The notes under the pieces: model-generated | Told to the model about the DNA's origin: nothing | Database searches by the model: none | The model's input: the letters and a program-made list of their open reading frames with translations, nothing else | In this document: positions 1 through 64,000 of the stretch, in pieces | Position numbering within the stretch: the first letter of the stretch is position 1 | Layout: every line of letters begins with the position of its first letter | Assembly (NCBI RefSeq): GCF_904846035.1 | Contig: NZ_CAJGYT010000001.1 | Location: 868,001 to 932,000 of the forward strand | Direction: 5' to 3' | DNA length: 64,000 nt | Source: Psychrobacter aestuarii | GTDB taxonomy: Bacteria > Pseudomonadota > Gammaproteobacteria > Pseudomonadales > Moraxellaceae | Made by a program: the position numbers and the translations under genes

Positions 1-452
1 TTGAAGATTTACCAAATGGCGCACTGATTGCGATGGCGGACAACCGCGATGTGAAGCTGATTGGTTTGCGTCTGCTCGAAGCGGTCGATTTGACCGAGGA
101 CGACTTACAGTGGGAGATTACCGAAACCTATCAGGCGGCCGCACGTAAGGTGATTAAGGGCGAGGCGCAAGCAGGGTTTTTCTTATCTGAGATTTATCAT
201 GGCTTGTCGCGCTTGACCAAGATGCAAATGCAAGTACTGATTGAAAGCGATATTGCCGACATCAGCCACGTGCTACTGATTAAAGACGACTTTGCCGAGG
301 CAAACAGCTTTACCGATGCGGTATTGAGCTTTGGTCAAGACGAAGATGGCAAAGCGGCGCTCGCTGAGCTGGGGTTTGAGTCTGGCTTTGAGGCGATGAG
401 CGAAGAGGATGCCGAGTTTATGCTGGACTTGATGGAGACCTTGCTCGATTGA
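1..452 (+). CDS. PhnD-like phosphate/phosphonate ABC binding protein, 3' end
   Basis: The reading frame is open to the left edge (first complete codon at base 3), so only the C-terminal part of about 150 residues is present. It reads on from EDLPNGALIAMADNRDVKLIG to a stop at 452. The alternating helices and short strands, with VIKGEAQAGFFLSEIYHGLS in the middle, resemble the second lobe of a periplasmic type-2 binding protein of the PhnD/phosphite family. This is a family-level guess from a partial sequence. The signal peptide and ligand-binding first lobe lie outside the window, so neither ligand nor localisation can be confirmed. The last 45 residues are very acidic. No partner permease or ATPase gene follows. 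Confidence 0.45.
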   Translation, partial: EDLPNGALIAMADNRDVKLIGLRLLEAVDLTEDDLQWEITETYQAAARKVIKGEAQAGFFLSEIYHGLSRLTKMQMQVLIESDIADISHVLLIKDDFAEANSFTDAVLSFGQDEDGKAALAELGFESGFEAMSEEDAEFMLDLMETLLD

Positions 453-597
453 GCCTGCCTACATCCAGCCATACGCGCATGATAATGCCGATTGCAGGTC
501 ATTATCATGCCGCCCCAGAATACCAAATGTACTGCCTTAACTCATGATGAACCGCATACGGCTCATTGTACTGTGACTGACTATGGAGGATACCCTT

Positions 598-1245
598 ATG
601 GCTGATTTTTTGACAGTTAATGAGAGTAAAAACGCGGCGCGGCATACGTTTCGTCACTTTTCTCGTAAGGTTTTCGTGCATCCTACCCATCGTCATTATC
701 ATGAGCAGCGTATCAAAGCGGCGTTGTTGCTGGGCGAGCGTGAGCCGCTGCAAGGCGCTATTGCGGACTTCTTTTACGGCTGTTGGTACGATATTCCCTA
801 CGATGGCATGGATATTTTTACGGCCATTCAAGGGCGCTTGCACCCACAAATCGAGCAAGCGTTTGTGAACTGTATCAACAAGCTGGACTACATCCGTCAC
901 TCCAGCACCTTTGCGACCCGCTGGAGCGTTTTGGTCACGCCCTCGCTCAACGTGCAATCGCACCGCTTGCGCATCAGTAGTGATGATGCCAAAGAGATTG
1001 CCAAAAACATCACCGCTGAGCTGATACTGGCGCAGGCGGAGCATGATTCTGCCTTGATAACACAGATTGAAGATGAGTTTTTTGCCCATTGCTTGGCGTG
1101 TAATGACCGTTTGGCATTTTCTATCGTGTGGTTTCGTTTGGGTAAGAGCGCTTGGCCGTTTGATGAGCGCTGGCATGAGTGTCAGCAGCGCTTGGAACAA
1201 AACATCCATGCTAATAAAGCAGAACAGGCGGACACCGAGGCATGA
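598..1245 (+). CDS. hypothetical protein, 215 aa
   Basis: I do not recognise this protein. The start at 598 is chosen because GGAGG at 585-589 sits 8 bases upstream; an in-frame codon at 583 overlaps that site. The product has no signal peptide or membrane segment and is rich in aromatic residues, His and Arg. The first third is basic (ARHTFRHFSRKVFVHPTHRHYH), the middle probably helical, and the last 20 residues are charged. It lies about 110 bases before another unrecognised gene on the same strand and about 145 bases after the PhnD-like fragment, so co-transcription is possible. Codon use looks like the neighbouring genes, which argues for a real, lineage-specific conserved protein. Confidence 0.7.
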   Translation: MADFLTVNESKNAARHTFRHFSRKVFVHPTHRHYHEQRIKAALLLGEREPLQGAIADFFYGCWYDIPYDGMDIFTAIQGRLHPQIEQAFVNCINKLDYIRHSSTFATRWSVLVTPSLNVQSHRLRISSDDAKEIAKNITAELILAQAEHDSALITQIEDEFFAHCLACNDRLAFSIVWFRLGKSAWPFDERWHECQQRLEQNIHANKAEQADTEA

Positions 1246-1357
1246 TGCGCACGTTTCATCTATCATCGGTAAGCGGCAACAGATAACACTGCACTGGTGG
1301 CAAGGCTCGTCATTGCCGCTTCATCATTGATGCTCTAAGACTTTTTGAGGTGACTTT

Positions 1358-1972
1358 ATGTCTATTTTTGACCAAGCTGACAAGCTGTATATTACCCTCA
1401 CCCCTGCTGGTGTGTTTGAGGCGTTTTCTCAAAGCGAGCCGACCGCGATGCAGCTGTCACTACAGGCGCTTTTGTCGCATAAAGAGACCATGCTGGTGTC
1501 AAACTGGCTGGCAGAATACCCTGAGATGTGGCTAGAGGAGTTTCTTGAGCAAGGTTTTATCGAAAAGCTAAGCAGCTTTTTGCCCGCGCCAAACCTGCCT
1601 TTGGATCAGTTTTTGCCTTATGTGGTGGCGAGCCTCTCAGGTAAGCGCCGTGCCGCGATTGCCTCTGACGATGGCTTTTGCTTGGCGCGTATTGGCTACA
1701 CGCAAGACGAGGCGGACATGCTGAGTGTGGCGGCTGCCGATTTTTCAGGCTTTATGCAGCGGCAGCAATCACGCGGCTGGGCGGTCGAGAGTCGCGCCAT
1801 CTCCTTTTTTCGTCAGGTTGATTTGTTGATTCCTGATACCAGCTTTGTGTTTTTGTGGATTGATGATGCAGGCTATGCGCTGATTATTGACGGTGAGCCA
1901 CTAACCAACAATCGCGCCTTTGTTGAGCTGATTTGGGGCATTAAGACCTCTGCGCTAAAATTTGCCAACTGA
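1358..1972 (+). CDS. hypothetical protein, possible roadblock/LC7-like domain
   Basis: This 204-residue cytosolic protein has no confident family. The first 70 residues (starting KLYITLTPAGVFEAFSQS and ending EFLEQGFIEKLS) have the rhythm of a small winged-helix unit. Residues 100-200 (DDGFCLARIGYTQDEADMLS, then two strands around FVFLWIDDAGYALIIDGEP) resemble the roadblock/LC7 fold found in small regulators of bacterial Ras-like GTPases. This is pattern recognition, not homology. A weak GAGG lies 8 bases before the start. It follows the previous unrecognised gene in the same orientation. No GTPase gene is adjacent, which weakens the roadblock reading. Confidence 0.65.
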   Translation: MSIFDQADKLYITLTPAGVFEAFSQSEPTAMQLSLQALLSHKETMLVSNWLAEYPEMWLEEFLEQGFIEKLSSFLPAPNLPLDQFLPYVVASLSGKRRAAIASDDGFCLARIGYTQDEADMLSVAAADFSGFMQRQQSRGWAVESRAISFFRQVDLLIPDTSFVFLWIDDAGYALIIDGEPLTNNRAFVELIWGIKTSALKFAN

Positions 1973-2302
1973 CCCAATATTCAGCCCTAAAGTGGCGTCA
2001 AGACAGCGGCGGCAAGACAGCGGCGGCAAGACACATTATCGCTGCTTTAGGGTTTGCTGGTTGTTGTCCTGCGTGTGGCTGTCCGCCGCGCGCTTGGTGT
2101 CCGTCATCACACAACAGACGCACCTTTGTAAATAACGGCGCAAAGTAACAGTACCTGCTCTGCAATTGCGGCATACTGAGCGCCTGATGTGCTGTCTTTT
2201 ATCACCGCGCTCGCCTATTGCCCGCCCTGTCATAAGATACCGCCGTCCTCTCCTCTGGTGTACGCTGCCAGCATTGCCTGTTTGCACCTTTTAGGACTGC
2301 TC
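1973..2302 (+). other. intergenic region with a 14-bp tandem repeat
   Basis: This 330-base stretch has no convincing gene. Bases 1999-2033 hold about 2.5 exact copies of CAAGACAGCGGCGG. The rest is unremarkable. The downstream frame stays open back to 2189 but has no ribosome binding site there. Confidence 0.6.
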
Positions 2303-2989
2303 ATGACCCCCTCATTACCGCTACGCGTTCGCTATCAGACCATTGAGATTGGCGATACCGACATTCATCTGTGTACCTTACGCGACAATCAACAGTTTAG
2401 CGACCCTGATCATGTCGCACGTGACTTGGGCATTTGCTCTGCCTCGTGGCCGCTGTTTGGGGTGGTTTGGCCGTCCAGCTTGGTGCTTGCCAATCATATG
2501 CTCGATTATGAGATTGCAGGCAAGCGCATTTTGGAGGTCGGCTGCGGTATGGCGCTCTCAAGCTTGCTGCTCAATCATCGCGACGCGGACATCACCGCGA
2601 CCGACTATCATCCAACTGTGGCGCATTTTTTGATTAAAAATGCCGAGCTTAATGACAACAAAGCCATCGCATTTGAGCGTTTGGACTGGGCGGACGACAC
2701 CAGCGCGCTGGGATTGTTTGATGTGATTATTGGCAGTGATTTATTGTACGAGGACCAGCACGTGGCGCTGCTCGCGGCATTTATTTCCCGTCATGCCAAG
2801 CCTGCTTGTGAGGTCATCGTGGTCGACCCAGGACGCGGACGCAAAAACAAGCTGACCACACAAATGGCGACGTTTGGCTTTAGCAGCGTACATACCAAGC
2901 CTGTCGATACCACGTATTTAGAGCTGCCATTCAAAGGGCATATTTTGACGTTTTCGCGGGAGACATTGCCCAAGCCAGCGTTAGACTAG
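2303..2989 (+). CDS. class I SAM methyltransferase, METTL21/nicotinamide-N-methyltransferase-like
   Basis: Predicted cytosolic S-adenosylmethionine-dependent methyltransferase of 228 residues. The SAM-binding motif I is ILEVGCGMALSS, followed by an acidic motif II (ITATDYHP) and a post-motif strand FDVIIGSDLLYE. The LLYE signature and the WPSS segment before motif I are typical of the METTL21/COG3897 group, whose characterised members methylate lysines of proteins; the substrate here is unknown. The start at 2303 is preferred over the longer frame from 2189 because AGGA lies at 2293-2296 and the upstream extension lacks family features. It converges on a GNAT gene whose stop is one base away. 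Confidence 0.85.
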   Translation: MTPSLPLRVRYQTIEIGDTDIHLCTLRDNQQFSDPDHVARDLGICSASWPLFGVVWPSSLVLANHMLDYEIAGKRILEVGCGMALSSLLLNHRDADITATDYHPTVAHFLIKNAELNDNKAIAFERLDWADDTSALGLFDVIIGSDLLYEDQHVALLAAFISRHAKPACEVIVVDPGRGRKNKLTTQMATFGFSSVHTKPVDTTYLELPFKGHILTFSRETLPKPALD

Positions 2990-2990
2990 C

Positions 2991-3569
2991 TCACCTATTG
3001 GCAGCTGATTGCTGCCACTGCTCACGCGTGATGCTATACAACACATGTTCCGCCAAAGGATGCGAGTCTGCCAATGCAGGATGATAAAAATTTTGCTGAC
3101 GGTTTTGCATGCCAAGGCGCTGCATGACCCGCTGTGAGGGGATATTGATGGTTGCGGTAAAGGCGACCACCTCATCAAGTAATAACTGTTCAAAGGCGAA
3201 ACGTAACGCCGCCTGCGCCGCTTCGGTGGCGTAGCCCTGCCCCCAATATGCCTTATCCAGCCGCCACGCCATCTCTACCGCTGGCGCAAAAGGCATTGCC
3301 GCATCGGTCTGATTAAGACCCACAAAACCCATAAACTGCCCATCCCTTTTGCGGCACACCGCCCACAGTCCCCAGCCGTTTTGGGCGATGAGCGCTTGGC
3401 ATTTTTTGGCGATTTTGTCGCTGATATCAGGCGATAACACGTTAGGAAAATAGCGCATCACCTCAGTGTCTGCGTTCAGATACGCAAAGGGCGCAAAGTC
3501 GCTGGCCTGCCATTGGCGCAAGTACTGGCGTTCGCTGGTTAAGGTGGCGGGCGGTGTTGTTTTTACCAT
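2991..3569 (-). CDS. GNAT acetyltransferase, RimJ/RimL type
   Basis: A 192-residue acetyltransferase of the RimJ/RimL (Acetyltransf_3) group, using acetyl-CoA to acetylate an unknown amine. The acetyl-CoA loop is visible as AYWGQGYATEAAQAALRFAF (the Q/RxxGxG/A type), preceded by the strand GFVGLNQTD and followed by TATINIPSQRVMQRLGM, where N-x-x-S-x-R is the usual family motif. Its ATG overlaps the stop of the upstream transglutaminase gene (TAATG), so the two are translationally coupled. It is the last gene of the MoxR-DUF58-TgpA string. Whether it acts with those proteins is unknown. Confidence 0.9.
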   Translation of the reverse strand: MVKTTPPATLTSERQYLRQWQASDFAPFAYLNADTEVMRYFPNVLSPDISDKIAKKCQALIAQNGWGLWAVCRKRDGQFMGFVGLNQTDAAMPFAPAVEMAWRLDKAYWGQGYATEAAQAALRFAFEQLLLDEVVAFTATINIPSQRVMQRLGMQNRQQNFYHPALADSHPLAEHVLYSITREQWQQSAANR

Positions 3570-5755
3570 TATATGGACTGCTTATACACCGCTTGCACAT
3601 CTACGCGCAGCTGCTTGAGCGCCGCCTGATAGTCCGCGTCTTTGATGTCTTTTTCACTGAGCCGACCGTAGCGCAGCTGCCGATAATGCTGCGCGGTGGT
3701 CATTAATGCCTCAGCATGCTGCTGCAGCTCAGTGCTTGTTGCCAAACGCGCCAGCCACGCCAGCTGCCCTTCGCTATCCTGACGCGCAAGCGTGGGCTGC
3801 TGCTTGGCAAGCTGCTTTGAGAGCTGCACCAAGGGGCGGTCGGCAGGATGCCACTTTTGGCGGCGGCGATACCAAATGCTTAAAACAATCAAGGTCGCCA
3901 CTATCAGCACACTGCCCATCAGCCATAGCAGCTGCTCGGTCATGGAGCGGATATTAAACCATTTCAGCAGCGCATTTTCTTGCTTGTCTTGGTCATAGCC
4001 GACGATGTCTTTTTGCCAATAATAACTCGCTTGGTCAGAAAAACGGCGCAGCGCTTGTAGCATTTGATACTGCTGGTAGCTGATTTGCGCGCCTGCGCCA
4101 TCACCAAACATCGCCGCCCCTTGGCTTTCGGTCACCGCGTCCATGCCTGATTCAACACGCTCAGGGGCGACAAAAGCTGTTGGGTCAACACGTACCCAGC
4201 CTTGCCCTGCGAACCACACCTCAACCCACGCATGCGCGTCCAATTGGCGCACTTCCCATACCCCGCCGCCACGCGACAATCTGCCGCCCTGATAGCCCGC
4301 CACCACACGCGCGGGAATACCAACCGCACGCATCATAAAGGCAAAGCTTGAGGCATAATGCTCACAAAAGCCTGCTTGGGTATTAAATAAAAAGTCATCA
4401 ATGCGATTGTCGCCGAGCGGTGGCGGCGATAACGTATAGCGAAAGTTGCCTTGATAGATGATGCGCTCTAAGGCTTGGACATAGCGGACAGGGTCGCTGC
4501 CCGCCTCAGCAAACAAACGCTTTGCCAACGCGTGCGCTTGCGGGTTGCCTGAGCTTGGCAGGGTCACATTGATGCGCTCGTCACGCTCGCTCAGCTCGGT
4601 ATCAATACGCATCGACTGCGCGCGCAACACGTCATAGCGGCGCTGCTGCGTCACAGGCTCGCGGTTACGTAAGGTAAAATTGGAGGTTAAGGCTGCTGAG
4701 CCATCACTGGGCAGCGGATAATCGAGGGCAAACAGCCAGTTTTGCTGGGTCGGCTCTAGAATAATGCGGTACTGCTCAAGGCTGCGCTGCTCCGCTTCGG
4801 GTACGCTGCCCACTGCCTGTTGTAGCCAGAGCGGCGCAGACTCCCCACTGCGCCACATAGTGTCATTGGGATGCGGTCGCCATGTGACGCCATCAAAATC
4901 ATTGAACACCAAACCGCGCCAATACAGCTGGTTTTGTGCAGGGCGCTCGCCTGTAAATTCAGCGCGAAAGGCAAGCTCGGTCGATTGGCTTAAATTGGCA
5001 AAGTCGCCAGGGGACATACTGTCGGACACGCCTGTCTTGGCTTGCTGCCCTGAGAGATTTACCGACCATAGCGGCGGCAGACGCGGAAAAAACAAAAACA
5101 GCACCACCAATAAAGGCAATGCCGCGAGTGTCAAAATACCCAAGCTGCGCAAGCGTCCATCACCGATGGCATTGCCATCATCGTTTAGGGCAATAAAAGC
5201 AAACAGTACAGTCAATACGCCTGCAACGGCTTGTATGGTGGTCAGTAGCCCTTGATTCATCAAAAACAGCGCAGCAACCACAAACAACGACAAGTTTAGT
5301 ACCACATAAGCATCGCGGCGCTGATACAACTCCCACAGCTTACTGACCAAGCACAGCACCAAAAATGCAACGCCCATATCGAGCCCAAACGCCGTCTGAT
5401 ACGTCAGCCACAGCCCAAGCAGCCCCAATAAAAATCCAAACATCTGCACGCCTTGGTACCAGCGCTTGAGGGGTCCATAACGGCGCACCGCGCGTTTTAT
5501 GGCGGGCAGCTGCGCGGCGATACTGATTAGGGCAAAGCCTATTAACCATAAGGGCAAATGCGCGGCGTGCGGCGCAATGACGATGACCTCAGCAATCAAC
5601 AACCAATGATACGCAGGCAGAGCCAACACACGCTGCCATCGAGAGCGCGCGCCTATCGGCATCGGTGCTTGTAGCCCCATCGCCAAGGTGGCAAAGTGCG
5701 TGTCTGTCGTGGTTTCGCTCACGTTATTTGCCATAGCGTCTCTTATATCAGCCAT
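3569..5755 (-). CDS. tgpA: TgpA-type membrane transglutaminase-like protein
   Basis: Inner-membrane protein of 728 residues with a periplasmic transglutaminase-like domain, as in Pseudomonas TgpA (DUF3488-transglut_core-DUF4129). About six hydrophobic segments occupy residues 40-230. A periplasmic region follows with the papain-like triad Cys464 (QAGFCEHYASSF), His508 (LDAHAWVEVW) and Asp524 (VRVDPT). One more membrane span comes near residue 620, then a cytoplasmic helical tail. The ATG at 5755 is chosen over an adjacent TTG. It lies 14 bases after the DUF58 gene and overlaps the downstream GNAT. The MoxR-DUF58-transglutaminase arrangement is a recurrent envelope module. Substrates are unknown in most bacteria. 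Confidence 0.92.
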   Translation of the reverse strand: MADIRDAMANNVSETTTDTHFATLAMGLQAPMPIGARSRWQRVLALPAYHWLLIAEVIVIAPHAAHLPLWLIGFALISIAAQLPAIKRAVRRYGPLKRWYQGVQMFGFLLGLLGLWLTYQTAFGLDMGVAFLVLCLVSKLWELYQRRDAYVVLNLSLFVVAALFLMNQGLLTTIQAVAGVLTVLFAFIALNDDGNAIGDGRLRSLGILTLAALPLLVVLFLFFPRLPPLWSVNLSGQQAKTGVSDSMSPGDFANLSQSTELAFRAEFTGERPAQNQLYWRGLVFNDFDGVTWRPHPNDTMWRSGESAPLWLQQAVGSVPEAEQRSLEQYRIILEPTQQNWLFALDYPLPSDGSAALTSNFTLRNREPVTQQRRYDVLRAQSMRIDTELSERDERINVTLPSSGNPQAHALAKRLFAEAGSDPVRYVQALERIIYQGNFRYTLSPPPLGDNRIDDFLFNTQAGFCEHYASSFAFMMRAVGIPARVVAGYQGGRLSRGGGVWEVRQLDAHAWVEVWFAGQGWVRVDPTAFVAPERVESGMDAVTESQGAAMFGDGAGAQISYQQYQMLQALRRFSDQASYYWQKDIVGYDQDKQENALLKWFNIRSMTEQLLWLMGSVLIVATLIVLSIWYRRRQKWHPADRPLVQLSKQLAKQQPTLARQDSEGQLAWLARLATSTELQQHAEALMTTAQHYRQLRYGRLSEKDIKDADYQAALKQLRVDVQAVYKQSI

Positions 5756-5769
5756 CAATGGTCATGGGG

Positions 5770-6789
5770 TTATGGCGCTTTTGCCAAGCGGATGAGGCAG
5801 GCTTGGACAAAGGCTTCCCCCTGCCCAACCGTATGGTTGTCTGCCTGCGCTTGTGGCAGATGCATCTGAAAGGGTACGCCCAAGCGCCCAAGCATGGTCA
5901 CCGCATACGCAAGCTCACTCAGCTTATCCTCGTGATGCATGCTTGGCATCTGTACGTAGTGCAGCGCTTGCTCATGACCGACAGGGTCGGCAAAGTGCTT
6001 GGTGAACATTCCTTGACCGCGCGCCACATGCGCCCACGATACCCGCGCCAGCGACTCGCCGAGTACATAATCGTCCAAGCGCTCAAAGTCATCCTGCCCT
6101 GCCACGTACTGCCCGCCTACCGTCTCATCGTGACCACTGACGCGCTGCGCCGTCTCCTGCCAGTCAAACGCCAGTGGCCTTGGTGTCACCCATGCACGGC
6201 GCGCGAAGTACACATACGACCACGCCCGCATGATGCCCAGCGGATAGACCGTACTGATATGCAGGCGCGGCAGTGTCAGCTCACCGCGCTTGTGGGTCAT
6301 GATGGGCAAGCGTATGGTCTGCGCTGTATCGACACTGGCAAGCACCATCGCATGAGCCGCCTTGCTGCCAGATGTTGCTTTGGCATCCTCACTATGGTCT
6401 TCAAATACAAAGCGCAGCTGGCGTCTGGGCTTGCTGCTGCGACTGCTGACCTCGATGGTCGCCCATACAGGCGCGCCCACCTCGGCACTGGACAGCTCAA
6501 GCAGACGGACCTGCAAGCCTGAAACGTGGGCAAAGGTAATATGAAAGCCAATCAGCCAAATACTGACCAAATAAAAGCACAGCCCCAGTACCAAGTTATT
6601 GCCGTAATTGACACCCGCCACAAAGGTAATCAGCAGCAGCAGCGCAAACAGCATGCCCTCTTTGCTAAAAAAAATGTACACATTGCGCAGGCTCAAACGC
6701 ATCTCGTCACTGCGCGGCGCACGCTTGGCAAACCAGCGTGCCAGCGCGTCTTTGGGCATACGGGTCAAGGCTGGTGAGAGAACAGGCAT
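5770..6789 (-). CDS. DUF58 domain-containing membrane protein
   Basis: A 339-residue protein of the DUF58 family (von Willebrand-like, COG1721). Two adjacent hydrophobic segments (FFSKEGMLFALLLLITFVAG and LVLGLCFYLVSIWLIGFHIT) lie in the first 80 residues, followed by a beta-rich region. The family signature appears as GHDETVGGQYVAGQDDFERL near residue 220, followed by SLARVSWAHVARGQGMFTKH. The ATG at 6789 has AAGG five bases upstream; an in-frame GTG at 6795 is the alternative. It sits between the MoxR ATPase and TgpA genes on the same strand, the standard order of this module. The molecular role is not established; it may be a client or adaptor of the MoxR ATPase. Confidence 0.9.
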   Translation of the reverse strand: MPVLSPALTRMPKDALARWFAKRAPRSDEMRLSLRNVYIFFSKEGMLFALLLLITFVAGVNYGNNLVLGLCFYLVSIWLIGFHITFAHVSGLQVRLLELSSAEVGAPVWATIEVSSRSSKPRRQLRFVFEDHSEDAKATSGSKAAHAMVLASVDTAQTIRLPIMTHKRGELTLPRLHISTVYPLGIMRAWSYVYFARRAWVTPRPLAFDWQETAQRVSGHDETVGGQYVAGQDDFERLDDYVLGESLARVSWAHVARGQGMFTKHFADPVGHEQALHYVQMPSMHHEDKLSELAYAVTMLGRLGVPFQMHLPQAQADNHTVGQGEAFVQACLIRLAKAP

Positions 6790-6822
6790 AACCACCTTAT
6801 TGTGAATGCGCTGTGCGCAGGT

Positions 6823-7791
6823 TTAAGTCAGGATAGACACGTCTTGGACAATGCGCTGAGCGATGGTCTGCGCCGACTGATGATGCTCGATATGCGCAGG
6901 CAAAAACGGCTGACCCAAACGGTGGTCAGTGACGGCGGCGAATACCGCTTGCACGTCCTCAGGGGCGACCTCTTGTTGTCCAGACACGTAGGCGTAAGCT
7001 TGTGCCGCACGCAGCAGTGCCAATACGCCACGCGGCGAGAGACCGTGATACTCGTTGCTGGCGCGCGTTTTTGCCACCAGTCGCTGCAGATAATCAAGCA
7101 CCGTATCGGCGACGTACATCTCGGCGACTTGCGCTTGTGCTGCCATGACCGATTCGGTATCGAGCACCGCCGTCATGTTTGCCAATAGGGTGCGCCGACT
7201 CTCTCCACGTAACAGCTCGCGCTCTGCTGCAGGTGACGGATAACCAAGCGACAAACACATTAAAAAACGGTCCAGCTGCGACTCAGGCAAAGGGTACACG
7301 CCTGATTGCTGAAGTGGGTTTTGTGTGGCAATCACAAAAAAAGGCGCAGGCAATGCGTGACGCTGACCGTCTTGTGACACCTGCCGCTCCTCCATCGCCT
7401 CAAGCAGCGCGCTTTGGGTTTTTGGGCTGGAGCGGTTGATTTCATCGGCCAATAACAGCTGGGTAAAAATCGGACCTTTACGAAACGCAAAGTCGAGCTT
7501 GCTTTGGTCATAGATACTCATGCCCAAGATATCGGCAGGTAGCATATCATTGGTAAACTGCACACGGTTAAAAGACAAGCCAAGCAGTTGCGCGAGCCCC
7601 TGCGCCAGCGTCGTTTTTCCCATACCAGGCAAGTCTTGTAGCAGCAAATGCCCGCCCGCCAGCACGCAGCTGAGCGCCAATTTCACCACATTGGGTTTAT
7701 CAAGAACGACTTGGTTGAGCGCATTTAATAAGTGCGCCACGCGCTGTTGCTCGTCGGTCATGGACGTACTGTGCTGACTGGCGATAGACAT
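6823..7791 (-). CDS. MoxR-family AAA+ ATPase
   Basis: A 322-residue AAA+ ATPase of the MoxR/RavA group (AAA_3). Walker A is PGMGKTT at residues 55-61. Walker B is LLLADEIN with Asp116-Glu117, followed by the characteristic SSPKTQSALLEAMEE. Sensor 1 is FFVIATQNP and the arginine-finger region is LDRFLMCLSLGYP. MoxR proteins act as chaperone-like ATPases that mature or insert cofactors into partner complexes, commonly with DUF58/vWA proteins. The DUF58 gene lies 33 bases downstream and a cytochrome c gene 58 bases upstream, so the cytochrome-moxR-DUF58-tgpA-GNAT string is probably one transcript. Confidence 0.94.
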   Translation of the reverse strand: MSIASQHSTSMTDEQQRVAHLLNALNQVVLDKPNVVKLALSCVLAGGHLLLQDLPGMGKTTLAQGLAQLLGLSFNRVQFTNDMLPADILGMSIYDQSKLDFAFRKGPIFTQLLLADEINRSSPKTQSALLEAMEERQVSQDGQRHALPAPFFVIATQNPLQQSGVYPLPESQLDRFLMCLSLGYPSPAAERELLRGESRRTLLANMTAVLDTESVMAAQAQVAEMYVADTVLDYLQRLVAKTRASNEYHGLSPRGVLALLRAAQAYAYVSGQQEVAPEDVQAVFAAVTDHRLGQPFLPAHIEHHQSAQTIAQRIVQDVSILT

Positions 7792-7849
7792 AAGAAAGCC
7801 GTTACCTTGTGGTTATGGTGATGTGGGTGACCCAAGCGCTGAGTCTACA

Positions 7850-8302
7850 TTAGGGGTTAGGGGTTGCAGGTTTTTCTTGCCTTAGTGTCGATAGATAAGC
7901 AATCACATCCGCGCGCTCGGTTGCATCGGGCATGGGGTCAGCGAGCATTTTGGTATCGGGCAAGGCTTTGGTCGCATCAGCGAGATAATGGTCCAAACTT
8001 TTGGCATCCCATACCCAGTGGGTGTTTTTGAGCGCCTCGCTGTATTGATAGTCGCTCAGCGCCGCAGCAGGTGCCCCATAGACGTTCATCAGCTGCGGGC
8101 CTTTATTATTATGCCCTGGGTTTAGCGTATGGCACTGGGCGCAGGCGTCGCGGTAAATCTGCTCACCGCTACTGGCATCGCCTTTTGCATACACTGGTAG
8201 CGTGACATTGTTGCGGTAGTCGGGCGGTGGCGACTTACAACCACTTAGCAACACCATACCCAGTACTAATGCGCCCCAAACAGGGCTATTTTTTGCTGTC
8301 AT
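7850..8302 (-). CDS. cytochrome c lipoprotein
   Basis: A 150-residue lipoprotein with one haem c. The signal peptide ends in the lipobox LLSGC with Cys22 as the predicted lipidated residue. The haem-binding motif is CAQCH (Cys54, Cys57, His58). Methionines near residues 119-124 (TKMLADPMPD) are the likely sixth ligand. The surrounding sequence (GPQLMNVYG, YSEALKN, LADATKALPDTKM) fits soluble class I cytochrome c/c550-like proteins such as mitochondrial cytochrome c. It is a probable periplasmic electron carrier anchored to a membrane. It sits 58 bases upstream of moxR on the same strand; whether it shares function with that module is unknown. Confidence 0.93.
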   Translation of the reverse strand: MTAKNSPVWGALVLGMVLLSGCKSPPPDYRNNVTLPVYAKGDASSGEQIYRDACAQCHTLNPGHNNKGPQLMNVYGAPAAALSDYQYSEALKNTHWVWDAKSLDHYLADATKALPDTKMLADPMPDATERADVIAYLSTLRQEKPATPNP

Positions 8303-8443
8303 AACTTACTTTACCGCTTTACTGTGAATCACTGCCTTTTGCAAAAACGTACAGACATACGCTGCAACAGACTTCTGTATTGCTTATTGGACTTGTTTTG
8401 CTCACGCCTTCGCCAAGCATCTATGCTTTTCATAAGGATAACC

Positions 8444-10540
8444 TTATGCTTCTGAGGTACCAAAATGCATACTGGTGCTCGGCGCTTCTAAATAATAGCC
8501 TTGCAAATAACGCGCGCCCACACTCCACGATACCGACATGGTCGCCGCGTCTTCGATATAAGGCATCAAGACATCAATCTCATGCTCATTGGCACGCGTG
8601 ATGAGTGCCTTGACGGTATCTAGATTGTCTTCGTTATTGATATTGTCGATATAATTGCGCGACAAGCGAACCATATCGGTCTGCACCGTGTCCGCAATCT
8701 CAATCGATTTAGCTGAGTTACCAAAGTGATGAATCGCGATCTCGCAGCCTGCCTCGCTAAGCGCGGCAAATTGCGCTTTTGCAACCGTCAAATGATTGAT
8801 GACGTCTTGCTCGCTAAATTGTAGCGTGATGGCACCAGGCGCACCGCCGATGGCTTTAATCAATTGGCTTGCCACATTGGGCAGCTGCTTGTCCACCAAC
8901 GAGGCGCTGGTCAGTTGCACCAAAATGCGCGCTGTGGGGTGTTGTTTGCGCACGTCATTGAGCTGCTTACAGGCATGAATCAGCACCCAGCGGTCGATTT
9001 TTTCACGCAGATGGTGGGTTTTGGCGACTGCCATAAAGTGATCAGGGGTCAAGACCGTATTGCTGGCATCAGCCAACGGCAGGCGCAGGTAAACCTCAAA
9101 AAAGTCACTGCTGTCTGTATTGATGTCATATATGGGCTGATATTTCAGCTCAAACCCATTGTTAGAGATGGCTTTGACCAGATATTCTGCCAAGGCCATA
9201 TCATCGCTGTTGGCATGCTCGCTTGGGTCGTATAAATGATAGGCGTCGCCATGGTTTTTGGTTTCAATCTGCACGGTACCGACCGCATCTATCGCCCGCT
9301 CTAGCAGCACTTGCGGTGCGGCGGCGCCCGCCTCAATTTTGACCACCCCAATACTGACTGTGGTTGAGGTTGTGCGTTTATTGACATCAATCAGCATACC
9401 TGCAATATCGGTACGTATCTGCTCTGCCAAGTCTTTCACTGCCTGTGTGGTTAGATGCTCAACGAGTATCGTGAAGGTGGTGTCACCAAAACGGCTGACA
9501 TAGCCTTCCTCTATCATCTCGCCGAGTCGATAGCCCACTTGCTTGATGGTGGCGTCCACCCCTTGAAGACCCAAGCTGCTGCTGATTTTACCGATATTGT
9601 CCAGCTGAATGTAGTACAGTGCGGCGCTACTTTTCTCATCGCCTACTTTTTGGTGAATGAGCTCCAGCTGCTCTTCAAGCCCGCGGCGGTTACCAAGCCC
9701 CGTTAGGGTATCCATACGCTCAACAGCGGCTAAGCGCTTGGCAATCTCAGCATCATTGGCAGCGTTTTGCTGAATGATAATCTGCGTGACAGGCGCGCCT
9801 TCTAATGTGGCGGCCGCGAGCTGCAATTTGGCTTCAAAGGTACTGCCGTCCATCTTACGGCTCTCAAACTGAAACTCGAGCTGATCGCGATTGCCTTTAT
9901 CAAACTTGCGCAAAAACTGCTTAAATTCTTTGACGTTGTCTTTATCCGCAATCAAGTCAATGACGGGCACACCGATGATGTCTTTCATGCTCTCAAAGCC
10001 GAACAGCTCAAGATAAGGGTCGTTGGCAAAAATATGAATGCCTTGATCGAGGTATGCCACCGCGCTTTTGGAGTTTTTTATCAAGATATTGGCGCGCTGT
10101 TCAGCTTCTGAGAGGATATGGCGAATGCCTTTTAACGCACGGCGACAGCCTAGACCTGCATGCTGCAAGCAAATGCTCAGCACCACTTCGACCTCATTTT
10201 CTGGGCGCAGCGCTTTGACCATCATGCTGTCAATCGTCGCAGGCAGACCTTCGGCATTGTGCGCTGTAGCAGCAAGCTCGTCACTCATCAAGCCGATGAT
10301 GGGCAAATCTAAGTCATGCGACTGCAAAATAACGACCACATCGGTCAAGGTCAAATCGTAGGCACGACCAAACACCAACACATCCCATGGGCTGCGCAGT
10401 GCCTTTAGCAGCTCTTCTTCATCGTCCAAAAAGCCTAAATTGACCTCATCATAATAATGAGACAACAGACTGACGATGCGCTCAGCATAAAGCTGATCTT
10501 CATCAATGACCAGCAAATTAAGAAGGGCGTTGGTTTGCAT
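8444..10540 (-). CDS. fimX: FimX-like protein: REC-PAS with degenerate GGDEF and EAL domains
   Basis: A 698-residue multidomain protein resembling Pseudomonas FimX, which controls type IV pilus assembly by binding c-di-GMP. A receiver-like domain (NLLVIDEDQLYAERIVSLLS) is followed by a PAS domain (ILIKNSKSAVAYLDQGIHIF), then a GGDEF domain whose active loop reads RFGDTTF instead of GGDEF. The C-terminal EAL domain has EVYLRL where EAL is expected and HHFGNS where the metal-binding DDFG is expected. Both catalytic sites therefore look inactive, as expected for a receptor rather than an enzyme. The start at 10540 (MQTNALLNLLVIDED) is chosen because the frame upstream to 10666 has no domain-like content. 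The gene lies downstream of an unrecognised 606-residue gene on the same strand. Confidence 0.85.
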   Translation of the reverse strand: MQTNALLNLLVIDEDQLYAERIVSLLSHYYDEVNLGFLDDEEELLKALRSPWDVLVFGRAYDLTLTDVVVILQSHDLDLPIIGLMSDELAATAHNAEGLPATIDSMMVKALRPENEVEVVLSICLQHAGLGCRRALKGIRHILSEAEQRANILIKNSKSAVAYLDQGIHIFANDPYLELFGFESMKDIIGVPVIDLIADKDNVKEFKQFLRKFDKGNRDQLEFQFESRKMDGSTFEAKLQLAAATLEGAPVTQIIIQQNAANDAEIAKRLAAVERMDTLTGLGNRRGLEEQLELIHQKVGDEKSSAALYYIQLDNIGKISSSLGLQGVDATIKQVGYRLGEMIEEGYVSRFGDTTFTILVEHLTTQAVKDLAEQIRTDIAGMLIDVNKRTTSTTVSIGVVKIEAGAAAPQVLLERAIDAVGTVQIETKNHGDAYHLYDPSEHANSDDMALAEYLVKAISNNGFELKYQPIYDINTDSSDFFEVYLRLPLADASNTVLTPDHFMAVAKTHHLREKIDRWVLIHACKQLNDVRKQHPTARILVQLTSASLVDKQLPNVASQLIKAIGGAPGAITLQFSEQDVINHLTVAKAQFAALSEAGCEIAIHHFGNSAKSIEIADTVQTDMVRLSRNYIDNINNEDNLDTVKALITRANEHEIDVLMPYIEDAATMSVSWSVGARYLQGYYLEAPSTSMHFGTSEA

Positions 10541-10736
10541 AGTAAACCTTTTTAGTACTTTGGCCGTGTCACACCGCGCACTTAACGCGCGCATGTTTAA
10601 ACTTTGCCACCTGACATACGTTGTACAATAAAAAAATACCGATAAGGCAATATAGCAGTTATACACCCTATCAGAACAGTAAAATACTGTACAATCTTAG
10701 CACACCTTCTTACGATTGCTACACGATATTGCCCCG

Positions 10737-12557
10737 TTACAAATGCGCCACCTCAAATTGAGTAAAGCGTTCTGTGGTCAGCAGTCGCCGCTGCAAGCGC
10801 AGGGGTGTTTGTTTGTCTTGCAAACGGATGATGACCCTGTCTTGACTTTTGAACTGATAAGACGGCACCAGTATGCTGCAGCTGGTCTGTAGCGCATTGT
10901 CGCGACCCAGCAGTAGCGCGGGTACAAAGCGCTGATTGCGCGTATCACCTTGGTCCAGTCGCAGCGCACAGGCCGTCGGACGGTGCCCAATGATTTGTGC
11001 TTCCGCCTCGACATACGTCTCATCAATGGTCAGCCAATGCACCACGCCCAAAGACCAGTTTTTGGCATTGTTGTCATTGTCTAATAAAAACAAACTCATA
11101 TTTTTTAGGCGCGGCGGCGCTGTTGCCAACAGATTGGTATAGGCGGCATTGTCATTTAACGCATGATAATCGACCGTTTTTGCGGTAAATATCGGCGGCA
11201 TGGCGACCGCTTCTTTGCTTGCAGCTGACTTAGCAGCGTGCTGCTTGACGATATCTTGAGCGGTTAATAGCCGCAACGTTTTGATGTTGTCATCGGTCTG
11301 ATTGTGCTCTGGCAGCGCGATGTCCAGCGTATGCTCTGCTGGTTTGGACTGTGGTTTGGTGTCTTCTATCGGCAGGTGCTGCACGGACAGACTTTTTGGC
11401 GCAATCAACGCCATCAGGCTGCGCTGTCCTGCGGCATGATAATGGATGTTGTCAAAGCCTGTGATGATTTTGGTCGTCGGCGTGTTTGTAGCTTGCGACA
11501 AAGGCGCTAATTGTCGGTGCGTGTAACGATGCTTGAGCATAGACAGCACTTCATTGACGAGGCGGTATTCGTTTATTTTGTCATCTATCGTCTCAATGCT
11601 CGCTTTGTGCGCTTGCAAATACGCCATAAACGGCTCGATTTCAATAAATAGGCAGTGACTGTCTTCTTTATAGGGGTTAATCGTGCTTGCAGACGTCAGA
11701 TATTCAGGCGGCTGGTCGCTATGTAAGTTCACAAACAAGCGCGTGCGTGTTTGCGGCTCAAAGGTGATGGCGCTGTGCTTGCTCCACTCAGGCAATAGCT
11801 TTTGTAATAACAATAAATTGGGGCGACGCATGGCCAAAGTGTTTAATAAAGCATGAAGACACAGCTGACTGTAGCGCTGATGAATGCTGACAGGCTGCGC
11901 TGAGGCAACGTGTTTGCTGATATCGGTATGCGCCACATGGTAGAGCGAGGCGGTCAAGTACAGGCGGTTCAATGCCGACCAGACATACTTGGGTATCGAC
12001 TGATAGCACAAGGTCTTTTCAAACACCAAGCGCTGATACAGACCCATACACTGATAAATGGCGGTGTTGAGCGCGACACTGGTGGGGCTCGGCTCAGTGC
12101 TACTGAACATAAATTTGCGCCAACCTTTGGGCACGCGCGGCTGCTGCAATGCTTGGTCACTCGCCGCGCTCAAGCGGTTAATCATACCGTCATACACTGC
12201 GATGCTCAGATAGCATAACGACTTGATGGAGGCGACCACATGCTGCTGCTCAGCATTCAATGGACCGACCTCATAGATATAGTGCTTACGCAGCTGTGCA
12301 AACAGACGCTGCAAGGCGCTAAGCACAATCTCCATCAGTCGCAGTCGCAGCATATCGTCCATAGTCTCGACGCTAAGCTTCGTTAATATGGCTTCAAGCT
12401 GCGTCATCTGCATCGCTTCTGACTGCGCAGGCAGGTGCGCTGTCCACTTAAGCAGTTGCTGCTCTTTGTTGTCGTTTGCTTGTTTTTTTGGCGTCTCTGA
12501 CACCGCGGGTGATATTGCGTCAATATCGCCCAGTGATAGCGCAGAAAATGTACCCAT
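10737..12557 (-). CDS. hypothetical protein encoded upstream of the FimX-like gene
   Basis: A 606-residue cytosolic protein that I do not recognise with confidence. The first 350 residues are helical. The region from about residue 350 to 460 is low in predicted structure. The C-terminal 130 residues are beta-rich (LGVVHWLTIDETYVEAEAQI ... FVPALLLGRD ... RVIIRLQDKQ) and resemble a beta-barrel of PilZ type, without an obvious RxxxR. The ATG at 12557 is preferred over 12602 because AGGAG lies five bases before it. It lies upstream of the FimX-like gene with a 196-base gap and the same strand. In Pseudomonas a conserved gene also lies close to fimX, which suggests, but does not show, a link to pilus or c-di-GMP control. 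Confidence 0.7.
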   Translation of the reverse strand: MGTFSALSLGDIDAISPAVSETPKKQANDNKEQQLLKWTAHLPAQSEAMQMTQLEAILTKLSVETMDDMLRLRLMEIVLSALQRLFAQLRKHYIYEVGPLNAEQQHVVASIKSLCYLSIAVYDGMINRLSAASDQALQQPRVPKGWRKFMFSSTEPSPTSVALNTAIYQCMGLYQRLVFEKTLCYQSIPKYVWSALNRLYLTASLYHVAHTDISKHVASAQPVSIHQRYSQLCLHALLNTLAMRRPNLLLLQKLLPEWSKHSAITFEPQTRTRLFVNLHSDQPPEYLTSASTINPYKEDSHCLFIEIEPFMAYLQAHKASIETIDDKINEYRLVNEVLSMLKHRYTHRQLAPLSQATNTPTTKIITGFDNIHYHAAGQRSLMALIAPKSLSVQHLPIEDTKPQSKPAEHTLDIALPEHNQTDDNIKTLRLLTAQDIVKQHAAKSAASKEAVAMPPIFTAKTVDYHALNDNAAYTNLLATAPPRLKNMSLFLLDNDNNAKNWSLGVVHWLTIDETYVEAEAQIIGHRPTACALRLDQGDTRNQRFVPALLLGRDNALQTSCSILVPSYQFKSQDRVIIRLQDKQTPLRLQRRLLTTERFTQFEVAHL

Positions 12558-12805
12558 GACCGCTCCTTGTTTGTTTTTATAGAAGCCTATCTGATTCATC
12601 AACCGTGAATACTTTGTACATCTATCTCCATCTCACCACCATACTGGCATCACTTTAGGAAACATCTGTTGTACGATATGACCATACACACACGATGAAC
12701 CAGCTAAAAAACAAATTTAGGAAACAAATGCTTGTTATAAGGCTGTCATATGCTAGCACACTTGTCTGGCATATTTTGATAATTATGAATGATTATAGTT
12801 AATAT

Positions 12806-13819
12806 TTATGACGCTGAGGAGCCATAAATGTCAATCGGTACTTTAAAGGGTTTATTCGGTAATTCCTTGACCAGTTTAGGAACCAGATAGCCTGGCAGCG
12901 CTGCCAGCATTTGCCAATACAAGCGAATGGCGTCAGATTCATGGCTGTCAAAATGCGCCGCCCCTGCCACCTTATCGAGCAAGTGCAAATAATAAGGCAT
13001 CACACCAGAATCAAACAAAGTTTTGCTCAAGTCAATCTGTGCCTCGAGGCTGTCATTAACGCCCGCGAGCAGTACCGCTTGATTGAGTAAAGTGATGCCT
13101 GCGTCACGTACACGCTGCAAGTAACGTGCCGTATTGGCGTCTATTTCGTTAGCGTGATTGCAGTGAATCACCATCACAATCTGGCAGCGGCTCGCTTGCA
13201 GACGCGCAAGCAAGTCATCATCTAAGCGCTCAGGAATCACCACAGGCAGCCGCGTGTGCAAGCGGATGGTATGGAGCTGCTCAATGCCTTCGAGCACCTC
13301 AAGCCATGCAAACAAGCGCCGATTGCTGATACTGAGCGGGTCGCCACCACTTAAAATCACCTCGTTAATCTCAGGATTGTCCTCGATATACGCGACAATC
13401 TCGCTACTGATTTGCGCGGTAGGCATATTGGCATTGTAGTCAAAATGCTGGCGAAAGCAGTAGCGGCAATGAATGGCACACGCCCCTGTAATCGGCATCA
13501 AAACCCTTGACTGATATTTATGCAAAAGCCCTTTAATAGGGTTTTGCGTGTTTTCAGATAAAGGGTCGCTCACGTAGCCTGTCACAGCGATTTGCTCTTG
13601 CACATCGGGCAGCACTTGCTTGAGCAAAGGGTCATTGATATCGCCTGCGCGCATTTTGGCAACAAAGCCGCGCGGCACACGCAGCTTAAAATGCTGCGGG
13701 GTATAAAACTGCGCACGATGCTCGCTCAAGGACAGCTCGGCAAGCAGCGCATCGACTGAACTGATGGCCTCGGATAATTGTGTTTGCCAGTTTTTTTGTG
13801 TGATTAAATGGTTTATCAT
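12806..13819 (-). CDS. epmB: EF-P beta-lysylation aminomutase EpmB (radical SAM lysine 2,3-aminomutase type)
   Basis: A 337-residue radical SAM enzyme. It converts (S)-alpha-lysine to (R)-beta-lysine, which is then attached to elongation factor P. The iron-sulfur motif is CAIHCRYC with Cys114, Cys118 and Cys121; GGDPLSIS follows as the SAM-binding glycine motif. The KVPIDIYG segment near the C-terminus corresponds in position to the PLP-lysine region of lysine 2,3-aminomutases. The length matches EpmB/YjeK, which lacks the C-terminal extension of the clostridial catabolic enzyme. It is divergent from efp, its substrate gene, with 147 bases between starts. The ligase gene epmA is not in the window. 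Confidence 0.95.
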   Translation of the reverse strand: MINHLITQKNWQTQLSEAISSVDALLAELSLSEHRAQFYTPQHFKLRVPRGFVAKMRAGDINDPLLKQVLPDVQEQIAVTGYVSDPLSENTQNPIKGLLHKYQSRVLMPITGACAIHCRYCFRQHFDYNANMPTAQISSEIVAYIEDNPEINEVILSGGDPLSISNRRLFAWLEVLEGIEQLHTIRLHTRLPVVIPERLDDDLLARLQASRCQIVMVIHCNHANEIDANTARYLQRVRDAGITLLNQAVLLAGVNDSLEAQIDLSKTLFDSGVMPYYLHLLDKVAGAAHFDSHESDAIRLYWQMLAALPGYLVPKLVKELPNKPFKVPIDIYGSSAS

Positions 13820-13966
13820 GACAGCCTAATACGTGCGCTCAAAACGACATTATACTCTGTTCTATAGCGCGCTATCAAAGTATGCCCACCAAATCCAACC
13901 GCGCACGCTTACGCGTTGTTGCTCTGGTTGATTATCATATCCTTAACAACCCCCTAGGAGTCTTTT

Positions 13967-14539
13967 GTGGCGAGTTTTTCTACCAATGAATTTAAAGCTG
14001 GACTAAAAGTGATGCTGGATGGCAACCCTTGTGCCATTATTGACAACGAGTTTGTCAAACCTGGTAAAGGACAGGCGTTTAACCGCGTAAAATTGCGAAA
14101 CCTACGTAGCGGCAAAGTCCTTGAGCAAACGTTCAAGTCAGGCGACAGCCTAGATGCGGCTGATGTGGTCGATACAGAAATGAACTATCTGTACAATGAT
14201 GGCGAGTTTTGGCACTTTATGCACCCTGAGACTTTTGATCAGCTACAAGCAGACAAAGCGGCGCTTGGTGATGCTGGCAAATGGCTCAAAGACAACAGCA
14301 ACGCGCTATGCGTCATCACCCTGTTTAACGGCGTGCCTTTATCAGTCACCCCGCCAAACTTCGTTGAGCTAGAAATCACCGAAACCGATCCAGGCGTCCG
14401 TGGTGACACATCAGGCGGCGGCGGCAAACCTGCTGTACTAGAGACGGGCGCGGTCGTGCGTGTACCGCTGTTTGTACAACAAGGTGAAGTGGTTCGTGTT
14501 GATACGCGTACAGGCGATTATCAAACGCGCGTCAACTAA
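13967..14539 (+). CDS. efp: elongation factor P
   Basis: A 190-residue translation factor that rescues ribosomes stalled at polyproline stretches. Lys34 in KPGKGQAF is the conserved modification site and fits beta-lysylation by the divergently encoded EpmB. The three-domain KOW-OB-OB layout is visible, with [19 protein letters not shown] in domain II and the C-terminal [18 protein letters not shown]. Translation starts at GTG 13967, supported by TAGGAG at 13955-13960; no ATG lies nearby. A strong hairpin terminator follows at 14584-14616. Confidence 0.97.
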
Positions 14540-14583
14540 GCCAAACACGATGTAAAAGGTTCAAAACACGATGTTTTAACAAT

Positions 14584-14616
14584 AAAAAAGCGCCTCAATA
14601 CATGGGGCGCTTTTTT
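14584..14616. terminator. bidirectional rho-independent terminator
   Basis: GCGCC (14590-14594) pairs with GGCGC (14606-14610), flanked by an A-run before and a T-run after. It serves efp on plus and the convergent histidine kinase gene on minus. Confidence 0.9.
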
Positions 14617-14630
14617 ATTGGTGATAATCT

Positions 14631-16367
14631 TTAGTCCATCTGCATAGAGTATTTGTGCATGAGCCAATACTGTACCAGTGCGTTGAGCTGCTCTTTTTTA
14701 AACGGCTTGGTGCAGTAGTCTTGCATACCCGCTTCTAAATACTTTTCACGCTCGCCATCCATCGCATTGGCAGTCAAAGCAATAATCGGTGGCAGCTGCG
14801 CCTCATCATATATTTCATGCAGCTTGAGCGTGGCGTGGATACCGTCCATAATTGGCATGTGATGGTCCATCAATATCACATCATAGCGTTTGGGATCATC
14901 GGCAAAGGCGTCTAGTGCTTTTTGTCCATCAAGTACGTGCGTCACGGTATGACCACAGCTCACCAAGGCTTTTTTGGCAATCATCGCATTGACATTGTCA
15001 TCTTCGACCAGCAGCACATGACCAGTACACTGTGCCAAGGGCGCGGGGTCCACACGATTGGAGTATTGCGAGGTCTCATATTGTGCATGGTCAATGGTCG
15101 GCAGCGGCAACAATACCTCAAAGGTGGTGCCCACTCCGACTTCACTTTTGACACGGATATTGCCGCCCATCAAATCCACCAACGACTTGCAAACCGATAA
15201 GCCAAGACCCGTGCCGCCATACAAGCGGTGCGTTGACTTGTCCGCTTGATTATACGCATCAAAAATAGCGTCTAGCGACTCTGGCTTGATGCCGACACCC
15301 GTATCAGACACCGCAATCGAAATCATCTCAGTGCAGTCTTCAGCATTTCTTTTTTTGTCTTGAATGGCGCAGTATGACCAGTTGCAGTATAAGGCGTGGG
15401 TGACAGTGATGTTAACGCGCCCGCCCTCACGTGTGAACTTGATGGCGTTATTCACAAGATTCACCAGTATTTGTTTTAAGCGTACAGGGTCGCCTTGCAC
15501 ATAAGAGGACAACTCACCCGTATAATGATAATCAAGCGTCAGACCGCGTTTTTGCGCCTTGGCCGCAAACAGATTGATCACTTCGTTACACAGCGCGCCC
15601 AAGTCCATAGGAATACTGTCAATGGTCATCTTGCCCGCTTCAACTTTGGACAAATCCAAAATGCCATTAATTATCACCAATAAATGGTCGGTTGAGGTTT
15701 TGATGTTATTGACATACTCTCGCTGCTCATCGCTGAGCGGCGTGTCGTCGAGCATGTCCACCATGCCCATGATACCGTTCATCGGTGTGCGTATTTCATG
15801 ACTCATGTTTGCCAAAAACTCAGACTTCATCTGACTGTCATGCTTGGCTTGGCGCTGGTTTCGGTGTAAGCGCAGCGCATCAGCGGCCATCGCACCAAAT
15901 TCAGCGAGCAGCTGCCGCTCTTGTTCTAAAAATTTATGATTGGGCTTGGTATCGATAATACACAAAGAGCCCAAACGATAGGTCTGCCCGTCTTCTTCAA
16001 TAATGATGGGCGCGCCTGCGTAAAAACGAATAAATGGCTCCCCTGTCACCAAGCTATTGTGGACAAAGCGCTCATCGGCCGACAAATCAGGAACGACGAA
16101 CACATCATTAGACAATACGGTGTAGTTACATATCGCCACCTCTCGTGAAGTGGTACACATACCGCCCAGTCCCTGCGGTGATTTAAAATACTGCGTGTCT
16201 TCGTCCATAAAGCTAATGGTCACAATGGGTACACCAAAAAACATCTTTGCCATATTGGTCAGGCGCGAAAACGCAGGCTCAACGTCACTGTTTAAGACCT
16301 TATATTCACGCAATTTGGCAATACGCGCTTTTTCATCAGCAGCTATCGGATAAGTATAAGTAGACAC
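14631..16367 (-). CDS. GAF-domain hybrid sensor histidine kinase with receiver domain
   Basis: A 578-residue soluble hybrid kinase without membrane spans. An N-terminal GAF domain (about residues 25-165, [20 protein letters not shown] and a Cys-rich [14 protein letters not shown] segment) is followed by HisKA with phospho-acceptor His190 ([15 protein letters not shown]). The HATPase domain shows N, G1 and G2 boxes ([36 protein letters not shown]). A C-terminal receiver domain carries Asp501 ([12 protein letters not shown]) and Lys in CTKPFKK. The GAF type with CxxC-like spacing is common in cytosolic sensors; the signal is unknown. No response regulator or Hpt gene lies next to it. It converges on efp across a shared terminator. 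Confidence 0.94.
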
Positions 16368-16425
16368 TTAGGTCTCCATAAATCAGCAGGTAGTATAATC
16401 AAATGCTTGTCGGCTTAGGCGTGCT

Positions 16426-17283
16426 TTATGCTTTGGCAATCAACTGTAGGGCTTCACTCACCATCATCATACCAACGATAGAGGTTATCGTCACGGCTGA
16501 GCCATAGCCCCCGCAGTGAAGACCACCCGTCTGACAACTTTTGTCTATAATAGGCGGTTCTGTAGAGTACACACAGCGAATACCGAACTTTTCTTTAAGC
16601 TGGGTATTGATGCCTTTTTCATGACGCAGTTTATTTCTGAGTCTTGCGAGCAGCGGGTCTTGGTAGCAATCTTTTAAATCACTCACGGTGATTTGTTTTG
16701 GGTCAATCTTCCCCCCTGCACCACCTGCACAAATCAGCTTTAGTTTATTAAATCGACAATGCAGCGCAATTGCAAGCTTTGCTGACATATCATCTACACA
16801 GTCTAAAACAACAACTGGTCGACCATCTGCCACCGCTTGTCTGGCAAAGGCTTTATCAGGTAGGAGTGTTGCCACATTATCACTGGTCAAAAAGTCATCA
16901 ATCAAGGTCACGGTCAGGCGTGGATTGATTTGCGTCAAGCGCTCGTGCATGGCGGCAATCTTACTTTGCCCAAAAGTAGCGTCCAAGGCGGGCAGCTGGC
17001 GATTGACATTGGAGGCGACGAGCACATCCATATCTATTAAAGTAATAGCGCCAACCCCCGTACGTGCCAGCCCTTCAGCCACCCACGACCCCACGCCACC
17101 AATACCGATCACATACACGTGCGCCGCCGCAAATTTGTCAAAAGCAGGCGTCCCATATAGGGTCTGCGTGCCTTGAAAACGGCGGTCGTATTGGTCGTTG
17201 TCTGTTGACGACGGGCTTGCCACCTTATCGGCGGTATTCGCTGCACTCATAATCTGTCCATTTTGTCTTATCATCATGCTCAT
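16426..17283 (-). CDS. tcdA: tRNA threonylcarbamoyladenosine dehydratase TcdA (CsdL)
   Basis: A 285-residue E1-like enzyme of the ThiF/MoeB superfamily. It uses ATP to cyclise t6A37 of tRNAs to ct6A. The nucleotide-binding loop is VIGIGGVGSWVAEGLARTG, followed by LIDMDVLVASNVNRQ, the typical D-x-D...N-x-N-R-Q adenylation motif. The catalytic cysteine region (DCYQDPLLARLRNKLR) and the C-terminal GGLHCGGYGSAVTITSIVG, a membrane-prone helix, match TcdA. Its ATG overlaps the TatD stop in an ATGA junction, so the two are translationally coupled. Confidence 0.93.
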   Translation of the reverse strand: MSMMIRQNGQIMSAANTADKVASPSSTDNDQYDRRFQGTQTLYGTPAFDKFAAAHVYVIGIGGVGSWVAEGLARTGVGAITLIDMDVLVASNVNRQLPALDATFGQSKIAAMHERLTQINPRLTVTLIDDFLTSDNVATLLPDKAFARQAVADGRPVVVLDCVDDMSAKLAIALHCRFNKLKLICAGGAGGKIDPKQITVSDLKDCYQDPLLARLRNKLRHEKGINTQLKEKFGIRCVYSTEPPIIDKSCQTGGLHCGGYGSAVTITSIVGMMMVSEALQLIAKA

Positions 17284-18224
17284 GGGTGTTGCTGCATCAC
17301 ATCAGGGTACGCCCATGTGCGCTGTAATGCGTGACAACTATTGTGCCACAATTGCTGAGCGAGGTCAGCAGGACGACAGTCCAATAATTCTGCCAGCACC
17401 GCCAGTACCCAAGCAAGGTTCGCTGGGGTGTTGCGCGTCATCATCGCAGCTGCTGGCTGCGTCTCGTCAAAGGGCGGCTGACACATGACAGGCAGCATGT
17501 CTGGACAGTCGGTCTCGATGACCAGACACTCTGTGCCATACGCTTGAACGGCAGCAACAATCGCGCGGCGCAGCTTTTTGGCATTGGGATTGGTGACTTG
17601 TCCTGTTACCCCAAGCTTAAAACCAAGCTTAACAAAGGCTTTCGCCTCTTGTTCCCCGCCGCTAAAGCTGTGGGCAATACCGCCCAGATCTTGCGCGTTG
17701 TACGCGTGCTTTTTGAGTATCGCCAGCGTCTCGGCATGGGCTTTACGAATATGGAGCAGCACAGGCAGCTGATGCTCGGTCGCCATGTCCAGTTGCGCTA
17801 TAAAAAAGCGCTTTTGCTTGGCGAGCATCTCAGGGGTTTTCATCGCATTGGTATAGGTATCGAGCCCAATCTCCCCAAGCGCTAGCGGGCGCGTGCTCTT
17901 CAGCTGGGCGCGTAAATCTGCCAGATGCGCGTCCGTATGCATCTCAATATAAAAAGGGTGCAGCCCCAAAGCGACATGTGCACGGGGTACAGACACGCCA
18001 TCAGCAGCAAACGCGGCAAGGTCGCTCTGCACACGGCTTAAGCGCGCTAAATGCTCACGCACATAACCGACCAATAACAGATGCCGTACCCCGCGCTGCC
18101 ACGCAAGCTGCGCCTGCGCATAGCGGTCAGCAGCAAATATCGCATCATCAAAATGCGTATGCGTGTCTATTAATGGATAAGTCGCCATCTCTGGCGGCGG
18201 ACAGGCGCTATCGGCGATGTGCAT
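17280..18224 (-). CDS. TatD-family metal-dependent hydrolase
   Basis: A 314-residue TIM-barrel hydrolase of the TatD family, DNases and related enzymes. Metal ligands are visible in LIDTHTHFDDA, the glutamate of ALGEIGLDTY, the histidines in VLLHIRKAH and GIAHSFSGG, and the aspartate of VIETDCPDM. The start at 18224 has AAGGA close upstream; a GTG at 18242 in the same frame is less likely. It is slightly longer than the usual 260 residues because of an insert around QPPFDETQPAAAMMTRNTPA before the final helix. It is coupled to tcdA downstream and lies 23 bases after the lipoprotein gene upstream. Confidence 0.93.
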   Translation of the reverse strand: MHIADSACPPPEMATYPLIDTHTHFDDAIFAADRYAQAQLAWQRGVRHLLLVGYVREHLARLSRVQSDLAAFAADGVSVPRAHVALGLHPFYIEMHTDAHLADLRAQLKSTRPLALGEIGLDTYTNAMKTPEMLAKQKRFFIAQLDMATEHQLPVLLHIRKAHAETLAILKKHAYNAQDLGGIAHSFSGGEQEAKAFVKLGFKLGVTGQVTNPNAKKLRRAIVAAVQAYGTECLVIETDCPDMLPVMCQPPFDETQPAAAMMTRNTPANLAWVLAVLAELLDCRPADLAQQLWHNSCHALQRTWAYPDVMQQHP

Positions 18225-18247
18225 GGCTTCCTTAGGTTTCACTACAG

Positions 18248-19276
18248 TTATGGGGTTTCGCTGACGCTTGCGGTTGCGCGCGCTGCGTTGTCAGCGGCGC
18301 TTGCCACCACGTAGCGCGGGTTTATCATGCCATTGAGCAGCGCGTATGGCACCATCAGATCGACGGCTTCGGTATTGCCTGCCAGCAGCTCTTCTGATTG
18401 GTACACCATATGCAGCCCTTTGGCATCTAAATACCACTGCTTAGATAAGGCAAGCGGCCAATCGTCTTGTTGTTCAGGGGCGATGCCTTGCGTGCTGAGC
18501 CACTCTTTTTTGGCATTTTGAAAGGTTGCCAGCAGCTTTTGGTGCGTGATGTGCGGCAATAAAATGTCTGATAGCGTCAGCTGTAGCTGGGTCTGCATAT
18601 CGAGCATAATATAATGCGCAAACTGGCGCTGGAGTCCGTTGTCCTGCTCTGTCAAACGTACGATCAAATAACCTGTCTGTGCAGGGACTTTATTGTTGGC
18701 GGAAGCATCAATATTGCGGCGCTCGGCATCGTAGGTGTTGAGCACCAAGTCGGTGTCAATGGTTTGCTGCAAAGGCAAAGTGCTGACGCGCTGCTCGCTA
18801 TAGGCAATTTGATTGAATAGAATGCTGATGGTTTTTTTGGCGGTCTCATCTTGACTGGCAAGCGGCAGCTCAGGCGCTAAGATGCGCGCGATGGTCTGCC
18901 ACATAATGCTGGTCAGCCAAGGCTGTTCGGGGCGAAAACTTAAGGTATTCAGCTCAAACGATTGACACGCGTCCGCCGCTTTAGTGCAGCTGCGCTGACG
19001 GGCAATCGCTTGCTTGTGTGTGGTATTGATTGTAGGCGCTATGGTGTCGGTTTCCTCTACAGGCGTGACCACAGCGGTTGCGGCACGCTCAGCGTCGCGA
19101 CTGTCGGCGGCGGCGCTTGAGGTGCCATCAGCAAGCTCGGCGGCATCTGCTTCTGCCTGCTGCTCAAACATAGAATCTGGCTGCGGCTGACAACCAAGCA
19201 GCATCGTGATGGCAGCGGCACTAAAGGCTAAGCGCAGCCGTGATAGATAATGAGCGGGGCGATGGGTTGTGGTCAT
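18248..19276 (-). CDS. DUF3298-type lipoprotein
   Basis: A 342-residue predicted lipoprotein. The start at 19276 gives a signal peptide ending in MLLGCQP with a lipidated cysteine near residue 29. An Ala/Asp/Glu-rich linker runs to residue 80. The C-terminal 230 residues fit the DUF3298/RsiV-like fold: a strand reading LNTLSFRPEQPWL, then ISILFNQIAYSE, then GYLIVRLTEQD, then HYIMLDMQTQLQLTLSDILL and a final LHMVYQSEELLAGNTEAVDL. This domain occurs in lysozyme-binding anti-sigma factors and envelope lipoproteins. No sigma factor is nearby, so a generic envelope role is more likely. It is the first gene of the lipoprotein-TatD-tcdA string. Confidence 0.8.
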   Translation of the reverse strand: MTTTHRPAHYLSRLRLAFSAAAITMLLGCQPQPDSMFEQQAEADAAELADGTSSAAADSRDAERAATAVVTPVEETDTIAPTINTTHKQAIARQRSCTKAADACQSFELNTLSFRPEQPWLTSIMWQTIARILAPELPLASQDETAKKTISILFNQIAYSEQRVSTLPLQQTIDTDLVLNTYDAERRNIDASANNKVPAQTGYLIVRLTEQDNGLQRQFAHYIMLDMQTQLQLTLSDILLPHITHQKLLATFQNAKKEWLSTQGIAPEQQDDWPLALSKQWYLDAKGLHMVYQSEELLAGNTEAVDLMVPYALLNGMINPRYVVASAADNAARATASVSETP

Positions 19277-19417
19277 AGGACGTACTGTCAGCAGGTAAAC
19301 AATGATTTTTATAATAATACCCAAAATAGTAGCTTAAATAGACACCGCTTATCCTTTTCTATGACACAATTCCCACCAAAAGCCGTCGCGAATCATACAG
19401 CCCTTTTGCTTTTTGCC

Positions 19418-19615
19418 TTATTTGTCAGTATCTGTAGCGCTATTTTGCGCCGCGTCTTTGGCAGACAAGTTGGCACGAAGGCTACTGCGTCTTGGAATCA
19501 GTGCCAACGCTGTACCCGTAAGCAGTAGCAGCACCCACTTTTTAGCGGCTTTTTTGGGTGTTTGCGTTGGCGTGTTTTGCGGTGCATGTGGCGAATTTTT
19601 AGCTTTTTTTGACAT
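19418..19615 (-). CDS. small single-span membrane protein at the end of the gsp operon
   Basis: A 65-residue ORF beginning 17 bases after the gspD stop. It is supported by a GAGG eight bases before its ATG. The product is basic at the start (KKAKN ... TPKKAAKK), has one hydrophobic segment (WVLLLLTGTALALI) and a short polar tail. I do not recognise it. The ribosome binding site, tight spacing and membrane topology favour a real gene over chance. Confidence 0.55.
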   Translation of the reverse strand: MSKKAKNSPHAPQNTPTQTPKKAAKKWVLLLLTGTALALIPRRSSLRANLSAKDAAQNSATDTDK

Positions 19616-19632
19616 TGGCTTTCCTCAAGGCG

Positions 19633-21918
19633 TTAGCGCTGTAGCGGATAAGTGCGCAGTCCGCTGATATTGGTACTGCTGCCTGCATTGTCATCGACTC
19701 TGGTAAAGCCGCTGGGCGTGGTGGTCTGGTCGCGCTTCGGCACCAGTGGATTGAGCGGCATCAACTCATAATCAGGGTCGACATTGCCATCCCAGCCTTG
19801 TGTACCACTAAACGGCAGCTGTTTGATGGTGCCGTTTTTATCAATGACCAGTTGCAATACGCGCATCTGATTGTATTTGCGCTCAGTCACACTCGCCACC
19901 GCACCGCCATCACGCAAGATGGTGGGCTGCAAAAAGATAATCAGGTTGCTTTTTTGCGTGCTGTCATTGTCCGAGCGGAACAGGCGCCCGATGACGGGCA
20001 CATTGCCCAGACCCGGTACTTTTTGCTGATTGGTGGTGCTGTTTTCACGCATCAAGCCGCCTAGGGCAATGGTCTGCTGGTCATCTGCCAAGATGGTGGT
20101 GTTGATCAGGCTTTTATTGGTAATCAAGCCGCTGGCGTTCGAGGTACTGCCAGGCACGACCGAGGACACTTCTTGCGATACTTCAAGACGTACAGTGCCG
20201 TTGTCACCGATGTGCGGTATGACGTTTAGGTTGATACCAATATCTTTACGCTCAATGGTCTGAAACGGGTTGTCTGAGCTGTTACCACTCGTGGTATACG
20301 ATCCTGTGACAAAGGGCACGTTTTGTCCCACGAGAATGCTTGCTTTTTCATTGTCCAAGGTCAAGATAGACGGCATGGATAACAGGTTGGCACTGGTGGT
20401 GGAATCCAGCGCCTGCAAAATCGCGCCATAAAACTGCGCGTTGCCATTGCTGTCTTTGCTGCTGTCGCCAATACCGATAAGCGCGCCTGCGATAGAGCTT
20501 GCGGCAGCGCTGATGGCGCTCGATGAGCCGCCTGACAATGCGGCGGCGGCAAGCGAGGTGGCACTGGCACCGACGTTTCTAAAGTTGACCACGCCATAGC
20601 CGCTATTGGCATTGCCGAGCGCCCACTGAACGCCAAGCTGCTTGGCATCATCGCCCGATATTTCGACAATAGCCGCTTGAATCAACACCTGTGCGCGGCG
20701 GCTGTCCAGCTGATTGACCGCGTCTTCAATCTCTAGCATCAGCTCAGGCGCGGCATTGACGATGACCGCGTTTTGGGTTTCATCCGCGATGATGCTAAAG
20801 GGTCGACCGCCGATACCACCCGCGCCTGTACTGCCAACACGGCTGCCTGTCGTATTGCCCACCGCGCCCGCAGGGCTTGGTGTGGGCGTGATGGTGTTGC
20901 TGGTGCTTAGGGTCGCCGCGCCACTACTGGCATTATCTAATGAGGCTGGCTCTAGCGTTGAGGTCGCCCCTGTGCTATTAATCGATTGATTGGCGAGCAG
21001 ACCGCGCAGCATCTCGGCGATGTGCCCTGCGCTGGCGTATTTTAGACGAAACACGCGCAGACCGCTTAGGCGGCGGGTGGGTATGGTATCGAGCTGCTCG
21101 ACCATGGCTTGGACTTTGGCAATCATCTCAGGACTGCCTTTGACCAGCAAACGGTCGCTTGCGGAGTCGGCAATGACTTTTAGCTGATTGTTACCCGTAG
21201 CCTGTGCGCCACCTGCCCCTGCGGTCAAGGCGCTAATCAGCTCCATCATCCGCTCAGCATCGACATGGCGCAGCGGGATGACGCGCAAGCTGTCATTGAC
21301 ATTGCTGTCCAAATCACGAATCAAGGCGGTCAGTTGATTGAGGCTGTCGGCACGGTCAGAGAGTACCAAGGCGTTGACCCCTGAGACGGCAGCAGCATGC
21401 GCGGACTGCGGCATCAAGGGACGAATCGCGCCTAGAATTTCTGCCGCTTGGGTATTGGTCAAATAAATCACGCGGGTGGCGAGCGCCTCGCCTGCACTGT
21501 TGCCGCGCAAATCGACCGCAACGCCCGATTGTTTGGCGACGGCATCGGGAACCAGTTTAATAGTGTTGCCCGAGTCAATCGCCGCGATACCATTGACCTG
21601 CATGACACTCAAAAACAGCTGATAAATCTCTTCGCGTGACAGCGCACGGTTAGAGATGACTGTCACATTGCCATTAATACGCGGGTCGAGCACAAAGTTT
21701 TGATTGGTAATGGTCGCCACTTCGTTAATAAACGCTTTGATATCGGCATCTTGCAGATTGACTTTCCAGCTCTCGGCATTGGCAAAGCCTGTCGCAGCGG
21801 CCCACAGCGGCACGCTCAAGCACAGTACGCGCAGCGCACGCACCAAGGGCGTCACGATGGGTTGTAGCGCGGATATGCCGACATGATACACACTTGTTTT
21901 GGTCATACCTTTAGTCAT
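19633..21918 (-). CDS. gspD: type II secretion system secretin GspD
   Basis: A 761-residue outer-membrane secretin. After a signal peptide ending around ATGFANAESW come the N0 domain (WKVNLQDADIKAFINEVATI), N1-N3 repeats (VIYLTNTQAAEILGAIRPL, VIPLRHVDAERMMELISALT, VFRLKYASAGHIAEMLRGLL) and a Ser/Thr/Gly-rich N3 loop. The C-terminal secretin core follows (VLIQAAIVEISGD, PSILTLDNEKASILVGQNVP, VPGLGNVPVIGRLFRSD). The ATG at 21918 is chosen over a GTG at 21939. It lies about 60 bases after gspC. The other gsp genes (E to M) are not adjacent, so this system is encoded at more than one locus. Confidence 0.95.
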   Translation of the reverse strand: MTKGMTKTSVYHVGISALQPIVTPLVRALRVLCLSVPLWAAATGFANAESWKVNLQDADIKAFINEVATITNQNFVLDPRINGNVTVISNRALSREEIYQLFLSVMQVNGIAAIDSGNTIKLVPDAVAKQSGVAVDLRGNSAGEALATRVIYLTNTQAAEILGAIRPLMPQSAHAAAVSGVNALVLSDRADSLNQLTALIRDLDSNVNDSLRVIPLRHVDAERMMELISALTAGAGGAQATGNNQLKVIADSASDRLLVKGSPEMIAKVQAMVEQLDTIPTRRLSGLRVFRLKYASAGHIAEMLRGLLANQSINSTGATSTLEPASLDNASSGAATLSTSNTITPTPSPAGAVGNTTGSRVGSTGAGGIGGRPFSIIADETQNAVIVNAAPELMLEIEDAVNQLDSRRAQVLIQAAIVEISGDDAKQLGVQWALGNANSGYGVVNFRNVGASATSLAAAALSGGSSSAISAAASSIAGALIGIGDSSKDSNGNAQFYGAILQALDSTTSANLLSMPSILTLDNEKASILVGQNVPFVTGSYTTSGNSSDNPFQTIERKDIGINLNVIPHIGDNGTVRLEVSQEVSSVVPGSTSNASGLITNKSLINTTILADDQQTIALGGLMRENSTTNQQKVPGLGNVPVIGRLFRSDNDSTQKSNLIIFLQPTILRDGGAVASVTERKYNQMRVLQLVIDKNGTIKQLPFSGTQGWDGNVDPDYELMPLNPLVPKRDQTTTPSGFTRVDDNAGSSTNISGLRTYPLQR

Positions 21919-21979
21919 AGTTACTCGCTGTTGTGTCACTCATTACCTAAAAAACATAAAAACTTCGGGGCGGCGCACC

Positions 21980-22939
21980 TTAGAACTGCTGGCGGATGGT
22001 AATTACCTGTTCGCCGCGCTGGACTTGAATTTGTGCCTCACCCGACTGCTGCACTTGCTTGAGTAGCGCGGCGTCTTGGGTGGGGTTGCTGCCCACATTT
22101 TGTCCATTGACGCTCAGCACCCTATCGCCCGACTCTAGCCCCAAGCGGTTGCGGATATTAGCTGGCATGGCGGCGGTGACCTGATAGCCATTGCCAGACG
22201 CCATGACGCCCATTCGGCTCAGATAGCTGGCAGGGTTTTCGCTCAGCGCTTCTGCCGCACTGTCCACCGCTGAGGCAGGATTGCTGCTTGGCGCAGGGGC
22301 GGCACCACTGTCACGGTCATCATTGTTGCTCGGCGGGACGTTTGGGTTTACTGCGGGTGCATTGGGCATGATATTTGGTAAGTTGGCGAGACCGTCATAG
22401 GCAGGCAAGCCGTTATTCATCTCAGGCAGGCGCTCATTACTCACTGCGTTGGGCGCTGGTTGTTTTTGGTCCAACGACATGTTGTCCGCAAGGCGTACCA
22501 CGATTTGTTTGTTTTGCGCGTCGCTGATCACGGCGGTGTTCCAATCGACCGCAACCAGCGTGTATTGTGTGCCTTTTAGCGTGCTGCCAATACGGTAATT
22601 GTGTACTTCCCCATTGACCGCGAGCATGGCGGAGGACAGTGAGGCAGGCTCAGCGAGGAGCACTCCTGTCAGGCTCACGTTGGGCGGCGGCGGCGCAGGC
22701 GCAGTGCTGGGCGCAGCATCAGCAAACAAAGCAAAAAGCGCGTTGTTTTGCGCGGCAGGGCTGCTTTGACTCATGAGCGGCACCACAGGCAAGGCAGGCG
22801 CGGTGGGCGGCGCAAGCAGCAACCACAATAGCCGTGCGCCCACCCAACACAGCCAAACAATCGCCAAAAATAGCCACAGCGCGCCTGTGCGTTGTAGCCG
22901 TGCCAACCACGGTTTCAGTGCAGTCATGGTCACCGTCAT
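21980..22939 (-). CDS. gspC: type II secretion system protein GspC
   Basis: A 319-residue inner-membrane protein linking the secretin to the inner-membrane platform. One N-terminal span (LWLFLAIVWLCWVGARLLWL) is followed by a proline-rich linker. The homology region comes next (VSLTGVLLAEPASLSSAMLA, YRIGSTLKGTQYTLVAVDWN). A C-terminal PDZ-like domain (RNRLGLESGDRVLSVNGQNV, ending VQRGEQVITIRQQF) completes it. Its ATG overlaps the gspN stop (TGATG) and gspD follows. The PDZ type matches GspC of Pseudomonas/Acinetobacter systems rather than the coiled-coil variant. Confidence 0.93.
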   Translation of the reverse strand: MTVTMTALKPWLARLQRTGALWLFLAIVWLCWVGARLLWLLLAPPTAPALPVVPLMSQSSPAAQNNALFALFADAAPSTAPAPPPPNVSLTGVLLAEPASLSSAMLAVNGEVHNYRIGSTLKGTQYTLVAVDWNTAVISDAQNKQIVVRLADNMSLDQKQPAPNAVSNERLPEMNNGLPAYDGLANLPNIMPNAPAVNPNVPPSNNDDRDSGAAPAPSSNPASAVDSAAEALSENPASYLSRMGVMASGNGYQVTAAMPANIRNRLGLESGDRVLSVNGQNVGSNPTQDAALLKQVQQSGEAQIQVQRGEQVITIRQQF

Positions 22940-23739
22940 CAGCGCGCCCCCAACTGGGTAATGGGCTGACGCACATTGACAACATTGGTATCTTGCGGCG
23001 CTTTGCCTTGATAGCTTGGCATTTGCTCAAGCAGGCGCTGGGTCAAGCTGATATCGAGCATCTGCGTGCCATCAAGATAAATATCACCCAAGCGCTTGTC
23101 TTGATTGTCCAATAACTGCATGTGTAGACGCGACTGCGCGTCCTTTTGCACCGCGCTCAGTTGTGCGTGCATCGGTGGCAACGTCAGATACATATACTGC
23201 CCGCCTTTTGGGTAGCCGAGCATACCGCCGACCCACGTCAGCTGACCGTCCGCCTCATCAAACCCCGCTGCGCGTCCCTCGTCCGCTTTTTGGTAGCTTA
23301 ACCGCACATTGTTGGCCTGTATGGGCGCGTCTGGCAGCTGCCAGCTGACCCATTGACGCAGTGTCTCTGGTGCGATTTTGCCGTCCATATTCTCCACTTG
23401 CCATCCTTGACGATGGATGCGTGCTTCGCCAGACAAGCGCGTTTGTCCCGATTGCAGCTCGACATCCGCGCCTACTGTGCCCAAGAGCAGCTGCCATGGT
23501 TGCCACGTCCACGTACCAGCGCCAGTCAAGGCAGTATTGCCGCTTGGCAGCTGCCACACCAATGACCCCTGCCAGAGATTGCCCGACACGTACTGCACAT
23601 AGCGGTTGTCCGCAGCGTATTTGTCCAGCAGCCACGATGCGGGCATCTGTACGATGACCATCAGCATAAACACCATACAGCCGACCAGCCACCACAGCTT
23701 ACGCGGACGCTTTTGGGCAACGTCAGAGGATTTCGCCAC
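22939..23739 (-). CDS. gspN: type II secretion system protein GspN
   Basis: A 266-residue bitopic inner-membrane protein. The N-terminal span is LWWLVGCMVFMLMVIVQMPA, followed by a beta-rich periplasmic region with WQGSLVWQLPSG and the LWQG-type signature of GspN. It starts with GTG at 23739; no better ATG lies nearby. GspN is an accessory component that is dispensable in several systems. The order gspN-gspC-gspD with overlapping ends indicates one operon. Confidence 0.88.
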   Translation of the reverse strand: MAKSSDVAQKRPRKLWWLVGCMVFMLMVIVQMPASWLLDKYAADNRYVQYVSGNLWQGSLVWQLPSGNTALTGAGTWTWQPWQLLLGTVGADVELQSGQTRLSGEARIHRQGWQVENMDGKIAPETLRQWVSWQLPDAPIQANNVRLSYQKADEGRAAGFDEADGQLTWVGGMLGYPKGGQYMYLTLPPMHAQLSAVQKDAQSRLHMQLLDNQDKRLGDIYLDGTQMLDISLTQRLLEQMPSYQGKAPQDTNVVNVRQPITQLGAR

Positions 23740-23813
23740 GGCTCACTACTCTTTAATAACAGATAAAAACGTCACTATCATAACAAACAATCGCTGATTA
23801 ATAACAGTAAAAA

Positions 23814-23843
23814 AGCCAGTATCTGCATAAGTAGATACTGGCT
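23814..23843 (-). terminator. rho-independent terminator downstream of the H-NS gene
   Basis: An 11-bp perfect stem pairs bases 23814-23824 with 23833-23843. A run of A on plus just below reads as T on minus. It terminates the minus-strand H-NS transcript before gspN. A second 11-bp perfect inverted repeat lies at 23881-23891/23902-23912. Confidence 0.85.
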
Positions 23844-23933
23844 CTTTGCTTGCCTATCGGTATGAAGAGTCTAACGCTGATTTATGACATCTTATTGAAA
23901 TGATGTCATAAATCCATCGTGCTTCTCTGACTA

Positions 23934-24251
23934 TTACACAGCGAAGTCTTCGATGTCTTGACCGTTTTCTATCGCGTTCACAAGCCACGTTGGTTTACGA
24001 CCACGACCTGTCCACGTCTCACTTGGGTTTTCAGTGTTGCGGTATTTGATGCTGCGTTTTTTCTCTAGGCTTTGACCTGCCTTTAGAATCTCATCGATGG
24101 TGGTGTTGCATTGTTCAGCGATGGCTTCAAATTGCGTGTACGCGTCATATAGGCGTTGGTCTTGTTTTTTGCTGATCAATTGCTGTGCGTTTTCAGTAAT
24201 GGCGCGCAGTTCATCAACGTTTAAGCTTTCTAGATCGATATTCTTGCTCAT
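23934..24251 (-). CDS. H-NS family nucleoid-associated protein
   Basis: A 105-residue DNA-binding protein of the H-NS/StpA type, expected to bind AT-rich DNA and silence transcription. The N-terminal 55 residues are a helical oligomerisation region (LESLNVDELRAITENAQQLI). The C-terminal domain contains TWTGRGRKPTWL, matching the conserved AT-hook-like loop TxxGRGRxPxW. The ATG at 24251 with AGAGG upstream is preferred over 24296. The long AT-rich upstream region suggests autoregulation. The AT-rich segment at 31.3-34.1 kb is the kind of sequence such a protein would silence. Confidence 0.92.
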   Translation of the reverse strand: MSKNIDLESLNVDELRAITENAQQLISKKQDQRLYDAYTQFEAIAEQCNTTIDEILKAGQSLEKKRSIKYRNTENPSETWTGRGRKPTWLVNAIENGQDIEDFAV

Positions 24252-24777
24252 AATAACCTCTGCTGTTATACATCGTTGTTTTAAATGGGTCGACATGCGC
24301 TTTTATTGTTATTCATCACTGAGCAATTTTATGGTGGCATTGCCTAAGTTTATGGACAGACAGCGCTGATAAACGTCTGACTAAAAGCACGTATCAATCA
24401 TACAGGCATAATGTCAAACCGCGCTTTATGGCCAAAGAACAACAATAAATCATGTAGGTGCAAAATATTAGCATATTAATTTCTATTAATGAACAGATAT
24501 GTTTGTTAAAAACGTTATTATCAGTTTTATTAATCAATAAAAGAAAAACAAAAATAGAATATCTATCTGTCGTTTTTTAGAAAAGAACACCCATTTTATG
24601 ATTTTTCTTTATTTTATAGCCGACATTTTTTTATAAAAACAAGCTATCTTTTTTTTGTACACTTTTTACTTTGACCTTTCAGTAGTCTTTTAAACGGTAC
24701 AACCACCTTGTTTTTAGTGACTTCGTATGGCGGATGGCGGGCTGCATGAACGCATATCTCCCTAAACACTGCGCCAT
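24252..24777 (-). promoter_or_regulatory. AT-rich intergenic region with likely H-NS gene promoter
   Basis: About 530 bases without a credible gene. On minus, TTGACA at 24412-24417 could be a -35 box, with a weak -10 (GATACG, 24390-24395) 16 bases away. Bases 24440-24660 are extremely AT-rich with long A and T runs, consistent with bent DNA and self-binding by H-NS. I see no repeats or ORFs of interest. Confidence 0.4.
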
Positions 24778-24801
24778 AAAAAACCCAGCACAGGGCTGGG
24801 T
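24778..24801 (-). terminator. rho-independent terminator of ssb
   Basis: ACCCAGC (24783-24789) pairs with GCTGGGT (24795-24801). An A-run at 24778-24783 becomes the T-tract on minus, just after the ssb stop. Confidence 0.85.
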
Positions 24802-24833
24802 CTTTGGGTGATACGTCACGGGCAATCTTAGAC

Positions 24834-25415
24834 TTAGAACGGGATATCGTCATCCACAGGCGTGTCTGGCATGGCGTTGTTTGAGCTGCCTTGGCTTGGC
24901 GCTGAAAACGCATTGTTTTGGCTGTTTTGGTTAAAGCTGTTTTGATTGGGGTTGCCAAAGTTGTTTTGACCGCCCTGATTGCTTGGGTTGTTTTGATAGC
25001 CACCTTGGTTTTGCGGCGCATTGTTGTATGGCTGTGGTGCGCTGTTTTGGCTAAAGCCTTGGCTCTGTGGCTGACCTGCGCCCGCGCTGTCGAGCATTTG
25101 CATTTGATTGGCGCGAATCTCAGTGATGTAGCGGTCTTGACCGTTTTGGTCTTGGTATTTACGCGTACGTAGGCTGCCCTCAATATACACCTTGCTACCT
25201 TTACGTAGATACTGCGCCGCCACTTCGGCAAGACGATTGTTCAATACAATACGGTGCCATTCGGTCGCTTCGCGCTTTTCGCCGCTTTGCTTATCTGTCC
25301 ACTGCTCTGAGGTGGCAACCGAGATATTGGTCACCGTACCGCCATTACTAAAGGTTTTGCTATCTGGGTCAGCGCCCAAGTTACCAACGATAATTACTTT
25401 ATTTACACCGCGCAT
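24834..25415 (-). CDS. ssb: single-stranded DNA-binding protein
   Basis: A 193-residue SSB. The OB fold fills residues 1-110 ([60 protein letters not shown]). A Gln/Asn/Gly-rich disordered linker of about 70 residues follows, then the acidic tip DDDIPF that recruits partner proteins. The linker repeats units such as QGGYQNN and QGGQNN. It is read from ATG 25415 with AAGGA upstream, and follows the MFS gene on the same strand with a 98-base gap. The ssb/uvrA neighbourhood is common in gammaproteobacteria, here with an MFS gene between. Confidence 0.97.
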
Positions 25416-25513
25416 AATCGTTATCCTTATTTCTATGAATGTGTTCTATAAACGGTTGTCTATAAATAGATAGCGAGCATCATTTTTGATGATTCACTGT
25501 ACCCAATTTTGGT

Positions 25514-26878
25514 TCAAATATCTAGAGGACGCTCTGCAAGATGCGACAACGCTTGTCGCGAATCGTCATTGAGTCGTTGTTTGTCCAGCTTTAGATAGGC
25601 GACGCGCTCTTTTGCCATCACCACCAGCTCGTCCACGCCGTCCACCGCCAGCATTGCTGCTGTCCATTTTTGGATGTCGGTGTCTTTAGGAATCGTGACG
25701 GTAGTGCTCGACAGATACGGCGGCTGAGCAATCGGCATAATAATCAACAATGCCACGACCATCACCGCTGCCAAAATCCCCCACGACAAGCCCACAGGCT
25801 GATGCAGCAACATACCGCCCAGCGCCCCGCCGACAAACGCACCAAAAAACTGACTGGACGAGTTTAGCCCCATCGCTGTTGCTTTATTGGTCACAGGCGC
25901 GCGCTTGGATATCCATGAGGGAATGGTCGCCTCAAGCAAATTAAAGCCCATAAAGTACAGCAGCAAACCGCCGATGATGCCAATACTCCACTGTGCACCG
26001 AGCGCCAAGGCAATCAGTGCCACGCTCATCAGCGCAATCGCACCCAAAAACACTTGGCGCATTTTGCGTTTTTTCTCAGCAATGATGATAAAGGGAATGG
26101 CGATGGCAAAACCAATCAACAAAAGCGGCAGATACACCATGCCTTGCTGACGTACCGACAATCCCAGCACCTCTGACAGCTGATGCGGCAATAGCACAAA
26201 TATCGCGGTCATGGTCAAATGCAGGGCAAAAATACTGATGTGTAAGCGGTTTAAATCGCCGATTTTTAGCACTTCTGCCAGCTGGGTCTTTATCGATTTG
26301 TTTGCCAGATTGTGCTTAAGCATACGCACAGGCGACGGCACTGCCCACAGTAGCCCCATCGCCAGCACCGCAAACACTGCCGTCAGCCAAAACAGCCCTG
26401 AGATGCCGACCAAGCCGACCAATAAGGGTCCAAAAGCAAACGCCAGCATAATCGAGCTGGCAATGGTCAAGCCCATCGCCGCCATGGCTTTGGTGCGAAA
26501 TTCTTCGCGCGTGACATCGGCAAGCAGCGCCATCAGCACCGCCGATACCGCGCCACTACCCGCCAGCGCGCGACCCAAAATCACTTGATAAATATCGGTC
26601 GCGGTCGCCGCCAAAATACCGCCCAGCGCAAACAAAACCAGCCCCAAAAAGATAATCGGCTTACGTGGCAATTTGTCAGCAGCAATACTCATCGGAATCT
26701 GAAAAATCGCCTGTCCCAGTCCGTATATCCCGACCGCAAGACCGATTAAAAAAGGTGTGGCATGTGTATAATTGTCTCCATAAACCGAAAATACTGGCAC
26801 AATCATAAACAGACCAACCATACGCAAGGCAAAAATACCGCCAATGCCTAAGGTTGCGCGTTTTTCTATGCTATTCAT
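25514..26878 (-). CDS. YajR-like MFS transporter
   Basis: A 454-residue major facilitator with about 12 predicted spans. Motif A is IAADKLPRKPIIF, and motif C-like ALAGSGAVSAVLMALLADVT follows. After the last span comes a cytoplasmic tail of about 70 residues (DIQKWTAAMLAVDGVDELVV) resembling the ferredoxin-like domain of E. coli YajR. The substrate is unknown; YajR itself is a proton-driven putative drug exporter. GAGG precedes the ATG by five bases. The gene is divergent from uvrA across a 792-base gap. Confidence 0.9.
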   Translation of the reverse strand: MNSIEKRATLGIGGIFALRMVGLFMIVPVFSVYGDNYTHATPFLIGLAVGIYGLGQAIFQIPMSIAADKLPRKPIIFLGLVLFALGGILAATATDIYQVILGRALAGSGAVSAVLMALLADVTREEFRTKAMAAMGLTIASSIMLAFAFGPLLVGLVGISGLFWLTAVFAVLAMGLLWAVPSPVRMLKHNLANKSIKTQLAEVLKIGDLNRLHISIFALHLTMTAIFVLLPHQLSEVLGLSVRQQGMVYLPLLLIGFAIAIPFIIIAEKKRKMRQVFLGAIALMSVALIALALGAQWSIGIIGGLLLYFMGFNLLEATIPSWISKRAPVTNKATAMGLNSSSQFFGAFVGGALGGMLLHQPVGLSWGILAAVMVVALLIIMPIAQPPYLSSTTVTIPKDTDIQKWTAAMLAVDGVDELVVMAKERVAYLKLDKQRLNDDSRQALSHLAERPLDI

Positions 26879-27670
26879 ACTCGCCTCACAGCTCTACTAC
26901 GTATCAATTGAACCCGCAGGCATCAATCAAGCCCCACATTATAAAACATTCAGCCCTACGCTGCTGAAGGTTTTCTACCCATGCCAACAGCCGACCCACC
27001 GCGCATGCTTGACGCATCTGCGCTGTGCCACGTTTCATGCTGCTGCTCGCGCCATCAAGATACAAAAAAAATGGCAAAACCAAGGGCTTATAGCCACGTT
27101 TTGCCTTGAATAATGGCACGTGAACAACAATAAAGAGAGGTACACAAGCAAACAACCTGCCGCAGCCTATCCGTCGTCTGTCATGGCTACGGCATTTCAA
27201 CAATAAACAACACAGCATCAACAACGCTGAACAACATACCAGCATAACCGCGCGGCGTATCATGATAGCGTAGTGCTCATAATGGGCACGGCGGCAAAAA
27301 ATAAAAGTCTTTTTTATAACGCGCTGTTTTGCGCGGTCGCTTGTGCTTATTTTTATAAAACAACCCAGCAGTGACGCCAAATAAAGACACAGCGCTATAC
27401 GTCGCTCTGTCTTTTGAATTGTCTGTTTTGCTGCCTACAAATGCGTTATAAACCCCTATATATGGTGATGATTTTTTCGCTATTGTCTGTTTGCTATTGC
27501 AGCATAAATGGCGCATTTATCGCGAAATAAGCCCCGTTTATAACGGCTGTTTTTATAAATTTGATAAAGGCAATCTTTGTTGATTTCCTTTTTTGTTTTG
27601 ATTTTTTTGTGACAAACCCTGATTTTGGGTTTTAAAAAACGTGTATTAACCAATAGGAAACCAAAAACCG
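26879..27670. promoter_or_regulatory. long divergent intergenic region between the MFS gene and uvrA
   Basis: About 790 bases with no convincing gene. A 158-codon minus-strand frame (26904-27380) has unnatural composition rich in Cys and Arg and no ribosome binding site. Two imperfect direct repeats of TTATAACGGCTGTTTT lie at 27314-27330 (one extra base) and 27538-27553. The segment nearest uvrA is AT-rich and probably carries its promoter, with AGGAAA upstream of the ATG. I see no LexA-type palindrome. Confidence 0.4.
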
Positions 27671-30580
27671 ATGGCAAATGACCATATTGCAATACGTGGT
27701 GCACGTACGCACAACCTAAAAAATATCGATTTGGACATTCCGCGTGATAAGTTCGTGGTGATAACGGGTCTGTCAGGCTCGGGCAAATCGTCTCTTGCTT
27801 TTGATACCCTCTATGCCGAAGGGCAGCGCCGCTATGTCGAGAGCTTATCGGCGTATGCGCGTCAGTTTTTGTCTCAAATGGAAAAGCCAGAAGTCGATAG
27901 CATCGAGGGGCTGTCCCCCGCCATCGCCATTGAGCAAAAATCAACCAACCACAACCCGCGCTCGACCGTCGGCACGATTACCGAGATTTATGACTATTTG
28001 CGCCTGCTCTATGCGCGTATCGGTACGCCGTATTGCCCTGAGCATGGCGAGCCGATGGTCGCGCAGACCGTCACCGAAATGGTCGATACGGTCATGGCAC
28101 TGCCTGAAGACAGCAAGCTGATGATTCTTGCGCCTGTGGTGCGTGAGCGTAAAGGCGAGCATACCGTGCTGCTGGAGCAGCTGGTCGGACAAGGCTTCGT
28201 GCGCGTGCGTATTGACGGGCACATCTATGATATGGATGAGCTGCCGACGCTTGAGAAAAATAAAAAGCACACGATTGAGGTGGTGATTGACCGCTTTAAA
28301 GTGCGCGATGACTTGGGCAACCGTGTCGCCGAGAGCTTAGAGACTGGCTTGCGCTTGGGTCAAGGCATCGTGACGCTGCACCACATGGACGGTAACCCCA
28401 AAGAAGACGGTAGCGACGACCAAATCCTATCTGCCAAGCACAGCTGCCCTGTCTGTGACCGCGCGGTGTCGGAGCTTGAGCCGCGCCTGTTTAGTTTTAA
28501 CAACCCCTACGGCGCGTGTCCTGCCTGTGATGGTCTGGGCAAACGTCAATACTTTTCGGCAGAAAAGCTGATTACCCACCACGAAAAAAGCCTCAATCAA
28601 GGTGCGATTAATGGTTGGGATAAGCGCCATGCCTATTATTTTGGCTTGCTAAGCACCGTCTGTACCCATTTTGATATTGATATGGATACGCCGTGGCAAA
28701 GTCTGTCTAAAAAGCATCAAGACATCATCATGCACGGCTCGGGCAAAGAAAAAATCAGCTTTAACTTTACCGATGAGCGCGGACGCAAAACCAATAAGAT
28801 TGTGCCCTTTGAAGGTATCCTGCCTTATCTTGAGCGCCGCTACGCAAAAACGCAAAGCAATCTGGTGCGCGATGAGCTGGCAAAATATCTCGCCGACACC
28901 ACCTGTAATGTCTGCGATGGCGCACGTCTGAACGAAATCGCCCGCAATGTGCGCGTTGATGAACGCACCATCGCCGATATCGTCAAAATGTCGATTGGTG
29001 ATGCTGAGCGCTATTACAAAAGCCTGACCATTGAGGGTCATAAAGGCGAGATTGCCGAAAAGATTTTTAAGGAAATCAACGAGCGCCTTAACTTCCTCGT
29101 CAGTGTGGGCTTGGACTATCTGTCGCTGGCGCGCTCTGCCGAAACGCTCTCAGGCGGTGAGGCGCAGCGTATTCGTCTTGCCAGTCAGATTGGCGCAGGT
29201 CTGATGGGCGTCATGTACGTGCTGGATGAGCCGTCTATCGGTCTTCATCAGCGCGACAATGACCGCCTATTAAAGACGCTTACGCGCTTGCGCGACCTCG
29301 GCAATACCGTGCTGGTGGTCGAGCATGACGAAGACGCGATTCGCCAAGCCGACTACATCATCGATATCGGTGTCGGCGCGGGCGTCCATGGCGGGCACAT
29401 CATCGCCCAAGGTACTGAAAAAGACATCATGGCAGAGCCTGAGTCACTGACAGGGCAATATCTGTCAGGCGCGAAAAAAATCGAAGTGCCCAGCATCCGC
29501 CACGACGCCAAAACCATGGAAGTGGTCGCAAAAGGCAAAGCTAAGCCCAAGCAAGTACCTATGAGCATCGAGCTAAAAGGCGCAAACGGCAACAACTTAC
29601 AAAACGTGGATTTGAGCATTCCTGTCGGTGTGATGACCTGCGTTACAGGCGTGTCAGGCTCAGGCAAATCGACCTTGATTAACCGCACCTTGATGCCGCT
29701 CGCCGCGACCCAGCTGAACAATGCCTCGACCCTTATCCCTGAGAGTTACGACAGCATCAGCGGGCTTGAGCACTTGGACAAGATGGTTGATATCGACCAA
29801 AGCCCCATCGGTCGTACCCCGCGCTCGAACCCTGCCACCTACACAGGCGTCTTTACCCCTGTGCGTGAGCTGTTTGCGCAAACCCAAGAAGCCCGTGCAC
29901 GCGGCTATAAGCCAGGGCGCTTTAGCTTTAACGTTAAAGGCGGACGCTGTGAGACCTGTCAGGGTGATGGCTTAATCAAGGTAGAAATGCACTTCTTACC
30001 TGATATGTATGTGCCTTGCGACAGCTGTCATGGCAAGCGCTACAACCGCGAGACGCTCGAAGTACACTATAAAGGCAAAACCATCGCCGATGTGCTCGAG
30101 ATGACCGTTGAGGACGCGACCGAGTTCTTCTCCGCGATTCCTGCCATTCATCGCCGCTTGCAAGCCTTGATGGAAGTCGGTCTGAGCTACATTCGCCTCG
30201 GTCAATCGGCACCGACGCTCTCAGGCGGTGAAGCGCAGCGCGTCAAACTGGCACGCGAGCTGGCAAAACGCGACACAGGACAGACGCTGTATATCTTGGA
30301 TGAGCCGACCACTGGTTTGCACTTCCACGATATCGCCAAGCTGTTGAACATCCTGCACGCGCTACGCGACAAGGGCAATACCATCGTGGTCATCGAGCAC
30401 AACCTTGATGTGATTAAGACTGCCGATTGGGTTATTGACCTCGGTCCTGAGGGCGGTAAAAATGGCGGTATGATTATCGCTGAGGGCACGCCCGAAGACG
30501 TCGCCGACGCTGAAGGCTCACATACGGGCGAGTTTTTAAAGCCGCTATTAGAGCAGCAAGCCGCATTGGCAGCGAGCTAA
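27671..30580 (+). CDS. uvrA: excinuclease ABC subunit UvrA
   Basis: A 969-residue damage-recognition ATPase of nucleotide excision repair, full length. Two ABC modules are present: Walker [10 protein letters not shown] near residue 33 and GVSGSGKST near residue 660, and signatures [16 protein letters not shown] and [16 protein letters not shown]. Zinc-binding modules are CPVCD...CPACDGLG near residue 260 and CETCQGDG...CDSCHGKRY near residue 760. The C-terminus ends [15 protein letters not shown] plus a short tail. A terminator follows at 30594. A degenerate copy of its last 40 codons lies 1 kb downstream. Confidence 0.98.
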
Positions 30581-30593
30581 TCGTTTAAACATT

Positions 30594-30625
30594 AAAAAAA
30601 GCCACTTGTGAGAGTGGCTTTTTTT
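30594..30625. terminator. bidirectional rho-independent terminator after uvrA
   Basis: GCCACT (30601-30606) pairs with AGTGGC (30613-30618), with an A-run before and a T-run after. It is usable by uvrA (plus) and the LysE gene (minus). Confidence 0.9.
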
Positions 30626-30691
30626 GTGGGTAAGGAGTATCAAAAACAACAGTTAAATGTCGTAGGCATCATACGCACTTATACTATAAAC

Positions 30692-31321
30692 TCAGCCCTT
30701 CGCAATCAACCATGCGCCAGCCAGTCCCATAAATGAAGACCCGACGCGGTTAAATTTCTGCCGTGCTCTAGGGCTTTTCAAACGTTTTTGCGCGTAACTC
30801 GCCATAAAGGCATACATCATCATAGCAACAATGGCGCAGCCAAAAATCACCAGACATAGAATCGTAATATCTATCCCTGTTAAACTAGTGACTGGGAAAA
30901 AACTGGGCAATAAGCTGATATAGAATAAAATAACTTTTGGATTACTGATGGAGACCAGAAAACCCGAAACCACACTTTTTAGTCCCTCGTTTTTATTTTT
31001 TAATGTGACATTTTCAGTCATAATTTCACTTGGCACCGTCATCCACATCTTGTACGCCAAGTAAAACAAATAACCTGCCCCTACAAACTTGACTACAGTA
31101 AACAAGGTATTGAAATTGCTTGCCAATGCGCTCAGTCCATAAGCGGAGAACACCATATAAATAGTATCTCCTGCAGCAAGTCCAATGATTAAGGGCAGCG
31201 CTGCCCAAGATCCTTGTGTCATGGCTTTGGCAATAGTAGCAAACACCCCAGGACCCGGCGTCATGATAAATATGAATACAGCAATAATGAAGGTAAATAG
31301 CTGAATGGTGGTGATGGTCAT
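30692..31321 (-). CDS. LysE-family amino acid exporter
   Basis: A 209-residue inner-membrane exporter of the LysE/RhtB family with about six spans. The family signature is FIMTPGPGVFATIAKAMTQG at residues 18-37, followed by LPLIIGLAAGDTIYMVFSAY and a second FLVSISNPKVILFYISLLPS, both characteristic. AGGAC lies four bases before the ATG. The substrate (lysine, threonine, homoserine or other) cannot be read from sequence. The gene is more AT-rich than uvrA and lies between intact uvrA and a decayed uvrA tail, so it may belong to an acquired segment. Confidence 0.93.
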   Translation of the reverse strand: MTITTIQLFTFIIAVFIFIMTPGPGVFATIAKAMTQGSWAALPLIIGLAAGDTIYMVFSAYGLSALASNFNTLFTVVKFVGAGYLFYLAYKMWMTVPSEIMTENVTLKNKNEGLKSVVSGFLVSISNPKVILFYISLLPSFFPVTSLTGIDITILCLVIFGCAIVAMMMYAFMASYAQKRLKSPRARQKFNRVGSSFMGLAGAWLIAKG

Positions 31322-31483
31322 GACAGTCCTTTATATGTACATTAACGCTTAAGTATAATTGATTAATCAAACATATTTCTAGTTCATTATTATTGTTTTA
31401 GAATAACTAGAATAGTTATAGGTTCAAAATTCTTATAATTATCGTAATATAGTTATTATGCGCTATAACATCTCTTTTATCAG

Positions 31484-31603
31484 ATGATTGATCTTTGTCT
31501 TAAATGTAGCGGACTCATCATCGCTGAAGATATGTCTGAGAAGGTGACGGAAGTAAAAGGCTCATATATGGGTAAGTTTTTAAAGTCAATGTTTGTGCAG
31601 TAA
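31484..31603 (+). pseudogene. degenerate uvrA 3'-end remnant
   Basis: Reading frame 2 from 31484 gives MIDLCLKCSGLIIAEDMSEK and then VTEVKGSYMGKFLKSMFVQ before TAA at 31601. The intact UvrA C-terminus reads [20 protein letters not shown] and then [20 protein letters not shown]. The shared residues are IDL, G-x-IIAE, E-x-V, GS-x-x-G-x-FLK, with one small deletion after IDL. At DNA level 31517-31585 aligns without gaps to 30473-30541, with 48 of 69 bases identical by my count, and AGTTTTTAAAG is exact in both. An in-frame stop precedes it at 31466. It has no ribosome binding site and is far too short to work, so it is a fossil of a second uvrA 3' end. Confidence 0.8.
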
Positions 31604-31759
31604 ATCAAAGAAGCAAGCTAATAGTGTTTTTCTGATTTTTCATAAAAGACCACCCTACAGGGAGTAATTTTTTATTTTATAGGGTTCAAAAAATTATGGA
31701 TTCAGTTGATACGTATATACTGAACTTAACCATAACTTAATAAAACTAAAGGAATAATA
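31604..31759 (+). promoter_or_regulatory. AT-rich leader of the nuclease/SEC-C gene
   Basis: Very AT-rich sequence between the uvrA remnant and the next gene. A short inverted stretch (CCACCCTACAGGGAG) is present. AAAGGA lies at 31748-31753 before the ATG at 31760. No clear -35/-10 pair stands out among many AT-rich candidates. Confidence 0.35.
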
Positions 31760-33916
31760 ATGTTCGATAGAGAAAGTCATAGAGACGAAGCAGAAGTTTT
31801 TAGTGATCTAGAATCATTATGTCATTCTAATGGATATTTACATACTATTGCATATTTTTGTTTTAGAGATAATACTGTACGATGTGGTGAAGAAATACAG
31901 AAGGAAGATTTTCTAGAGCAGTATAGTACAGATAGACTATTACGGACTGAGATATCCACATTAATTGGTTTGGCATGTACAGTCAAGTCAAATTTGGAAT
32001 TACCAACTCCTGCTAAAATGCAGGAATACATAGATAAAACGGAATCCTTACTTTTAGAACTTCATCATTCAATGGTTCCTGATATTTCAAATCTATTTAA
32101 GTTAGATACCAATAATCAACTAGATAAAAGCTATAACCCTTTTAATAAAGGAACTTTCTTAAGGGAGCCTATATTTTATGGAGGGGAATCAGCTTATCAC
32201 TTCCAATACAGAGACTTATCGAAGCTAAAGTACAAGAATGATGAAGACTGGATAATAGAAAATAAAGGCTATTCAATAAATGATTTATTCGTTGTTATTG
32301 AATCTATTAGTTCGTTACAGCTTGAAAAAATTAACAGCATACTACCTAATGTTTTGCAAAAAAATTCTGATGAATGGACAGTTTTAGATGCATATATTTT
32401 TACAATAAATGAGGTAGAAGCTAAATTATCCATACCCTTATCGAAACCTTTAATAAAAAAGGTAATTGAGTCTTTTGTATCTATTGATAGCTATGAGTTC
32501 AAAAGACTTGATGATTTCAACCAAAAAAATGCTTTTCCAATAATAAAGATAGATGACAATAAATATCTTCTTTTTCAAAATTATAGTTTACTGGAAGCAT
32601 TATATGAGTCCCCTTTTTTTTGGTTTTGGAATGATAAATCTTACCGTAATACCGCAATGACGAACCGAGGCAACTTTACGGAAGATTTTTCCGTAAGTAG
32701 GCTAAAAAGTGTTTTTGGGAATAATAGAGTTTTTCAAGGTGTCAATATTATTGGAAAAAAAGGAGTAACTTCTGGAGAAATAGATGTTTTAGTATTATTT
32801 GCAAACAGAGCTATTGTTCTACAAGCTAAATCTAAAAAACTTACTCTAGAATCTAGAAAGGGTAATGATTTATCTATAAAAAATGACTTTAAGAAAGCTA
32901 TTCAGGATTCGTATGACCAAGCCTATTTATGCTCTGAACTTTTATTAAGTAAAAGCTATAAACTTGAAGATAAATACGGTCAAAGTATAGATATTTCAAA
33001 TATCGAATTCCAAGAAATATATCCAGTATGTATTGTATCAGATCACTACCCTGCTTTATCTTTTCAAGCTAAACAGTTCTTAAAATATAAAAAAACCGAT
33101 ATAATTAAAGCTCCATTCATTATGGATGTTTTTTTCCTAGATGTTTTTGCTGAAATGCTCAATACACCATTATATTTTTTGAGTTATTTGAATAGAAGAA
33201 CAAACTATTCAGATAGCATTATGGCTACGCATGAAATGACTATTCTTGCATACCATCTGATACATAATTTATGGGTTGATGGTGCAGATTATATACATAT
33301 AGGAAACGATTTTAATACTGTATTAGATATGTCAATGTTAACTAGAAGAGATGGACTGGACTCTATACATACTCCAAAAGGAATACTTACAAAATATCAG
33401 GGTACTACAGTTGGAAAATATCTTTCTGATATCGAAAGGATTAACAATCCAAGTACAGTAGATTTTGGATTCTTACTGCTAAAAATAAATGAACAATCAA
33501 TTCAGCAGGTTAATGAAACTATCGAATTAATTTGTAGTAAAAGCTTAGTAGATGGTAAAAATCATGACTTTACAATTGGATTTAAAAATGGTGAAGGTTT
33601 AACAATTCATTGCAACTATAATGATTACAATACTGCTAAAGAAAAATTAGAAGACCATGCTAGAAAAAGAAAATACTATACGAAGTCTAAAAAATGGCAT
33701 GCTATCTGTATTGAACCTAGTACAAAAAATATTAAATTTGGTATGAGTCTCGACTTTCCTTGGAAGTATTCGAAAGAGATGGAGCAAGCTACTTCTCGCA
33801 TGGTAAAACCTTTATCAACTTTCAATTCTAAAACGAAAATTATGCCTAAAAAAATAGGGAGAAACGAACAGTGCCCTTGTGGCAGTAGAAAAAAATATAA
33901 GAAGTGTTGTTTATAA
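31760..33916 (+). CDS. putative PD-(D/E)XK (NERD-like) nuclease with C-terminal SEC-C zinc motif
   Basis: A 718-residue protein of no named family. Residues 303-390 match the layout of NERD/PD-(D/E)XK nucleases: a helix with Glu308 (GNFTEDF), a strand with Asp342 (SGEIDVLVLF), then IVLQAKSKK with Gln355-x-Lys357 in place of the usual E-x-K, then a helix DSYDQAYLC. Residues 696-718 form a SEC-C motif with Cys705, Cys707, Cys716 and Cys717 (CPCGSRKKYKKCC), which binds zinc and often serves as a recruitment tag. The first 300 residues are helical and unknown. The gene is strongly AT-rich (16 G/C in the 60 bases from 32281), unlike its neighbours, indicating horizontal acquisition. A defence or nucleic-acid-processing role is inference. 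Confidence 0.8.
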   Translation: MFDRESHRDEAEVFSDLESLCHSNGYLHTIAYFCFRDNTVRCGEEIQKEDFLEQYSTDRLLRTEISTLIGLACTVKSNLELPTPAKMQEYIDKTESLLLELHHSMVPDISNLFKLDTNNQLDKSYNPFNKGTFLREPIFYGGESAYHFQYRDLSKLKYKNDEDWIIENKGYSINDLFVVIESISSLQLEKINSILPNVLQKNSDEWTVLDAYIFTINEVEAKLSIPLSKPLIKKVIESFVSIDSYEFKRLDDFNQKNAFPIIKIDDNKYLLFQNYSLLEALYESPFFWFWNDKSYRNTAMTNRGNFTEDFSVSRLKSVFGNNRVFQGVNIIGKKGVTSGEIDVLVLFANRAIVLQAKSKKLTLESRKGNDLSIKNDFKKAIQDSYDQAYLCSELLLSKSYKLEDKYGQSIDISNIEFQEIYPVCIVSDHYPALSFQAKQFLKYKKTDIIKAPFIMDVFFLDVFAEMLNTPLYFLSYLNRRTNYSDSIMATHEMTILAYHLIHNLWVDGADYIHIGNDFNTVLDMSMLTRRDGLDSIHTPKGILTKYQGTTVGKYLSDIERINNPSTVDFGFLLLKINEQSIQQVNETIELICSKSLVDGKNHDFTIGFKNGEGLTIHCNYNDYNTAKEKLEDHARKRKYYTKSKKWHAICIEPSTKNIKFGMSLDFPWKYSKEMEQATSRMVKPLSTFNSKTKIMPKKIGRNEQCPCGSRKKYKKCCL

Positions 33917-33994
33917 CTTTGCAAATTTTGATTAAATTCATATTAGACTTTCTTTATATAGTAGTTATCCCTACACAAGGTTTAGCACTGAGTA

Positions 33995-34074
33995 CGGTGG
34001 CTGTTATCCTCGATTGAAGTGATTTAGTTAAGGGCAGTATCAAAATGAGACGATATGAACACTATTAGCCACCG
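33995..34074. repeat. 80-bp segment bounded by 8-bp inverted repeats
   Basis: CGGTGGCT at 33995-34002 and its exact complement AGCCACCG at 34067-34074 bracket about 64 bases with no gene. It sits just after the AT-rich nuclease gene and could be a small non-autonomous element or an insertion-sequence end. A target-site duplication is not evident. The gap to the next gene otherwise holds nothing I recognise. Confidence 0.35.
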
Positions 34075-34126
34075 CTTTTATGGTTAACCAAAATAGGAGT
34101 GGAAGCGCCATTAACACTCTTAATAC

Positions 34127-34408
34127 TTAAATAAATTCCCGCTCAACCTTCACCATTCTGGCGTCCACGCCATGCTCCAGCTTTTCTTCAATTTGGCTGC
34201 ACTGTGATTCGATATCGCGCTTTGACAGCCCAATGATGACAAACGTCCATTCGCTCGCCTCATGGCGGTCGCGCTCGCCGCTTTCACAGACCGCGACGCT
34301 TGGGGTATTGCCAAAACGCGCGTGTAAGCCGCCCATACGCTGTCGCTTTTCTTTGAGCGAGCGACAGCCGATTAAGGAAAAGGTAATGGTTAAGATGGCG
34401 ATGTGCAT
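34127..34408 (-). CDS. DUF503 family protein (YlxP-like)
   Basis: A 93-residue conserved protein of the DUF503/YlxP family. The opening (IAILTITFSLIGCRSLKEKR), the central VAVCESGERDRHEASEWTFV and the final helix QIEEKLEHGVDARMVKVERE follow the family pattern, with the SLKEKR motif intact. AAGGA lies five bases before the ATG. The function is uncertain; in firmicutes ylxP lies near infB and rbfA, suggesting ribosome-related work. Here it is isolated, marking the return to normal base composition after the AT-rich segment. Confidence 0.88.
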   Translation of the reverse strand: MHIAILTITFSLIGCRSLKEKRQRMGGLHARFGNTPSVAVCESGERDRHEASEWTFVIIGLSKRDIESQCSQIEEKLEHGVDARMVKVEREFI

Positions 34409-34581
34409 GGGGTGTCCTTTTTAGAGGTATTCCTTTTTTATCATAGTCGTTATAGCGCACGCGACCTATCGCTTTTCATGACCTTTTTTGTACCTTGCTG
34501 CGCGCGACTTTTTCGAATAATCGTTTTTTACCCCGCCGCAACCCTTTATAATGACGTATTCCCAATCGATACAGATAACCC

Positions 34582-35370
34582 ATGACCTCTATCAGCTATG
34601 TGCAGCAGCAGCACATCACCCGCTTGTGCGTACGCTGCGGACTCCTCTTGATGCAGTATGGCGCTGAGTCTGCCGTGGTGGTGGACTTAACCAAGCGCTT
34701 AGGGCTGGCGCTCGGCATGAACAGTGTGGAATGTTCGCTGAATTTTAATGCCATCACCTTGACCACCATCTGTAGCGAGCGCTGTATCACCACCACCCGC
34801 GATACGGTCAATCAAAGCATCAATGTGCATTTGCTGGTGCAGATTCAGCAGATTGTCAATAAGACTGAGGCGACGACTGACACGCCAGCACTGGTGGCGC
34901 AGACGACTGAGGCGTTCGATGCGCTGGATAAGGCGGTGTATCCGCCGTGGCTCGTGGGGATATTCGTGGGGGCGTCGTGCGCGGCGTTTGCCAATTTGCA
35001 TGGCGGCAGTTGGGCAATTACGGCGGTGACGTTCGTCGCGGGGATGGTGGCGATGCTGACGCGCATTTATCTTGCCAAGCATCACTTTAACCCCTTTATT
35101 ACGGTCATTATCACTGCATTTATCGCCTCGGTGATTGGTGCGACGACGTATTATTTTGATATTGGTAATAACGCCGATATTGCGGTGGCGTCCAGTGTGC
35201 TGCTGCTCGTGCCCAGCTTTCCGCTGATTAATTCGCTGTCCGATATTTTAAAGGGCTATCTAAATATTGGCATTGGGCGCGCGGTATTCACCTATATGCT
35301 GACGCTGTCGGCGTGTGTGGGCATTGTGATGGCGCTGATTGTGCTGCGTATTCAGCATTGGGGGTTTTAG
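34582..35370 (+). CDS. threonine/serine exporter N-terminal subunit, YjjP-like
   Basis: A 262-residue protein of the ThrE/DUF1212 family. A cytosolic first part (RLCVRCGLLLMQYGAESAVV, then NSVECSLNFNAITLTT) is followed by about five spans from residue 115 (PPWLVGIFVGASCAAFANLH) to the C-terminus. The GAES motif and the late LLVPSFPLINSLSDILKGY are characteristic. In E. coli the homologue YjjP works with YjjB as a dicarboxylate (succinate) exporter; in corynebacteria the two halves are fused as ThrE. The second half follows two bases downstream. Substrate here is not known. Confidence 0.9.
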   Translation: MTSISYVQQQHITRLCVRCGLLLMQYGAESAVVVDLTKRLGLALGMNSVECSLNFNAITLTTICSERCITTTRDTVNQSINVHLLVQIQQIVNKTEATTDTPALVAQTTEAFDALDKAVYPPWLVGIFVGASCAAFANLHGGSWAITAVTFVAGMVAMLTRIYLAKHHFNPFITVIITAFIASVIGATTYYFDIGNNADIAVASSVLLLVPSFPLINSLSDILKGYLNIGIGRAVFTYMLTLSACVGIVMALIVLRIQHWGF

Positions 35371-35371
35371 C

Positions 35372-35824
35372 ATGTGGTTTGTTGAAACGGTCGTGCTTTC
35401 GTGCATCATTACGCTTGGCTGGACGCTGATGTTCACTGTGCCCAAGCGCTATATTTTGCCGTGTTTGTTGATGACGGCATTTGGTTTTGGGCTAAAGACG
35501 GCGCTGGTGTATTACGAGGTGCATTTGGTGATTGCGAGCTTTTTTGGTGCGATGCTCGCCAGCTTTTTGGGGGTGTATTTTTCCAAAAAATACACTTTAA
35601 CGCCCAAGGCGCTCATCTCGCCCAGCGTGATTTGTATGATGCCCGGTATTGCCGCGTATAAGGCGATGGTAAGTATGGTGCAGATTGGCTACTTTGGCTA
35701 TTCGGACGCGCTGTTTAGCCAGATGATGGGCTATCTGTTTGAGGCGCTGTTTGTCACTTCCGCCTTGGTGCTCGGTTTGTCCATTCCTGGATTGCTGTTT
35801 TATCGCAGACGGGCGATTGTCTGA
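35372..35824 (+). CDS. threonine/serine exporter C-terminal subunit, YjjB-like
   Basis: A 150-residue membrane protein of the ThrE_2/DUF3815 family with four or five spans. Typical segments are TLMFTVPKRYILPCLLMTAF, IASFFGAMLASFLGVYFSKK and PKALISPSVICMMPGIAAYK. The ATG at 35372 follows the YjjP-like stop by one base, so the pair is coupled and presumably forms one transporter. An upstream in-frame codon at 35339 lies inside the previous gene and is not used. Confidence 0.9.
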   Translation: MWFVETVVLSCIITLGWTLMFTVPKRYILPCLLMTAFGFGLKTALVYYEVHLVIASFFGAMLASFLGVYFSKKYTLTPKALISPSVICMMPGIAAYKAMVSMVQIGYFGYSDALFSQMMGYLFEALFVTSALVLGLSIPGLLFYRRRAIV

Positions 35825-35902
35825 GCGATACCCCCGCCCTTACAGACAGCATCATGCCGATACTGCTATGATGCCGCATGGATATAAGGAGAAGTGAACG
35901 CG

Positions 35903-36124
35903 ATGATGTGGCAGGTTTATTTGTTTATTTTACCCATTGGTTTGGGTATTTTGACGCTGGTGGCGAGCTTGATTGGTTTGTTTATTTACTTAATAGCGGA
36001 CGACAACGCCACGCGCTTGCCTGCATTTAACTGGTTTAAGCGTTTGATTGTCATCGCGTTTATTTTACTCAGTATCGGGCTGTTTTTTACCTTTGGTTAT
36101 TTTGCGCAGCAAAGCCAAGGCTAA
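35903..36124 (+). CDS. small two-span membrane protein
   Basis: A 73-residue protein, unrecognised. Two hydrophobic segments (VYLFILPIGLGILTLVASLI... and LIVIAFILLSIGLFFTFGYF) flank a short polar loop. AAGGAG at 35886-35891 is 11 bases from ATG 35903; a GTG at 35894 would be too close to it. Probably transcribed with the YjjPB-like genes. Confidence 0.7.
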   Translation: MMWQVYLFILPIGLGILTLVASLIGLFIYLIADDNATRLPAFNWFKRLIVIAFILLSIGLFFTFGYFAQQSQG

Positions 36125-36128
36125 CAAA

Positions 36129-36701
36129 TCAACCCGCCTTTTTTTGTAAGGTGAATAGTACCAAGTCGTCGCGTTTTGGCTGTCCATGATTGCCATCATT
36201 AGGAAACGGCATTTGCTTCCCTGTCAGTCGATAGCCGCGCCGCTCATAATAGGCAAGCAGCTCAGGGCGCTCGCTTAAGATACTCATGGTCAAGCGCGGT
36301 TCATGAGCACCGCGCAGATGACGTGTGGCAAAGGTCTCTGCCGCTGCCAGCATTTGATTGCCCAAGCCCTGTCCTTGCAAGCTCGGATGCACGGCAAACA
36401 TGCCAATGTACGCATCCGTCTCATGCATCTCCACCGCGATGCAGCCTAAAACATCCCCTGTCTCTTGCCCCTCGCGCGTACCTGTATCGGTCTTTGGATA
36501 GACAAACAGATAGTGCTTGAGGTCGTCGATGACAGCGGCAATGTCCGTCGGCGTAGCGCGAATGCCGCCAATAAGCTCGGCTTCATTCGTCCAGCCCGCA
36601 TCATCACGATAGCAGTGGTTTAATAAGGCTTCGAGCGCGGGGATGTCCGCACGCTCGGCTTGGCGTAAATGCAGTTGGGGCGTGTCGGTCATTGCCATCA
36701 T
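36129..36701 (-). CDS. GNAT family N-acetyltransferase
   Basis: A GNAT acetyltransferase of 190 residues. The acetyl-CoA loop is AVHPSLQGQGLGNQMLAAAE (Q-x-x-G-x-G/A), preceded by the strand GCIAVEMHETDAYIGMF and followed by LTMSILSERPELLAYYERRG, ending with GYRLTGKQMPFP. The ERPELLAYYERRGY segment is common in uncharacterised proteobacterial GNATs. The start is uncertain among ATGs at 36701, 36698 and 36692. It converges on the small membrane protein gene with a 4-base gap. Substrate unknown. Confidence 0.88.
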   Translation of the reverse strand: MMAMTDTPQLHLRQAERADIPALEALLNHCYRDDAGWTNEAELIGGIRATPTDIAAVIDDLKHYLFVYPKTDTGTREGQETGDVLGCIAVEMHETDAYIGMFAVHPSLQGQGLGNQMLAAAETFATRHLRGAHEPRLTMSILSERPELLAYYERRGYRLTGKQMPFPNDGNHGQPKRDDLVLFTLQKKAG

Positions 36702-36744
36702 CAAGAGTCTCTTAACCAATAAAAATCAATGCCAATAAACGCGC

Positions 36745-38331
36745 TTAACGAGACAGCGCGTGTGCTTGGTCAATGATATCAAAATCGGCTTGCAGTTGGG
36801 CGCGGGTTGGCGCGTGACCTTGGCGCAATAGCTCAGAGAACGCGACCAGCGCTTTATCACGACCGAGCGTGCTTGCGGCACTGGCGCGGGTATCTTCGCC
36901 GTCATCATCAAAGTAGTATTCAATATAGTCTAGCGCTTGCGGATTACCAACCAGTAGGTTGTTATCAGGCGTTGCCGCGTGCCCGCTATAGCGCAGGCTC
37001 TTGCCATACTGCATCGTCCAAAAGAACGGAATGCGCTCATCCAGTGTTGGAATGCGCGAGTCGTTAAGAATACTGGCAGCGACCACTTGTCCATGCTGCA
37101 ATGCCACGCGCCAATGCTCAACGCGCTGGCGACCGAGTTGGTTTTGGGCTTTGGCAATATCGCCGAGCGCATAGGTGCCGTCGCGCAGCTCTAGGCGGCT
37201 GTTGACCTGTACACCATCGGCATCGTTGACCGCAGCGAGTACATCCGTACATGGCGCAACGCCTGTACCCAAGATGACGGTATCGGCGGTTAAGGTTTTG
37301 CCGCTGCCCAGACGCACACTGCCTGCGCGTTTACTATCATCGTCACTTGGCGCAATAGCATCAACGCTATCGCCCAATACGAACTGGACGCCTTTCTCAG
37401 TATGCAATGCAATCAAAGCATCACTCACCGCTTCGGAGACGATATTGCTCATGACGCGCGGCTTCATGCCCACGACGGTGATAGAAGCGCACTCTTCTGC
37501 TTGCGTTAAGGCGGAGGCGACTTCCATGCCGATAAAGCCTGTGCCGATGATGACCACGTGCTTGTCTTTGCTGTCCGCTTTGATGGCTTTGGCGTCATCC
37601 ATGCTGCGCAAGGTGTGGACGCCGTCAAGGTCTGCGCCTTCGATATTGGGCACAGTCGGTTGTGCGCCTGTGGCAACGACCAAATAATCAGCGCTCAAGG
37701 CTTCTTCATCAATATAAACAGTGCGCTCAGTTGGCTCAATACGTGTAACCGTGGTATCTAGGCGCAGGTCGATATCATTATCGGCTGCCCAGTTTTTACC
37801 GCCAAGTGCCAGCTTGTCTTCGTCCATTTTGCCTGCCAAAAAGGCTTTGGACAGTAGCGGGCGGTTATAGGGCGCGTCTTTGTCTTTACTGACAATAGTA
37901 ATGCGTCCGCCATAGCCTGTTTGGCGCAACTGATGCGCGGTCATAAAGCCTGCACCGCCACCACCGATAATGAGTGTATGCGTGTCATCCAGTTGCGTCG
38001 CGTCATCCGCTTGATTGCACGCCGTATCGGTATCGACCGACCACGTGTCGCCGTCATCTTGCAAGGTATATTGCGCCAAACCTTCGGTGGCGACAGGCTC
38101 AAGCAGTGTACCATCACGACTGTCAAAGGTCGCGTGATGCCATGGACAGACGATGCGATGACCGCAGCGCAAGCCGTCACCGAGATTCGCGCCTGCGTGC
38201 GGGCATTTGCCGTCGAACGCCCGATAGGTGCTATCATCGCGGGTAATTAAGATGATACTATCGTCGTCTTGTTTGTAGGATTTCATGCCGCCATCTGGAA
38301 TGTCGTCTTTTTGGATGCGAATCTGACTCAT
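36745..38331 (-). CDS. Rieske-FAD-dependent oxidoreductase (AIFM3-like ferredoxin reductase)
   Basis: A 528-residue fusion of a Rieske [2Fe-2S] domain and a pyridine nucleotide-disulfide reductase. The Rieske ligands are CPHAGANLGDG and CPWHHATFD within residues 43-66. The FAD-binding loop is TLIIGGGGAGFMTAHQLRQT near residue 118 and the NAD(P)H loop is VVIIGTGFIGMEVASALTQA. ATG motif YLVVATGAQP and YALGDIAKAQ complete the fold. The domain order matches the AIFM3/rubredoxin-reductase-like group; the electron acceptor is unknown. AGGAC precedes the ATG. The DAKAIKADSKDK stretch just before the NAD(P)H loop is charged, as in cytosolic members. Confidence 0.92.
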   Translation of the reverse strand: MSQIRIQKDDIPDGGMKSYKQDDDSIILITRDDSTYRAFDGKCPHAGANLGDGLRCGHRIVCPWHHATFDSRDGTLLEPVATEGLAQYTLQDDGDTWSVDTDTACNQADDATQLDDTHTLIIGGGGAGFMTAHQLRQTGYGGRITIVSKDKDAPYNRPLLSKAFLAGKMDEDKLALGGKNWAADNDIDLRLDTTVTRIEPTERTVYIDEEALSADYLVVATGAQPTVPNIEGADLDGVHTLRSMDDAKAIKADSKDKHVVIIGTGFIGMEVASALTQAEECASITVVGMKPRVMSNIVSEAVSDALIALHTEKGVQFVLGDSVDAIAPSDDDSKRAGSVRLGSGKTLTADTVILGTGVAPCTDVLAAVNDADGVQVNSRLELRDGTYALGDIAKAQNQLGRQRVEHWRVALQHGQVVAASILNDSRIPTLDERIPFFWTMQYGKSLRYSGHAATPDNNLLVGNPQALDYIEYYFDDDGEDTRASAASTLGRDKALVAFSELLRQGHAPTRAQLQADFDIIDQAHALSR

Positions 38332-38584
38332 AATCTGTCCTTAGTTATTTTCTATTGTTAGGGCTACAAATAATCTGTGGCTGTTATTTTCTATTGAGTA
38401 ATACTTTTTTAGCGCACGGCAGTGTGGCTATTAAGCCGAACGTATTTATCATAGCAAGCAGCCGTTTCTGCCGATGTTTTTTTGTATGGCTTGCGCGTTG
38501 CAAAACGTAAGCCTGTTTTTGATGGTCTGTAGCCGTTATTTTTACGATTTTTATAAGTGCCGTTTTTATAAGTGAAGCCTGTTT

Positions 38585-39754
38585 ATGTCTAGTACTGCCC
38601 CTACCGATACGCCTGCCGCTGATAGCTTTAGTGCCGAACACATTGCGTCTATGAGTGACCCCAGCGCTCTGCCTCAGCCACAAGATGCACCGATAAAATC
38701 TGCGCGCTATAAGGCTGCGCCGACAGACTTTGTGGTACACGAGGTGATGGATATCGACTTTACTGAGGATGGCGAGCATCTGTGGCTACACGTACAAAAG
38801 GTGGGTATGAATACTGCGTTTGTCGCGCAGCTGCTCTCGGAGTGGGCACAGATTCCGCTACGCGATGTGGGCTATTCGGGACTCAAAGACCGCCACGCGC
38901 TGACGACGCAGTGGTTTAGTTTGCGCTTACCCAAAAAGACCGCGCCAAGCACGCCATTTGCGCCGACGGATTTAAATGAGGGCGAGTCGGTCAGTATTTT
39001 GGCTGAGCATTGGCACAATAAAAAATTGTCACGCGGCGCGCACCGTGCTAATCGCTTTGTGATTACGCTGCGTGATATGGATACTGACATTGCAGGCGCG
39101 GATACGGCGGCGGTTGACAGTCATTTGTCCCATATTGCTAAGGTGGGTGTGCCCAATTATTTCGGCGTACAGCGCTTTGGGCATCATGGCAACAATGTTC
39201 GCGACGCGCTTAATTTTCTTGCGCGTCCGCCTCGCCCTGCTAAGGCAAGCAAAGGTAAAAAACGCAGACAAGCCCCACGTGAGCGCGATACCTTGCTACT
39301 CTCTGCCGCACGTAGCGTCATTTTTAATCATATTTTGGCGGCGCGCGTGCGTGATAACAGCTGGGATACGGGCTTAGACGGTGAGGTGTTTAATCTGGCG
39401 GGATCAGGCTCGATTTTTGCGAGCGAGCAGATGGACGAGACGCTTGCCGAGCGTGTGCGCACGTTCGATATTCACCCGACCGCGCCGCTGTGGGGTACGC
39501 ATAATGACAAGGTCAGCGGGACAGCTGCCGCGCTTGAGCAAGCGGTCATCCAAGACACGCCGTTATTGACGGCTTTGGCGGTTGGGCTTGAGCGTCATGA
39601 GATTAAGGCGCAGCGCCGTGCGCTTAGATTGCCTATCGAAGATTTAAACTGGCAATGGTTAGATAATAATGGTCTGCAATTAGATTTTATCTTGCCGACA
39701 GGCAGTTTTGCCACCAGCGTACTTGCCAGCCTCGTTGCGACGCTGCACAGCTAG
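38585..39754 (+). CDS. truD: tRNA pseudouridine(13) synthase TruD
   Basis: A 389-residue pseudouridine synthase modifying U13 of tRNA-Glu. The catalytic aspartate lies in SGLKDRHALTTQWFS, the TruD signature. HRANRFVITLRDMD and VPNYFGVQRFGHHGNNV also match. The first 45 residues before FVVHEVMDIDF are a Pro/Ala/Ser-rich extension longer than in E. coli, and an in-frame ATG at 38651 would shorten it; neither start has a strong ribosome binding site. Two copies of TTTTTATAAGTG lie just upstream. The stop overlaps that of the convergent diguanylate cyclase gene. Confidence 0.94.
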   Translation: MSSTAPTDTPAADSFSAEHIASMSDPSALPQPQDAPIKSARYKAAPTDFVVHEVMDIDFTEDGEHLWLHVQKVGMNTAFVAQLLSEWAQIPLRDVGYSGLKDRHALTTQWFSLRLPKKTAPSTPFAPTDLNEGESVSILAEHWHNKKLSRGAHRANRFVITLRDMDTDIAGADTAAVDSHLSHIAKVGVPNYFGVQRFGHHGNNVRDALNFLARPPRPAKASKGKKRRQAPRERDTLLLSAARSVIFNHILAARVRDNSWDTGLDGEVFNLAGSGSIFASEQMDETLAERVRTFDIHPTAPLWGTHNDKVSGTAAALEQAVIQDTPLLTALAVGLERHEIKAQRRALRLPIEDLNWQWLDNNGLQLDFILPTGSFATSVLASLVATLHS

Positions 39755-41238
39755 CGCTGATACCCGTTCGGCGCATCGATTTTGCCTTCGACCAGCATTT
39801 CATTGGCGCTCACCACCTGATTGCGTCCGCGATCTTTGGCTTTATACAGCGCCTTATCTGCGATGCTGATGAGGCGCTGACACATATCGCTGCCCACTTG
39901 CGCTTGGGTCGCCTCATCGAGTGCCTTATACAGCGCCATCACGCTGTGCGTCTCGCGCGCTTGTTTGTACATTTTCATGCCTGAGCGGGTCGCGTCGTCC
40001 TGATACTGCTCTTGGTACATGCTCTTGATGTACTCATCAATGATGCGCAGGCGCTCACTATAGGTCAAGGTGTACAGCCCGAACGACGCGGTCGCCTCAA
40101 AGCTATGAATCGGATTGATATAAATGGCATGCTTGGCAATGTCCGCGCGCAGCTGCTCGGCGATGGTCATTGCGGTATAGTGCCCCGTTTCAGGCAGCAC
40201 GATTAAAAACTCCTCGCCCCCATAGCGACTGATGATTTGATTTTCGGTAAACGCCCCTGCCAAGATGTTTGCGACTTCTTTTAACACCTTATCGCCGACC
40301 TCGTGCCCATAATTGTCATTGATGCTCTTAAACCAATCGAGGTCAAACAAAATCACGCTGTAGTCTTGATGGTCATTGAGCGTCATCAGCGTCTGCTGCA
40401 TTTGCCCTAAACCATGGCGGCGGTTGTCCAGACCTGTCAGCTCATCTTGACGGGCATAGTTTAAAATCTCCCGCTTGCTGGCATCCAAAATCAAAAGCAG
40501 CGTGCGAAAGATATAAATGATAAAGATGGCTTTGGGTAGCGCCAGATACATGTGCGTGGAGCGCCAAAACAGCGCAGAGTTTCGGTGCAGCTCGTGCCCG
40601 TCATTAAGGGGCACCGTCCCTGTATGAAAAATCGCCGCCGCAATGGCGTTTTCAATGGTCACCGCTTCGTTGTACGTCTGATAACTGTGCGTATGAAACA
40701 CAGGGTCATTGGTCAAGTGAATCTCGCGCAGACTGGGCAAGTCAACGCCCATATACGGCACAATATTGACAATCACGATAAGCAGCACTTGCAACAAAAA
40801 CGCGCGCCAAATATAAATGCGTTTAACGAGCATCATCCCAAGCATCGTGCCGCCGACTAAGGAAACACCCGACACCAAGCTGCTGTGCCCAATGATTAAA
40901 ATCTCAATGCCGATATAAGTGCTGTAGATGACAATCAGCACAATCTGCCAAAAATCCAGTCGCTCCTTGTCGTTTTTTAGCGTGACAAAATGGCGGCTTA
41001 GCCACAAAAAAAACAGCCCAAGAATACTCACCACCAGCCACGACATATATAGCAGCGGCATGTTTACAAACACGCCCACGCTATCGCGCTGCCACCACAC
41101 TACAGCACACCACAGCCAATGCAAACCAATCTCCATCGCCACCAAAAATGACAACAATGACGCCCGCTCAGGCGCTTGCCATTTAAAAATAAGGCGTGAG
41201 AGTTCAGTAAAGCTGAGCTGACGCAGAGATACGGCCAT
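39751..41238 (-). CDS. membrane-bound diguanylate cyclase (GGDEF)
   Basis: A predicted c-di-GMP synthase of 495 residues. About six spans occupy residues 20-280, including a loop with HSYQTYNEAVTIENAIAAAI. The GGDEF domain begins at DELTGLDNRRHGL and its active loop is RYGGEEFLIVLPETG, so it is expected to be catalytically active. The domain carries an insert of about 45 residues (YSERLRIIDEYIKSMYQEQY and beyond) before the final DKALYKAKDRGRN. The start at 41238 (MAVSLRQLSF) is preferred over a GTG at 41292. It supplies the ligand that the FimX-like protein at 8.4-10.5 kb would sense. Confidence 0.9.
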   Translation of the reverse strand: MAVSLRQLSFTELSRLIFKWQAPERASLLSFLVAMEIGLHWLWCAVVWWQRDSVGVFVNMPLLYMSWLVVSILGLFFLWLSRHFVTLKNDKERLDFWQIVLIVIYSTYIGIEILIIGHSSLVSGVSLVGGTMLGMMLVKRIYIWRAFLLQVLLIVIVNIVPYMGVDLPSLREIHLTNDPVFHTHSYQTYNEAVTIENAIAAAIFHTGTVPLNDGHELHRNSALFWRSTHMYLALPKAIFIIYIFRTLLLILDASKREILNYARQDELTGLDNRRHGLGQMQQTLMTLNDHQDYSVILFDLDWFKSINDNYGHEVGDKVLKEVANILAGAFTENQIISRYGGEEFLIVLPETGHYTAMTIAEQLRADIAKHAIYINPIHSFEATASFGLYTLTYSERLRIIDEYIKSMYQEQYQDDATRSGMKMYKQARETHSVMALYKALDEATQAQVGSDMCQRLISIADKALYKAKDRGRNQVVSANEMLVEGKIDAPNGYQR

Positions 41239-41365
41239 GCCAGTGCTACCACCTATCAGATGCAAAAATAAAAAATGTCCAATCACGCCCACACAACGCA
41301 GGCGTAAGACGTCAGCTAACGCGCGCTTATCAACCGCCCATCAAACGCTTAGCTAGAAGCGGTAA

Positions 41366-42247
41366 TTAGCTAAAAGCAGTAAAACGCTGCCAAATGCCCT
41401 CTTGCATTGGGTGCAGTTTAGGCACATCGCCTAAGCGACGCCACGGCATATTACTGCCATGAAAGTCGCTGCCTGTCGATACGGCAAGCTTGTGCTCAGC
41501 GATGCTTCTGTCCACCATCGCGCGCGTACTGACAGGCTCACTGTTCGCTGGCAGCTCGCAGGCGTCACCACCCAGCTCGGCAAACTCGCTAATCAGCTTG
41601 CGCACACGGGTCGCTGAGAGCTGATAGCGGGTGGGATGCGCCAGTACCGCTTTGCCGCCGCAGCGGTGTATGAGCGCGATGGCATCGACCATACTGATGG
41701 CTTCAATCGCCACGTAGGCAGGCTTGTTGTCCGCCAAGTATTTATCAAAAGCTTGTTGCACGGTCTTAACGTAGCCTTCTTCATAGAGCACTTGACCAAT
41801 ATGCGCGCGCCCAACCGCCTGCGGGTTGTCACCCGCCTTTTTGCAAATGGCGTGCCACAGTGTCTCATAGTCGATATCCAAAAGCTGGCTGAGCTTTTGT
41901 GTCATCTGCTGACCACGGGTAGCGCGGCTGTGTTGTAGGGCTTGCAAGGTGTCTTGCATGGTGGCGTGGTCAGTAAAATCGAGACCAAGGACGTGAATGA
42001 TTTTGTTGGTGGATTTGTTTTTGCCATAGCCACCCGACAGCTCATGCTCGCAGCTGATTTCGACCCCAGAGATGAGGGTCATGCCCAAGTCATTCGCAGC
42101 CGCGCTTGCCGCCTCAATGCCTTGCAAGGTATCGTGGTCAGTCAACGCTAAGACGTCAATGCCCGCCGCATGGGCGCGGTTGATGACATCAAGGGGCTCG
42201 TAGGTGCCATCAGAGCAAGTGCTGTGGCAATGCAAATCAATTTTCAT
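41366..42247 (-). CDS. PHP-domain phosphoesterase (RNase AM/TrpH, YciV-like)
   Basis: A 293-residue PHP metal-dependent phosphoesterase. Metal ligands appear in IDLHCHSTCSDG, DVLALTDHDT, the glutamate of LISGVEISCEH, the histidine of AHPTRY and the C-terminal STGSDFHG. E. coli RNase AM (YciV) of this family hydrolyses 3',5'-nucleoside bisphosphates and 5' ends of short RNAs. It lies divergent from yciB and yciI, the same local trio as in E. coli. A 45-residue insert after the second motif contains CEHELSGGYGKNKSTNKIIH. Confidence 0.9.
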   Translation of the reverse strand: MKIDLHCHSTCSDGTYEPLDVINRAHAAGIDVLALTDHDTLQGIEAASAAANDLGMTLISGVEISCEHELSGGYGKNKSTNKIIHVLGLDFTDHATMQDTLQALQHSRATRGQQMTQKLSQLLDIDYETLWHAICKKAGDNPQAVGRAHIGQVLYEEGYVKTVQQAFDKYLADNKPAYVAIEAISMVDAIALIHRCGGKAVLAHPTRYQLSATRVRKLISEFAELGGDACELPANSEPVSTRAMVDRSIAEHKLAVSTGSDFHGSNMPWRRLGDVPKLHPMQEGIWQRFTAFS

Positions 42248-42379
42248 AGTCGGTCTTTGTCTTAAATAATAGACCCATCATAACGCAGATGGGCATCGGC
42301 TTTGTACTCAGATTGCTTTTTTTTAGCGCAGCAGACGTGTACACTAGCCTATACGTTTTTGTTGGATACCCTCCTTGTC

Positions 42380-42931
42380 ATGAAAGCCTTGCTTGACTTT
42401 ATTCCTTTGATTGCCTTTTTTATTGCGGCACGTTATTACGGTATTTTACCAGCTGCGGGCGCATTATTGGTGGCAACGCTGATTATTTATGCCATTCACT
42501 TTGTTCGCCAAAAGGGCAAGTTTGATAAACAGCAGTGGGTGGTGTTGTTATTGACCATCGTCTTCTGTGGTGGCACCTTGTTGCTGCGCGATGACATCTA
42601 TTTGCGCTGGAAATCGCCAATTATCAATGGCATTTTTGCGTTAACCTTGCTCGGCAGCGTGGTGGTGAATAAGCCACTGATGCAGCTGGCGATGAAAGAT
42701 GTGTTTGCGCTCAGCCAAAGCGGCTGGAAAAAGCTGACGGCGGCGTGGGCGCTGTTTTTTGCCGTCATGGCGGTGCTGCATTACGTCACAGCCTTTATGA
42801 TGTCGGATGAGGCTTGGATTAACTTTAAGACCTATGGCTGGATTCCTATCATGCTGGTGTTCATTGTCGCGCAGTTTTTGGTGCTTAAAAAACACATCAA
42901 CCCTGCACTGACCGAAAAGCCGCCTCAATAA
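42380..42931 (+). CDS. yciB: inner membrane septation protein YciB
   Basis: A 183-residue membrane protein of the IspZ/YciB family with five spans. Typical segments are LLDFIPLIAFFIAARYYGIL, WKSPIINGIFALTLLGSVVV and LMQLAMKDVFALSQSGWKKL. The start at 42380 gives the conserved MKALLDFIPL N-terminus; the frame extends upstream to 42302 without family features. YciB is involved in cell envelope integrity and septation and interacts with cell-division proteins in E. coli. It is followed by yciI after 67 bases. Confidence 0.95.
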   Translation: MKALLDFIPLIAFFIAARYYGILPAAGALLVATLIIYAIHFVRQKGKFDKQQWVVLLLTIVFCGGTLLLRDDIYLRWKSPIINGIFALTLLGSVVVNKPLMQLAMKDVFALSQSGWKKLTAAWALFFAVMAVLHYVTAFMMSDEAWINFKTYGWIPIMLVFIVAQFLVLKKHINPALTEKPPQ

Positions 42932-42998
42932 CATAAGCCTTGCTTTGCTGGTTTGATTCAGAAAAAAACCGTTATTTTTTTATATCCTAGGAACTATT

Positions 42999-43298
42999 AT
43001 GTCGTTATTTGTGTTTATTGGTCACGATGTCGCCGACAGTACAGACAGCCGTAAGGCACACCGCGCGGCGCATTTGGCACGTTTAGAGGCGCTGGATGCG
43101 GCTGGCCGTTTGGTCATTGCTGGTCCAAATCCCATCACGCATGGCGAAAGCGCCATGTCAGGCAGTGTGGTGATTGCAGACTTTGAGTCGATTGAGGCAG
43201 CGCAAGCGTGGGCGGATGAAGAGCCCTACTTGCATGGCGGCGTATACAGTCATGTGGACATCAAGCCCTTTATCCATGTCCTACCCAAAGCACAATAA
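42999..43298 (+). CDS. yciI: YciI family protein
   Basis: A 99-residue ferredoxin-like fold protein of the YciI family. FVFIGHDVADSTDSRKAHRA, RLVIAGPNPI, SGSVVIADFESIEAAQAWAD and DEEPYLHGGVYSHVDIKPF follow the family, with the His/Asp residues of the putative active site present (H22 region and DEEPY). Enzymatic activity of the family is mostly unproven. AGGAAC precedes the ATG. Its 3' end overlaps the next gene by 23 bases. Confidence 0.93.
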   Translation: MSLFVFIGHDVADSTDSRKAHRAAHLARLEALDAAGRLVIAGPNPITHGESAMSGSVVIADFESIEAAQAWADEEPYLHGGVYSHVDIKPFIHVLPKAQ

Positions 43299-43767
43299 CC
43301 CCCTCGACCGCGCTCAAGCGACCCACAAACCGCCACGATTGGCGGTCTTTGCGTGGGGGCTTTTGCTCACCTTCTTGTGGGCGACTGCATTGCCTAGTAC
43401 AGCAAGCGCTGCCCCCACCGTCGTCACCCAAGAGACACAAGCCGCACAGACAGAGACGCCAGCAGCATCTACCGCGACAGGCAGCACAGTATCTACAGCA
43501 GCCCCCACAGACAGCGCAGAGACGCCGCGCACGCTCGCAGCAAAGTACAGCCCACAAATCAATGCCCTAACTGAGCAAAATCAGACCCTTCAAGCGCGCA
43601 ATCTGCGCCTACAACAACAAGTGGACAGCCTAAAAACCCAAGTAGACGTGCTGATTTATGAGCGACAAGGGCAGCTGTTTTTATACGGAGCAGCGACCGT
43701 GCTGGTGAGCCTGCTTATCGGTGCAGGGATTGCGCGTTTATTCTGGCGTGCGTCCTCACGTTGGTAG
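43276..43767 (+). CDS. signal peptide, coiled-coil, C-terminal membrane-anchor protein
   Basis: A 163-residue unrecognised protein. The ATG at 43276 lies inside yciI in another frame. After a basic stretch comes a signal-like segment (LAVFAWGLLLTFLWATALPS ending at ASAAP). A Thr/Ala/Glu-rich region of 50 residues follows, then a coiled coil (INALTEQNQTLQARNLRLQQ ...) and a last span (LYGAATVLVSLLIGAGIARL). This topology resembles the C-terminal half of YgiM/TIGR04211 proteins without their SH3 domain. The overlap with yciI implies coupled translation. Confidence 0.75.
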   Translation: MSYPKHNNPLDRAQATHKPPRLAVFAWGLLLTFLWATALPSTASAAPTVVTQETQAAQTETPAASTATGSTVSTAAPTDSAETPRTLAAKYSPQINALTEQNQTLQARNLRLQQQVDSLKTQVDVLIYERQGQLFLYGAATVLVSLLIGAGIARLFWRASSRW

Positions 43768-43805
43768 TCGATGTGATTTTTTTATTTTAATTCGGTACTG
43801 TTTTT

Positions 43806-45887
43806 ATGATGCCTGATACCCCCAATGCGCACAGCGCAGCCGCCCATCCTGATACCCACGCTGCCATCACGCCTGCGCGCTTGACCTGGCAGGAGGACGA
43901 CCACGGCAGCATGGTGCCTGTGTCAGGTGAGTTCGGTGATGTGTACTTTTCGCACGTCGATGGGCTGGCTGAGTCGCGCTATGTGTTTATTGAGCATAAT
44001 CACCTGCCCGAGCGTCTGCAAAAGCTGCAAGCCAGACAGTGCTTTACGGTGGCGGAGATTGGCTTTGGTACGGGGTTAAATGTGCTGGCGCTGTGGCAGC
44101 TGTGGCGCACGCTACGTGCAGCGCATTCGCACTTGGCAGATGCGCGCTTGCACATCATCACGACCGAAAAGTATCCGCTGACGCTGAGCGATTTGACGCA
44201 GATTTTGCGCATGTGGCAGACGCGAGCGCCTGAACTTGGGGAGATGATTGAGGCGCTGTTGGCGGCGTATCCGCCACTGATTGCAGGCTGTCATCGATTA
44301 CACTTTGATAATGACAATGTGACCCTTGATATCTGGCTGGGCGATGCCAGTGCCAGCTTTTTGCAGTGGGTCAAGCCAAGTGTTGGCGGCGTGGATGCGT
44401 GGTTTTTGGATGGCTTTGCGCCCTCTTGTAATGAAGACTTGTGGGCGACGACGATATTTGAGTCGATGCAGCGCTTGTCTTCAGCCACGGCGACGGCAGC
44501 GACCTTTAGCTGTGCAGGCGTGGTCAAACGCGGACTGAAAGCGCACGGCTTTGAGATTAAAAAAGTAAAAGGCTTTGGGCGCAAGCGCGAGATGTTAATC
44601 GCATGGCGAGCTGCACCAGACAGCGAGAGCACCATCGACACCGCAGACAGTACGGAGGATAGCACCCTTGATGCCGACCATGACGCCGTACCGAGCTTGC
44701 CTTACCAGCATGTGGCGGTCATCGGTGCAGGCATATCGGGTCTAATGGCAGCGCATACACTCGCCTCACGCGGGGTGACGGTGACGCTGCTGGACAAGCA
44801 GGCACCGCTTGCAGGCGCATCGGGCAATCCGCGCGCCCTGCTCGCGCCCAAGATGACGCCCTTGTCACACGCAGCAGAGCATCTGCATACCGTCAGTTAC
44901 TTATACAGCGGGCGTTTTTATCGGCAGATGGATGGCATGCATACCGACCCCGCTGCCAAGACCGATGCCATCGTCACGCCGACAGGTACGATGGATTTAT
45001 TGACCAAAGCCAATATCACAGCGGCGCAAGCCTGCGCTTATCCTGAATCGGTGGCAACAGCGTTAGCGACCGAAGAGGCGCGCGCATTAAGCGGCTTGTC
45101 TGATGCAGCGACCAAAACGCACGTGTACTTGCCGCAGGCGGCGCTTATTAACCCGCAGGCGCTCAAAGAGGTCATTCTCGCCCATCCGCGTATTCGCTAT
45201 CAAACCTTTGAAGTCGCCCATCTGTCCGAGCAGGCGCACGGCGTACAGCTGCTAGCATCAGATACCAATAGCGCACCACTCTTTGCCGATGCCGCCATCG
45301 TATGCGGCGCTTATGACAGCCCGAAGCTTGTGCCGAGCTTGTTTGCGTGTCGCAAGATACGCGGGCAGCTGTCATGGTTTACGCCCAGTGCCGAGCAGCT
45401 GGACAGCTTGCCCAAACTGCCCCTCAAGTACGGCGGCTACTGCGCGCCTTTTGTGGCGACCGCTGCCGATGCCGCGCTCAATCCTGTGCAGGCAGCTGCG
45501 CCGCAGTTTTTATTGGGCGCAAGTTTTGTGCGTAATGATACCGATACAGCGATACGCGTGGAGGAGCATCAGCACAACCGTGACAAGCTGGTCAGCGCGC
45601 TCCCTGAGCTGGAGGATATTCTGCCGAGCGATGTCGGTCAGTGGCAGGCGCGCGTAGGCATTCGCGCACAGACGCCCGACTATCATCCCTTGGTCGGTCA
45701 AGTCACAGGCAGCCAGCATATATGGACACTGTGCGGTATGGGCTCAAAGGGCTATGCCTTTGCGCCACTGTGCGCGCAAGTTTTGGCAGATATGATGGGC
45801 GGCAATATTGTGCCCGTGTCACAGCGCGTGCTTGCCAGCCTATCGCCGCAGCGGGCGCGGCTGCAAAAGCCCCTGAACTCACTGTGA
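43806..45887 (+). CDS. mnmC: bifunctional tRNA mnm5s2U34 synthase MnmC
   Basis: A 693-residue fusion enzyme for the last steps of 5-methylaminomethyl-2-thiouridine synthesis at the tRNA wobble position. The N-terminal methyltransferase (MnmC2/MnmD) contains VAEIGFGTGLNVLALWQLWR near residue 82 and DAWFLDGFAPSCNEDLW. The FAD-dependent oxidase (MnmC1) starts with VAVIGAGISGLMAAHTLASR near residue 303 and continues with LAGASGNPRALLAPKMTP. The C-terminal WQARVGIRAQTPDYHPLVGQ and GMGSKGYAFAPL motifs are typical. A variable acidic linker (DSTEDSTLDADHD) joins the domains. The start may be the first or second of two adjacent ATG codons. Confidence 0.95.
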   Translation: MMPDTPNAHSAAAHPDTHAAITPARLTWQEDDHGSMVPVSGEFGDVYFSHVDGLAESRYVFIEHNHLPERLQKLQARQCFTVAEIGFGTGLNVLALWQLWRTLRAAHSHLADARLHIITTEKYPLTLSDLTQILRMWQTRAPELGEMIEALLAAYPPLIAGCHRLHFDNDNVTLDIWLGDASASFLQWVKPSVGGVDAWFLDGFAPSCNEDLWATTIFESMQRLSSATATAATFSCAGVVKRGLKAHGFEIKKVKGFGRKREMLIAWRAAPDSESTIDTADSTEDSTLDADHDAVPSLPYQHVAVIGAGISGLMAAHTLASRGVTVTLLDKQAPLAGASGNPRALLAPKMTPLSHAAEHLHTVSYLYSGRFYRQMDGMHTDPAAKTDAIVTPTGTMDLLTKANITAAQACAYPESVATALATEEARALSGLSDAATKTHVYLPQAALINPQALKEVILAHPRIRYQTFEVAHLSEQAHGVQLLASDTNSAPLFADAAIVCGAYDSPKLVPSLFACRKIRGQLSWFTPSAEQLDSLPKLPLKYGGYCAPFVATAADAALNPVQAAAPQFLLGASFVRNDTDTAIRVEEHQHNRDKLVSALPELEDILPSDVGQWQARVGIRAQTPDYHPLVGQVTGSQHIWTLCGMGSKGYAFAPLCAQVLADMMGGNIVPVSQRVLASLSPQRARLQKPLNSL

Positions 45888-45953
45888 TAAGCGACCCGCT
45901 ACCAATCAAACTGACAGCTTTTTTATTATAATTTTTAGACAGGAGTGCGGCAG

Positions 45954-46559
45954 ATGCTCACGACCCCCTCGCCCCTTTGGCAGCGCACGCTACTGCTGGT
46001 GGGTATGACAAGCGTGTTATTGATGGGCTGTAACAAGCCTGCAGAACCAGACCCTCAAGCTACAGCCGCACCTGACAACACTGCGGTGCCAGCCGAGACG
46101 AACGCAAACACAGCGCCCGTTGATACAGCGCCGACCCAAACCAGCCCTCAGACGACGAACGCGCCAGCACCCGACCCCATGCCGCCTGCTGACAACACCG
46201 CCCCACCTGCGGAGGCAGAAGCGCCGCCTGATGTCAGCGCCGCTACACCAACCGAAAGTCTCGCTGGGGCACAGATTACCGATATGCGCTATCAAAGCCC
46301 GACAGGAGCGGACATCGGCGTCACCTTTATCACCTCGGCATCAGGCGTATTGAGCGCGCGCCTGACAATGCCCAATCAGCCCGCCATGACCTTGGACGCC
46401 CCTGAAGGACAAGGCAACAACCCCACCTACCGCAGCGCAGATGGCCGCGTGCAGCTGGTCAGTCATGGGGGCGGCAGTAGTATCGATGTGATTGTGGACA
46501 ACAGCGTAACCAGCTACGACGCCGTGAGCGCCGATGCCAAAATAGTCACCCAGTCTTAG
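45954..46559 (+). CDS. hypothetical lipoprotein with Pro/Ala/Thr-rich spacer
   Basis: A 201-residue lipoprotein. The signal peptide ends in VLLMGCNKP with the predicted lipidated cysteine near residue 26. A disordered Pro/Ala/Thr spacer of about 70 residues follows. The C-terminal 95 residues form a beta-rich domain (AQITDMRYQSPTGADIGVTF, then LTMPNQPAMTLDAPEG, then RVQLVSHGGGSSIDVIVDN), vaguely like MliC lysozyme inhibitors but without their cysteines. AGGAG at 45941-45945 sits 8 bases before ATG 45954. Function unknown. Confidence 0.8.
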   Translation: MLTTPSPLWQRTLLLVGMTSVLLMGCNKPAEPDPQATAAPDNTAVPAETNANTAPVDTAPTQTSPQTTNAPAPDPMPPADNTAPPAEAEAPPDVSAATPTESLAGAQITDMRYQSPTGADIGVTFITSASGVLSARLTMPNQPAMTLDAPEGQGNNPTYRSADGRVQLVSHGGGSSIDVIVDNSVTSYDAVSADAKIVTQS

Positions 46560-46586
46560 CCACGATTGGGCCGCGTACTGCTGGTA

Positions 46587-48047
46587 TTACAAGCCAAGCT
46601 TTTGTCGCCATTTGGACAAGAAGCTTGATTTGGCAGGTTTTGGCGTGTCGGGCACCGTATCTTCTTTGGGTGTGCTGGTGTTGTCGGTCTCAGGCAGTGT
46701 GATGCTGCTACTGGTCGGTGCTGGCGTATGCTCGCCGCGTGCACGCCGCGCCAACAGCTCATCCATAGTCATCTGGACAGGTCGCGTCGGTGCAGATGCA
46801 GGCGGCGCTTGCTCAATACTAGGCGCGTGGTCAGTTGTGGGCACACTCGCTGTGGCAGTGCGCTGAATGCGGGTATTGATGTCCAGATAGTTGTCTGTCT
46901 GCAAGCTGCCCGAAAACAGCAAACTTGCAATGATTTTTTTACTGCTGCCGACTGAAATATCGGCACGATTTGCCATTTGGCTGACATTACGCGGTGCATG
47001 CTCAATCGCAGTCATCACGCGCATCATCTCGCGGCGCTCTTTGGCACTCATCGCCCGCCCTTGAGCATCCAGCGCAGGCTTGACCCAATAGCGCAAGCGA
47101 TAGCTGGCATCGTCATTGATGAGGGGCGCAAGCAGCGCCGACTGTCGCCATGCTGCCTGCCACAGCCACTGCGTCATGTCGGTGGCGTCGCTGTCATGCG
47201 GACGCACATCATTGTAAGCCTCGATTTGCCAAGACAAGCTGAGCGCAATCGGCGTGGTGCTGTCTTGCCACAAGCGACCTGTACTCGGCTCAATCACTGC
47301 CACGCACACGCGCTCATTGTCACGCAGCGCCGTGATTTGCTGCAGTCCTGTCAGTCGCTGCTGCAAAGCTTTGATGCAGCGCACAATGCCTTCATAGTCA
47401 CCAACGGCGCGCTCAAAGGGTTTGCTCTCTTGCGCCTGTTTGGCAGGCTGCGGACTTGGCGTGGCTGGTGTTTGCGGCGCGTGCGCGTCTAAAGTGTTGG
47501 CTGGACGCGTTGGTATGGGCTCAGCGGCACGGGTATGGCTGACTTTTGCGTCAGTGCGTTCGGTTGCAGCGCTGTTGTCTGCGCTCTGCGCCGCCTGCAT
47601 CGTGGTTGGGATATTGCTGTCGTCTTCAGGCACGTAGGCATGCTGCTGCAAGATATTGGTCACTGTGCCTGAGCCTTTTTGCAATAGCGGCACAGAGCGC
47701 ATCAGCCATTCGCTTAGCGTGTCGAGCTTTTTTAATGGCAAAATCACGTGATTGTCCGCCATATAGCCCGTATCGTTTTCTTCGGTGCGGCTGACATACA
47801 GAACGGGTTTGTGCATTTGCGAGGACAGCAGTTTCATCACGCTCGCGGCATCGCGAAACTCATGACTGATTAAAAACAGGTCAATCTGCCCATGACTGGC
47901 AGACACCCATTCCAAGTCGGCTTCTAGACGCAGCAGAATACGCAGATAACCCTTTAGCAGTACCTGATCAGCAGGTCGAATGCCCACCAATGCGGTGCGC
48001 AAGACCTTTTTTAGGTTGTCTTGGTGATTATCTGCCAGATAGGTCAT
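46587..48047 (-). CDS. hypothetical protein, degenerate receiver-like N-terminus and helix-turn-helix-like core
   Basis: A 486-residue cytosolic protein that I do not recognise. Residues 1-125 have the alternating pattern of a receiver domain (IRPADQVLLKGYLRILLRL, IDLFLISHEFRDAASVMKLL, KPVLYVSRTEEN, HVILPLKKLDTLSEWLM) but lack the usual acidic pocket. A Pro/Ala/Thr linker of about 70 residues follows. The central domain (EGIVRCIKALQQRLTGLQQI onward) ends in a helix-turn-helix-like MANRADISVGSSKKIIASLL. The C-terminus is disordered and ends with a basic SSFLSKWRQKLGL. GGAGGGAG lies immediately upstream of the ATG. It could be a regulatory scaffold; this is inference. Confidence 0.75.
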   Translation of the reverse strand: MTYLADNHQDNLKKVLRTALVGIRPADQVLLKGYLRILLRLEADLEWVSASHGQIDLFLISHEFRDAASVMKLLSSQMHKPVLYVSRTEENDTGYMADNHVILPLKKLDTLSEWLMRSVPLLQKGSGTVTNILQQHAYVPEDDSNIPTTMQAAQSADNSAATERTDAKVSHTRAAEPIPTRPANTLDAHAPQTPATPSPQPAKQAQESKPFERAVGDYEGIVRCIKALQQRLTGLQQITALRDNERVCVAVIEPSTGRLWQDSTTPIALSLSWQIEAYNDVRPHDSDATDMTQWLWQAAWRQSALLAPLINDDASYRLRYWVKPALDAQGRAMSAKERREMMRVMTAIEHAPRNVSQMANRADISVGSSKKIIASLLFSGSLQTDNYLDINTRIQRTATASVPTTDHAPSIEQAPPASAPTRPVQMTMDELLARRARGEHTPAPTSSSITLPETDNTSTPKEDTVPDTPKPAKSSFLSKWRQKLGL

Positions 48048-48517
48048 ACACTCCCTCCACGTCACGCGCTAGGATATTGCTCGGTCAATGTTAAACGGAT
48101 GCTCTTGATGAATTATGAAAAAACACATTACGATACTTTTTCATTGTAAAGCATCGCTTGAGTGAGTACGATACCTACTAGGCCCTTTATTGCGCCATTG
48201 AGGCTATCTGTGAGGGCGGTTTTGCTGTCGATATCTGTACCCATACTAAAAGATAATGACAGTCATTGCTCGAAAAATTGGAAAATTATTGCGTCTGAGA
48301 CGAAGTTTACCTAACATAGCCCCACTGTACCGAGAACATTTCACTGCCTTTACGCTTATGGCGTTATGATTTTGGGCGTATCGGGTGCCAAGACTTGGTT
48401 CGGAGCCGTGCTGTTGTACGATGCGCAGACGATTTGTGTGCGCCAGTGCTAACGTTGGTCGTTCACACACTGCCCGACTTCTTATTTATTTATCAAAGAT
48501 AAGGTTATGCTTTATTT
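48048..48517 (+). other. intergenic region upstream of proS
   Basis: About 470 bases between divergent genes. Only very short frames are present. It must hold the promoters for proS and the receiver-like gene, but I see no confident -35/-10 pair, riboswitch or T-box. Confidence 0.4.
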
Positions 48518-50236
48518 ATGAAAGCCAGTCAATTTTTGTTTGCCACGCTAAAAGAAACCCCAAATGATGCGGACATCGCCTCAAGTCAATTGATGGTGCG
48601 GGCAGGCTTGATTCGAAAAATCGCTTCTGGGCTGTATATTTGGCTGCCGATGGGTCTAAAAGTATTAAAGCAAGTAGAGCGCGTCGTCCGTGAAGAGATG
48701 GAAAACATCGGCGCTCAAGAGCTGTTGATGCCGATGACCCAACCTTCTGAGCTGTGGCAGACCAGTGGGCGCTTTACCGACTATGGTCCTGAGCTGCTAC
48801 GCTTCGTTGACCGTCATGAGCGCAGCTTTGTCTTGGGTCCGACGCATGAAGAGGTGATTACCAATCTTGCCAAAGGTGAGCTGCGCAGTTATAAGCAGCT
48901 GCCTGTGACCTTTTTTCAGATTCAAAGCAAATTCCGCGACGAGATTCGTCCACGCTTTGGCGTGATGCGTGCGCGCGAATTTACTATGAAAGACGCCTAC
49001 TCGTTCCATATTGACCAAGCCTCGCTGGCTGAGACTTATCAAGACATGTACGACGCCTACACGCGCATCTTTACCCGTTTGGGTTTTGATTTCCGCGCTG
49101 TGCAGGCGGATTCAGGATCGATTGGCGGCTTTGCCTCACACGAGTTTCATGTACTTGCCGACAGTGGTGAAGACGATATCGTGTTCTCAAACGTCTCAGA
49201 CTACGCGGCGAACATTGAGCTGGCTGAAGCCATCAGTACAGGCGAGCGTCAAGCGCCCACCATGACGCGCCAAGACATCGATACCGTCGAGATGCCTACG
49301 TGTGAAGCGGTTGCTGACTATCTGGACTTGCCACTGACCAAGACCGTTAAGACTTTGATTGTCAATGGCGAAACGGCAGAAGGCGAGCCGCAGCTGGTCG
49401 CGTTGATTTTGCGCGGCGACCACACGCTCAATGAAATCAAAGCAGAAAAACTGGCTGAGGTGGCCGCGCCATTGACCCTTGCCAGCGATGCCGATTTAAA
49501 AGCGGCAGGACTGCACAAAGGCTATATCGGCGTTGATTTGGACATGCCTGTCTTGGTCGACCGTGCTGCCGCTGAATTGTCTGACTTTGTGGCGGGCGCA
49601 AATACCGTCAACAAACACAGCATCGGCGTTAACTGGGAGCGTGACGCGCACATCACGCGCATCGTCGATATCCGTAACGTACAAGAAGGCGACGCCTCGC
49701 CAGACGGTCAAGGCACGCTACAAATCAAGCGCGGCATTGAAGTTGGGCACATCTTCCAGCTGGGTGACAAATACTCGCAGGCGCTGGGCTGCTCGGTATC
49801 AGGCGAAGAAGGCAAACCTGTCACGCTTATGATGGGCTGCTACGGTATTGGCGTCAGCCGTATCATCGCGGCGGCCATCGAGCAAAACCACGATGCCAAT
49901 GGCATCTTGTGGCCAACCACGCCTGATGTCAAAGACTCGCTCGCGCCATTTGAAGTCGCTATCGTACCGATGAAGTCAAAAGAAGAGACCGTAATGCAGA
50001 CGGCGACGGCGCTGTATGATGCGCTAAAAGCGCGCGGCGTCAATGTGCTGCTTGACGACCGTAACGAGCGTCCTGGCGTGAAGTTTGCCGACCTTGAGCT
50101 GATTGGCGTACCGCATCGCGTTATCGTCTCTGACCGCAACCTTGCCGAAGACAAATACGAGCACGTCAATCGCCGCACAGGTGAAAAACAGCTGTTGAGC
50201 CATGACGAATTGCTTGCTGCGCTTGGTTGTGAATAA
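48518..50236 (+). CDS. proS: prolyl-tRNA synthetase
   Basis: A 572-residue class II aminoacyl-tRNA synthetase of the bacterial type with a central editing (INS) domain at about residues 220-390. Motif 2 is [20 protein letters not shown]; the preceding [13 protein letters not shown] and [14 protein letters not shown] are typical. Motif 3 is [20 protein letters not shown]. The anticodon-binding domain ([40 protein letters not shown]) ends the protein. The ATG at 48518 yields the standard [19 protein letters not shown] start. A strong terminator follows. Confidence 0.98.
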
Positions 50237-50257
50237 TCGCTGCTCGCAATCGTTAAT

Positions 50258-50290
50258 AAAAAAGCGCCTACTCAGTTAGGCGCTTTTTTT
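50258..50290. terminator. bidirectional rho-independent terminator between proS and queF
   Basis: GCGCCTA (50264-50270) pairs with TAGGCGC (50277-50283), with an A-run before and a T-run after, serving the convergent proS and queF. Confidence 0.93.
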
Positions 50291-50320
50291 ATACGTATCA
50301 CTTAAGCCAAACAGCGTGCT

Positions 50321-51172
50321 TTACTGACGAATCAAACGGCTGGGCGCAGGCAATAGGTTCGGCGCACTGACGCGGCACGGATTGATATCAATACCGCCAC
50401 GGCGCGTGTACCATGCGCGCACCATGAGCTCCGTCGGCGCATAAAAGGCGCTTAAATCGGCAAAGATTTGCTCCACGCACTGCTCATGAAAGCCGTTGTG
50501 CTGACGAAAGCTCAACACATAACGCAATAGCGCGGCGGTATCGACTTTTTTTGCACTGACGATATGCACTTGTAGCGTGCCCCAATCGGGCTGGTTGGTC
50601 ACAGGGCAATTACTGCGCAGTAAATTGCAGTACAGCAGCTGTGCCTCATTCGCGTCCGCCATGTCGCCCGCTGCTTGTAGCAAGCTGGCATCAGGATGCG
50701 CGCACAGCGCTATTTTGTCTGTACTGTCTGCCAGTGCCTCATCAATACAAACGCCTGCTGGTGTGCTGATTTGTAGGCTCTCAGGCATCTCACCTAAAGC
50801 AAACAAGCTGACCTCAACCGCTGCTTGCAAGCACGCGGACAAATCCTCGGTGATTTGCGCGCGTACCGCATCCCAGCTCTCAAACACCGTAAAGTTCAGA
50901 CTGTTAAAATACAGCTTTAAAGACTTTGACTCGACGATAGATGGGCTGTCCGCAGGAATAGCAAGGCGCGCCATCGCCACTTGTGAGATACCGCGCGCAT
51001 CAAGCCATGACAGTTCAAACGCATGCCACCAGTCTACCCCTTGCGCCAAGCGCGTGGCATCACCGCCGATCACATCGCGCCCAAGCGAGCGCGCAATCGG
51101 ATACAGCAGGCTTGGGTTATACTGCGTTGGATAGTCGGTGGTGTGCTCGCCCAAAATACCGTGAATACTCAT
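50321..51172 (-). CDS. queF: NADPH-dependent 7-cyano-7-deazaguanine reductase QueF
   Basis: A 283-residue enzyme of queuosine biosynthesis reducing preQ0 to preQ1. It is of the long bimodular YqcD type. The catalytic cysteine is Cys189 in RSNCPVTNQPDWG, with Asp196 nearby. The NADPH-binding motif is ESKSLKLYFNSLNFT at residues 81-95 and the HEQCVEQIFADL helix is present. AGGG lies just before the ATG. No preQ1 riboswitch is evident in the short upstream gap. It is convergent with proS. Confidence 0.96.
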   Translation of the reverse strand: MSIHGILGEHTTDYPTQYNPSLLYPIARSLGRDVIGGDATRLAQGVDWWHAFELSWLDARGISQVAMARLAIPADSPSIVESKSLKLYFNSLNFTVFESWDAVRAQITEDLSACLQAAVEVSLFALGEMPESLQISTPAGVCIDEALADSTDKIALCAHPDASLLQAAGDMADANEAQLLYCNLLRSNCPVTNQPDWGTLQVHIVSAKKVDTAALLRYVLSFRQHNGFHEQCVEQIFADLSAFYAPTELMVRAWYTRRGGIDINPCRVSAPNLLPAPSRLIRQ

Positions 51173-51269
51173 AAATCGCCCTAACTGCTAAATACATCAT
51201 AATAAGTGGTCGCTATTTTACCGCAATCAACCTCTGCTGTGCGCCTTTTGTGTGGTTGCGGCTGTCACG

Positions 51270-52118
51270 TTAGCGAATCGGGATCAGCTGCCACTCATCA
51301 CTGTCTTTTGGTTTTACATAATTAAATCGCACGCGATATGCTGCCGTATCTTCAGGATTCATTTTAAAATAATAGTCTGCAATAAGGCTGGCGTCTGTGA
51401 CCCACTCAAGCGTCACCCGCGCCGCCATACCATCAAAATCCTCGCCATTGTAATAGGTCATGTGCTGCCAAAAGCGCGCCTGAACATCCTCAGCGGTGTC
51501 CTCAGGGTGATATAAACCATCTGCCTGCAACTGCCACAGTATGACATCTTGCTCTCCAACATCCATATCGACGGTCGCCGCATAGTCACGATTGGGCGAA
51601 AAAGTCAGCTGCGTACCAGTAAATTCTTGCTCAATACCACTCTTTAGATTCACCATAATGGTATTTACACTTTCCCACAGGTTTTTTTCTATGGTCACTG
51701 TCTGATTTTTTGGATGATAATCTTCTAGAGTTAAATAAGTGTTGCTGTCTTCAGACCAGACAGAATATTTTTCTCTAAAGGTGAGCGGTAAGCGTCTGTT
51801 TGGTACTTTGATATAAATGGTGTCTTTTTCTCGTGCTAGTGTTTCGGACAAGCCCCACTGTCTACTCAAGCGATTGTCATGATTTTCAGCCGCCTTTTGC
51901 AAGCAGTCAAGATAAAGCCGCTGATAAGGGTCACTGCCGCTCTCCTCTTCTACATCATCACACAGCTCAGAAAACTCTGTTTCGCGTGCATTCTCAGGCA
52001 GCACCTCCCACACATAATCACTCATCGCAGCGCGGGTTTCGGCATGAGTCTGTGCGCCAATGAACATCAATCCCAGCAGCAAACCACCAACCCTATAAAC
52101 ACCACTTAAACTTTTCAT
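51270..52118 (-). CDS. secreted hypothetical protein, paralog A
   Basis: A 282-residue protein of no recognised family. A signal peptide (GGLLLGLMFIGAQTHAE) precedes the sequence RAAMSDYVWEVLPENA. A 36-residue block around SETLAREKDTIYIKVPNRRL is identical in the paralog at 56544-57386, as is the opening AMSDYVWEVLP. The ends VRFNYVKPKDSDEW and IPIR are nearly identical too. The middle is divergent and beta-rich (LTLEDYHPKNQTVTIEKNLW, LTFSPNRDYAATVDMDVGEQ), suggesting a beta-propeller or sandwich in the periplasm. Two cysteines lie in the diverged N-terminal region. There is no Shine-Dalgarno; a hairpin and T-run precede the ATG. Confidence 0.85.
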   Translation of the reverse strand: MKSLSGVYRVGGLLLGLMFIGAQTHAETRAAMSDYVWEVLPENARETEFSELCDDVEEESGSDPYQRLYLDCLQKAAENHDNRLSRQWGLSETLAREKDTIYIKVPNRRLPLTFREKYSVWSEDSNTYLTLEDYHPKNQTVTIEKNLWESVNTIMVNLKSGIEQEFTGTQLTFSPNRDYAATVDMDVGEQDVILWQLQADGLYHPEDTAEDVQARFWQHMTYYNGEDFDGMAARVTLEWVTDASLIADYYFKMNPEDTAAYRVRFNYVKPKDSDEWQLIPIR

Positions 52119-52123
52119 AAAAA

Positions 52124-52142
52124 CACCAACAAATTTTTGGCG
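52124..52142 (-). promoter_or_regulatory. 5'-leader hairpin before paralog A
   Basis: On minus, CGCCAA, a 7-base loop and TTGGTG form a hairpin with one G-U pair, followed by five T and the ATG at 52118. The predicted transcript start falls at or inside the 5' arm. It is the counterpart of 57394-57412. Confidence 0.6.
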
Positions 52143-52145
52143 GTT

Positions 52146-52174
52146 ATAATAAGCAAATGTTTAGTAAAATACAA
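52146..52174 (-). promoter_or_regulatory. sigma-70 promoter of paralog A
   Basis: On minus, -35 TTGTAT (52169-52174), a 17-base spacer and -10 TATTAT (52146-52151). The spacer end CATTTGCT is shared exactly with the paralog B promoter. Confidence 0.7.
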
Positions 52175-52315
52175 GACGATTGCTCGTAGCGCTATACGCT
52201 TAGGATGCAAACATTGTTGTCATCTGACGACCCATCATAAAATAAGGTACGTAACAAAAGGCAAAAAGATACTGTCTAAGAATGTTACAATTGCGTTTTT
52301 TTCTTATCGCGACTT

Positions 52316-53188
52316 ATGATAAAAAACATCTCACTCGGCTCAGGCTGGATGATTATTGCGGCACTGCTGTTTGCCTCTATGAACATCTTGGTCAAAAATG
52401 CCGCCGCCCACCTGCATATGAATGAATATGAGCTTGCCTTTTGGCGCTCATTGCTGCCTGCCTTAGTGATTTTTGGCACAACGCTGGTGCGCAAGCAAAC
52501 GCTTAAGACGCCGTTTTTTTGGGGTCACATGCAGCGCAGTATGGCAGGCACGACGGCACTGCTACTGGCATTTTTTGGTCTGAGCCATTTGCCGCTGGCA
52601 ACCTCTGTGACGCTGAACTACACCTCTGTGGTCTTTATTGCCCTACTCTCCATCTTTTGGCTCAAAGAAAAACCGCCACTCAAAACATGGGTCGCGCTGT
52701 TGATGGGGCTTGCAGGTATTTGTCTGATGCTCAAGCCTGCCTTTGCCACTGACAGATTGATAGAGACCTTGATTACGCTAAGTGGTGGGATTTTTACCGC
52801 ATTTGCGCTGCTACAAGTGCGCGAGCTGTCTTTGATGGGTGAGCCTGCGTGGCGGATTGTGTTTTACTTTTCAGCGGTCGCGACCATCACTTCAGCCATT
52901 GCGGCGACGTGGTTTGGTTGGCGGGGTTTGACGAGTGATAGTCTGCCTTACATCATTGGCATTGGTATGACGGGACTGTTTGCGCAGCTGGCGATGACGC
53001 ATGCCTACCACGTGGGACAAAAATTCACCGTCGCTGCCCTGTCTTATCTGACCGTGGTGTTCTCAGCCGTTTACGGGGTGATTTTTGTCGGTGAGCATAT
53101 CGGCGCGTTAGAGATTTTTGGTATTGTGGCGGTGATTTTGGCGGGCGTCGTCAGCAGTGTGCCTGAGAAAAATGCCGCTAAGCGCTAG
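52316..53188 (+). CDS. EamA/DMT-family transporter
   Basis: A 290-residue permease with ten predicted spans in two EamA repeats: first repeat SGWMIIAALLFASMNILVKN with WRSLLPALVIFGTTLVRK, second ITLSGGIFTAFALLQVRELS with ending GVVSSVP. The segment LATSVTLNYTSVVFIALLSI and LKEKPPLKTWVALLMGLAGI are typical of the drug/metabolite exporter superfamily. The substrate is unknown. No good ribosome binding site precedes ATG 52316. Its last 11 bases overlap those of the convergent ABC ATPase gene. Confidence 0.92.
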   Translation: MIKNISLGSGWMIIAALLFASMNILVKNAAAHLHMNEYELAFWRSLLPALVIFGTTLVRKQTLKTPFFWGHMQRSMAGTTALLLAFFGLSHLPLATSVTLNYTSVVFIALLSIFWLKEKPPLKTWVALLMGLAGICLMLKPAFATDRLIETLITLSGGIFTAFALLQVRELSLMGEPAWRIVFYFSAVATITSAIAATWFGWRGLTSDSLPYIIGIGMTGLFAQLAMTHAYHVGQKFTVAALSYLTVVFSAVYGVIFVGEHIGALEIFGIVAVILAGVVSSVPEKNAAKR

Positions 53189-53954
53189 CCAAACGCTTGC
53201 GGTACGGATGAATCACAGGCAAGCCGCGATGGCTGGTCAGAATCTCGATATCCACGTGATACACTTGGCGTAAAATCTCGGAGCGCATGACATTACTTGG
53301 CATCCCTTGTGCAGTGATGTTGCCGTCCGCCAACAGCAGGACCTCATCCGAAAATTGCGCTGCAAGACTCAAATCATGCAAGACCATGATACAAATCAGC
53401 TGATGCTGCTTGGTATAATGGCTCACCTTATCGAGCAGGTTAATCTGATGCGCCATATCGAGCGCGGACACAGGCTCATCGAGCAGCAAAATCTTGGGAC
53501 GGCGCAGCAGCGCTTGCGCGAACATCGCCAGCTGACGCTGTCCACCACTCAGCGCACTGATCGGACGATGCGCCAGATGCGAGATGTTCAGCTCGGCAAG
53601 CAGCGCTACCGCTTCATGCAGCAAGTCATCACTGATACGGCGGCTGAGCGCGTCCATACGTCCAAGCAATACCACCTCAAGGGTCGTCAAATCAGCATCG
53701 GTATTGCTGTCTTGCGGCATATAGGCGATGTCTTTACGCCATGTATTCAGATGCCCTTTACGCTGTGTTTTACCCTCATAAGAGATCGTGCCAGAAAATT
53801 CGATTGCGCCAAAGACTGCCTTGAGCAAGCTCGACTTACCCGCGCCATTGACCCCCAAGATGGTATAGATGTTGCCCGCTTCAAATTGTGCATCAACGGC
53901 TTTGGCGACACTAAAATCACCATATTGAATCGTTAAACGGTCAAGCTTAAGCAT
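53178..53954 (-). CDS. iron-siderophore ABC transporter ATP-binding protein (FecE type)
   Basis: A 258-residue ABC ATPase. Walker A is LGVNGAGKSSLL near residue 34, the Q-loop is YMPQDSNTDAD, the signature ALSGGQRQLAMFAQALLRRP and Walker B ILLLDEPVSALD; the H-loop is MVLHDLSLAAQFSDEVLLLA. This matches FecE/FepC/BtuD-type ATPases of vitamin B12 and siderophore importers. GAGG lies five bases before the ATG. It lies downstream of the permease and binding-protein genes with 84 bases between it and the binding protein. Confidence 0.93.
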   Translation of the reverse strand: MLKLDRLTIQYGDFSVAKAVDAQFEAGNIYTILGVNGAGKSSLLKAVFGAIEFSGTISYEGKTQRKGHLNTWRKDIAYMPQDSNTDADLTTLEVVLLGRMDALSRRISDDLLHEAVALLAELNISHLAHRPISALSGGQRQLAMFAQALLRRPKILLLDEPVSALDMAHQINLLDKVSHYTKQHQLICIMVLHDLSLAAQFSDEVLLLADGNITAQGMPSNVMRSEILRQVYHVDIEILTSHRGLPVIHPYRKRLASA

Positions 53955-54038
53955 AGCAACCTCTTTTATGACAGGGTCAAAAGCTGGGCAAACGGTACGC
54001 CCGCCTCGGTTAAAACAACCTAAGCGAGCAAGCTACAG

Positions 54039-55271
54039 TTATGCAAACCAGCTTTTTATCTGATTAATCAATTTTTCGAACCATGACAATTCTTCTTGCG
54101 CTGGAGCAGGTTCTGCTTTCGCCGCAGCGCTTGTATTGTTGTTTGCCGCCGTATCACAGGTACTGCCCTCACAGCCGAGTTGAATAAAAAATGTCCCTTC
54201 AGGCTGAATCGGTAGGTATTTTTTGTGAAAATCGGCATAGGTTTTTTCAGGGTCAACGTCACTAAAGGCATCAGGATACAGCGCTTTTGCCATAAACTGT
54301 GCCGACGCCAAGTCGCCAAGAGAGCGAGAGGCGGTATGATAAATACCGTAGACGCGGTTGTTTTTTACCGCGGGCAGATTGTCCCAGCCATTACGGGTGG
54401 TAAAGCCTTTTAGGCGGCGCTGCGCTTCTTCTGCTGGGATATCAATGCCCATCGCCATGGCATTGGGCTGCTTCATGCCCACTTCTGTGCCTGAAATAAT
54501 AATCACATCAGGCTTGCTGACCAAGACCTGTTCAGGATTGATGGTGCCCCAGTCTTCGATAAATGGCGCGCTGATGTTGTCGCCACCGACCGTATTGGCA
54601 ATCGCGCCCCACATGTTATTACCAAAAGTAAAGCTGTGTTCTTGGGGTCCTTTATCACCAAACTCGATATAAATTTTTGGTTTTGGCAGGTTTGCTGCTT
54701 GCACGCGTTTTTGGATGTCAGCGATGCCATCAGCGTATTCTTGCGCCGCCTCATCAGCAAGCGCTTCTGTACCTGCCAGCTCACCGAAGATTTCGGTACT
54801 CTTGGTATGGTTTTTCACAGTTTGGTCATTGTAATCGACCACGACGACAGGAATGTTTGCCGCTTCAAAGCGTGGCATTTCCGCCTTTAGCGTGTCGTAC
54901 TGCCATTTTGCCAGCACCACCACATCAGGCTTCATCGCGAGGGTTTTTTCAAAAGAAAACGTGCCCGTACTCACGTTGCCGATGTCGCCGATGCTGTTTA
55001 GATTGGGCAGTTTTTGGTTGTATAGCGCCCAGCTGCCAGGGTTAAAATCTTCCCAAAACTCGCGTGAAATACCGACCACGTGGCTGAAGTTGTCAGCGCC
55101 CGTCGCGGCGATATAATCAGGATAATAAAAGCCCAATACCACCCGCTTGGCAGGCACATCGACTTGGACATCACGCCCGAGCACATCATTAATGGTTTTG
55201 ACTTCTGCTTGCGCGCTCATCGCCGTTAACATCAAGCCTGCTGCTAATGTCCCGCTAATCCACTTTTTCAC
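54039..55271 (-). CDS. iron-siderophore ABC substrate-binding protein with C-terminal tail
   Basis: A 410-residue class III periplasmic binding protein of the FecB/CeuE group. The signal peptide ends at MSAQAEVK. Core motifs are NDVLGRDVQVDVPAKRVVLG, NSIGDIGNVSTGTFSFEKTL, PDVVVLAKWQYDTLKAEMP and PDVIIISGTEVGM. After the core (residue about 365) comes an unusual tail: LGCEGSTCD with two cysteines five apart, an Ala/Asn/Glu/Pro-rich linker, and a last amphipathic helix SWFEKLINQIKSWFA. Family members usually stop near residue 330. Its ATG overlaps the permease stop. The order permease-binding protein-ATPase indicates one operon controlled by the Fur-type promoter upstream. Confidence 0.9.
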   Translation of the reverse strand: MKKWISGTLAAGLMLTAMSAQAEVKTINDVLGRDVQVDVPAKRVVLGFYYPDYIAATGADNFSHVVGISREFWEDFNPGSWALYNQKLPNLNSIGDIGNVSTGTFSFEKTLAMKPDVVVLAKWQYDTLKAEMPRFEAANIPVVVVDYNDQTVKNHTKSTEIFGELAGTEALADEAAQEYADGIADIQKRVQAANLPKPKIYIEFGDKGPQEHSFTFGNNMWGAIANTVGGDNISAPFIEDWGTINPEQVLVSKPDVIIISGTEVGMKQPNAMAMGIDIPAEEAQRRLKGFTTRNGWDNLPAVKNNRVYGIYHTASRSLGDLASAQFMAKALYPDAFSDVDPEKTYADFHKKYLPIQPEGTFFIQLGCEGSTCDTAANNNTSAAAKAEPAPAQEELSWFEKLINQIKSWFA

Positions 55272-56305
55272 CGCTTACTCCAAATAATCCAAAATAAAAA
55301 AGGCACGCCCACAAATGACGTCACAATCCCAACGGGAAAGAGCGCGCCTGGAACAATCACTTTTGACAATACTGATGAGAGAGAGAGAAACGCCGCGCCA
55401 GCAAGAATGGTCGCGGGTAAAAAGTAACGCTGGTCTTCACCGACCAAAAGCCGTGCCACATGCGGGGCAACCAAGCCAATAAAACCAATCACGCCAACAA
55501 AACTGATCGCCGTTGCCGTCATCATCGCCACCAAAACCAAGGTTTTGATACGCAAGCGCGTCAGATTGACCCCAAGGGCGGTCGCTCTATCCTCACCCAG
55601 TCTCAGCGCCGTCAGTTTCCAATTGTCGCGCATTAGCAAGGCAATACACACACTACTGACGATGGCGACCACCACCACATTGGTCCACGTCGACTTGGTC
55701 AAGCTACCAAACAGCCAAAACAAAATTTGCTGTGATACTTCAGGCGAGGCAATAAATTGCACCAACGACAGCAGCGACTGAAAAATAAACAGCAGCGCAA
55801 TGCCCACCAATATCAATGTGGCAGCGGCGAACTGTCTGAGTGACGCAAACAAAAACAGCACCGCAGAAGCGACCATGGTCATCAAAAATGCCCCGATAGG
55901 CACGGCATATTGCAAAGGCAAACCAAAGCCGCCAAACGCAATCACCATGGAGGCGCCAAATCCCGCCGCCGCCGCCAGCCCCAGCGTATAAGGACTTGCC
56001 ATGGGGTTATTGAGCAGCGTCTGCATCTCAGCACCGCCCGCACCCAGCGAGCCACCCACCAGTAGCGCCATAAAGGCAATGGGCAAGCGCAAGTCATACA
56101 CGATGGTACGTGTGGTATCATTAAGACTGCCTGGCTGCAATAAGGCGTTGATGACCTCACCCATCGGTAGCATCGACGGTCCTGTCATCACATCGAGCAC
56201 CAGACCGAATAGACACGCGGCGGCGAGCGCCAGCAACACCACGCGGCGTTTTGACTCTATGCGGCGCTGCTCTCGAATGATTTGTTCGCTGACGGCTTGA
56301 GTCAT
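55268..56305 (-). CDS. iron-siderophore ABC transporter permease (FecCD type)
   Basis: A 345-residue FecCD/BtuC-type permease with about ten spans. Typical segments are TIVYDLRLPIAFMALLVGGS, GAGGAEMQTLLNNPMASPYT, LGLAAAAGFGASMVI, and SFVGVIGFIGLVAPHVARLL followed by GEDQRYFLPATILAGAAFLS. The ATG at 56305 is preferred to a TTG at 56323. The last codons overlap the binding-protein ATG (ATGA), so it is the first gene of the operon. It transports the chelate bound by the periplasmic protein; the exact siderophore or haem source cannot be told. Confidence 0.94.
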   Translation of the reverse strand: MTQAVSEQIIREQRRIESKRRVVLLALAAACLFGLVLDVMTGPSMLPMGEVINALLQPGSLNDTTRTIVYDLRLPIAFMALLVGGSLGAGGAEMQTLLNNPMASPYTLGLAAAAGFGASMVIAFGGFGLPLQYAVPIGAFLMTMVASAVLFLFASLRQFAAATLILVGIALLFIFQSLLSLVQFIASPEVSQQILFWLFGSLTKSTWTNVVVVAIVSSVCIALLMRDNWKLTALRLGEDRATALGVNLTRLRIKTLVLVAMMTATAISFVGVIGFIGLVAPHVARLLVGEDQRYFLPATILAGAAFLSLSSVLSKVIVPGALFPVGIVTSFVGVPFLFWIIWSKR

Positions 56306-56353
56306 CTTATATCCAGTTACCAAGGCAACCTTGGGTTACCTTTTATTCTAAAA

Positions 56354-56389
56354 GATGAGAATTATAATGCTAATGAGGAATATTCGCAA
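56354..56389 (-). promoter_or_regulatory. Fur-type operator overlapping a sigma-70 promoter
   Basis: On minus, -35 TTGCGA (plus 56384-56389), a 17-base spacer and a perfect -10 TATAAT (plus 56361-56366). The -10 is covered by GATGAGAATTATAATGCTA (56354-56372), which agrees with the 19-bp Fur box AATGATAATNATTATCATT at 13 of 18 fixed positions by my count. Iron-dependent repression of the permease-binding protein-ATPase operon follows. Confidence 0.75.
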
Positions 56390-56543
56390 TTGATAGTCTT
56401 ATCTTTCTATGAATTGCGCCCTTGTGTTTACATAATAAAGGCACTATCAGGCAAAAAGACCGCTTTAGGCAATAAAAGAAGCACTGAGCAAAAAAAGCGT
56501 TAGTAAGCACACTATCCTACCCTTTATTAGCTGCTGCCCTGCG

Positions 56544-57386
56544 CTAGCGAATCGGCACCACGCGCCATTCGTCACTGCCCTCAGGTTTGACATAATTAAA
56601 GCGCACGCGATAAGCGGCATTGTCATCATAGTTGATGGTGTAGTAATAATCGACCAGCAGGCTGCTGTCCGTCACCCACTCTAGATTGACGCGCGAGGCA
56701 TGTTTATACGCATCCGCGCCGTTGTAGAAGGCGATGTGCGCCTCAGTAACGTCTGTGCTGTTTTCGTCTTCACGTTCAATATCGTAATAACCGCTGGCTT
56801 GTTTTTTTGCAATATTTATATCAATACCACCGGGATAGTCAGAAACGGTTGCCACATACTTACGACTGGGCGAAAAAGCGGGCTGCACCCCTGCAAGCTC
56901 TTGATTTAGACCTGTTTTTAAGTTAACAAAGACAGCATGCGAATCTTCAAACCAGTCTTCTCTGATAGTCACTATCTGAGCATCAGCATCGTATGCCTCA
57001 AGCCGTAACTGACTACCCTCCTCTTCATTTCGTGATTTCTGCTCCCGAAACGTTAGCGGCAAACGGCGATTGGGCACTTTGATATAAATCGTGTCTTTTT
57101 CCCGCGCTAGTGTTTCAGACAGTCCCCATTCCTTGCTCAGTCCATTGTCCCGCGCTTCGGCAATCTCATACATGCATGCATCATAATCAGACTCGCCAGC
57201 GGCATTGTACTCCATGTCCAGCTCATTGCATTTTACATATGCCTCATAAGGATATTCTGGCTGAGGCAGCACTTCCCACACGTAATCGCTCATGGCGGCG
57301 CGTGGTGCGCTCTCTGCCTGCGCGCTGCCTGCACACAGCACCAGCAGCAAGCCACTGACTTTCACCAGCTTAGTCATTTTTTGCAT
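56544..57386 (-). CDS. secreted hypothetical protein, paralog B
   Basis: A 280-residue secreted protein, the second copy of the family at 51270-52118. The signal peptide (VSGLLLVLCAGSAQAES) leads to the shared RAAMSDYVWEVLPQ. The most conserved core is WGLSETLAREKDTIYIKVPN with RRLPLTFRE. Shared later landmarks include LEWVTDSSLLVDYYYTIN and YRVRFNYVKPEGSDEWRVVP. Acidic residues are abundant. It has cysteines at CNELDMEYN and DACMYE, in places comparable to the two in paralog A. It is transcribed toward the iron-siderophore operon and lies about 240 bases from its promoter. No Shine-Dalgarno is present. Confidence 0.85.
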   Translation of the reverse strand: MQKMTKLVKVSGLLLVLCAGSAQAESAPRAAMSDYVWEVLPQPEYPYEAYVKCNELDMEYNAAGESDYDACMYEIAEARDNGLSKEWGLSETLAREKDTIYIKVPNRRLPLTFREQKSRNEEEGSQLRLEAYDADAQIVTIREDWFEDSHAVFVNLKTGLNQELAGVQPAFSPSRKYVATVSDYPGGIDINIAKKQASGYYDIEREDENSTDVTEAHIAFYNGADAYKHASRVNLEWVTDSSLLVDYYYTINYDDNAAYRVRFNYVKPEGSDEWRVVPIR

Positions 57387-57393
57387 AAAAAAA

Positions 57394-57412
57394 GCCCAAC
57401 AATTTTTTGGGC
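57394..57412 (-). promoter_or_regulatory. 5'-leader hairpin before paralog B
   Basis: On minus, GCCCAA, a 7-base loop and TTGGGC form a perfect 6-bp stem followed by seven T and then ATG at 57386. It looks like an intrinsic terminator but sits at the predicted transcript start. Compared with paralog A the stem bases changed while pairing is kept. Confidence 0.65.
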
Positions 57413-57415
57413 TAT

Positions 57416-57444
57416 ATAGTAAGCAAATGGGTGCCAGAACTCAA
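57416..57444 (-). promoter_or_regulatory. sigma-70 promoter of paralog B
   Basis: On minus, -35 TTGAGT (57439-57444), a 17-base spacer ending CATTTGCT, and -10 TACTAT (57416-57421). Same geometry as paralog A. Confidence 0.7.
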
Positions 57445-57470
57445 GCACCGCTTTGCGATTGGCATGTTTA

Positions 57471-58280
57471 CTACAAACGAATCCGTGAGCCATTGCTGAG
57501 CAAGCGATAAGCAATCACATAAAATATCACGCAAAAGGCAAAAATTGCGCCCATCGAGTACCAAACATTAACATCAGAATAGCCCAAGATACCGTAACGG
57601 AACGAGTTCACCATATACACGATGGGGTTTAGTAGCGAGATGTTTTGCCAAAAGGGCGACAGATTTTCCATAGAATAAAACACACCGCCCAAATAGGTCA
57701 GCGGCGTCAAGACAAAGCTTGGCACGATAGAGATATCATCAAATGAGCGCGCAAATACCGCGTTAATAAAACCGCCGAGCGAAAACAAAATAGACGTACC
57801 CAATACGGTAAACATGGTCACAAATAAATGCTCAATGCCCAGCTGTGTAAAGAACAGCGCGACAATCGACACGATGACAGCAATCGCAAGTCCACGGAAG
57901 ATACCGCCGCTGACATAGCCCATCAATATCGCATGCTTTGAGACAGGCGACACCAAAAGCTCCTCGATACTGGCGGTAAACTTGGCACTAAAAAAGCTCG
58001 ATACCACATTGGAATAGCTGTTGGTGATAATCGACATCATGATAAGACCAGGCACGATAAACTGCATGTACGGCACGCCGCCCATCTCGCCCACACGTGA
58101 GCCAATCATCTTACCAAAGATGACAAAATACAGGCTCATGGTAATCACAGGCGGCAAGAGGGTCTGTGGCCAAATGCGCAAAATACGGCGCACTTCTTTG
58201 AGCAAAATGGTACAAAACGAAATCCACTTTTTGTTCCATGACATGGATTTTTTGGTGTCTAGTGCTGGCGTTTGGCTCAT
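57471..58280 (-). CDS. yadH: ABC-2 type exporter permease, YadH-like
   Basis: A 269-residue ABC-2 permease with six spans. The N-terminal FCTILLKEVRRILRIWPQTL, then ITMSLYFVIFGKMIGSRVGE, PYMQFIVPGLIMMSIITNSY and the late PLTYLGGVFYSMENLSPFWQ are typical of the YadH/NodJ group. Its ATG overlaps the ATPase stop (ATGA), with GGAGG upstream inside the ATPase gene. The substrate is unknown; E. coli YadGH is uncharacterised. Confidence 0.93.
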   Translation of the reverse strand: MSQTPALDTKKSMSWNKKWISFCTILLKEVRRILRIWPQTLLPPVITMSLYFVIFGKMIGSRVGEMGGVPYMQFIVPGLIMMSIITNSYSNVVSSFFSAKFTASIEELLVSPVSKHAILMGYVSGGIFRGLAIAVIVSIVALFFTQLGIEHLFVTMFTVLGTSILFSLGGFINAVFARSFDDISIVPSFVLTPLTYLGGVFYSMENLSPFWQNISLLNPIVYMVNSFRYGILGYSDVNVWYSMGAIFAFCVIFYVIAYRLLSNGSRIRL

Positions 58281-59239
58281 AATCCTGCCTCCTTCATGCT
58301 GTCTTTGCTGTCAATATTTTTGTCCACTAGGCGCATAAACAGCTCCTCTAAGCGGTTGGCTTTGTTGCGCATACTGGCGACCACCAGCCCTTGCGCTGAC
58401 AGCTGCTCAAACACTTTATTGAGCGACTCGCCCTCTGTTAAGGTCACCTCGACCGTCTGACTGTCTGGCTGCGTCACTTCGGTCACGCCGTCAAGCTGTA
58501 CCGTATGATTGGCTGGCGTCTCCAAATCAAAGACAAACGTCTCAACCGACAACTGCGCGAGCAAGTCTTTCATTTCGGTGTTAATACGAATCTCGCCATG
58601 ATCCAAAATGGCAATGCGTTTACACAACTGCTCGGCTTCTTCTAAATAATGGGTGGTCAAAATAATGGTGGTGTTTTCTTCAACATTGATTTGCTGCATA
58701 AAATCCCACATCGAGCGGCGCAGCTCAATGTCCACGCCTGCGGTCGGCTCATCGAGAATCAGCAGTTTGGGCTTATGAATGAGCGCACGCGCAATCATTA
58801 AGCGGCGCTTCATACCGCCTGACAGCTCACGTGCCTTATTGCAGCGTTTGTCCCACAGCCCAAGTGCCGTCAGCAAACGCTTGGCACGGGGGCGCGCTTC
58901 TTTTGCCGAAATGCCAAAATAGCCTGCTTGGGTGATTAAAATATCTTCAACCTTTTCAAACATATTGAAGTTAAATTCTTGCGGCACCACGCCAAGGTAT
59001 TGCTTAGCAAGCGATGGATTGGTCAACAAATCCGTGCCAAATATCTCCACGCTGCCTGTGGTCGGCTGAAACAACGAGCTGATGATACCAATCATGGTGG
59101 ACTTGCCCGCGCCGTTCGGCCCCAATAATGCAAAAAAACCGCCTTGCGGTACGGTTAATGAGACGTCTTTGAGCGCCGAAAATCCATTTTTATAGGTTTT
59201 GGACAGATTGTTTATCGATAACGCAGGTACGTCAGACAT
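58277..59239 (-). CDS. yadG: ABC exporter ATP-binding protein, YadG-like
   Basis: A 320-residue ABC ATPase. Walker A is LGPNGAGKSTMIGI near residue 39; the Q-loop lies in VVPQEFNFNMFEKVEDILI, typical for YadG. The signature is LSGGMKRRLMIARALIHKPK, Walker B LLILDEPTAGVD and the H-loop TTHYLEEAEQLCKR. The C-terminal 90 residues (VETFVFDLETPANHTVQLDG) form the usual regulatory extension. GAGG precedes the ATG. It is coupled to the permease gene downstream. Confidence 0.94.
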   Translation of the reverse strand: MSDVPALSINNLSKTYKNGFSALKDVSLTVPQGGFFALLGPNGAGKSTMIGIISSLFQPTTGSVEIFGTDLLTNPSLAKQYLGVVPQEFNFNMFEKVEDILITQAGYFGISAKEARPRAKRLLTALGLWDKRCNKARELSGGMKRRLMIARALIHKPKLLILDEPTAGVDIELRRSMWDFMQQINVEENTTIILTTHYLEEAEQLCKRIAILDHGEIRINTEMKDLLAQLSVETFVFDLETPANHTVQLDGVTEVTQPDSQTVEVTLTEGESLNKVFEQLSAQGLVVASMRNKANRLEELFMRLVDKNIDSKDSMKEAGL

Positions 59240-59477
59240 AAAGGCCTCTACAGTTTGAGATACGAGTATTGCGCCTCGCTATCTTTTGATATGAATATGA
59301 TGGTAGGGCTCTAATCTGAGGCTACCTATGAGAGATTTCAACCGATAACGGCAGACGGTAACCAATTTACACTATAAGTAAAAGTCATCATAAAGCCCTA
59401 CTCGATACGCTGTTTATCACTGCTAATGACCACAATAAAACAGCGGATATAAAAACGTAGGACAATAAAAAAACACC

Positions 59478-59493
59478 CACCTTTTGCAAGGTG
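59478..59493 (-). terminator. rho-independent terminator downstream of the cytochrome c gene
   Basis: CACCTT (59478-59483) pairs with AAGGTG (59488-59493). An A-run at 59467-59473 becomes the T-tract on minus. Confidence 0.75.
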
Positions 59494-59527
59494 AGCGTCT
59501 TTTTGATTACAGGTCAAGCGGTGCCGT

Positions 59528-60199
59528 TTAGCTGGCAGCGGCAACCATGTAATCCACAGCGTTTTGGACTTCTTCGTCTGGAATGTCCGCGCCGCCTTTG
59601 GCTGGCATGCTGTTAAAGCCTTCAATCGCATGCTTATACAAGGTGTCTTTGCCTTTGCCGATACGAGCGCCCCAAGCGCCAGCATCACCAAAGGTCGGTG
59701 AGCCGAGCAAGCCTGTCGCGTGGCAGGTATGACATACCGCGTTATAGACCGCTTCGCCGTCACGTGGCTCGCCATCTGCTGAAGCGCCTGAACTGCGGGC
59801 AGTCACATCACACTCTTCACCTTCAAAGCAAACGGTACCCACAGGGTGGATACGCGCAATCAATGTCGGATACAGACTGATGAGCTTTTGCACTTGCGGG
59901 GTGTCTTTGGGGATGGGCTCTTCGTCTTCGGCAGGTGCTGCAGCGGCGGTTTCTTCGCCTTCAGCCGCAGCGTCGCCCTCTGCTGCTGCTTCGCCTTCCG
60001 TAGGCGCAGCAGCGTCCGTCGTATCCGCAGCGGCCTGTGGTTCTTCGCCCAGTACCTCAGGTGCCGCTTCTTGTGCGTCTTGCCCTTCTGCAACGTCACT
60101 TACGCTCACGGGGGTGTCTACGATTTCCTCAGCTTGGCTCACCGCGATACTAGCGATTCCTAGAATGGCAGCTGCCGATAACATAACTACTTTTCTCAT
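59528..60199 (-). CDS. c5-type cytochrome c with long acidic Ala/Glu linker
   Basis: A 223-residue periplasmic or membrane-anchored cytochrome. The N-terminal segment (MLSAAAILGIASIAVSQAEE) is a signal peptide or uncleaved anchor. Residues 35-95 are a low-complexity Ala/Glu/Asp linker with repeats of the type AAAEG. The globular domain carries CHTCH (Cys156, Cys159, His160), and Met198 in NSMPAKGG is the sixth ligand. KDTLYKHAIEGFNSMP and DEEVQNAVDYMV are typical of cytochrome c5. An extra CFEGEECDV with two cysteines lies before the haem domain. A hairpin terminator follows. Confidence 0.93.
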   Translation of the reverse strand: MRKVVMLSAAAILGIASIAVSQAEEIVDTPVSVSDVAEGQDAQEAAPEVLGEEPQAAADTTDAAAPTEGEAAAEGDAAAEGEETAAAAPAEDEEPIPKDTPQVQKLISLYPTLIARIHPVGTVCFEGEECDVTARSSGASADGEPRDGEAVYNAVCHTCHATGLLGSPTFGDAGAWGARIGKGKDTLYKHAIEGFNSMPAKGGADIPDEEVQNAVDYMVAAAS

Positions 60200-60427
60200 T
60201 CGTCACGTTCTCTTATTACATATACAAGTGGTGGCATGCTCGTTATCTGTGCGCCCAGACCCAAAGTTGGTATAAACGTACGTTACGCAACCCTATCAAC
60301 TTGTAATCGGTGATTATCAGTGTAAATACTCCACAGCATTATAAGGGAAAAGGCGGGTAAATTGCCATGTTTGTTTACAAGCAATCGGCGTTTTTTCGCA
60401 AAAAGCATGCATTGCCCGCTTTGTCGA
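60200..60427 (+). other. intergenic region between the cytochrome gene and the tRNA promoter
   Basis: No ORF or repeat of note. It probably contains the cytochrome promoter on minus, which I cannot fix with confidence. Confidence 0.4.
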
Positions 60428-60456
60428 TTGGCAAGATATCTTTTATTTGCTAGACT
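60428..60456 (+). promoter_or_regulatory. promoter of tRNA-Arg
   Basis: -35 TTGGCA (60428-60433), a 17-base spacer and -10 TAGACT (60451-60456), followed by a GC-containing discriminator (AAGCGG). The start of the tRNA is 67 bases downstream of the -10. Confidence 0.7.
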
Positions 60457-60523
60457 AAGCGGTCTTTAACCGTGGCGAATGCCACCGCGTTATCAGCACA
60501 CTCCCCATCAGTACACTGCATTT

Positions 60524-60600
60524 GCGCCCGTAGCTCAGTTGGATAGAGTATCGGTTTCCGAAGCCGAGGGTCGTGGGTTCGACTCCCGCCGGGCGCACCA
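60524..60600 (+). tRNA. tRNA-Arg (anticodon CCG)
   Basis: The cloverleaf folds completely over 77 bases. The acceptor stem is GCGCCCG with CGGGCGC, the D arm GCTC/GAGT, and the anticodon stem TCGGT/GCCGA with loop TTCCGAA. The anticodon CCG is at 60558-60560, reading CGG arginine codons. The T arm is GTGGG/CCCGC with TTCGACT as its loop. The CCA end is encoded. No neighbouring tRNA is seen. Confidence 0.97.
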
Positions 60601-60746
60601 TTCATCACTGCTTATTGCCTTTTTTATAACCGCTTATACCACGCAAACCGCCATGACAACGTAGCGGTATCGCAGCTTTTGCGCCCTTTATTTGCCCCGC
60701 GATTTTTGGTAAAAATAAAAGCAATATCAACAAACCATACGACGCC

Positions 60747-61574
60747 CTACCCGCCAAACTGCCACGCTGACAGCTGCGTTTTTAGCACTTGCTCGGTGTA
60801 GATTTTTTGCGCGCCATATTCACCTGCTGCGCCTACCGCGACCATCAGCGGTAACAGATGCTCTTCTGCGCCTATGGGATGCGATATGTGCGCACTTGGG
60901 GCGTCTTTCCAGTCTATCAGCGCTGACCATCTGTCATCGGCAGCACGCGCAAGCGTGTCGGTCAGCCAAGTATCAAAACGCTTGGAGGGCGCAGTAAAAT
61001 TGGCATCCCCATAACCTTTCATATTATGAAAACTCATGCCGCTGGCAATAATCAGCACCCCCTCTTTGCGCAAATCGGCCAGCGCCCGACCCGCCAGCAA
61101 ATGCGCCTCAGGGTCAAGGTCGTGACGCAGTGACAGTTGCACGACAGGAATATCGGCGTTAGGGAACATTAACTTTAATGGGATAAACACCCCGTGGTCA
61201 AAGCCTCTGCTCGGATGCGGCGTGCTGCTAAGCCCCGCTTGCGTCAGCGTCTCACTAATACGCGTCGCCAAATGGGGCGCGCCATTGGCAGGATAAGTCA
61301 GCTCATACGTGTGCTTAGGGAAGCCATAATAATCATATATCAGCGCAGGCTGCGCGCTGGCAGTCACGCTAAAGCTCGATGCTTGCCAATGCGCGCTAGT
61401 AACGACAATGGCGCTCGGAGCGACGGGCAGTCGCGTGCCAATACTGCTTAAAAACTCCGCCATACCGCGCCACGTATCGGCAGGTTGCCAGTCCATAAAA
61501 AAACACGGACCACCGCCATGCGGAATAAAAAACACAGGCTGCGGCATAGGGGCTTTATCTGAGGCAGTATTCAT
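60747..61574 (-). CDS. LigB-type extradiol dioxygenase (4,5-DOPA dioxygenase, YgiD-like)
   Basis: A 275-residue class III extradiol ring-cleavage dioxygenase family protein. Zinc or iron ligands are expected in FFIPHGGGPCFFMDW, in VVTSAHWQA, and in GFDHGVFIPLKLMFP; GMSFHNMKGYG is also typical. E. coli YgiD opens the ring of L-DOPA; plant DODA belongs here. The start at 61574 is chosen over 61643 because the extension lacks family features. It lies 37 bases after a DoxX gene on the same strand, a frequent pairing, and is divergent from a LysR regulator. Confidence 0.92.
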   Translation of the reverse strand: MNTASDKAPMPQPVFFIPHGGGPCFFMDWQPADTWRGMAEFLSSIGTRLPVAPSAIVVTSAHWQASSFSVTASAQPALIYDYYGFPKHTYELTYPANGAPHLATRISETLTQAGLSSTPHPSRGFDHGVFIPLKLMFPNADIPVVQLSLRHDLDPEAHLLAGRALADLRKEGVLIIASGMSFHNMKGYGDANFTAPSKRFDTWLTDTLARAADDRWSALIDWKDAPSAHISHPIGAEEHLLPLMVAVGAAGEYGAQKIYTEQVLKTQLSAWQFGG

Positions 61575-61611
61575 AGCGGTTCGCCTTATCTTAGGGTCGT
61601 GTGGCAGTTTT

Positions 61612-62058
61612 TTAGACGTGCTGCGCGCTGATGGCTTTATCAACGCTCAAATGACCACCGCCTTGAATCATTAGCGCCAGCGTCGCCACCATCAAGGTCA
61701 GCGCATACTCGTAGCCATTGTTTGACATAAAAAGGCCATTGCTGATGTGGACGGAGAATATCGCCACCAGCATCGTAAATGCCGACACGAGCGCTGCTGG
61801 ACGGGTCAGCAAACCCAACACCAATGCCAAGCCGCCAAAGAACTCCGCGCCGCCCGCCAATATCGCCATCAGATAGCCAGGCTCAATGCCAATGCTGGCA
61901 AGCCATCCTGCCGTACCTGCCAAGCCATTACCGCCAAACCAACCGAACAGCTTTTGTGCGCCGTGCGCCGCCAAAATCAGACCTACAGGCACGCGTAATA
62001 CCAATGCCGCATAGCCCGCTTGCGTAGCCAAAATTTTATTAATAAAAGACGTTTGCAT
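61612..62058 (-). CDS. DoxX family membrane protein
   Basis: A 148-residue four-span membrane protein of the DoxX family. The opening span AALVLRVPVGLILAAHGAQK with FGWFGG, then YLMAILAGGAEFFGGLALVL, GLLTRPAALVSAFTMLVAIF and a final YALTLMVATLALMI fit the family. DoxX-like proteins are linked to redox or quinone metabolism, but no activity is firmly known. The ATG at 62058 is preferred over 62100. It is the first gene of the pair DoxX-dioxygenase and is divergent from the LysR gene, which likely controls it. Confidence 0.93.
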   Translation of the reverse strand: MQTSFINKILATQAGYAALVLRVPVGLILAAHGAQKLFGWFGGNGLAGTAGWLASIGIEPGYLMAILAGGAEFFGGLALVLGLLTRPAALVSAFTMLVAIFSVHISNGLFMSNNGYEYALTLMVATLALMIQGGGHLSVDKAISAQHV

Positions 62059-62256
62059 AATAAACCCTCTAACATGATGCATAAAAGATGATGTCGCCAT
62101 CGTAATGAGGTCAGTTTACTATCAACAATTTAAAAGAATAAGCCTGTATTTATTGAATAATTAACAACATATCATGGATAATTAGGAAAAGATGTCGGAT
62201 GGATAAGCAGATATTTGGCTAACAGTAAGATAAAAAGACTAAATAAAGGACAAAAA

Positions 62257-63189
62257 ATGGACAGAATAGATGCGATGCGCGCTTTTGTCGCGGTCGTCAA
62301 TGAAGGCAGCTTTAGCAAAGCGGCTGGTAGCTTGGGCCTCTCGCCGCAGCTGGTCAGTAAATACGTCTCAAAGTTAGAAGAAAAGCTGGGCACACGGCTG
62401 CTACAGCGCACCACGCGGCAAGTGAGCGTCACAGAAGCAGGCAGTCGGTATTTTATCCATGCGCAGCAGATTTTGCTGAGTATTGATGAGATGGCAGCGC
62501 AGTTGAACGGCTTACAGCAAAGCCCCAAAGGCGTCTTACGTATCAGTGCGCCCGTGTCATTTGCGCTCAAGCACATGGTCACGTTGACCCGCGATTTTCA
62601 AAAGCGTTATCCAGCGGTCACTATTGATTTGCAGCTGAACGACCGAAAGGTCGATATTATTGAAGAAGGCTTTGATGTGGCGCTGCGTATCGGCGAGCTA
62701 AAAAGCTCGTCACTCATTGCCAAGCAGATTGCGCCGGTGCGCGTGGTGCTGTGCGCCGCGCCTGAGTATCTGCGTGAGTACGGCACGCCGACCACACTTG
62801 CCGAGCTGGACGACCACCGTTACTTGCACTACAGCTATATGAACATGGAAGCCAAAGGCGTGATTTACGAGTATTTAAAGGCGCGCTATTTTAAGCAAAG
62901 CAGCACCTTTTATAGCAATAATGGCGATGTGCTGGTGGAGTCTGCTGGCGCAGGTGCTGGCTTTGTATTGCAGCCGACATTCATCGCCAGCGACGCGCTT
63001 GGCACAGGCAAACTGGTGACGATACTGCCGCAATACGAGCCTGAGCCGATACATCTATACGCCGTCTACGCGCACAAAAAACTACTGCCGCATAAGGTGC
63101 GCTGTTTTATTGATTTTATCAGTGACTACTATGGCGCACCGCCATATTGGGATAGGGCGGTGCCGTTGGGTGAGGATATAAGGGAGTAA
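62257..63189 (+). CDS. LysR-family transcriptional regulator
   Basis: A 310-residue LysR regulator. The N-terminal winged helix (MRAFVAVVNEGSFSKAAGSL, LSPQLVSKYVSKLEEKLGTR, LLQRTTRQVSVTEAG) is followed by an effector domain (GVLRISAPVSFALKHMV, VDIIEEGFDVALRIGELKSS, LVTILPQYEPEPIHLYAVYA). AAGGAC precedes ATG 62257. It belongs to the CrgA/DsdC-like group that often regulates an adjacent divergent gene, here DoxX-dioxygenase. The divergent gap (62059-62256) contains AT-rich partial dyads near ATAATTAACAACATATC. Confidence 0.94.
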   Translation: MDRIDAMRAFVAVVNEGSFSKAAGSLGLSPQLVSKYVSKLEEKLGTRLLQRTTRQVSVTEAGSRYFIHAQQILLSIDEMAAQLNGLQQSPKGVLRISAPVSFALKHMVTLTRDFQKRYPAVTIDLQLNDRKVDIIEEGFDVALRIGELKSSSLIAKQIAPVRVVLCAAPEYLREYGTPTTLAELDDHRYLHYSYMNMEAKGVIYEYLKARYFKQSSTFYSNNGDVLVESAGAGAGFVLQPTFIASDALGTGKLVTILPQYEPEPIHLYAVYAHKKLLPHKVRCFIDFISDYYGAPPYWDRAVPLGEDIRE

Positions 63190-63206
63190 AAATAGTTTTG
63201 TGTGGC

Positions 63207-63548
63207 TTAGACCAGTATTTTTTTAAGCTCAGCTTTACTTGGCGCGCTGTGATAATTGATGACAGCGACATCACCTAAAAGGCGCTCGCCAACAGGGATT
63301 TTTTTATCTATCGTAATCATGGCGACTTTCTTATCCTGCTCGGTGATGAGCAAGTGATTGGCACGGCGGGTCACGCGGTAGTGCGCAAACGCCTTTTCAA
63401 TCAGTGCTGCCGTTTTTTGTAGCGCATCATTACTCGGCGGCGTGCCAGTTTTGCCTGTGGCAGCCTTGTCCCCACGTTTTGAGGCAATCAGCCACAGCAC
63501 CGCAATCACAGCGATAATTATCAGCAGCCACCATGTTCCATCGATCAT
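63207..63548 (-). CDS. single-span hypothetical membrane protein
   Basis: A 113-residue protein with one N-terminal span (WWLLIIIAVIAVLWLIASKR) and a soluble C-terminal part (IEKAFAHYRVTRRANHLLIT, KVAMITIDKKIPVGERLLGD). It is not recognised. The start at 63548 has GGGAG six bases upstream; the frame is open up to 63620 but without a supported start. It lies downstream of the adenine deaminase gene on the same strand with a terminator between, and its 3' end faces the LysR gene. Confidence 0.75.
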   Translation of the reverse strand: MIDGTWWLLIIIAVIAVLWLIASKRGDKAATGKTGTPPSNDALQKTAALIEKAFAHYRVTRRANHLLITEQDKKVAMITIDKKIPVGERLLGDVAVINYHSAPSKAELKKILV

Positions 63549-63600
63549 CCTATACTCCCTGCATGCACCCAAAAAAATCGTTGTAAAAGCCATAAAAAAA

Positions 63601-63621
63601 GGCACGACATAGTATCGCACC
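63601..63621 (-). terminator. rho-independent terminator after the adenine deaminase gene
   Basis: On minus, GGTGCGA (plus 63615-63621) pairs with TCGTGCC (plus 63601-63607) including two wobble pairs, followed by a T-tract (A-run at 63594-63600 on plus). Confidence 0.7.
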
Positions 63622-63673
63622 TCTTTTGTGTCAGGTAAAAGCCGTCTGTCTTAATGCTAACGCCATAGGGCGC

Positions 63674-64000
63674 TTAGCGTGCTGCTATCGCATCGACCTT
63701 GGCAAGGTACGCCGCCTTTTGCGCGTCATCAATGAATGCTGAGCGAAAGCCATTTTTGACCAAGGTCACGACATCGTCTGCACTTAAAGGCAGATGGTCG
63801 CACAAGTTGGTAAAGTTTTGGTTCAGATAGCCTTTAAAATAAGCAGGGTCGTCTGAATGGACACTGACGTTCAGACCGTAATCGAGCAAGTCTTTGATAT
63901 TGTGCTGGTCATAATGGTCAAAAACGCGCAGCTCAATGTTCGAGTTTGGGCAGACGGTCAGCGGCATTTGCGTGTCTTTTAAGCGCAGCATCAGCGTATC
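63674..64000 (-). CDS. adenine deaminase (adenosine deaminase family), C-terminal part
   Basis: The gene runs off the right edge. The frame stays open to base 64000, so the first visible residues are DTLMLRLKDTQMPLTVCPNS. About 108 C-terminal residues are present. TVCPNSNIELRVFDHYDQHN, followed by LDYGLNVSVHSDDPAYFKGY, matches the adenosine/adenine deaminase family, where the second aspartate region (SDDPAYF) helps bind the catalytic metal. The CPNSN and DDPAYF variants resemble the adenine-specific subfamily (adenine to hypoxanthine). The active-site HxH lies outside the window. Confidence 0.88.
   Translation of the reverse strand, partial: DTLMLRLKDTQMPLTVCPNSNIELRVFDHYDQHNIKDLLDYGLNVSVHSDDPAYFKGYLNQNFTNLCDHLPLSADDVVTLVKNGFRSAFIDDAQKAAYLAKVDAIAAR

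Follow-up and report, generated by a model that had tools for sequence, protein, structure and literature searches.

An AT-rich gene in a variable interval of Psychrobacter

In a 64,000-nucleotide stretch of Psychrobacter aestuarii DNA (hereafter, the window; contig NZ_CAJGYT010000001.1, positions 868,001 to 932,000), one AT-rich gene encodes a protein that joins a nuclease-like core to a C-terminal SEC-C motif, which raises the question of what such a protein does for its host. The ORF begins with an ATG and spans 31760–33916 on the forward strand (718 aa). Based on the ORF, Pfam matches, and a structure model, we describe its product as a stand-alone protein made up of a helical region, a winged-helix-like segment, a NERD-type PD-QxK nuclease, and a SEC-C motif. 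The analyses below suggest that it is probably an immune nuclease that works without a recognised NTPase or partner gene and that travels as a lone gene in defence hotspots, on plasmids, and in satellites.

As the initial annotation had pointed out, the gene is far poorer in GC than its surroundings, with values of 0.295–0.339 in 1-kb windows over the gene versus 0.49–0.55 in three windows on each side. The same tendency is seen across the family, in which the gene has a lower GC content than its flanks at 73 of 79 loci. A search of the P. aestuarii genome with the 718-aa protein found no second copy. A pattern scan of 31300–34200 found no excess of promoter-like sites (8 versus a shuffle mean of 16) and no terminator. 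Elsewhere in the window, there is a second AT-rich dip at 24001–25000 (GC 0.396), with ORFs at 24644–25231 and 24834–25415.

The gene lies in a variable interval that is bordered on the left by uvrA (27671–30580, forward strand; assigned by ORF and synteny, with UvrA Pfam domains on the syntenic copy at locus L021). Behind uvrA, we read by eye a terminator-like hairpin with a T run (30600–30626, forward strand), beyond which the cargo lies. The other genes nearby are ORFs named by eye: a LysE-like exporter gene (30692–31321, reverse strand), which is part of the variable cargo; a DUF503-like gene (34127–34408, reverse strand), which forms the right border as judged by synteny; and a ThrE-like exporter pair (34582–35370 and 35339–35824, together 34582–35824, forward strand), the first gene of which served as the anchor of our genus survey. 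The LysE-like gene is 94% identical in another Psychrobacter genome (G001).

Domain architecture and catalytic site

Two Pfam families match the protein. The NERD match (PF08378; residues 304–399) is marginal, with an E value of 1.3e-4 and 22.9 bits against a gathering cut-off of 22.1, and the orthologue in genome G029 scores 20.0, below that cut-off. The SEC-C match (PF02810; residues 701–717) has an E value of 2.7e-7 and 30.8 bits against a cut-off of 20.4. No Pfam family exceeds its cut-off on the N-terminal 300 residues, and no NCBIfam family reaches its cut-off on the 718-aa protein.

To assess conservation, we aligned the protein with the best 80 of 180 relatives (from 244 pattern matches in a scan of species genomes) and with relatives from 10 viral contigs. 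The resulting alignment (A2) holds the window sequence plus 86 of the 90 loci L021–L110 (87 rows, 84 distinct); L031 and L107, whose frame was broken in the reading used, and L103 were removed individually, and L090 (548 aa) on account of its length. The putative catalytic residues E308 (32681–32683; helix A), D342 (32783–32785; strand 2), and Q355 and K357 of the Q355-A356-K357 motif (32822–32830; strand 3), all encoded on the forward strand as are the segments below, stand where the initial annotation had placed them and are identical in 87/87 rows. Equally invariant are R303, G304, G368, D376, F377, and Q387 around the core, as well as E64, H102, R135, E136, and Y140 in the N-terminal helical region (residues 1–170; 31760–32269), which was delimited from alignment columns and modelled secondary structure. 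The core (residues 296–426; 32645–33037) is followed by a mostly helical stretch and then a beta-beta-alpha-beta-beta unit at 602–665 (residues 427–680 in all; 33038–33799; alignment and model). After a low-confidence linker at 689–696 comes the SEC-C motif (33860–33910), seen in the model as well as by Pfam. Its cysteines C705, C707, and C716 are each retained in 79 of the 87 rows, while the remaining eight rows have no cysteine tail in the frame read. The catalytic and SEC-C residues are thus kept more widely than expected by chance, and the C-terminal motif of the initial annotation is well supported.

The initial annotation had also read the glutamine at position 355, where the canonical motif has glutamate, as a sign of altered metal binding or lost cleavage, which our analyses do not support. 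The same PD-QxK site is found in EcoKMrr and MspJI. In the excerpted text of an EcoSal Plus review, EcoKMrr is described as a winged helix fused to a PD-QxK nuclease, with no in vitro activity described there, and MspJI is described as cleaving in vitro (PMC12707154); excerpts of a Frontiers paper name the Mrr catalytic domain PD-QXK (PMC11037411). Because Q355 is invariant along with E308, D342, and K357, and given the precedent of EcoKMrr and MspJI, we regard it as part of a known working configuration, and we rejected loss of catalysis through Q355. It is therefore extremely unlikely that the substitution marks a PD-(D/E)XK protein that has lost catalysis and acts by binding nucleic acid. 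Invariance of the site across phyla argues, at the level of sequence, for a working enzyme.

Predicted structure

The AlphaFold model built from alignment A2 has a mean pLDDT of 91.3 and a pTM of 0.89. In the model, residues 296–426 form a helix, three strands, a helix, and a strand (H296–319, E324–331, E337–347, E350–357, H370–395, and E419–426), which is the alpha-beta-beta-beta-alpha-beta order of the PD-(D/E)XK superfamily. The first helix carries E308, the second strand D342, and the third strand both Q355 and K357, so that the acidic residue and the lysine are predicted on strands 2 and 3 as in that superfamily.

Searches with the whole model place one defence protein first. In Foldseek against the PDB, the sole match below 0.001 is Upx (“Gao Upx,” PDB 9wuf; E 1.3e-4, probability 1.00), which is also the best VIA match (Z 11.7, 409 residues aligned at 4.6 Å). 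The next nuclease matches in VIA are Nt.BspD6I (10.2), Can2 (9.1), and McrBC (8.1). Those below Z 8, including FokI (7.9, rmsd 10.9 Å), Card1 (7.7), HamA (6.5), and NucC (6.4), may reflect common arrangements only, and a family missing from the VIA lists should not be taken as evidence against it. The aligned ranges are centred on the core and often start near residue 150. No match at E ≤ 0.001 was found in the viral structure library. Altogether, the fold expected by the initial annotation emerges from structure prediction, and the modelled fold and active site point to a nuclease that is closest to restriction-type DNases.

The N-terminal 298 residues, modelled alone, reach a pLDDT of 91.0. 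The initial annotation had found nothing that matches this part; this stands for Pfam families, but structure searches rank Upx first, weakly (Foldseek E 0.13; VIA Z 8.4, 230 residues aligned at 6.8 Å). Within it, residues 205–272 (32372–32575) have a winged-helix topology by eye (helices 209–212, 216–222, and 229–237; strands 260–263 and 268–270), but the structural matches that would back this reading (Z 5.7 or lower) do not rise above noise.

Upx resembles our protein in being its best fold match, a single large protein, and found in a defence context. The family could thus be a diverged or shortened Upx branch with the same helical region and PD-(D/E)XK arrangement instead of an independent family. 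We consider this unlikely. Upx has 1212 residues compared to 718 here, a search of PDB sequences with the 87-row profile recovered no Upx chain up to E 10, and PADLOC 2.0.0 gave no Upx match. The placements also conflict: the N-terminal part aligns to Upx 761–1115, while the whole model aligns to Upx 32–871, so common ancestry or a shared domain order with Upx is not established. For the mechanism of Upx, we found no publication, only mentions in the accessible parts of surveys.

Occurrence, mobility, and phylogeny

The gene is rare and scattered. Among 398 genomes sampled across the phylum, five carry it at E 1e-20, its own included and one with an internal stop. In the genus, nine of 105 genomes have a match, which is full-length in four: the P. 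aestuarii genome itself, G060 (86%), G029 (82%), and Psychrobacter immobilis G024 (60%). The other five comprise one copy split over two contig ends (G058), one distant relative (G085), and three matches to the SEC-C region only. Counting the split copy as present, 100 of the 105 genomes have no full-length match. Plasmids also carry the gene, with matches in 37 of 72,556 records (29 over ≥80% of the protein), 19 of which are Agrobacterium and apparently mostly one plasmid. In one Salmonella plasmid (CP053577; L018:10001–12078), we found a broken, unannotated copy in two tblastn pieces.

We rejected the idea that this is a prophage gene, as none of 50,697 phage records matches; ten viral contigs do match, so some copies may lie in prophages. 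Separately, two of 147 proteins adjacent to family members match the phage terminase GpA, which likewise suggests that some copies may lie in prophages.

Family members are found under eight phylum labels. In a tree made by a quick method and containing two long rows (L096 and L106), the 26-row clade that holds the window sequence mixes Pseudomonadota, Bacteroidota, Cyanobacteriota, Nitrospinota, and Thermodesulfobacteriota. On this tree, the eight labels require 13 changes, where at least 7 would be needed and shuffled labels average 14.9, with none of 200 shuffles going as low. The labels were taken from record titles, some contigs in bins may be foreign, and a count above one change does not in itself prove transfer. 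The phyla are therefore mixed on the tree but not random. Rare, scattered, and also on plasmids, the gene behaves like mobile immune cargo.

A chromosomal hotspot in Psychrobacter

The gene occupies the uvrA–DUF503 interval in the window and in G060 and G029. We surveyed this interval across the genus. A thrE match was present in 83 other genomes, of which 69 were fetched; 13 unresolved cases were dropped, which left 56 intervals. In those where the DUF503-like gene went undetected, thrE was used as the border. The resolved intervals range from 0.6 to 8.2 kb (median 2.7 kb), have a median GC of 0.345 versus 0.448 outside, and hold cargo that differs from species to species. AT-rich variable cargo of this kind is seen at 30581–34126 of the window and at loci L141–L143, L147–L149, and L153–L214. 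In the closest genome by neighbouring gene (G071, 97%), a KAP NTPase sits in the slot.

Defence-linked families are present in at least 27 of the 56 intervals, a lower bound because families were named from representative cargo and extended by BLAST clusters; with the window, the count is 28/57, and without the family under study it is 25. They include KAP NTPase (13, two of them held as two ORFs), PDDEXK_4 (5), NACHT (2), and the family under study (2), along with one each of GmrSD, AbiH, AIPR/AbiU, RelA_SpoT, and PRTase-CE with NADAR, of which KAP and RelA_SpoT have weaker links to defence than the others. Cargo that is not defence-linked is also common, such as an M48 peptidase (13/56) and the LysE-like exporter (6/56). 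Three further cargo proteins, of 369 aa (L153), 457 aa (L212), and 314 aa (a neighbour of PDDEXK_4 at L149), are candidates that drew neither a Pfam family at E 0.01 nor a PADLOC model at E 0.001. A literature search combining Psychrobacter, defence-system hotspots, and phage returned no publication, and this hotspot is apparently undescribed.

The position behind uvrA, together with the repair-nuclease folds of EndoMS 5gke (Z 7.2) and 2vld (Z 7.0) among the VIA matches to the core, could also point to a chromosomal nuclease for repair or DNA processing whose place in variable regions is incidental. However, a repair role is at odds with the scarcity of the gene in the genus, and the P. immobilis copy is found at another place, immediately after a valS-like ORF (named by eye), which indicates that the family came into the genus at two or more places. 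uvrA is only the hotspot border, and we consider a repair enzyme very improbable.

Escherichia coli satellites, plasmids, and neighbouring genes

A DNA search in E. coli, run with the broken Salmonella plasmid copy, found full-length matches in 2 of 5,426 genomes, which is a lower bound because the search was by DNA. In both (GD33 and A20), the gene lies between psu (phage polarity suppression) and the integrase of an element at ssrA that we call P4-like from its annotated genes. The two proteins are 99.9% identical, so we count them as one event. According to the accessible text of Rousset et al. 2022 (PMC9122126), the psu–int locus is an anti-phage hotspot, where the systems differ from one inspected element to the next and include some validated against phage; the main text contains neither “SEC-C” nor “NERD.” The family is thus placed in defence hotspots in both settings, the uvrA–DUF503 interval of Psychrobacter and the psu–int locus of E. 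coli.

Seven more E. coli genomes match over 58 bases only. One of them, EcPF16, encodes a full-length relative (41% identity) in an element that is not P4-like and that includes conjugation genes, a HigA antitoxin, a PIN-domain protein, a 778-aa SEC-C protein, and two DUF262 proteins. On plasmids, the annotated neighbourhoods include type I RM genes, AbiEii, a PDDEXK nuclease, an abortive infection family protein, and integrases, and they also hold ordinary metabolic and efflux genes.

We then compared flanking proteins across the family (147 proteins from 79 readable of 80 loci; the L090 protein among them is the trailing piece of a broken family copy). No Pfam family occurs more than twice among them, and the families listed (25 of 122) include metabolic and mobile-element genes, e.g., ribonucleotide reductase and aminotransferases. 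With PADLOC at E ≤ 1e-10, a crude tally that counts models and not proteins, the 147 adjacent proteins drew 126 models, among them SduA, PifA, SoFic, AbiEi, Drt4, Drt6, QatD, and type I specificity subunits. Proteins at 6.5–10 kb drew 109 models over 113 proteins. As a control, recA regions (not random accessory genes) drew 10 models over 147 proteins from 38 of 40 genomes, with genes sampled across each region instead of immediate neighbours; these look like cross-matches of housekeeping proteins. There was no gradient of defence genes between adjacent proteins and those at 6.5–10 kb, and this level enrichment suggests an accessory or defence-rich region rather than a dedicated partner.

A conserved operon partner was considered and rejected, given that the largest recurrent neighbour cluster comprises 2 of 147 proteins and that several pairs come from near-duplicate loci. 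The EcPF16 arrangement, a family member followed by the 778-aa SEC-C protein, recurs at only one other of 104 loci searched at E 1e-30 (L062, 27%). A YecA-type SEC-C protein directly after a family member was thus seen twice. Since no NTPase or partner is recognised, the protein would act alone.

SEC-C tails dock on ribosomes or SecB. A translation-linked factor could therefore be imagined, in which SEC-C docks on the ribosome or a chaperone and the substrate of the nuclease is RNA, or is DNA at transcription–translation sites. The tail does match the SecA and YchJ tails in the PDB with its cysteines mostly retained, there are weak RNase matches to tRNA splicing endonuclease (TSEN; Foldseek E 0.66–2.0) and RnlA (E 1.1–1.5, 87-row profile against PDB sequences), and the P. 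immobilis copy follows a valS-like ORF. We nevertheless find this quite unlikely: eight rows do without the cysteine tail in the frame read, the better structural matches are mostly restriction-type DNases, and none of the 25 neighbour Pfam families listed (of 122) is a recurrent translation gene, the one tRNA synthetase being 1 of 147 proteins.

Comparison with known systems

An immune nuclease of the kind we favour has partial counterparts. Like the family, EcoKMrr and MspJI share the PD-QxK site, and Mrr has a winged helix N-terminal to its nuclease, as far as the accessible texts describe it. The family differs in its long additional helical N-terminus, its C-terminal domain, and its SEC-C tail. 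Mrr_cat is absent among Pfam matches to E 1, and no modification dependence is known for the family, unlike these type IV enzymes.

Mokosh systems need a helicase. No helicase domain was found by Pfam in the 718-aa protein, and both flanking genes are on the other strand. In the available excerpts, NERD (PF08378) is listed for Mokosh type I and Nhi-like systems (PMC10952713) and for TALON systems (PMC12458937). In contrast to these, the family has no helicase or partner gene, and its NERD domain lies mid-protein with the SEC-C tail after it.

PADLOC 2.0.0 has no whole-length match to the protein. The best match is PDC-S12, but it covers only the SEC-C tail (residues 679–718 of 718), and there is a weak match to a stretch of a Cas6 model (E 0.0025). 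A more distant relative is an 804-aa NERD–SEC-C protein from Psychrobacter (L006), which shares the nuclease-to-SEC-C half (24% over 260–718). It has ESK (E-x-K) where the family has Q-x-K, and L008 also has E-x-K. Neither L006 nor the “YecA family” SEC-C proteins (the 778-aa protein of EcPF16 and L008) have a BLAST match to the N-terminus of the family. Proteins of a wider NERD/SEC-C group (778–804 aa) were seen at L244:5914–10774 (EcPF16), L062:12455–14716, L006, L008, and L009. Literature searches found no publication that joins a NERD domain, SEC-C, and defense, although a prior listing in DefenseFinder or supplementary tables is possible, and none on the SEC-C motif and anti-phage activity.

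Proposed function and implications

Whether in the chromosomal hotspot, in that of a P4-like satellite, or on plasmids, the context is that of immune cargo, and it is from this context that we infer a role in defence. The initial annotation had proposed a single-gene defence or quality-control factor; the single-gene, horizontally moving, and defence-associated part of this agrees with our results, but quality control found no positive evidence. Nor are the homologs confined to vertically inherited housekeeping contexts, the outcome that would have spoken against a defence factor, as they are rare, plasmid-borne, and placed in hotspots.

Based on these analyses, a mechanism can be outlined. 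The helical and winged-helix-like N-terminal 300 residues would serve as the likely reader, recognising some trait of the invading DNA or a sign of infection. The zinc-type SEC-C tail, a likely dock, may attach the protein to a protein or nucleic-acid partner. By analogy with Mrr, MspJI, and McrBC-type enzymes, whose site and fold it resembles, the protein would cleave DNA. The outcome would be restriction of phage or competing mobile DNA, either by direct degradation or by suicide. A more specific version, which would amount to a new architecture and which we regard as very doubtful, holds that SEC-C, known from SecA, YecA, and YchJ, links the PD-QxK nuclease with the machinery of translation or secretion; invading genomes would then be cut at the sites where their first genes are expressed.

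If protective, the family would represent a single-gene immune nuclease of ~2.2 kb that ranges from Psychrobacter to Bacteroidota, cyanobacteria, and the P4-like satellites of E. coli, and a protein that combines NERD with SEC-C would gain a defined role. In Psychrobacter, the uvrA–DUF503 hotspot holds further candidates.
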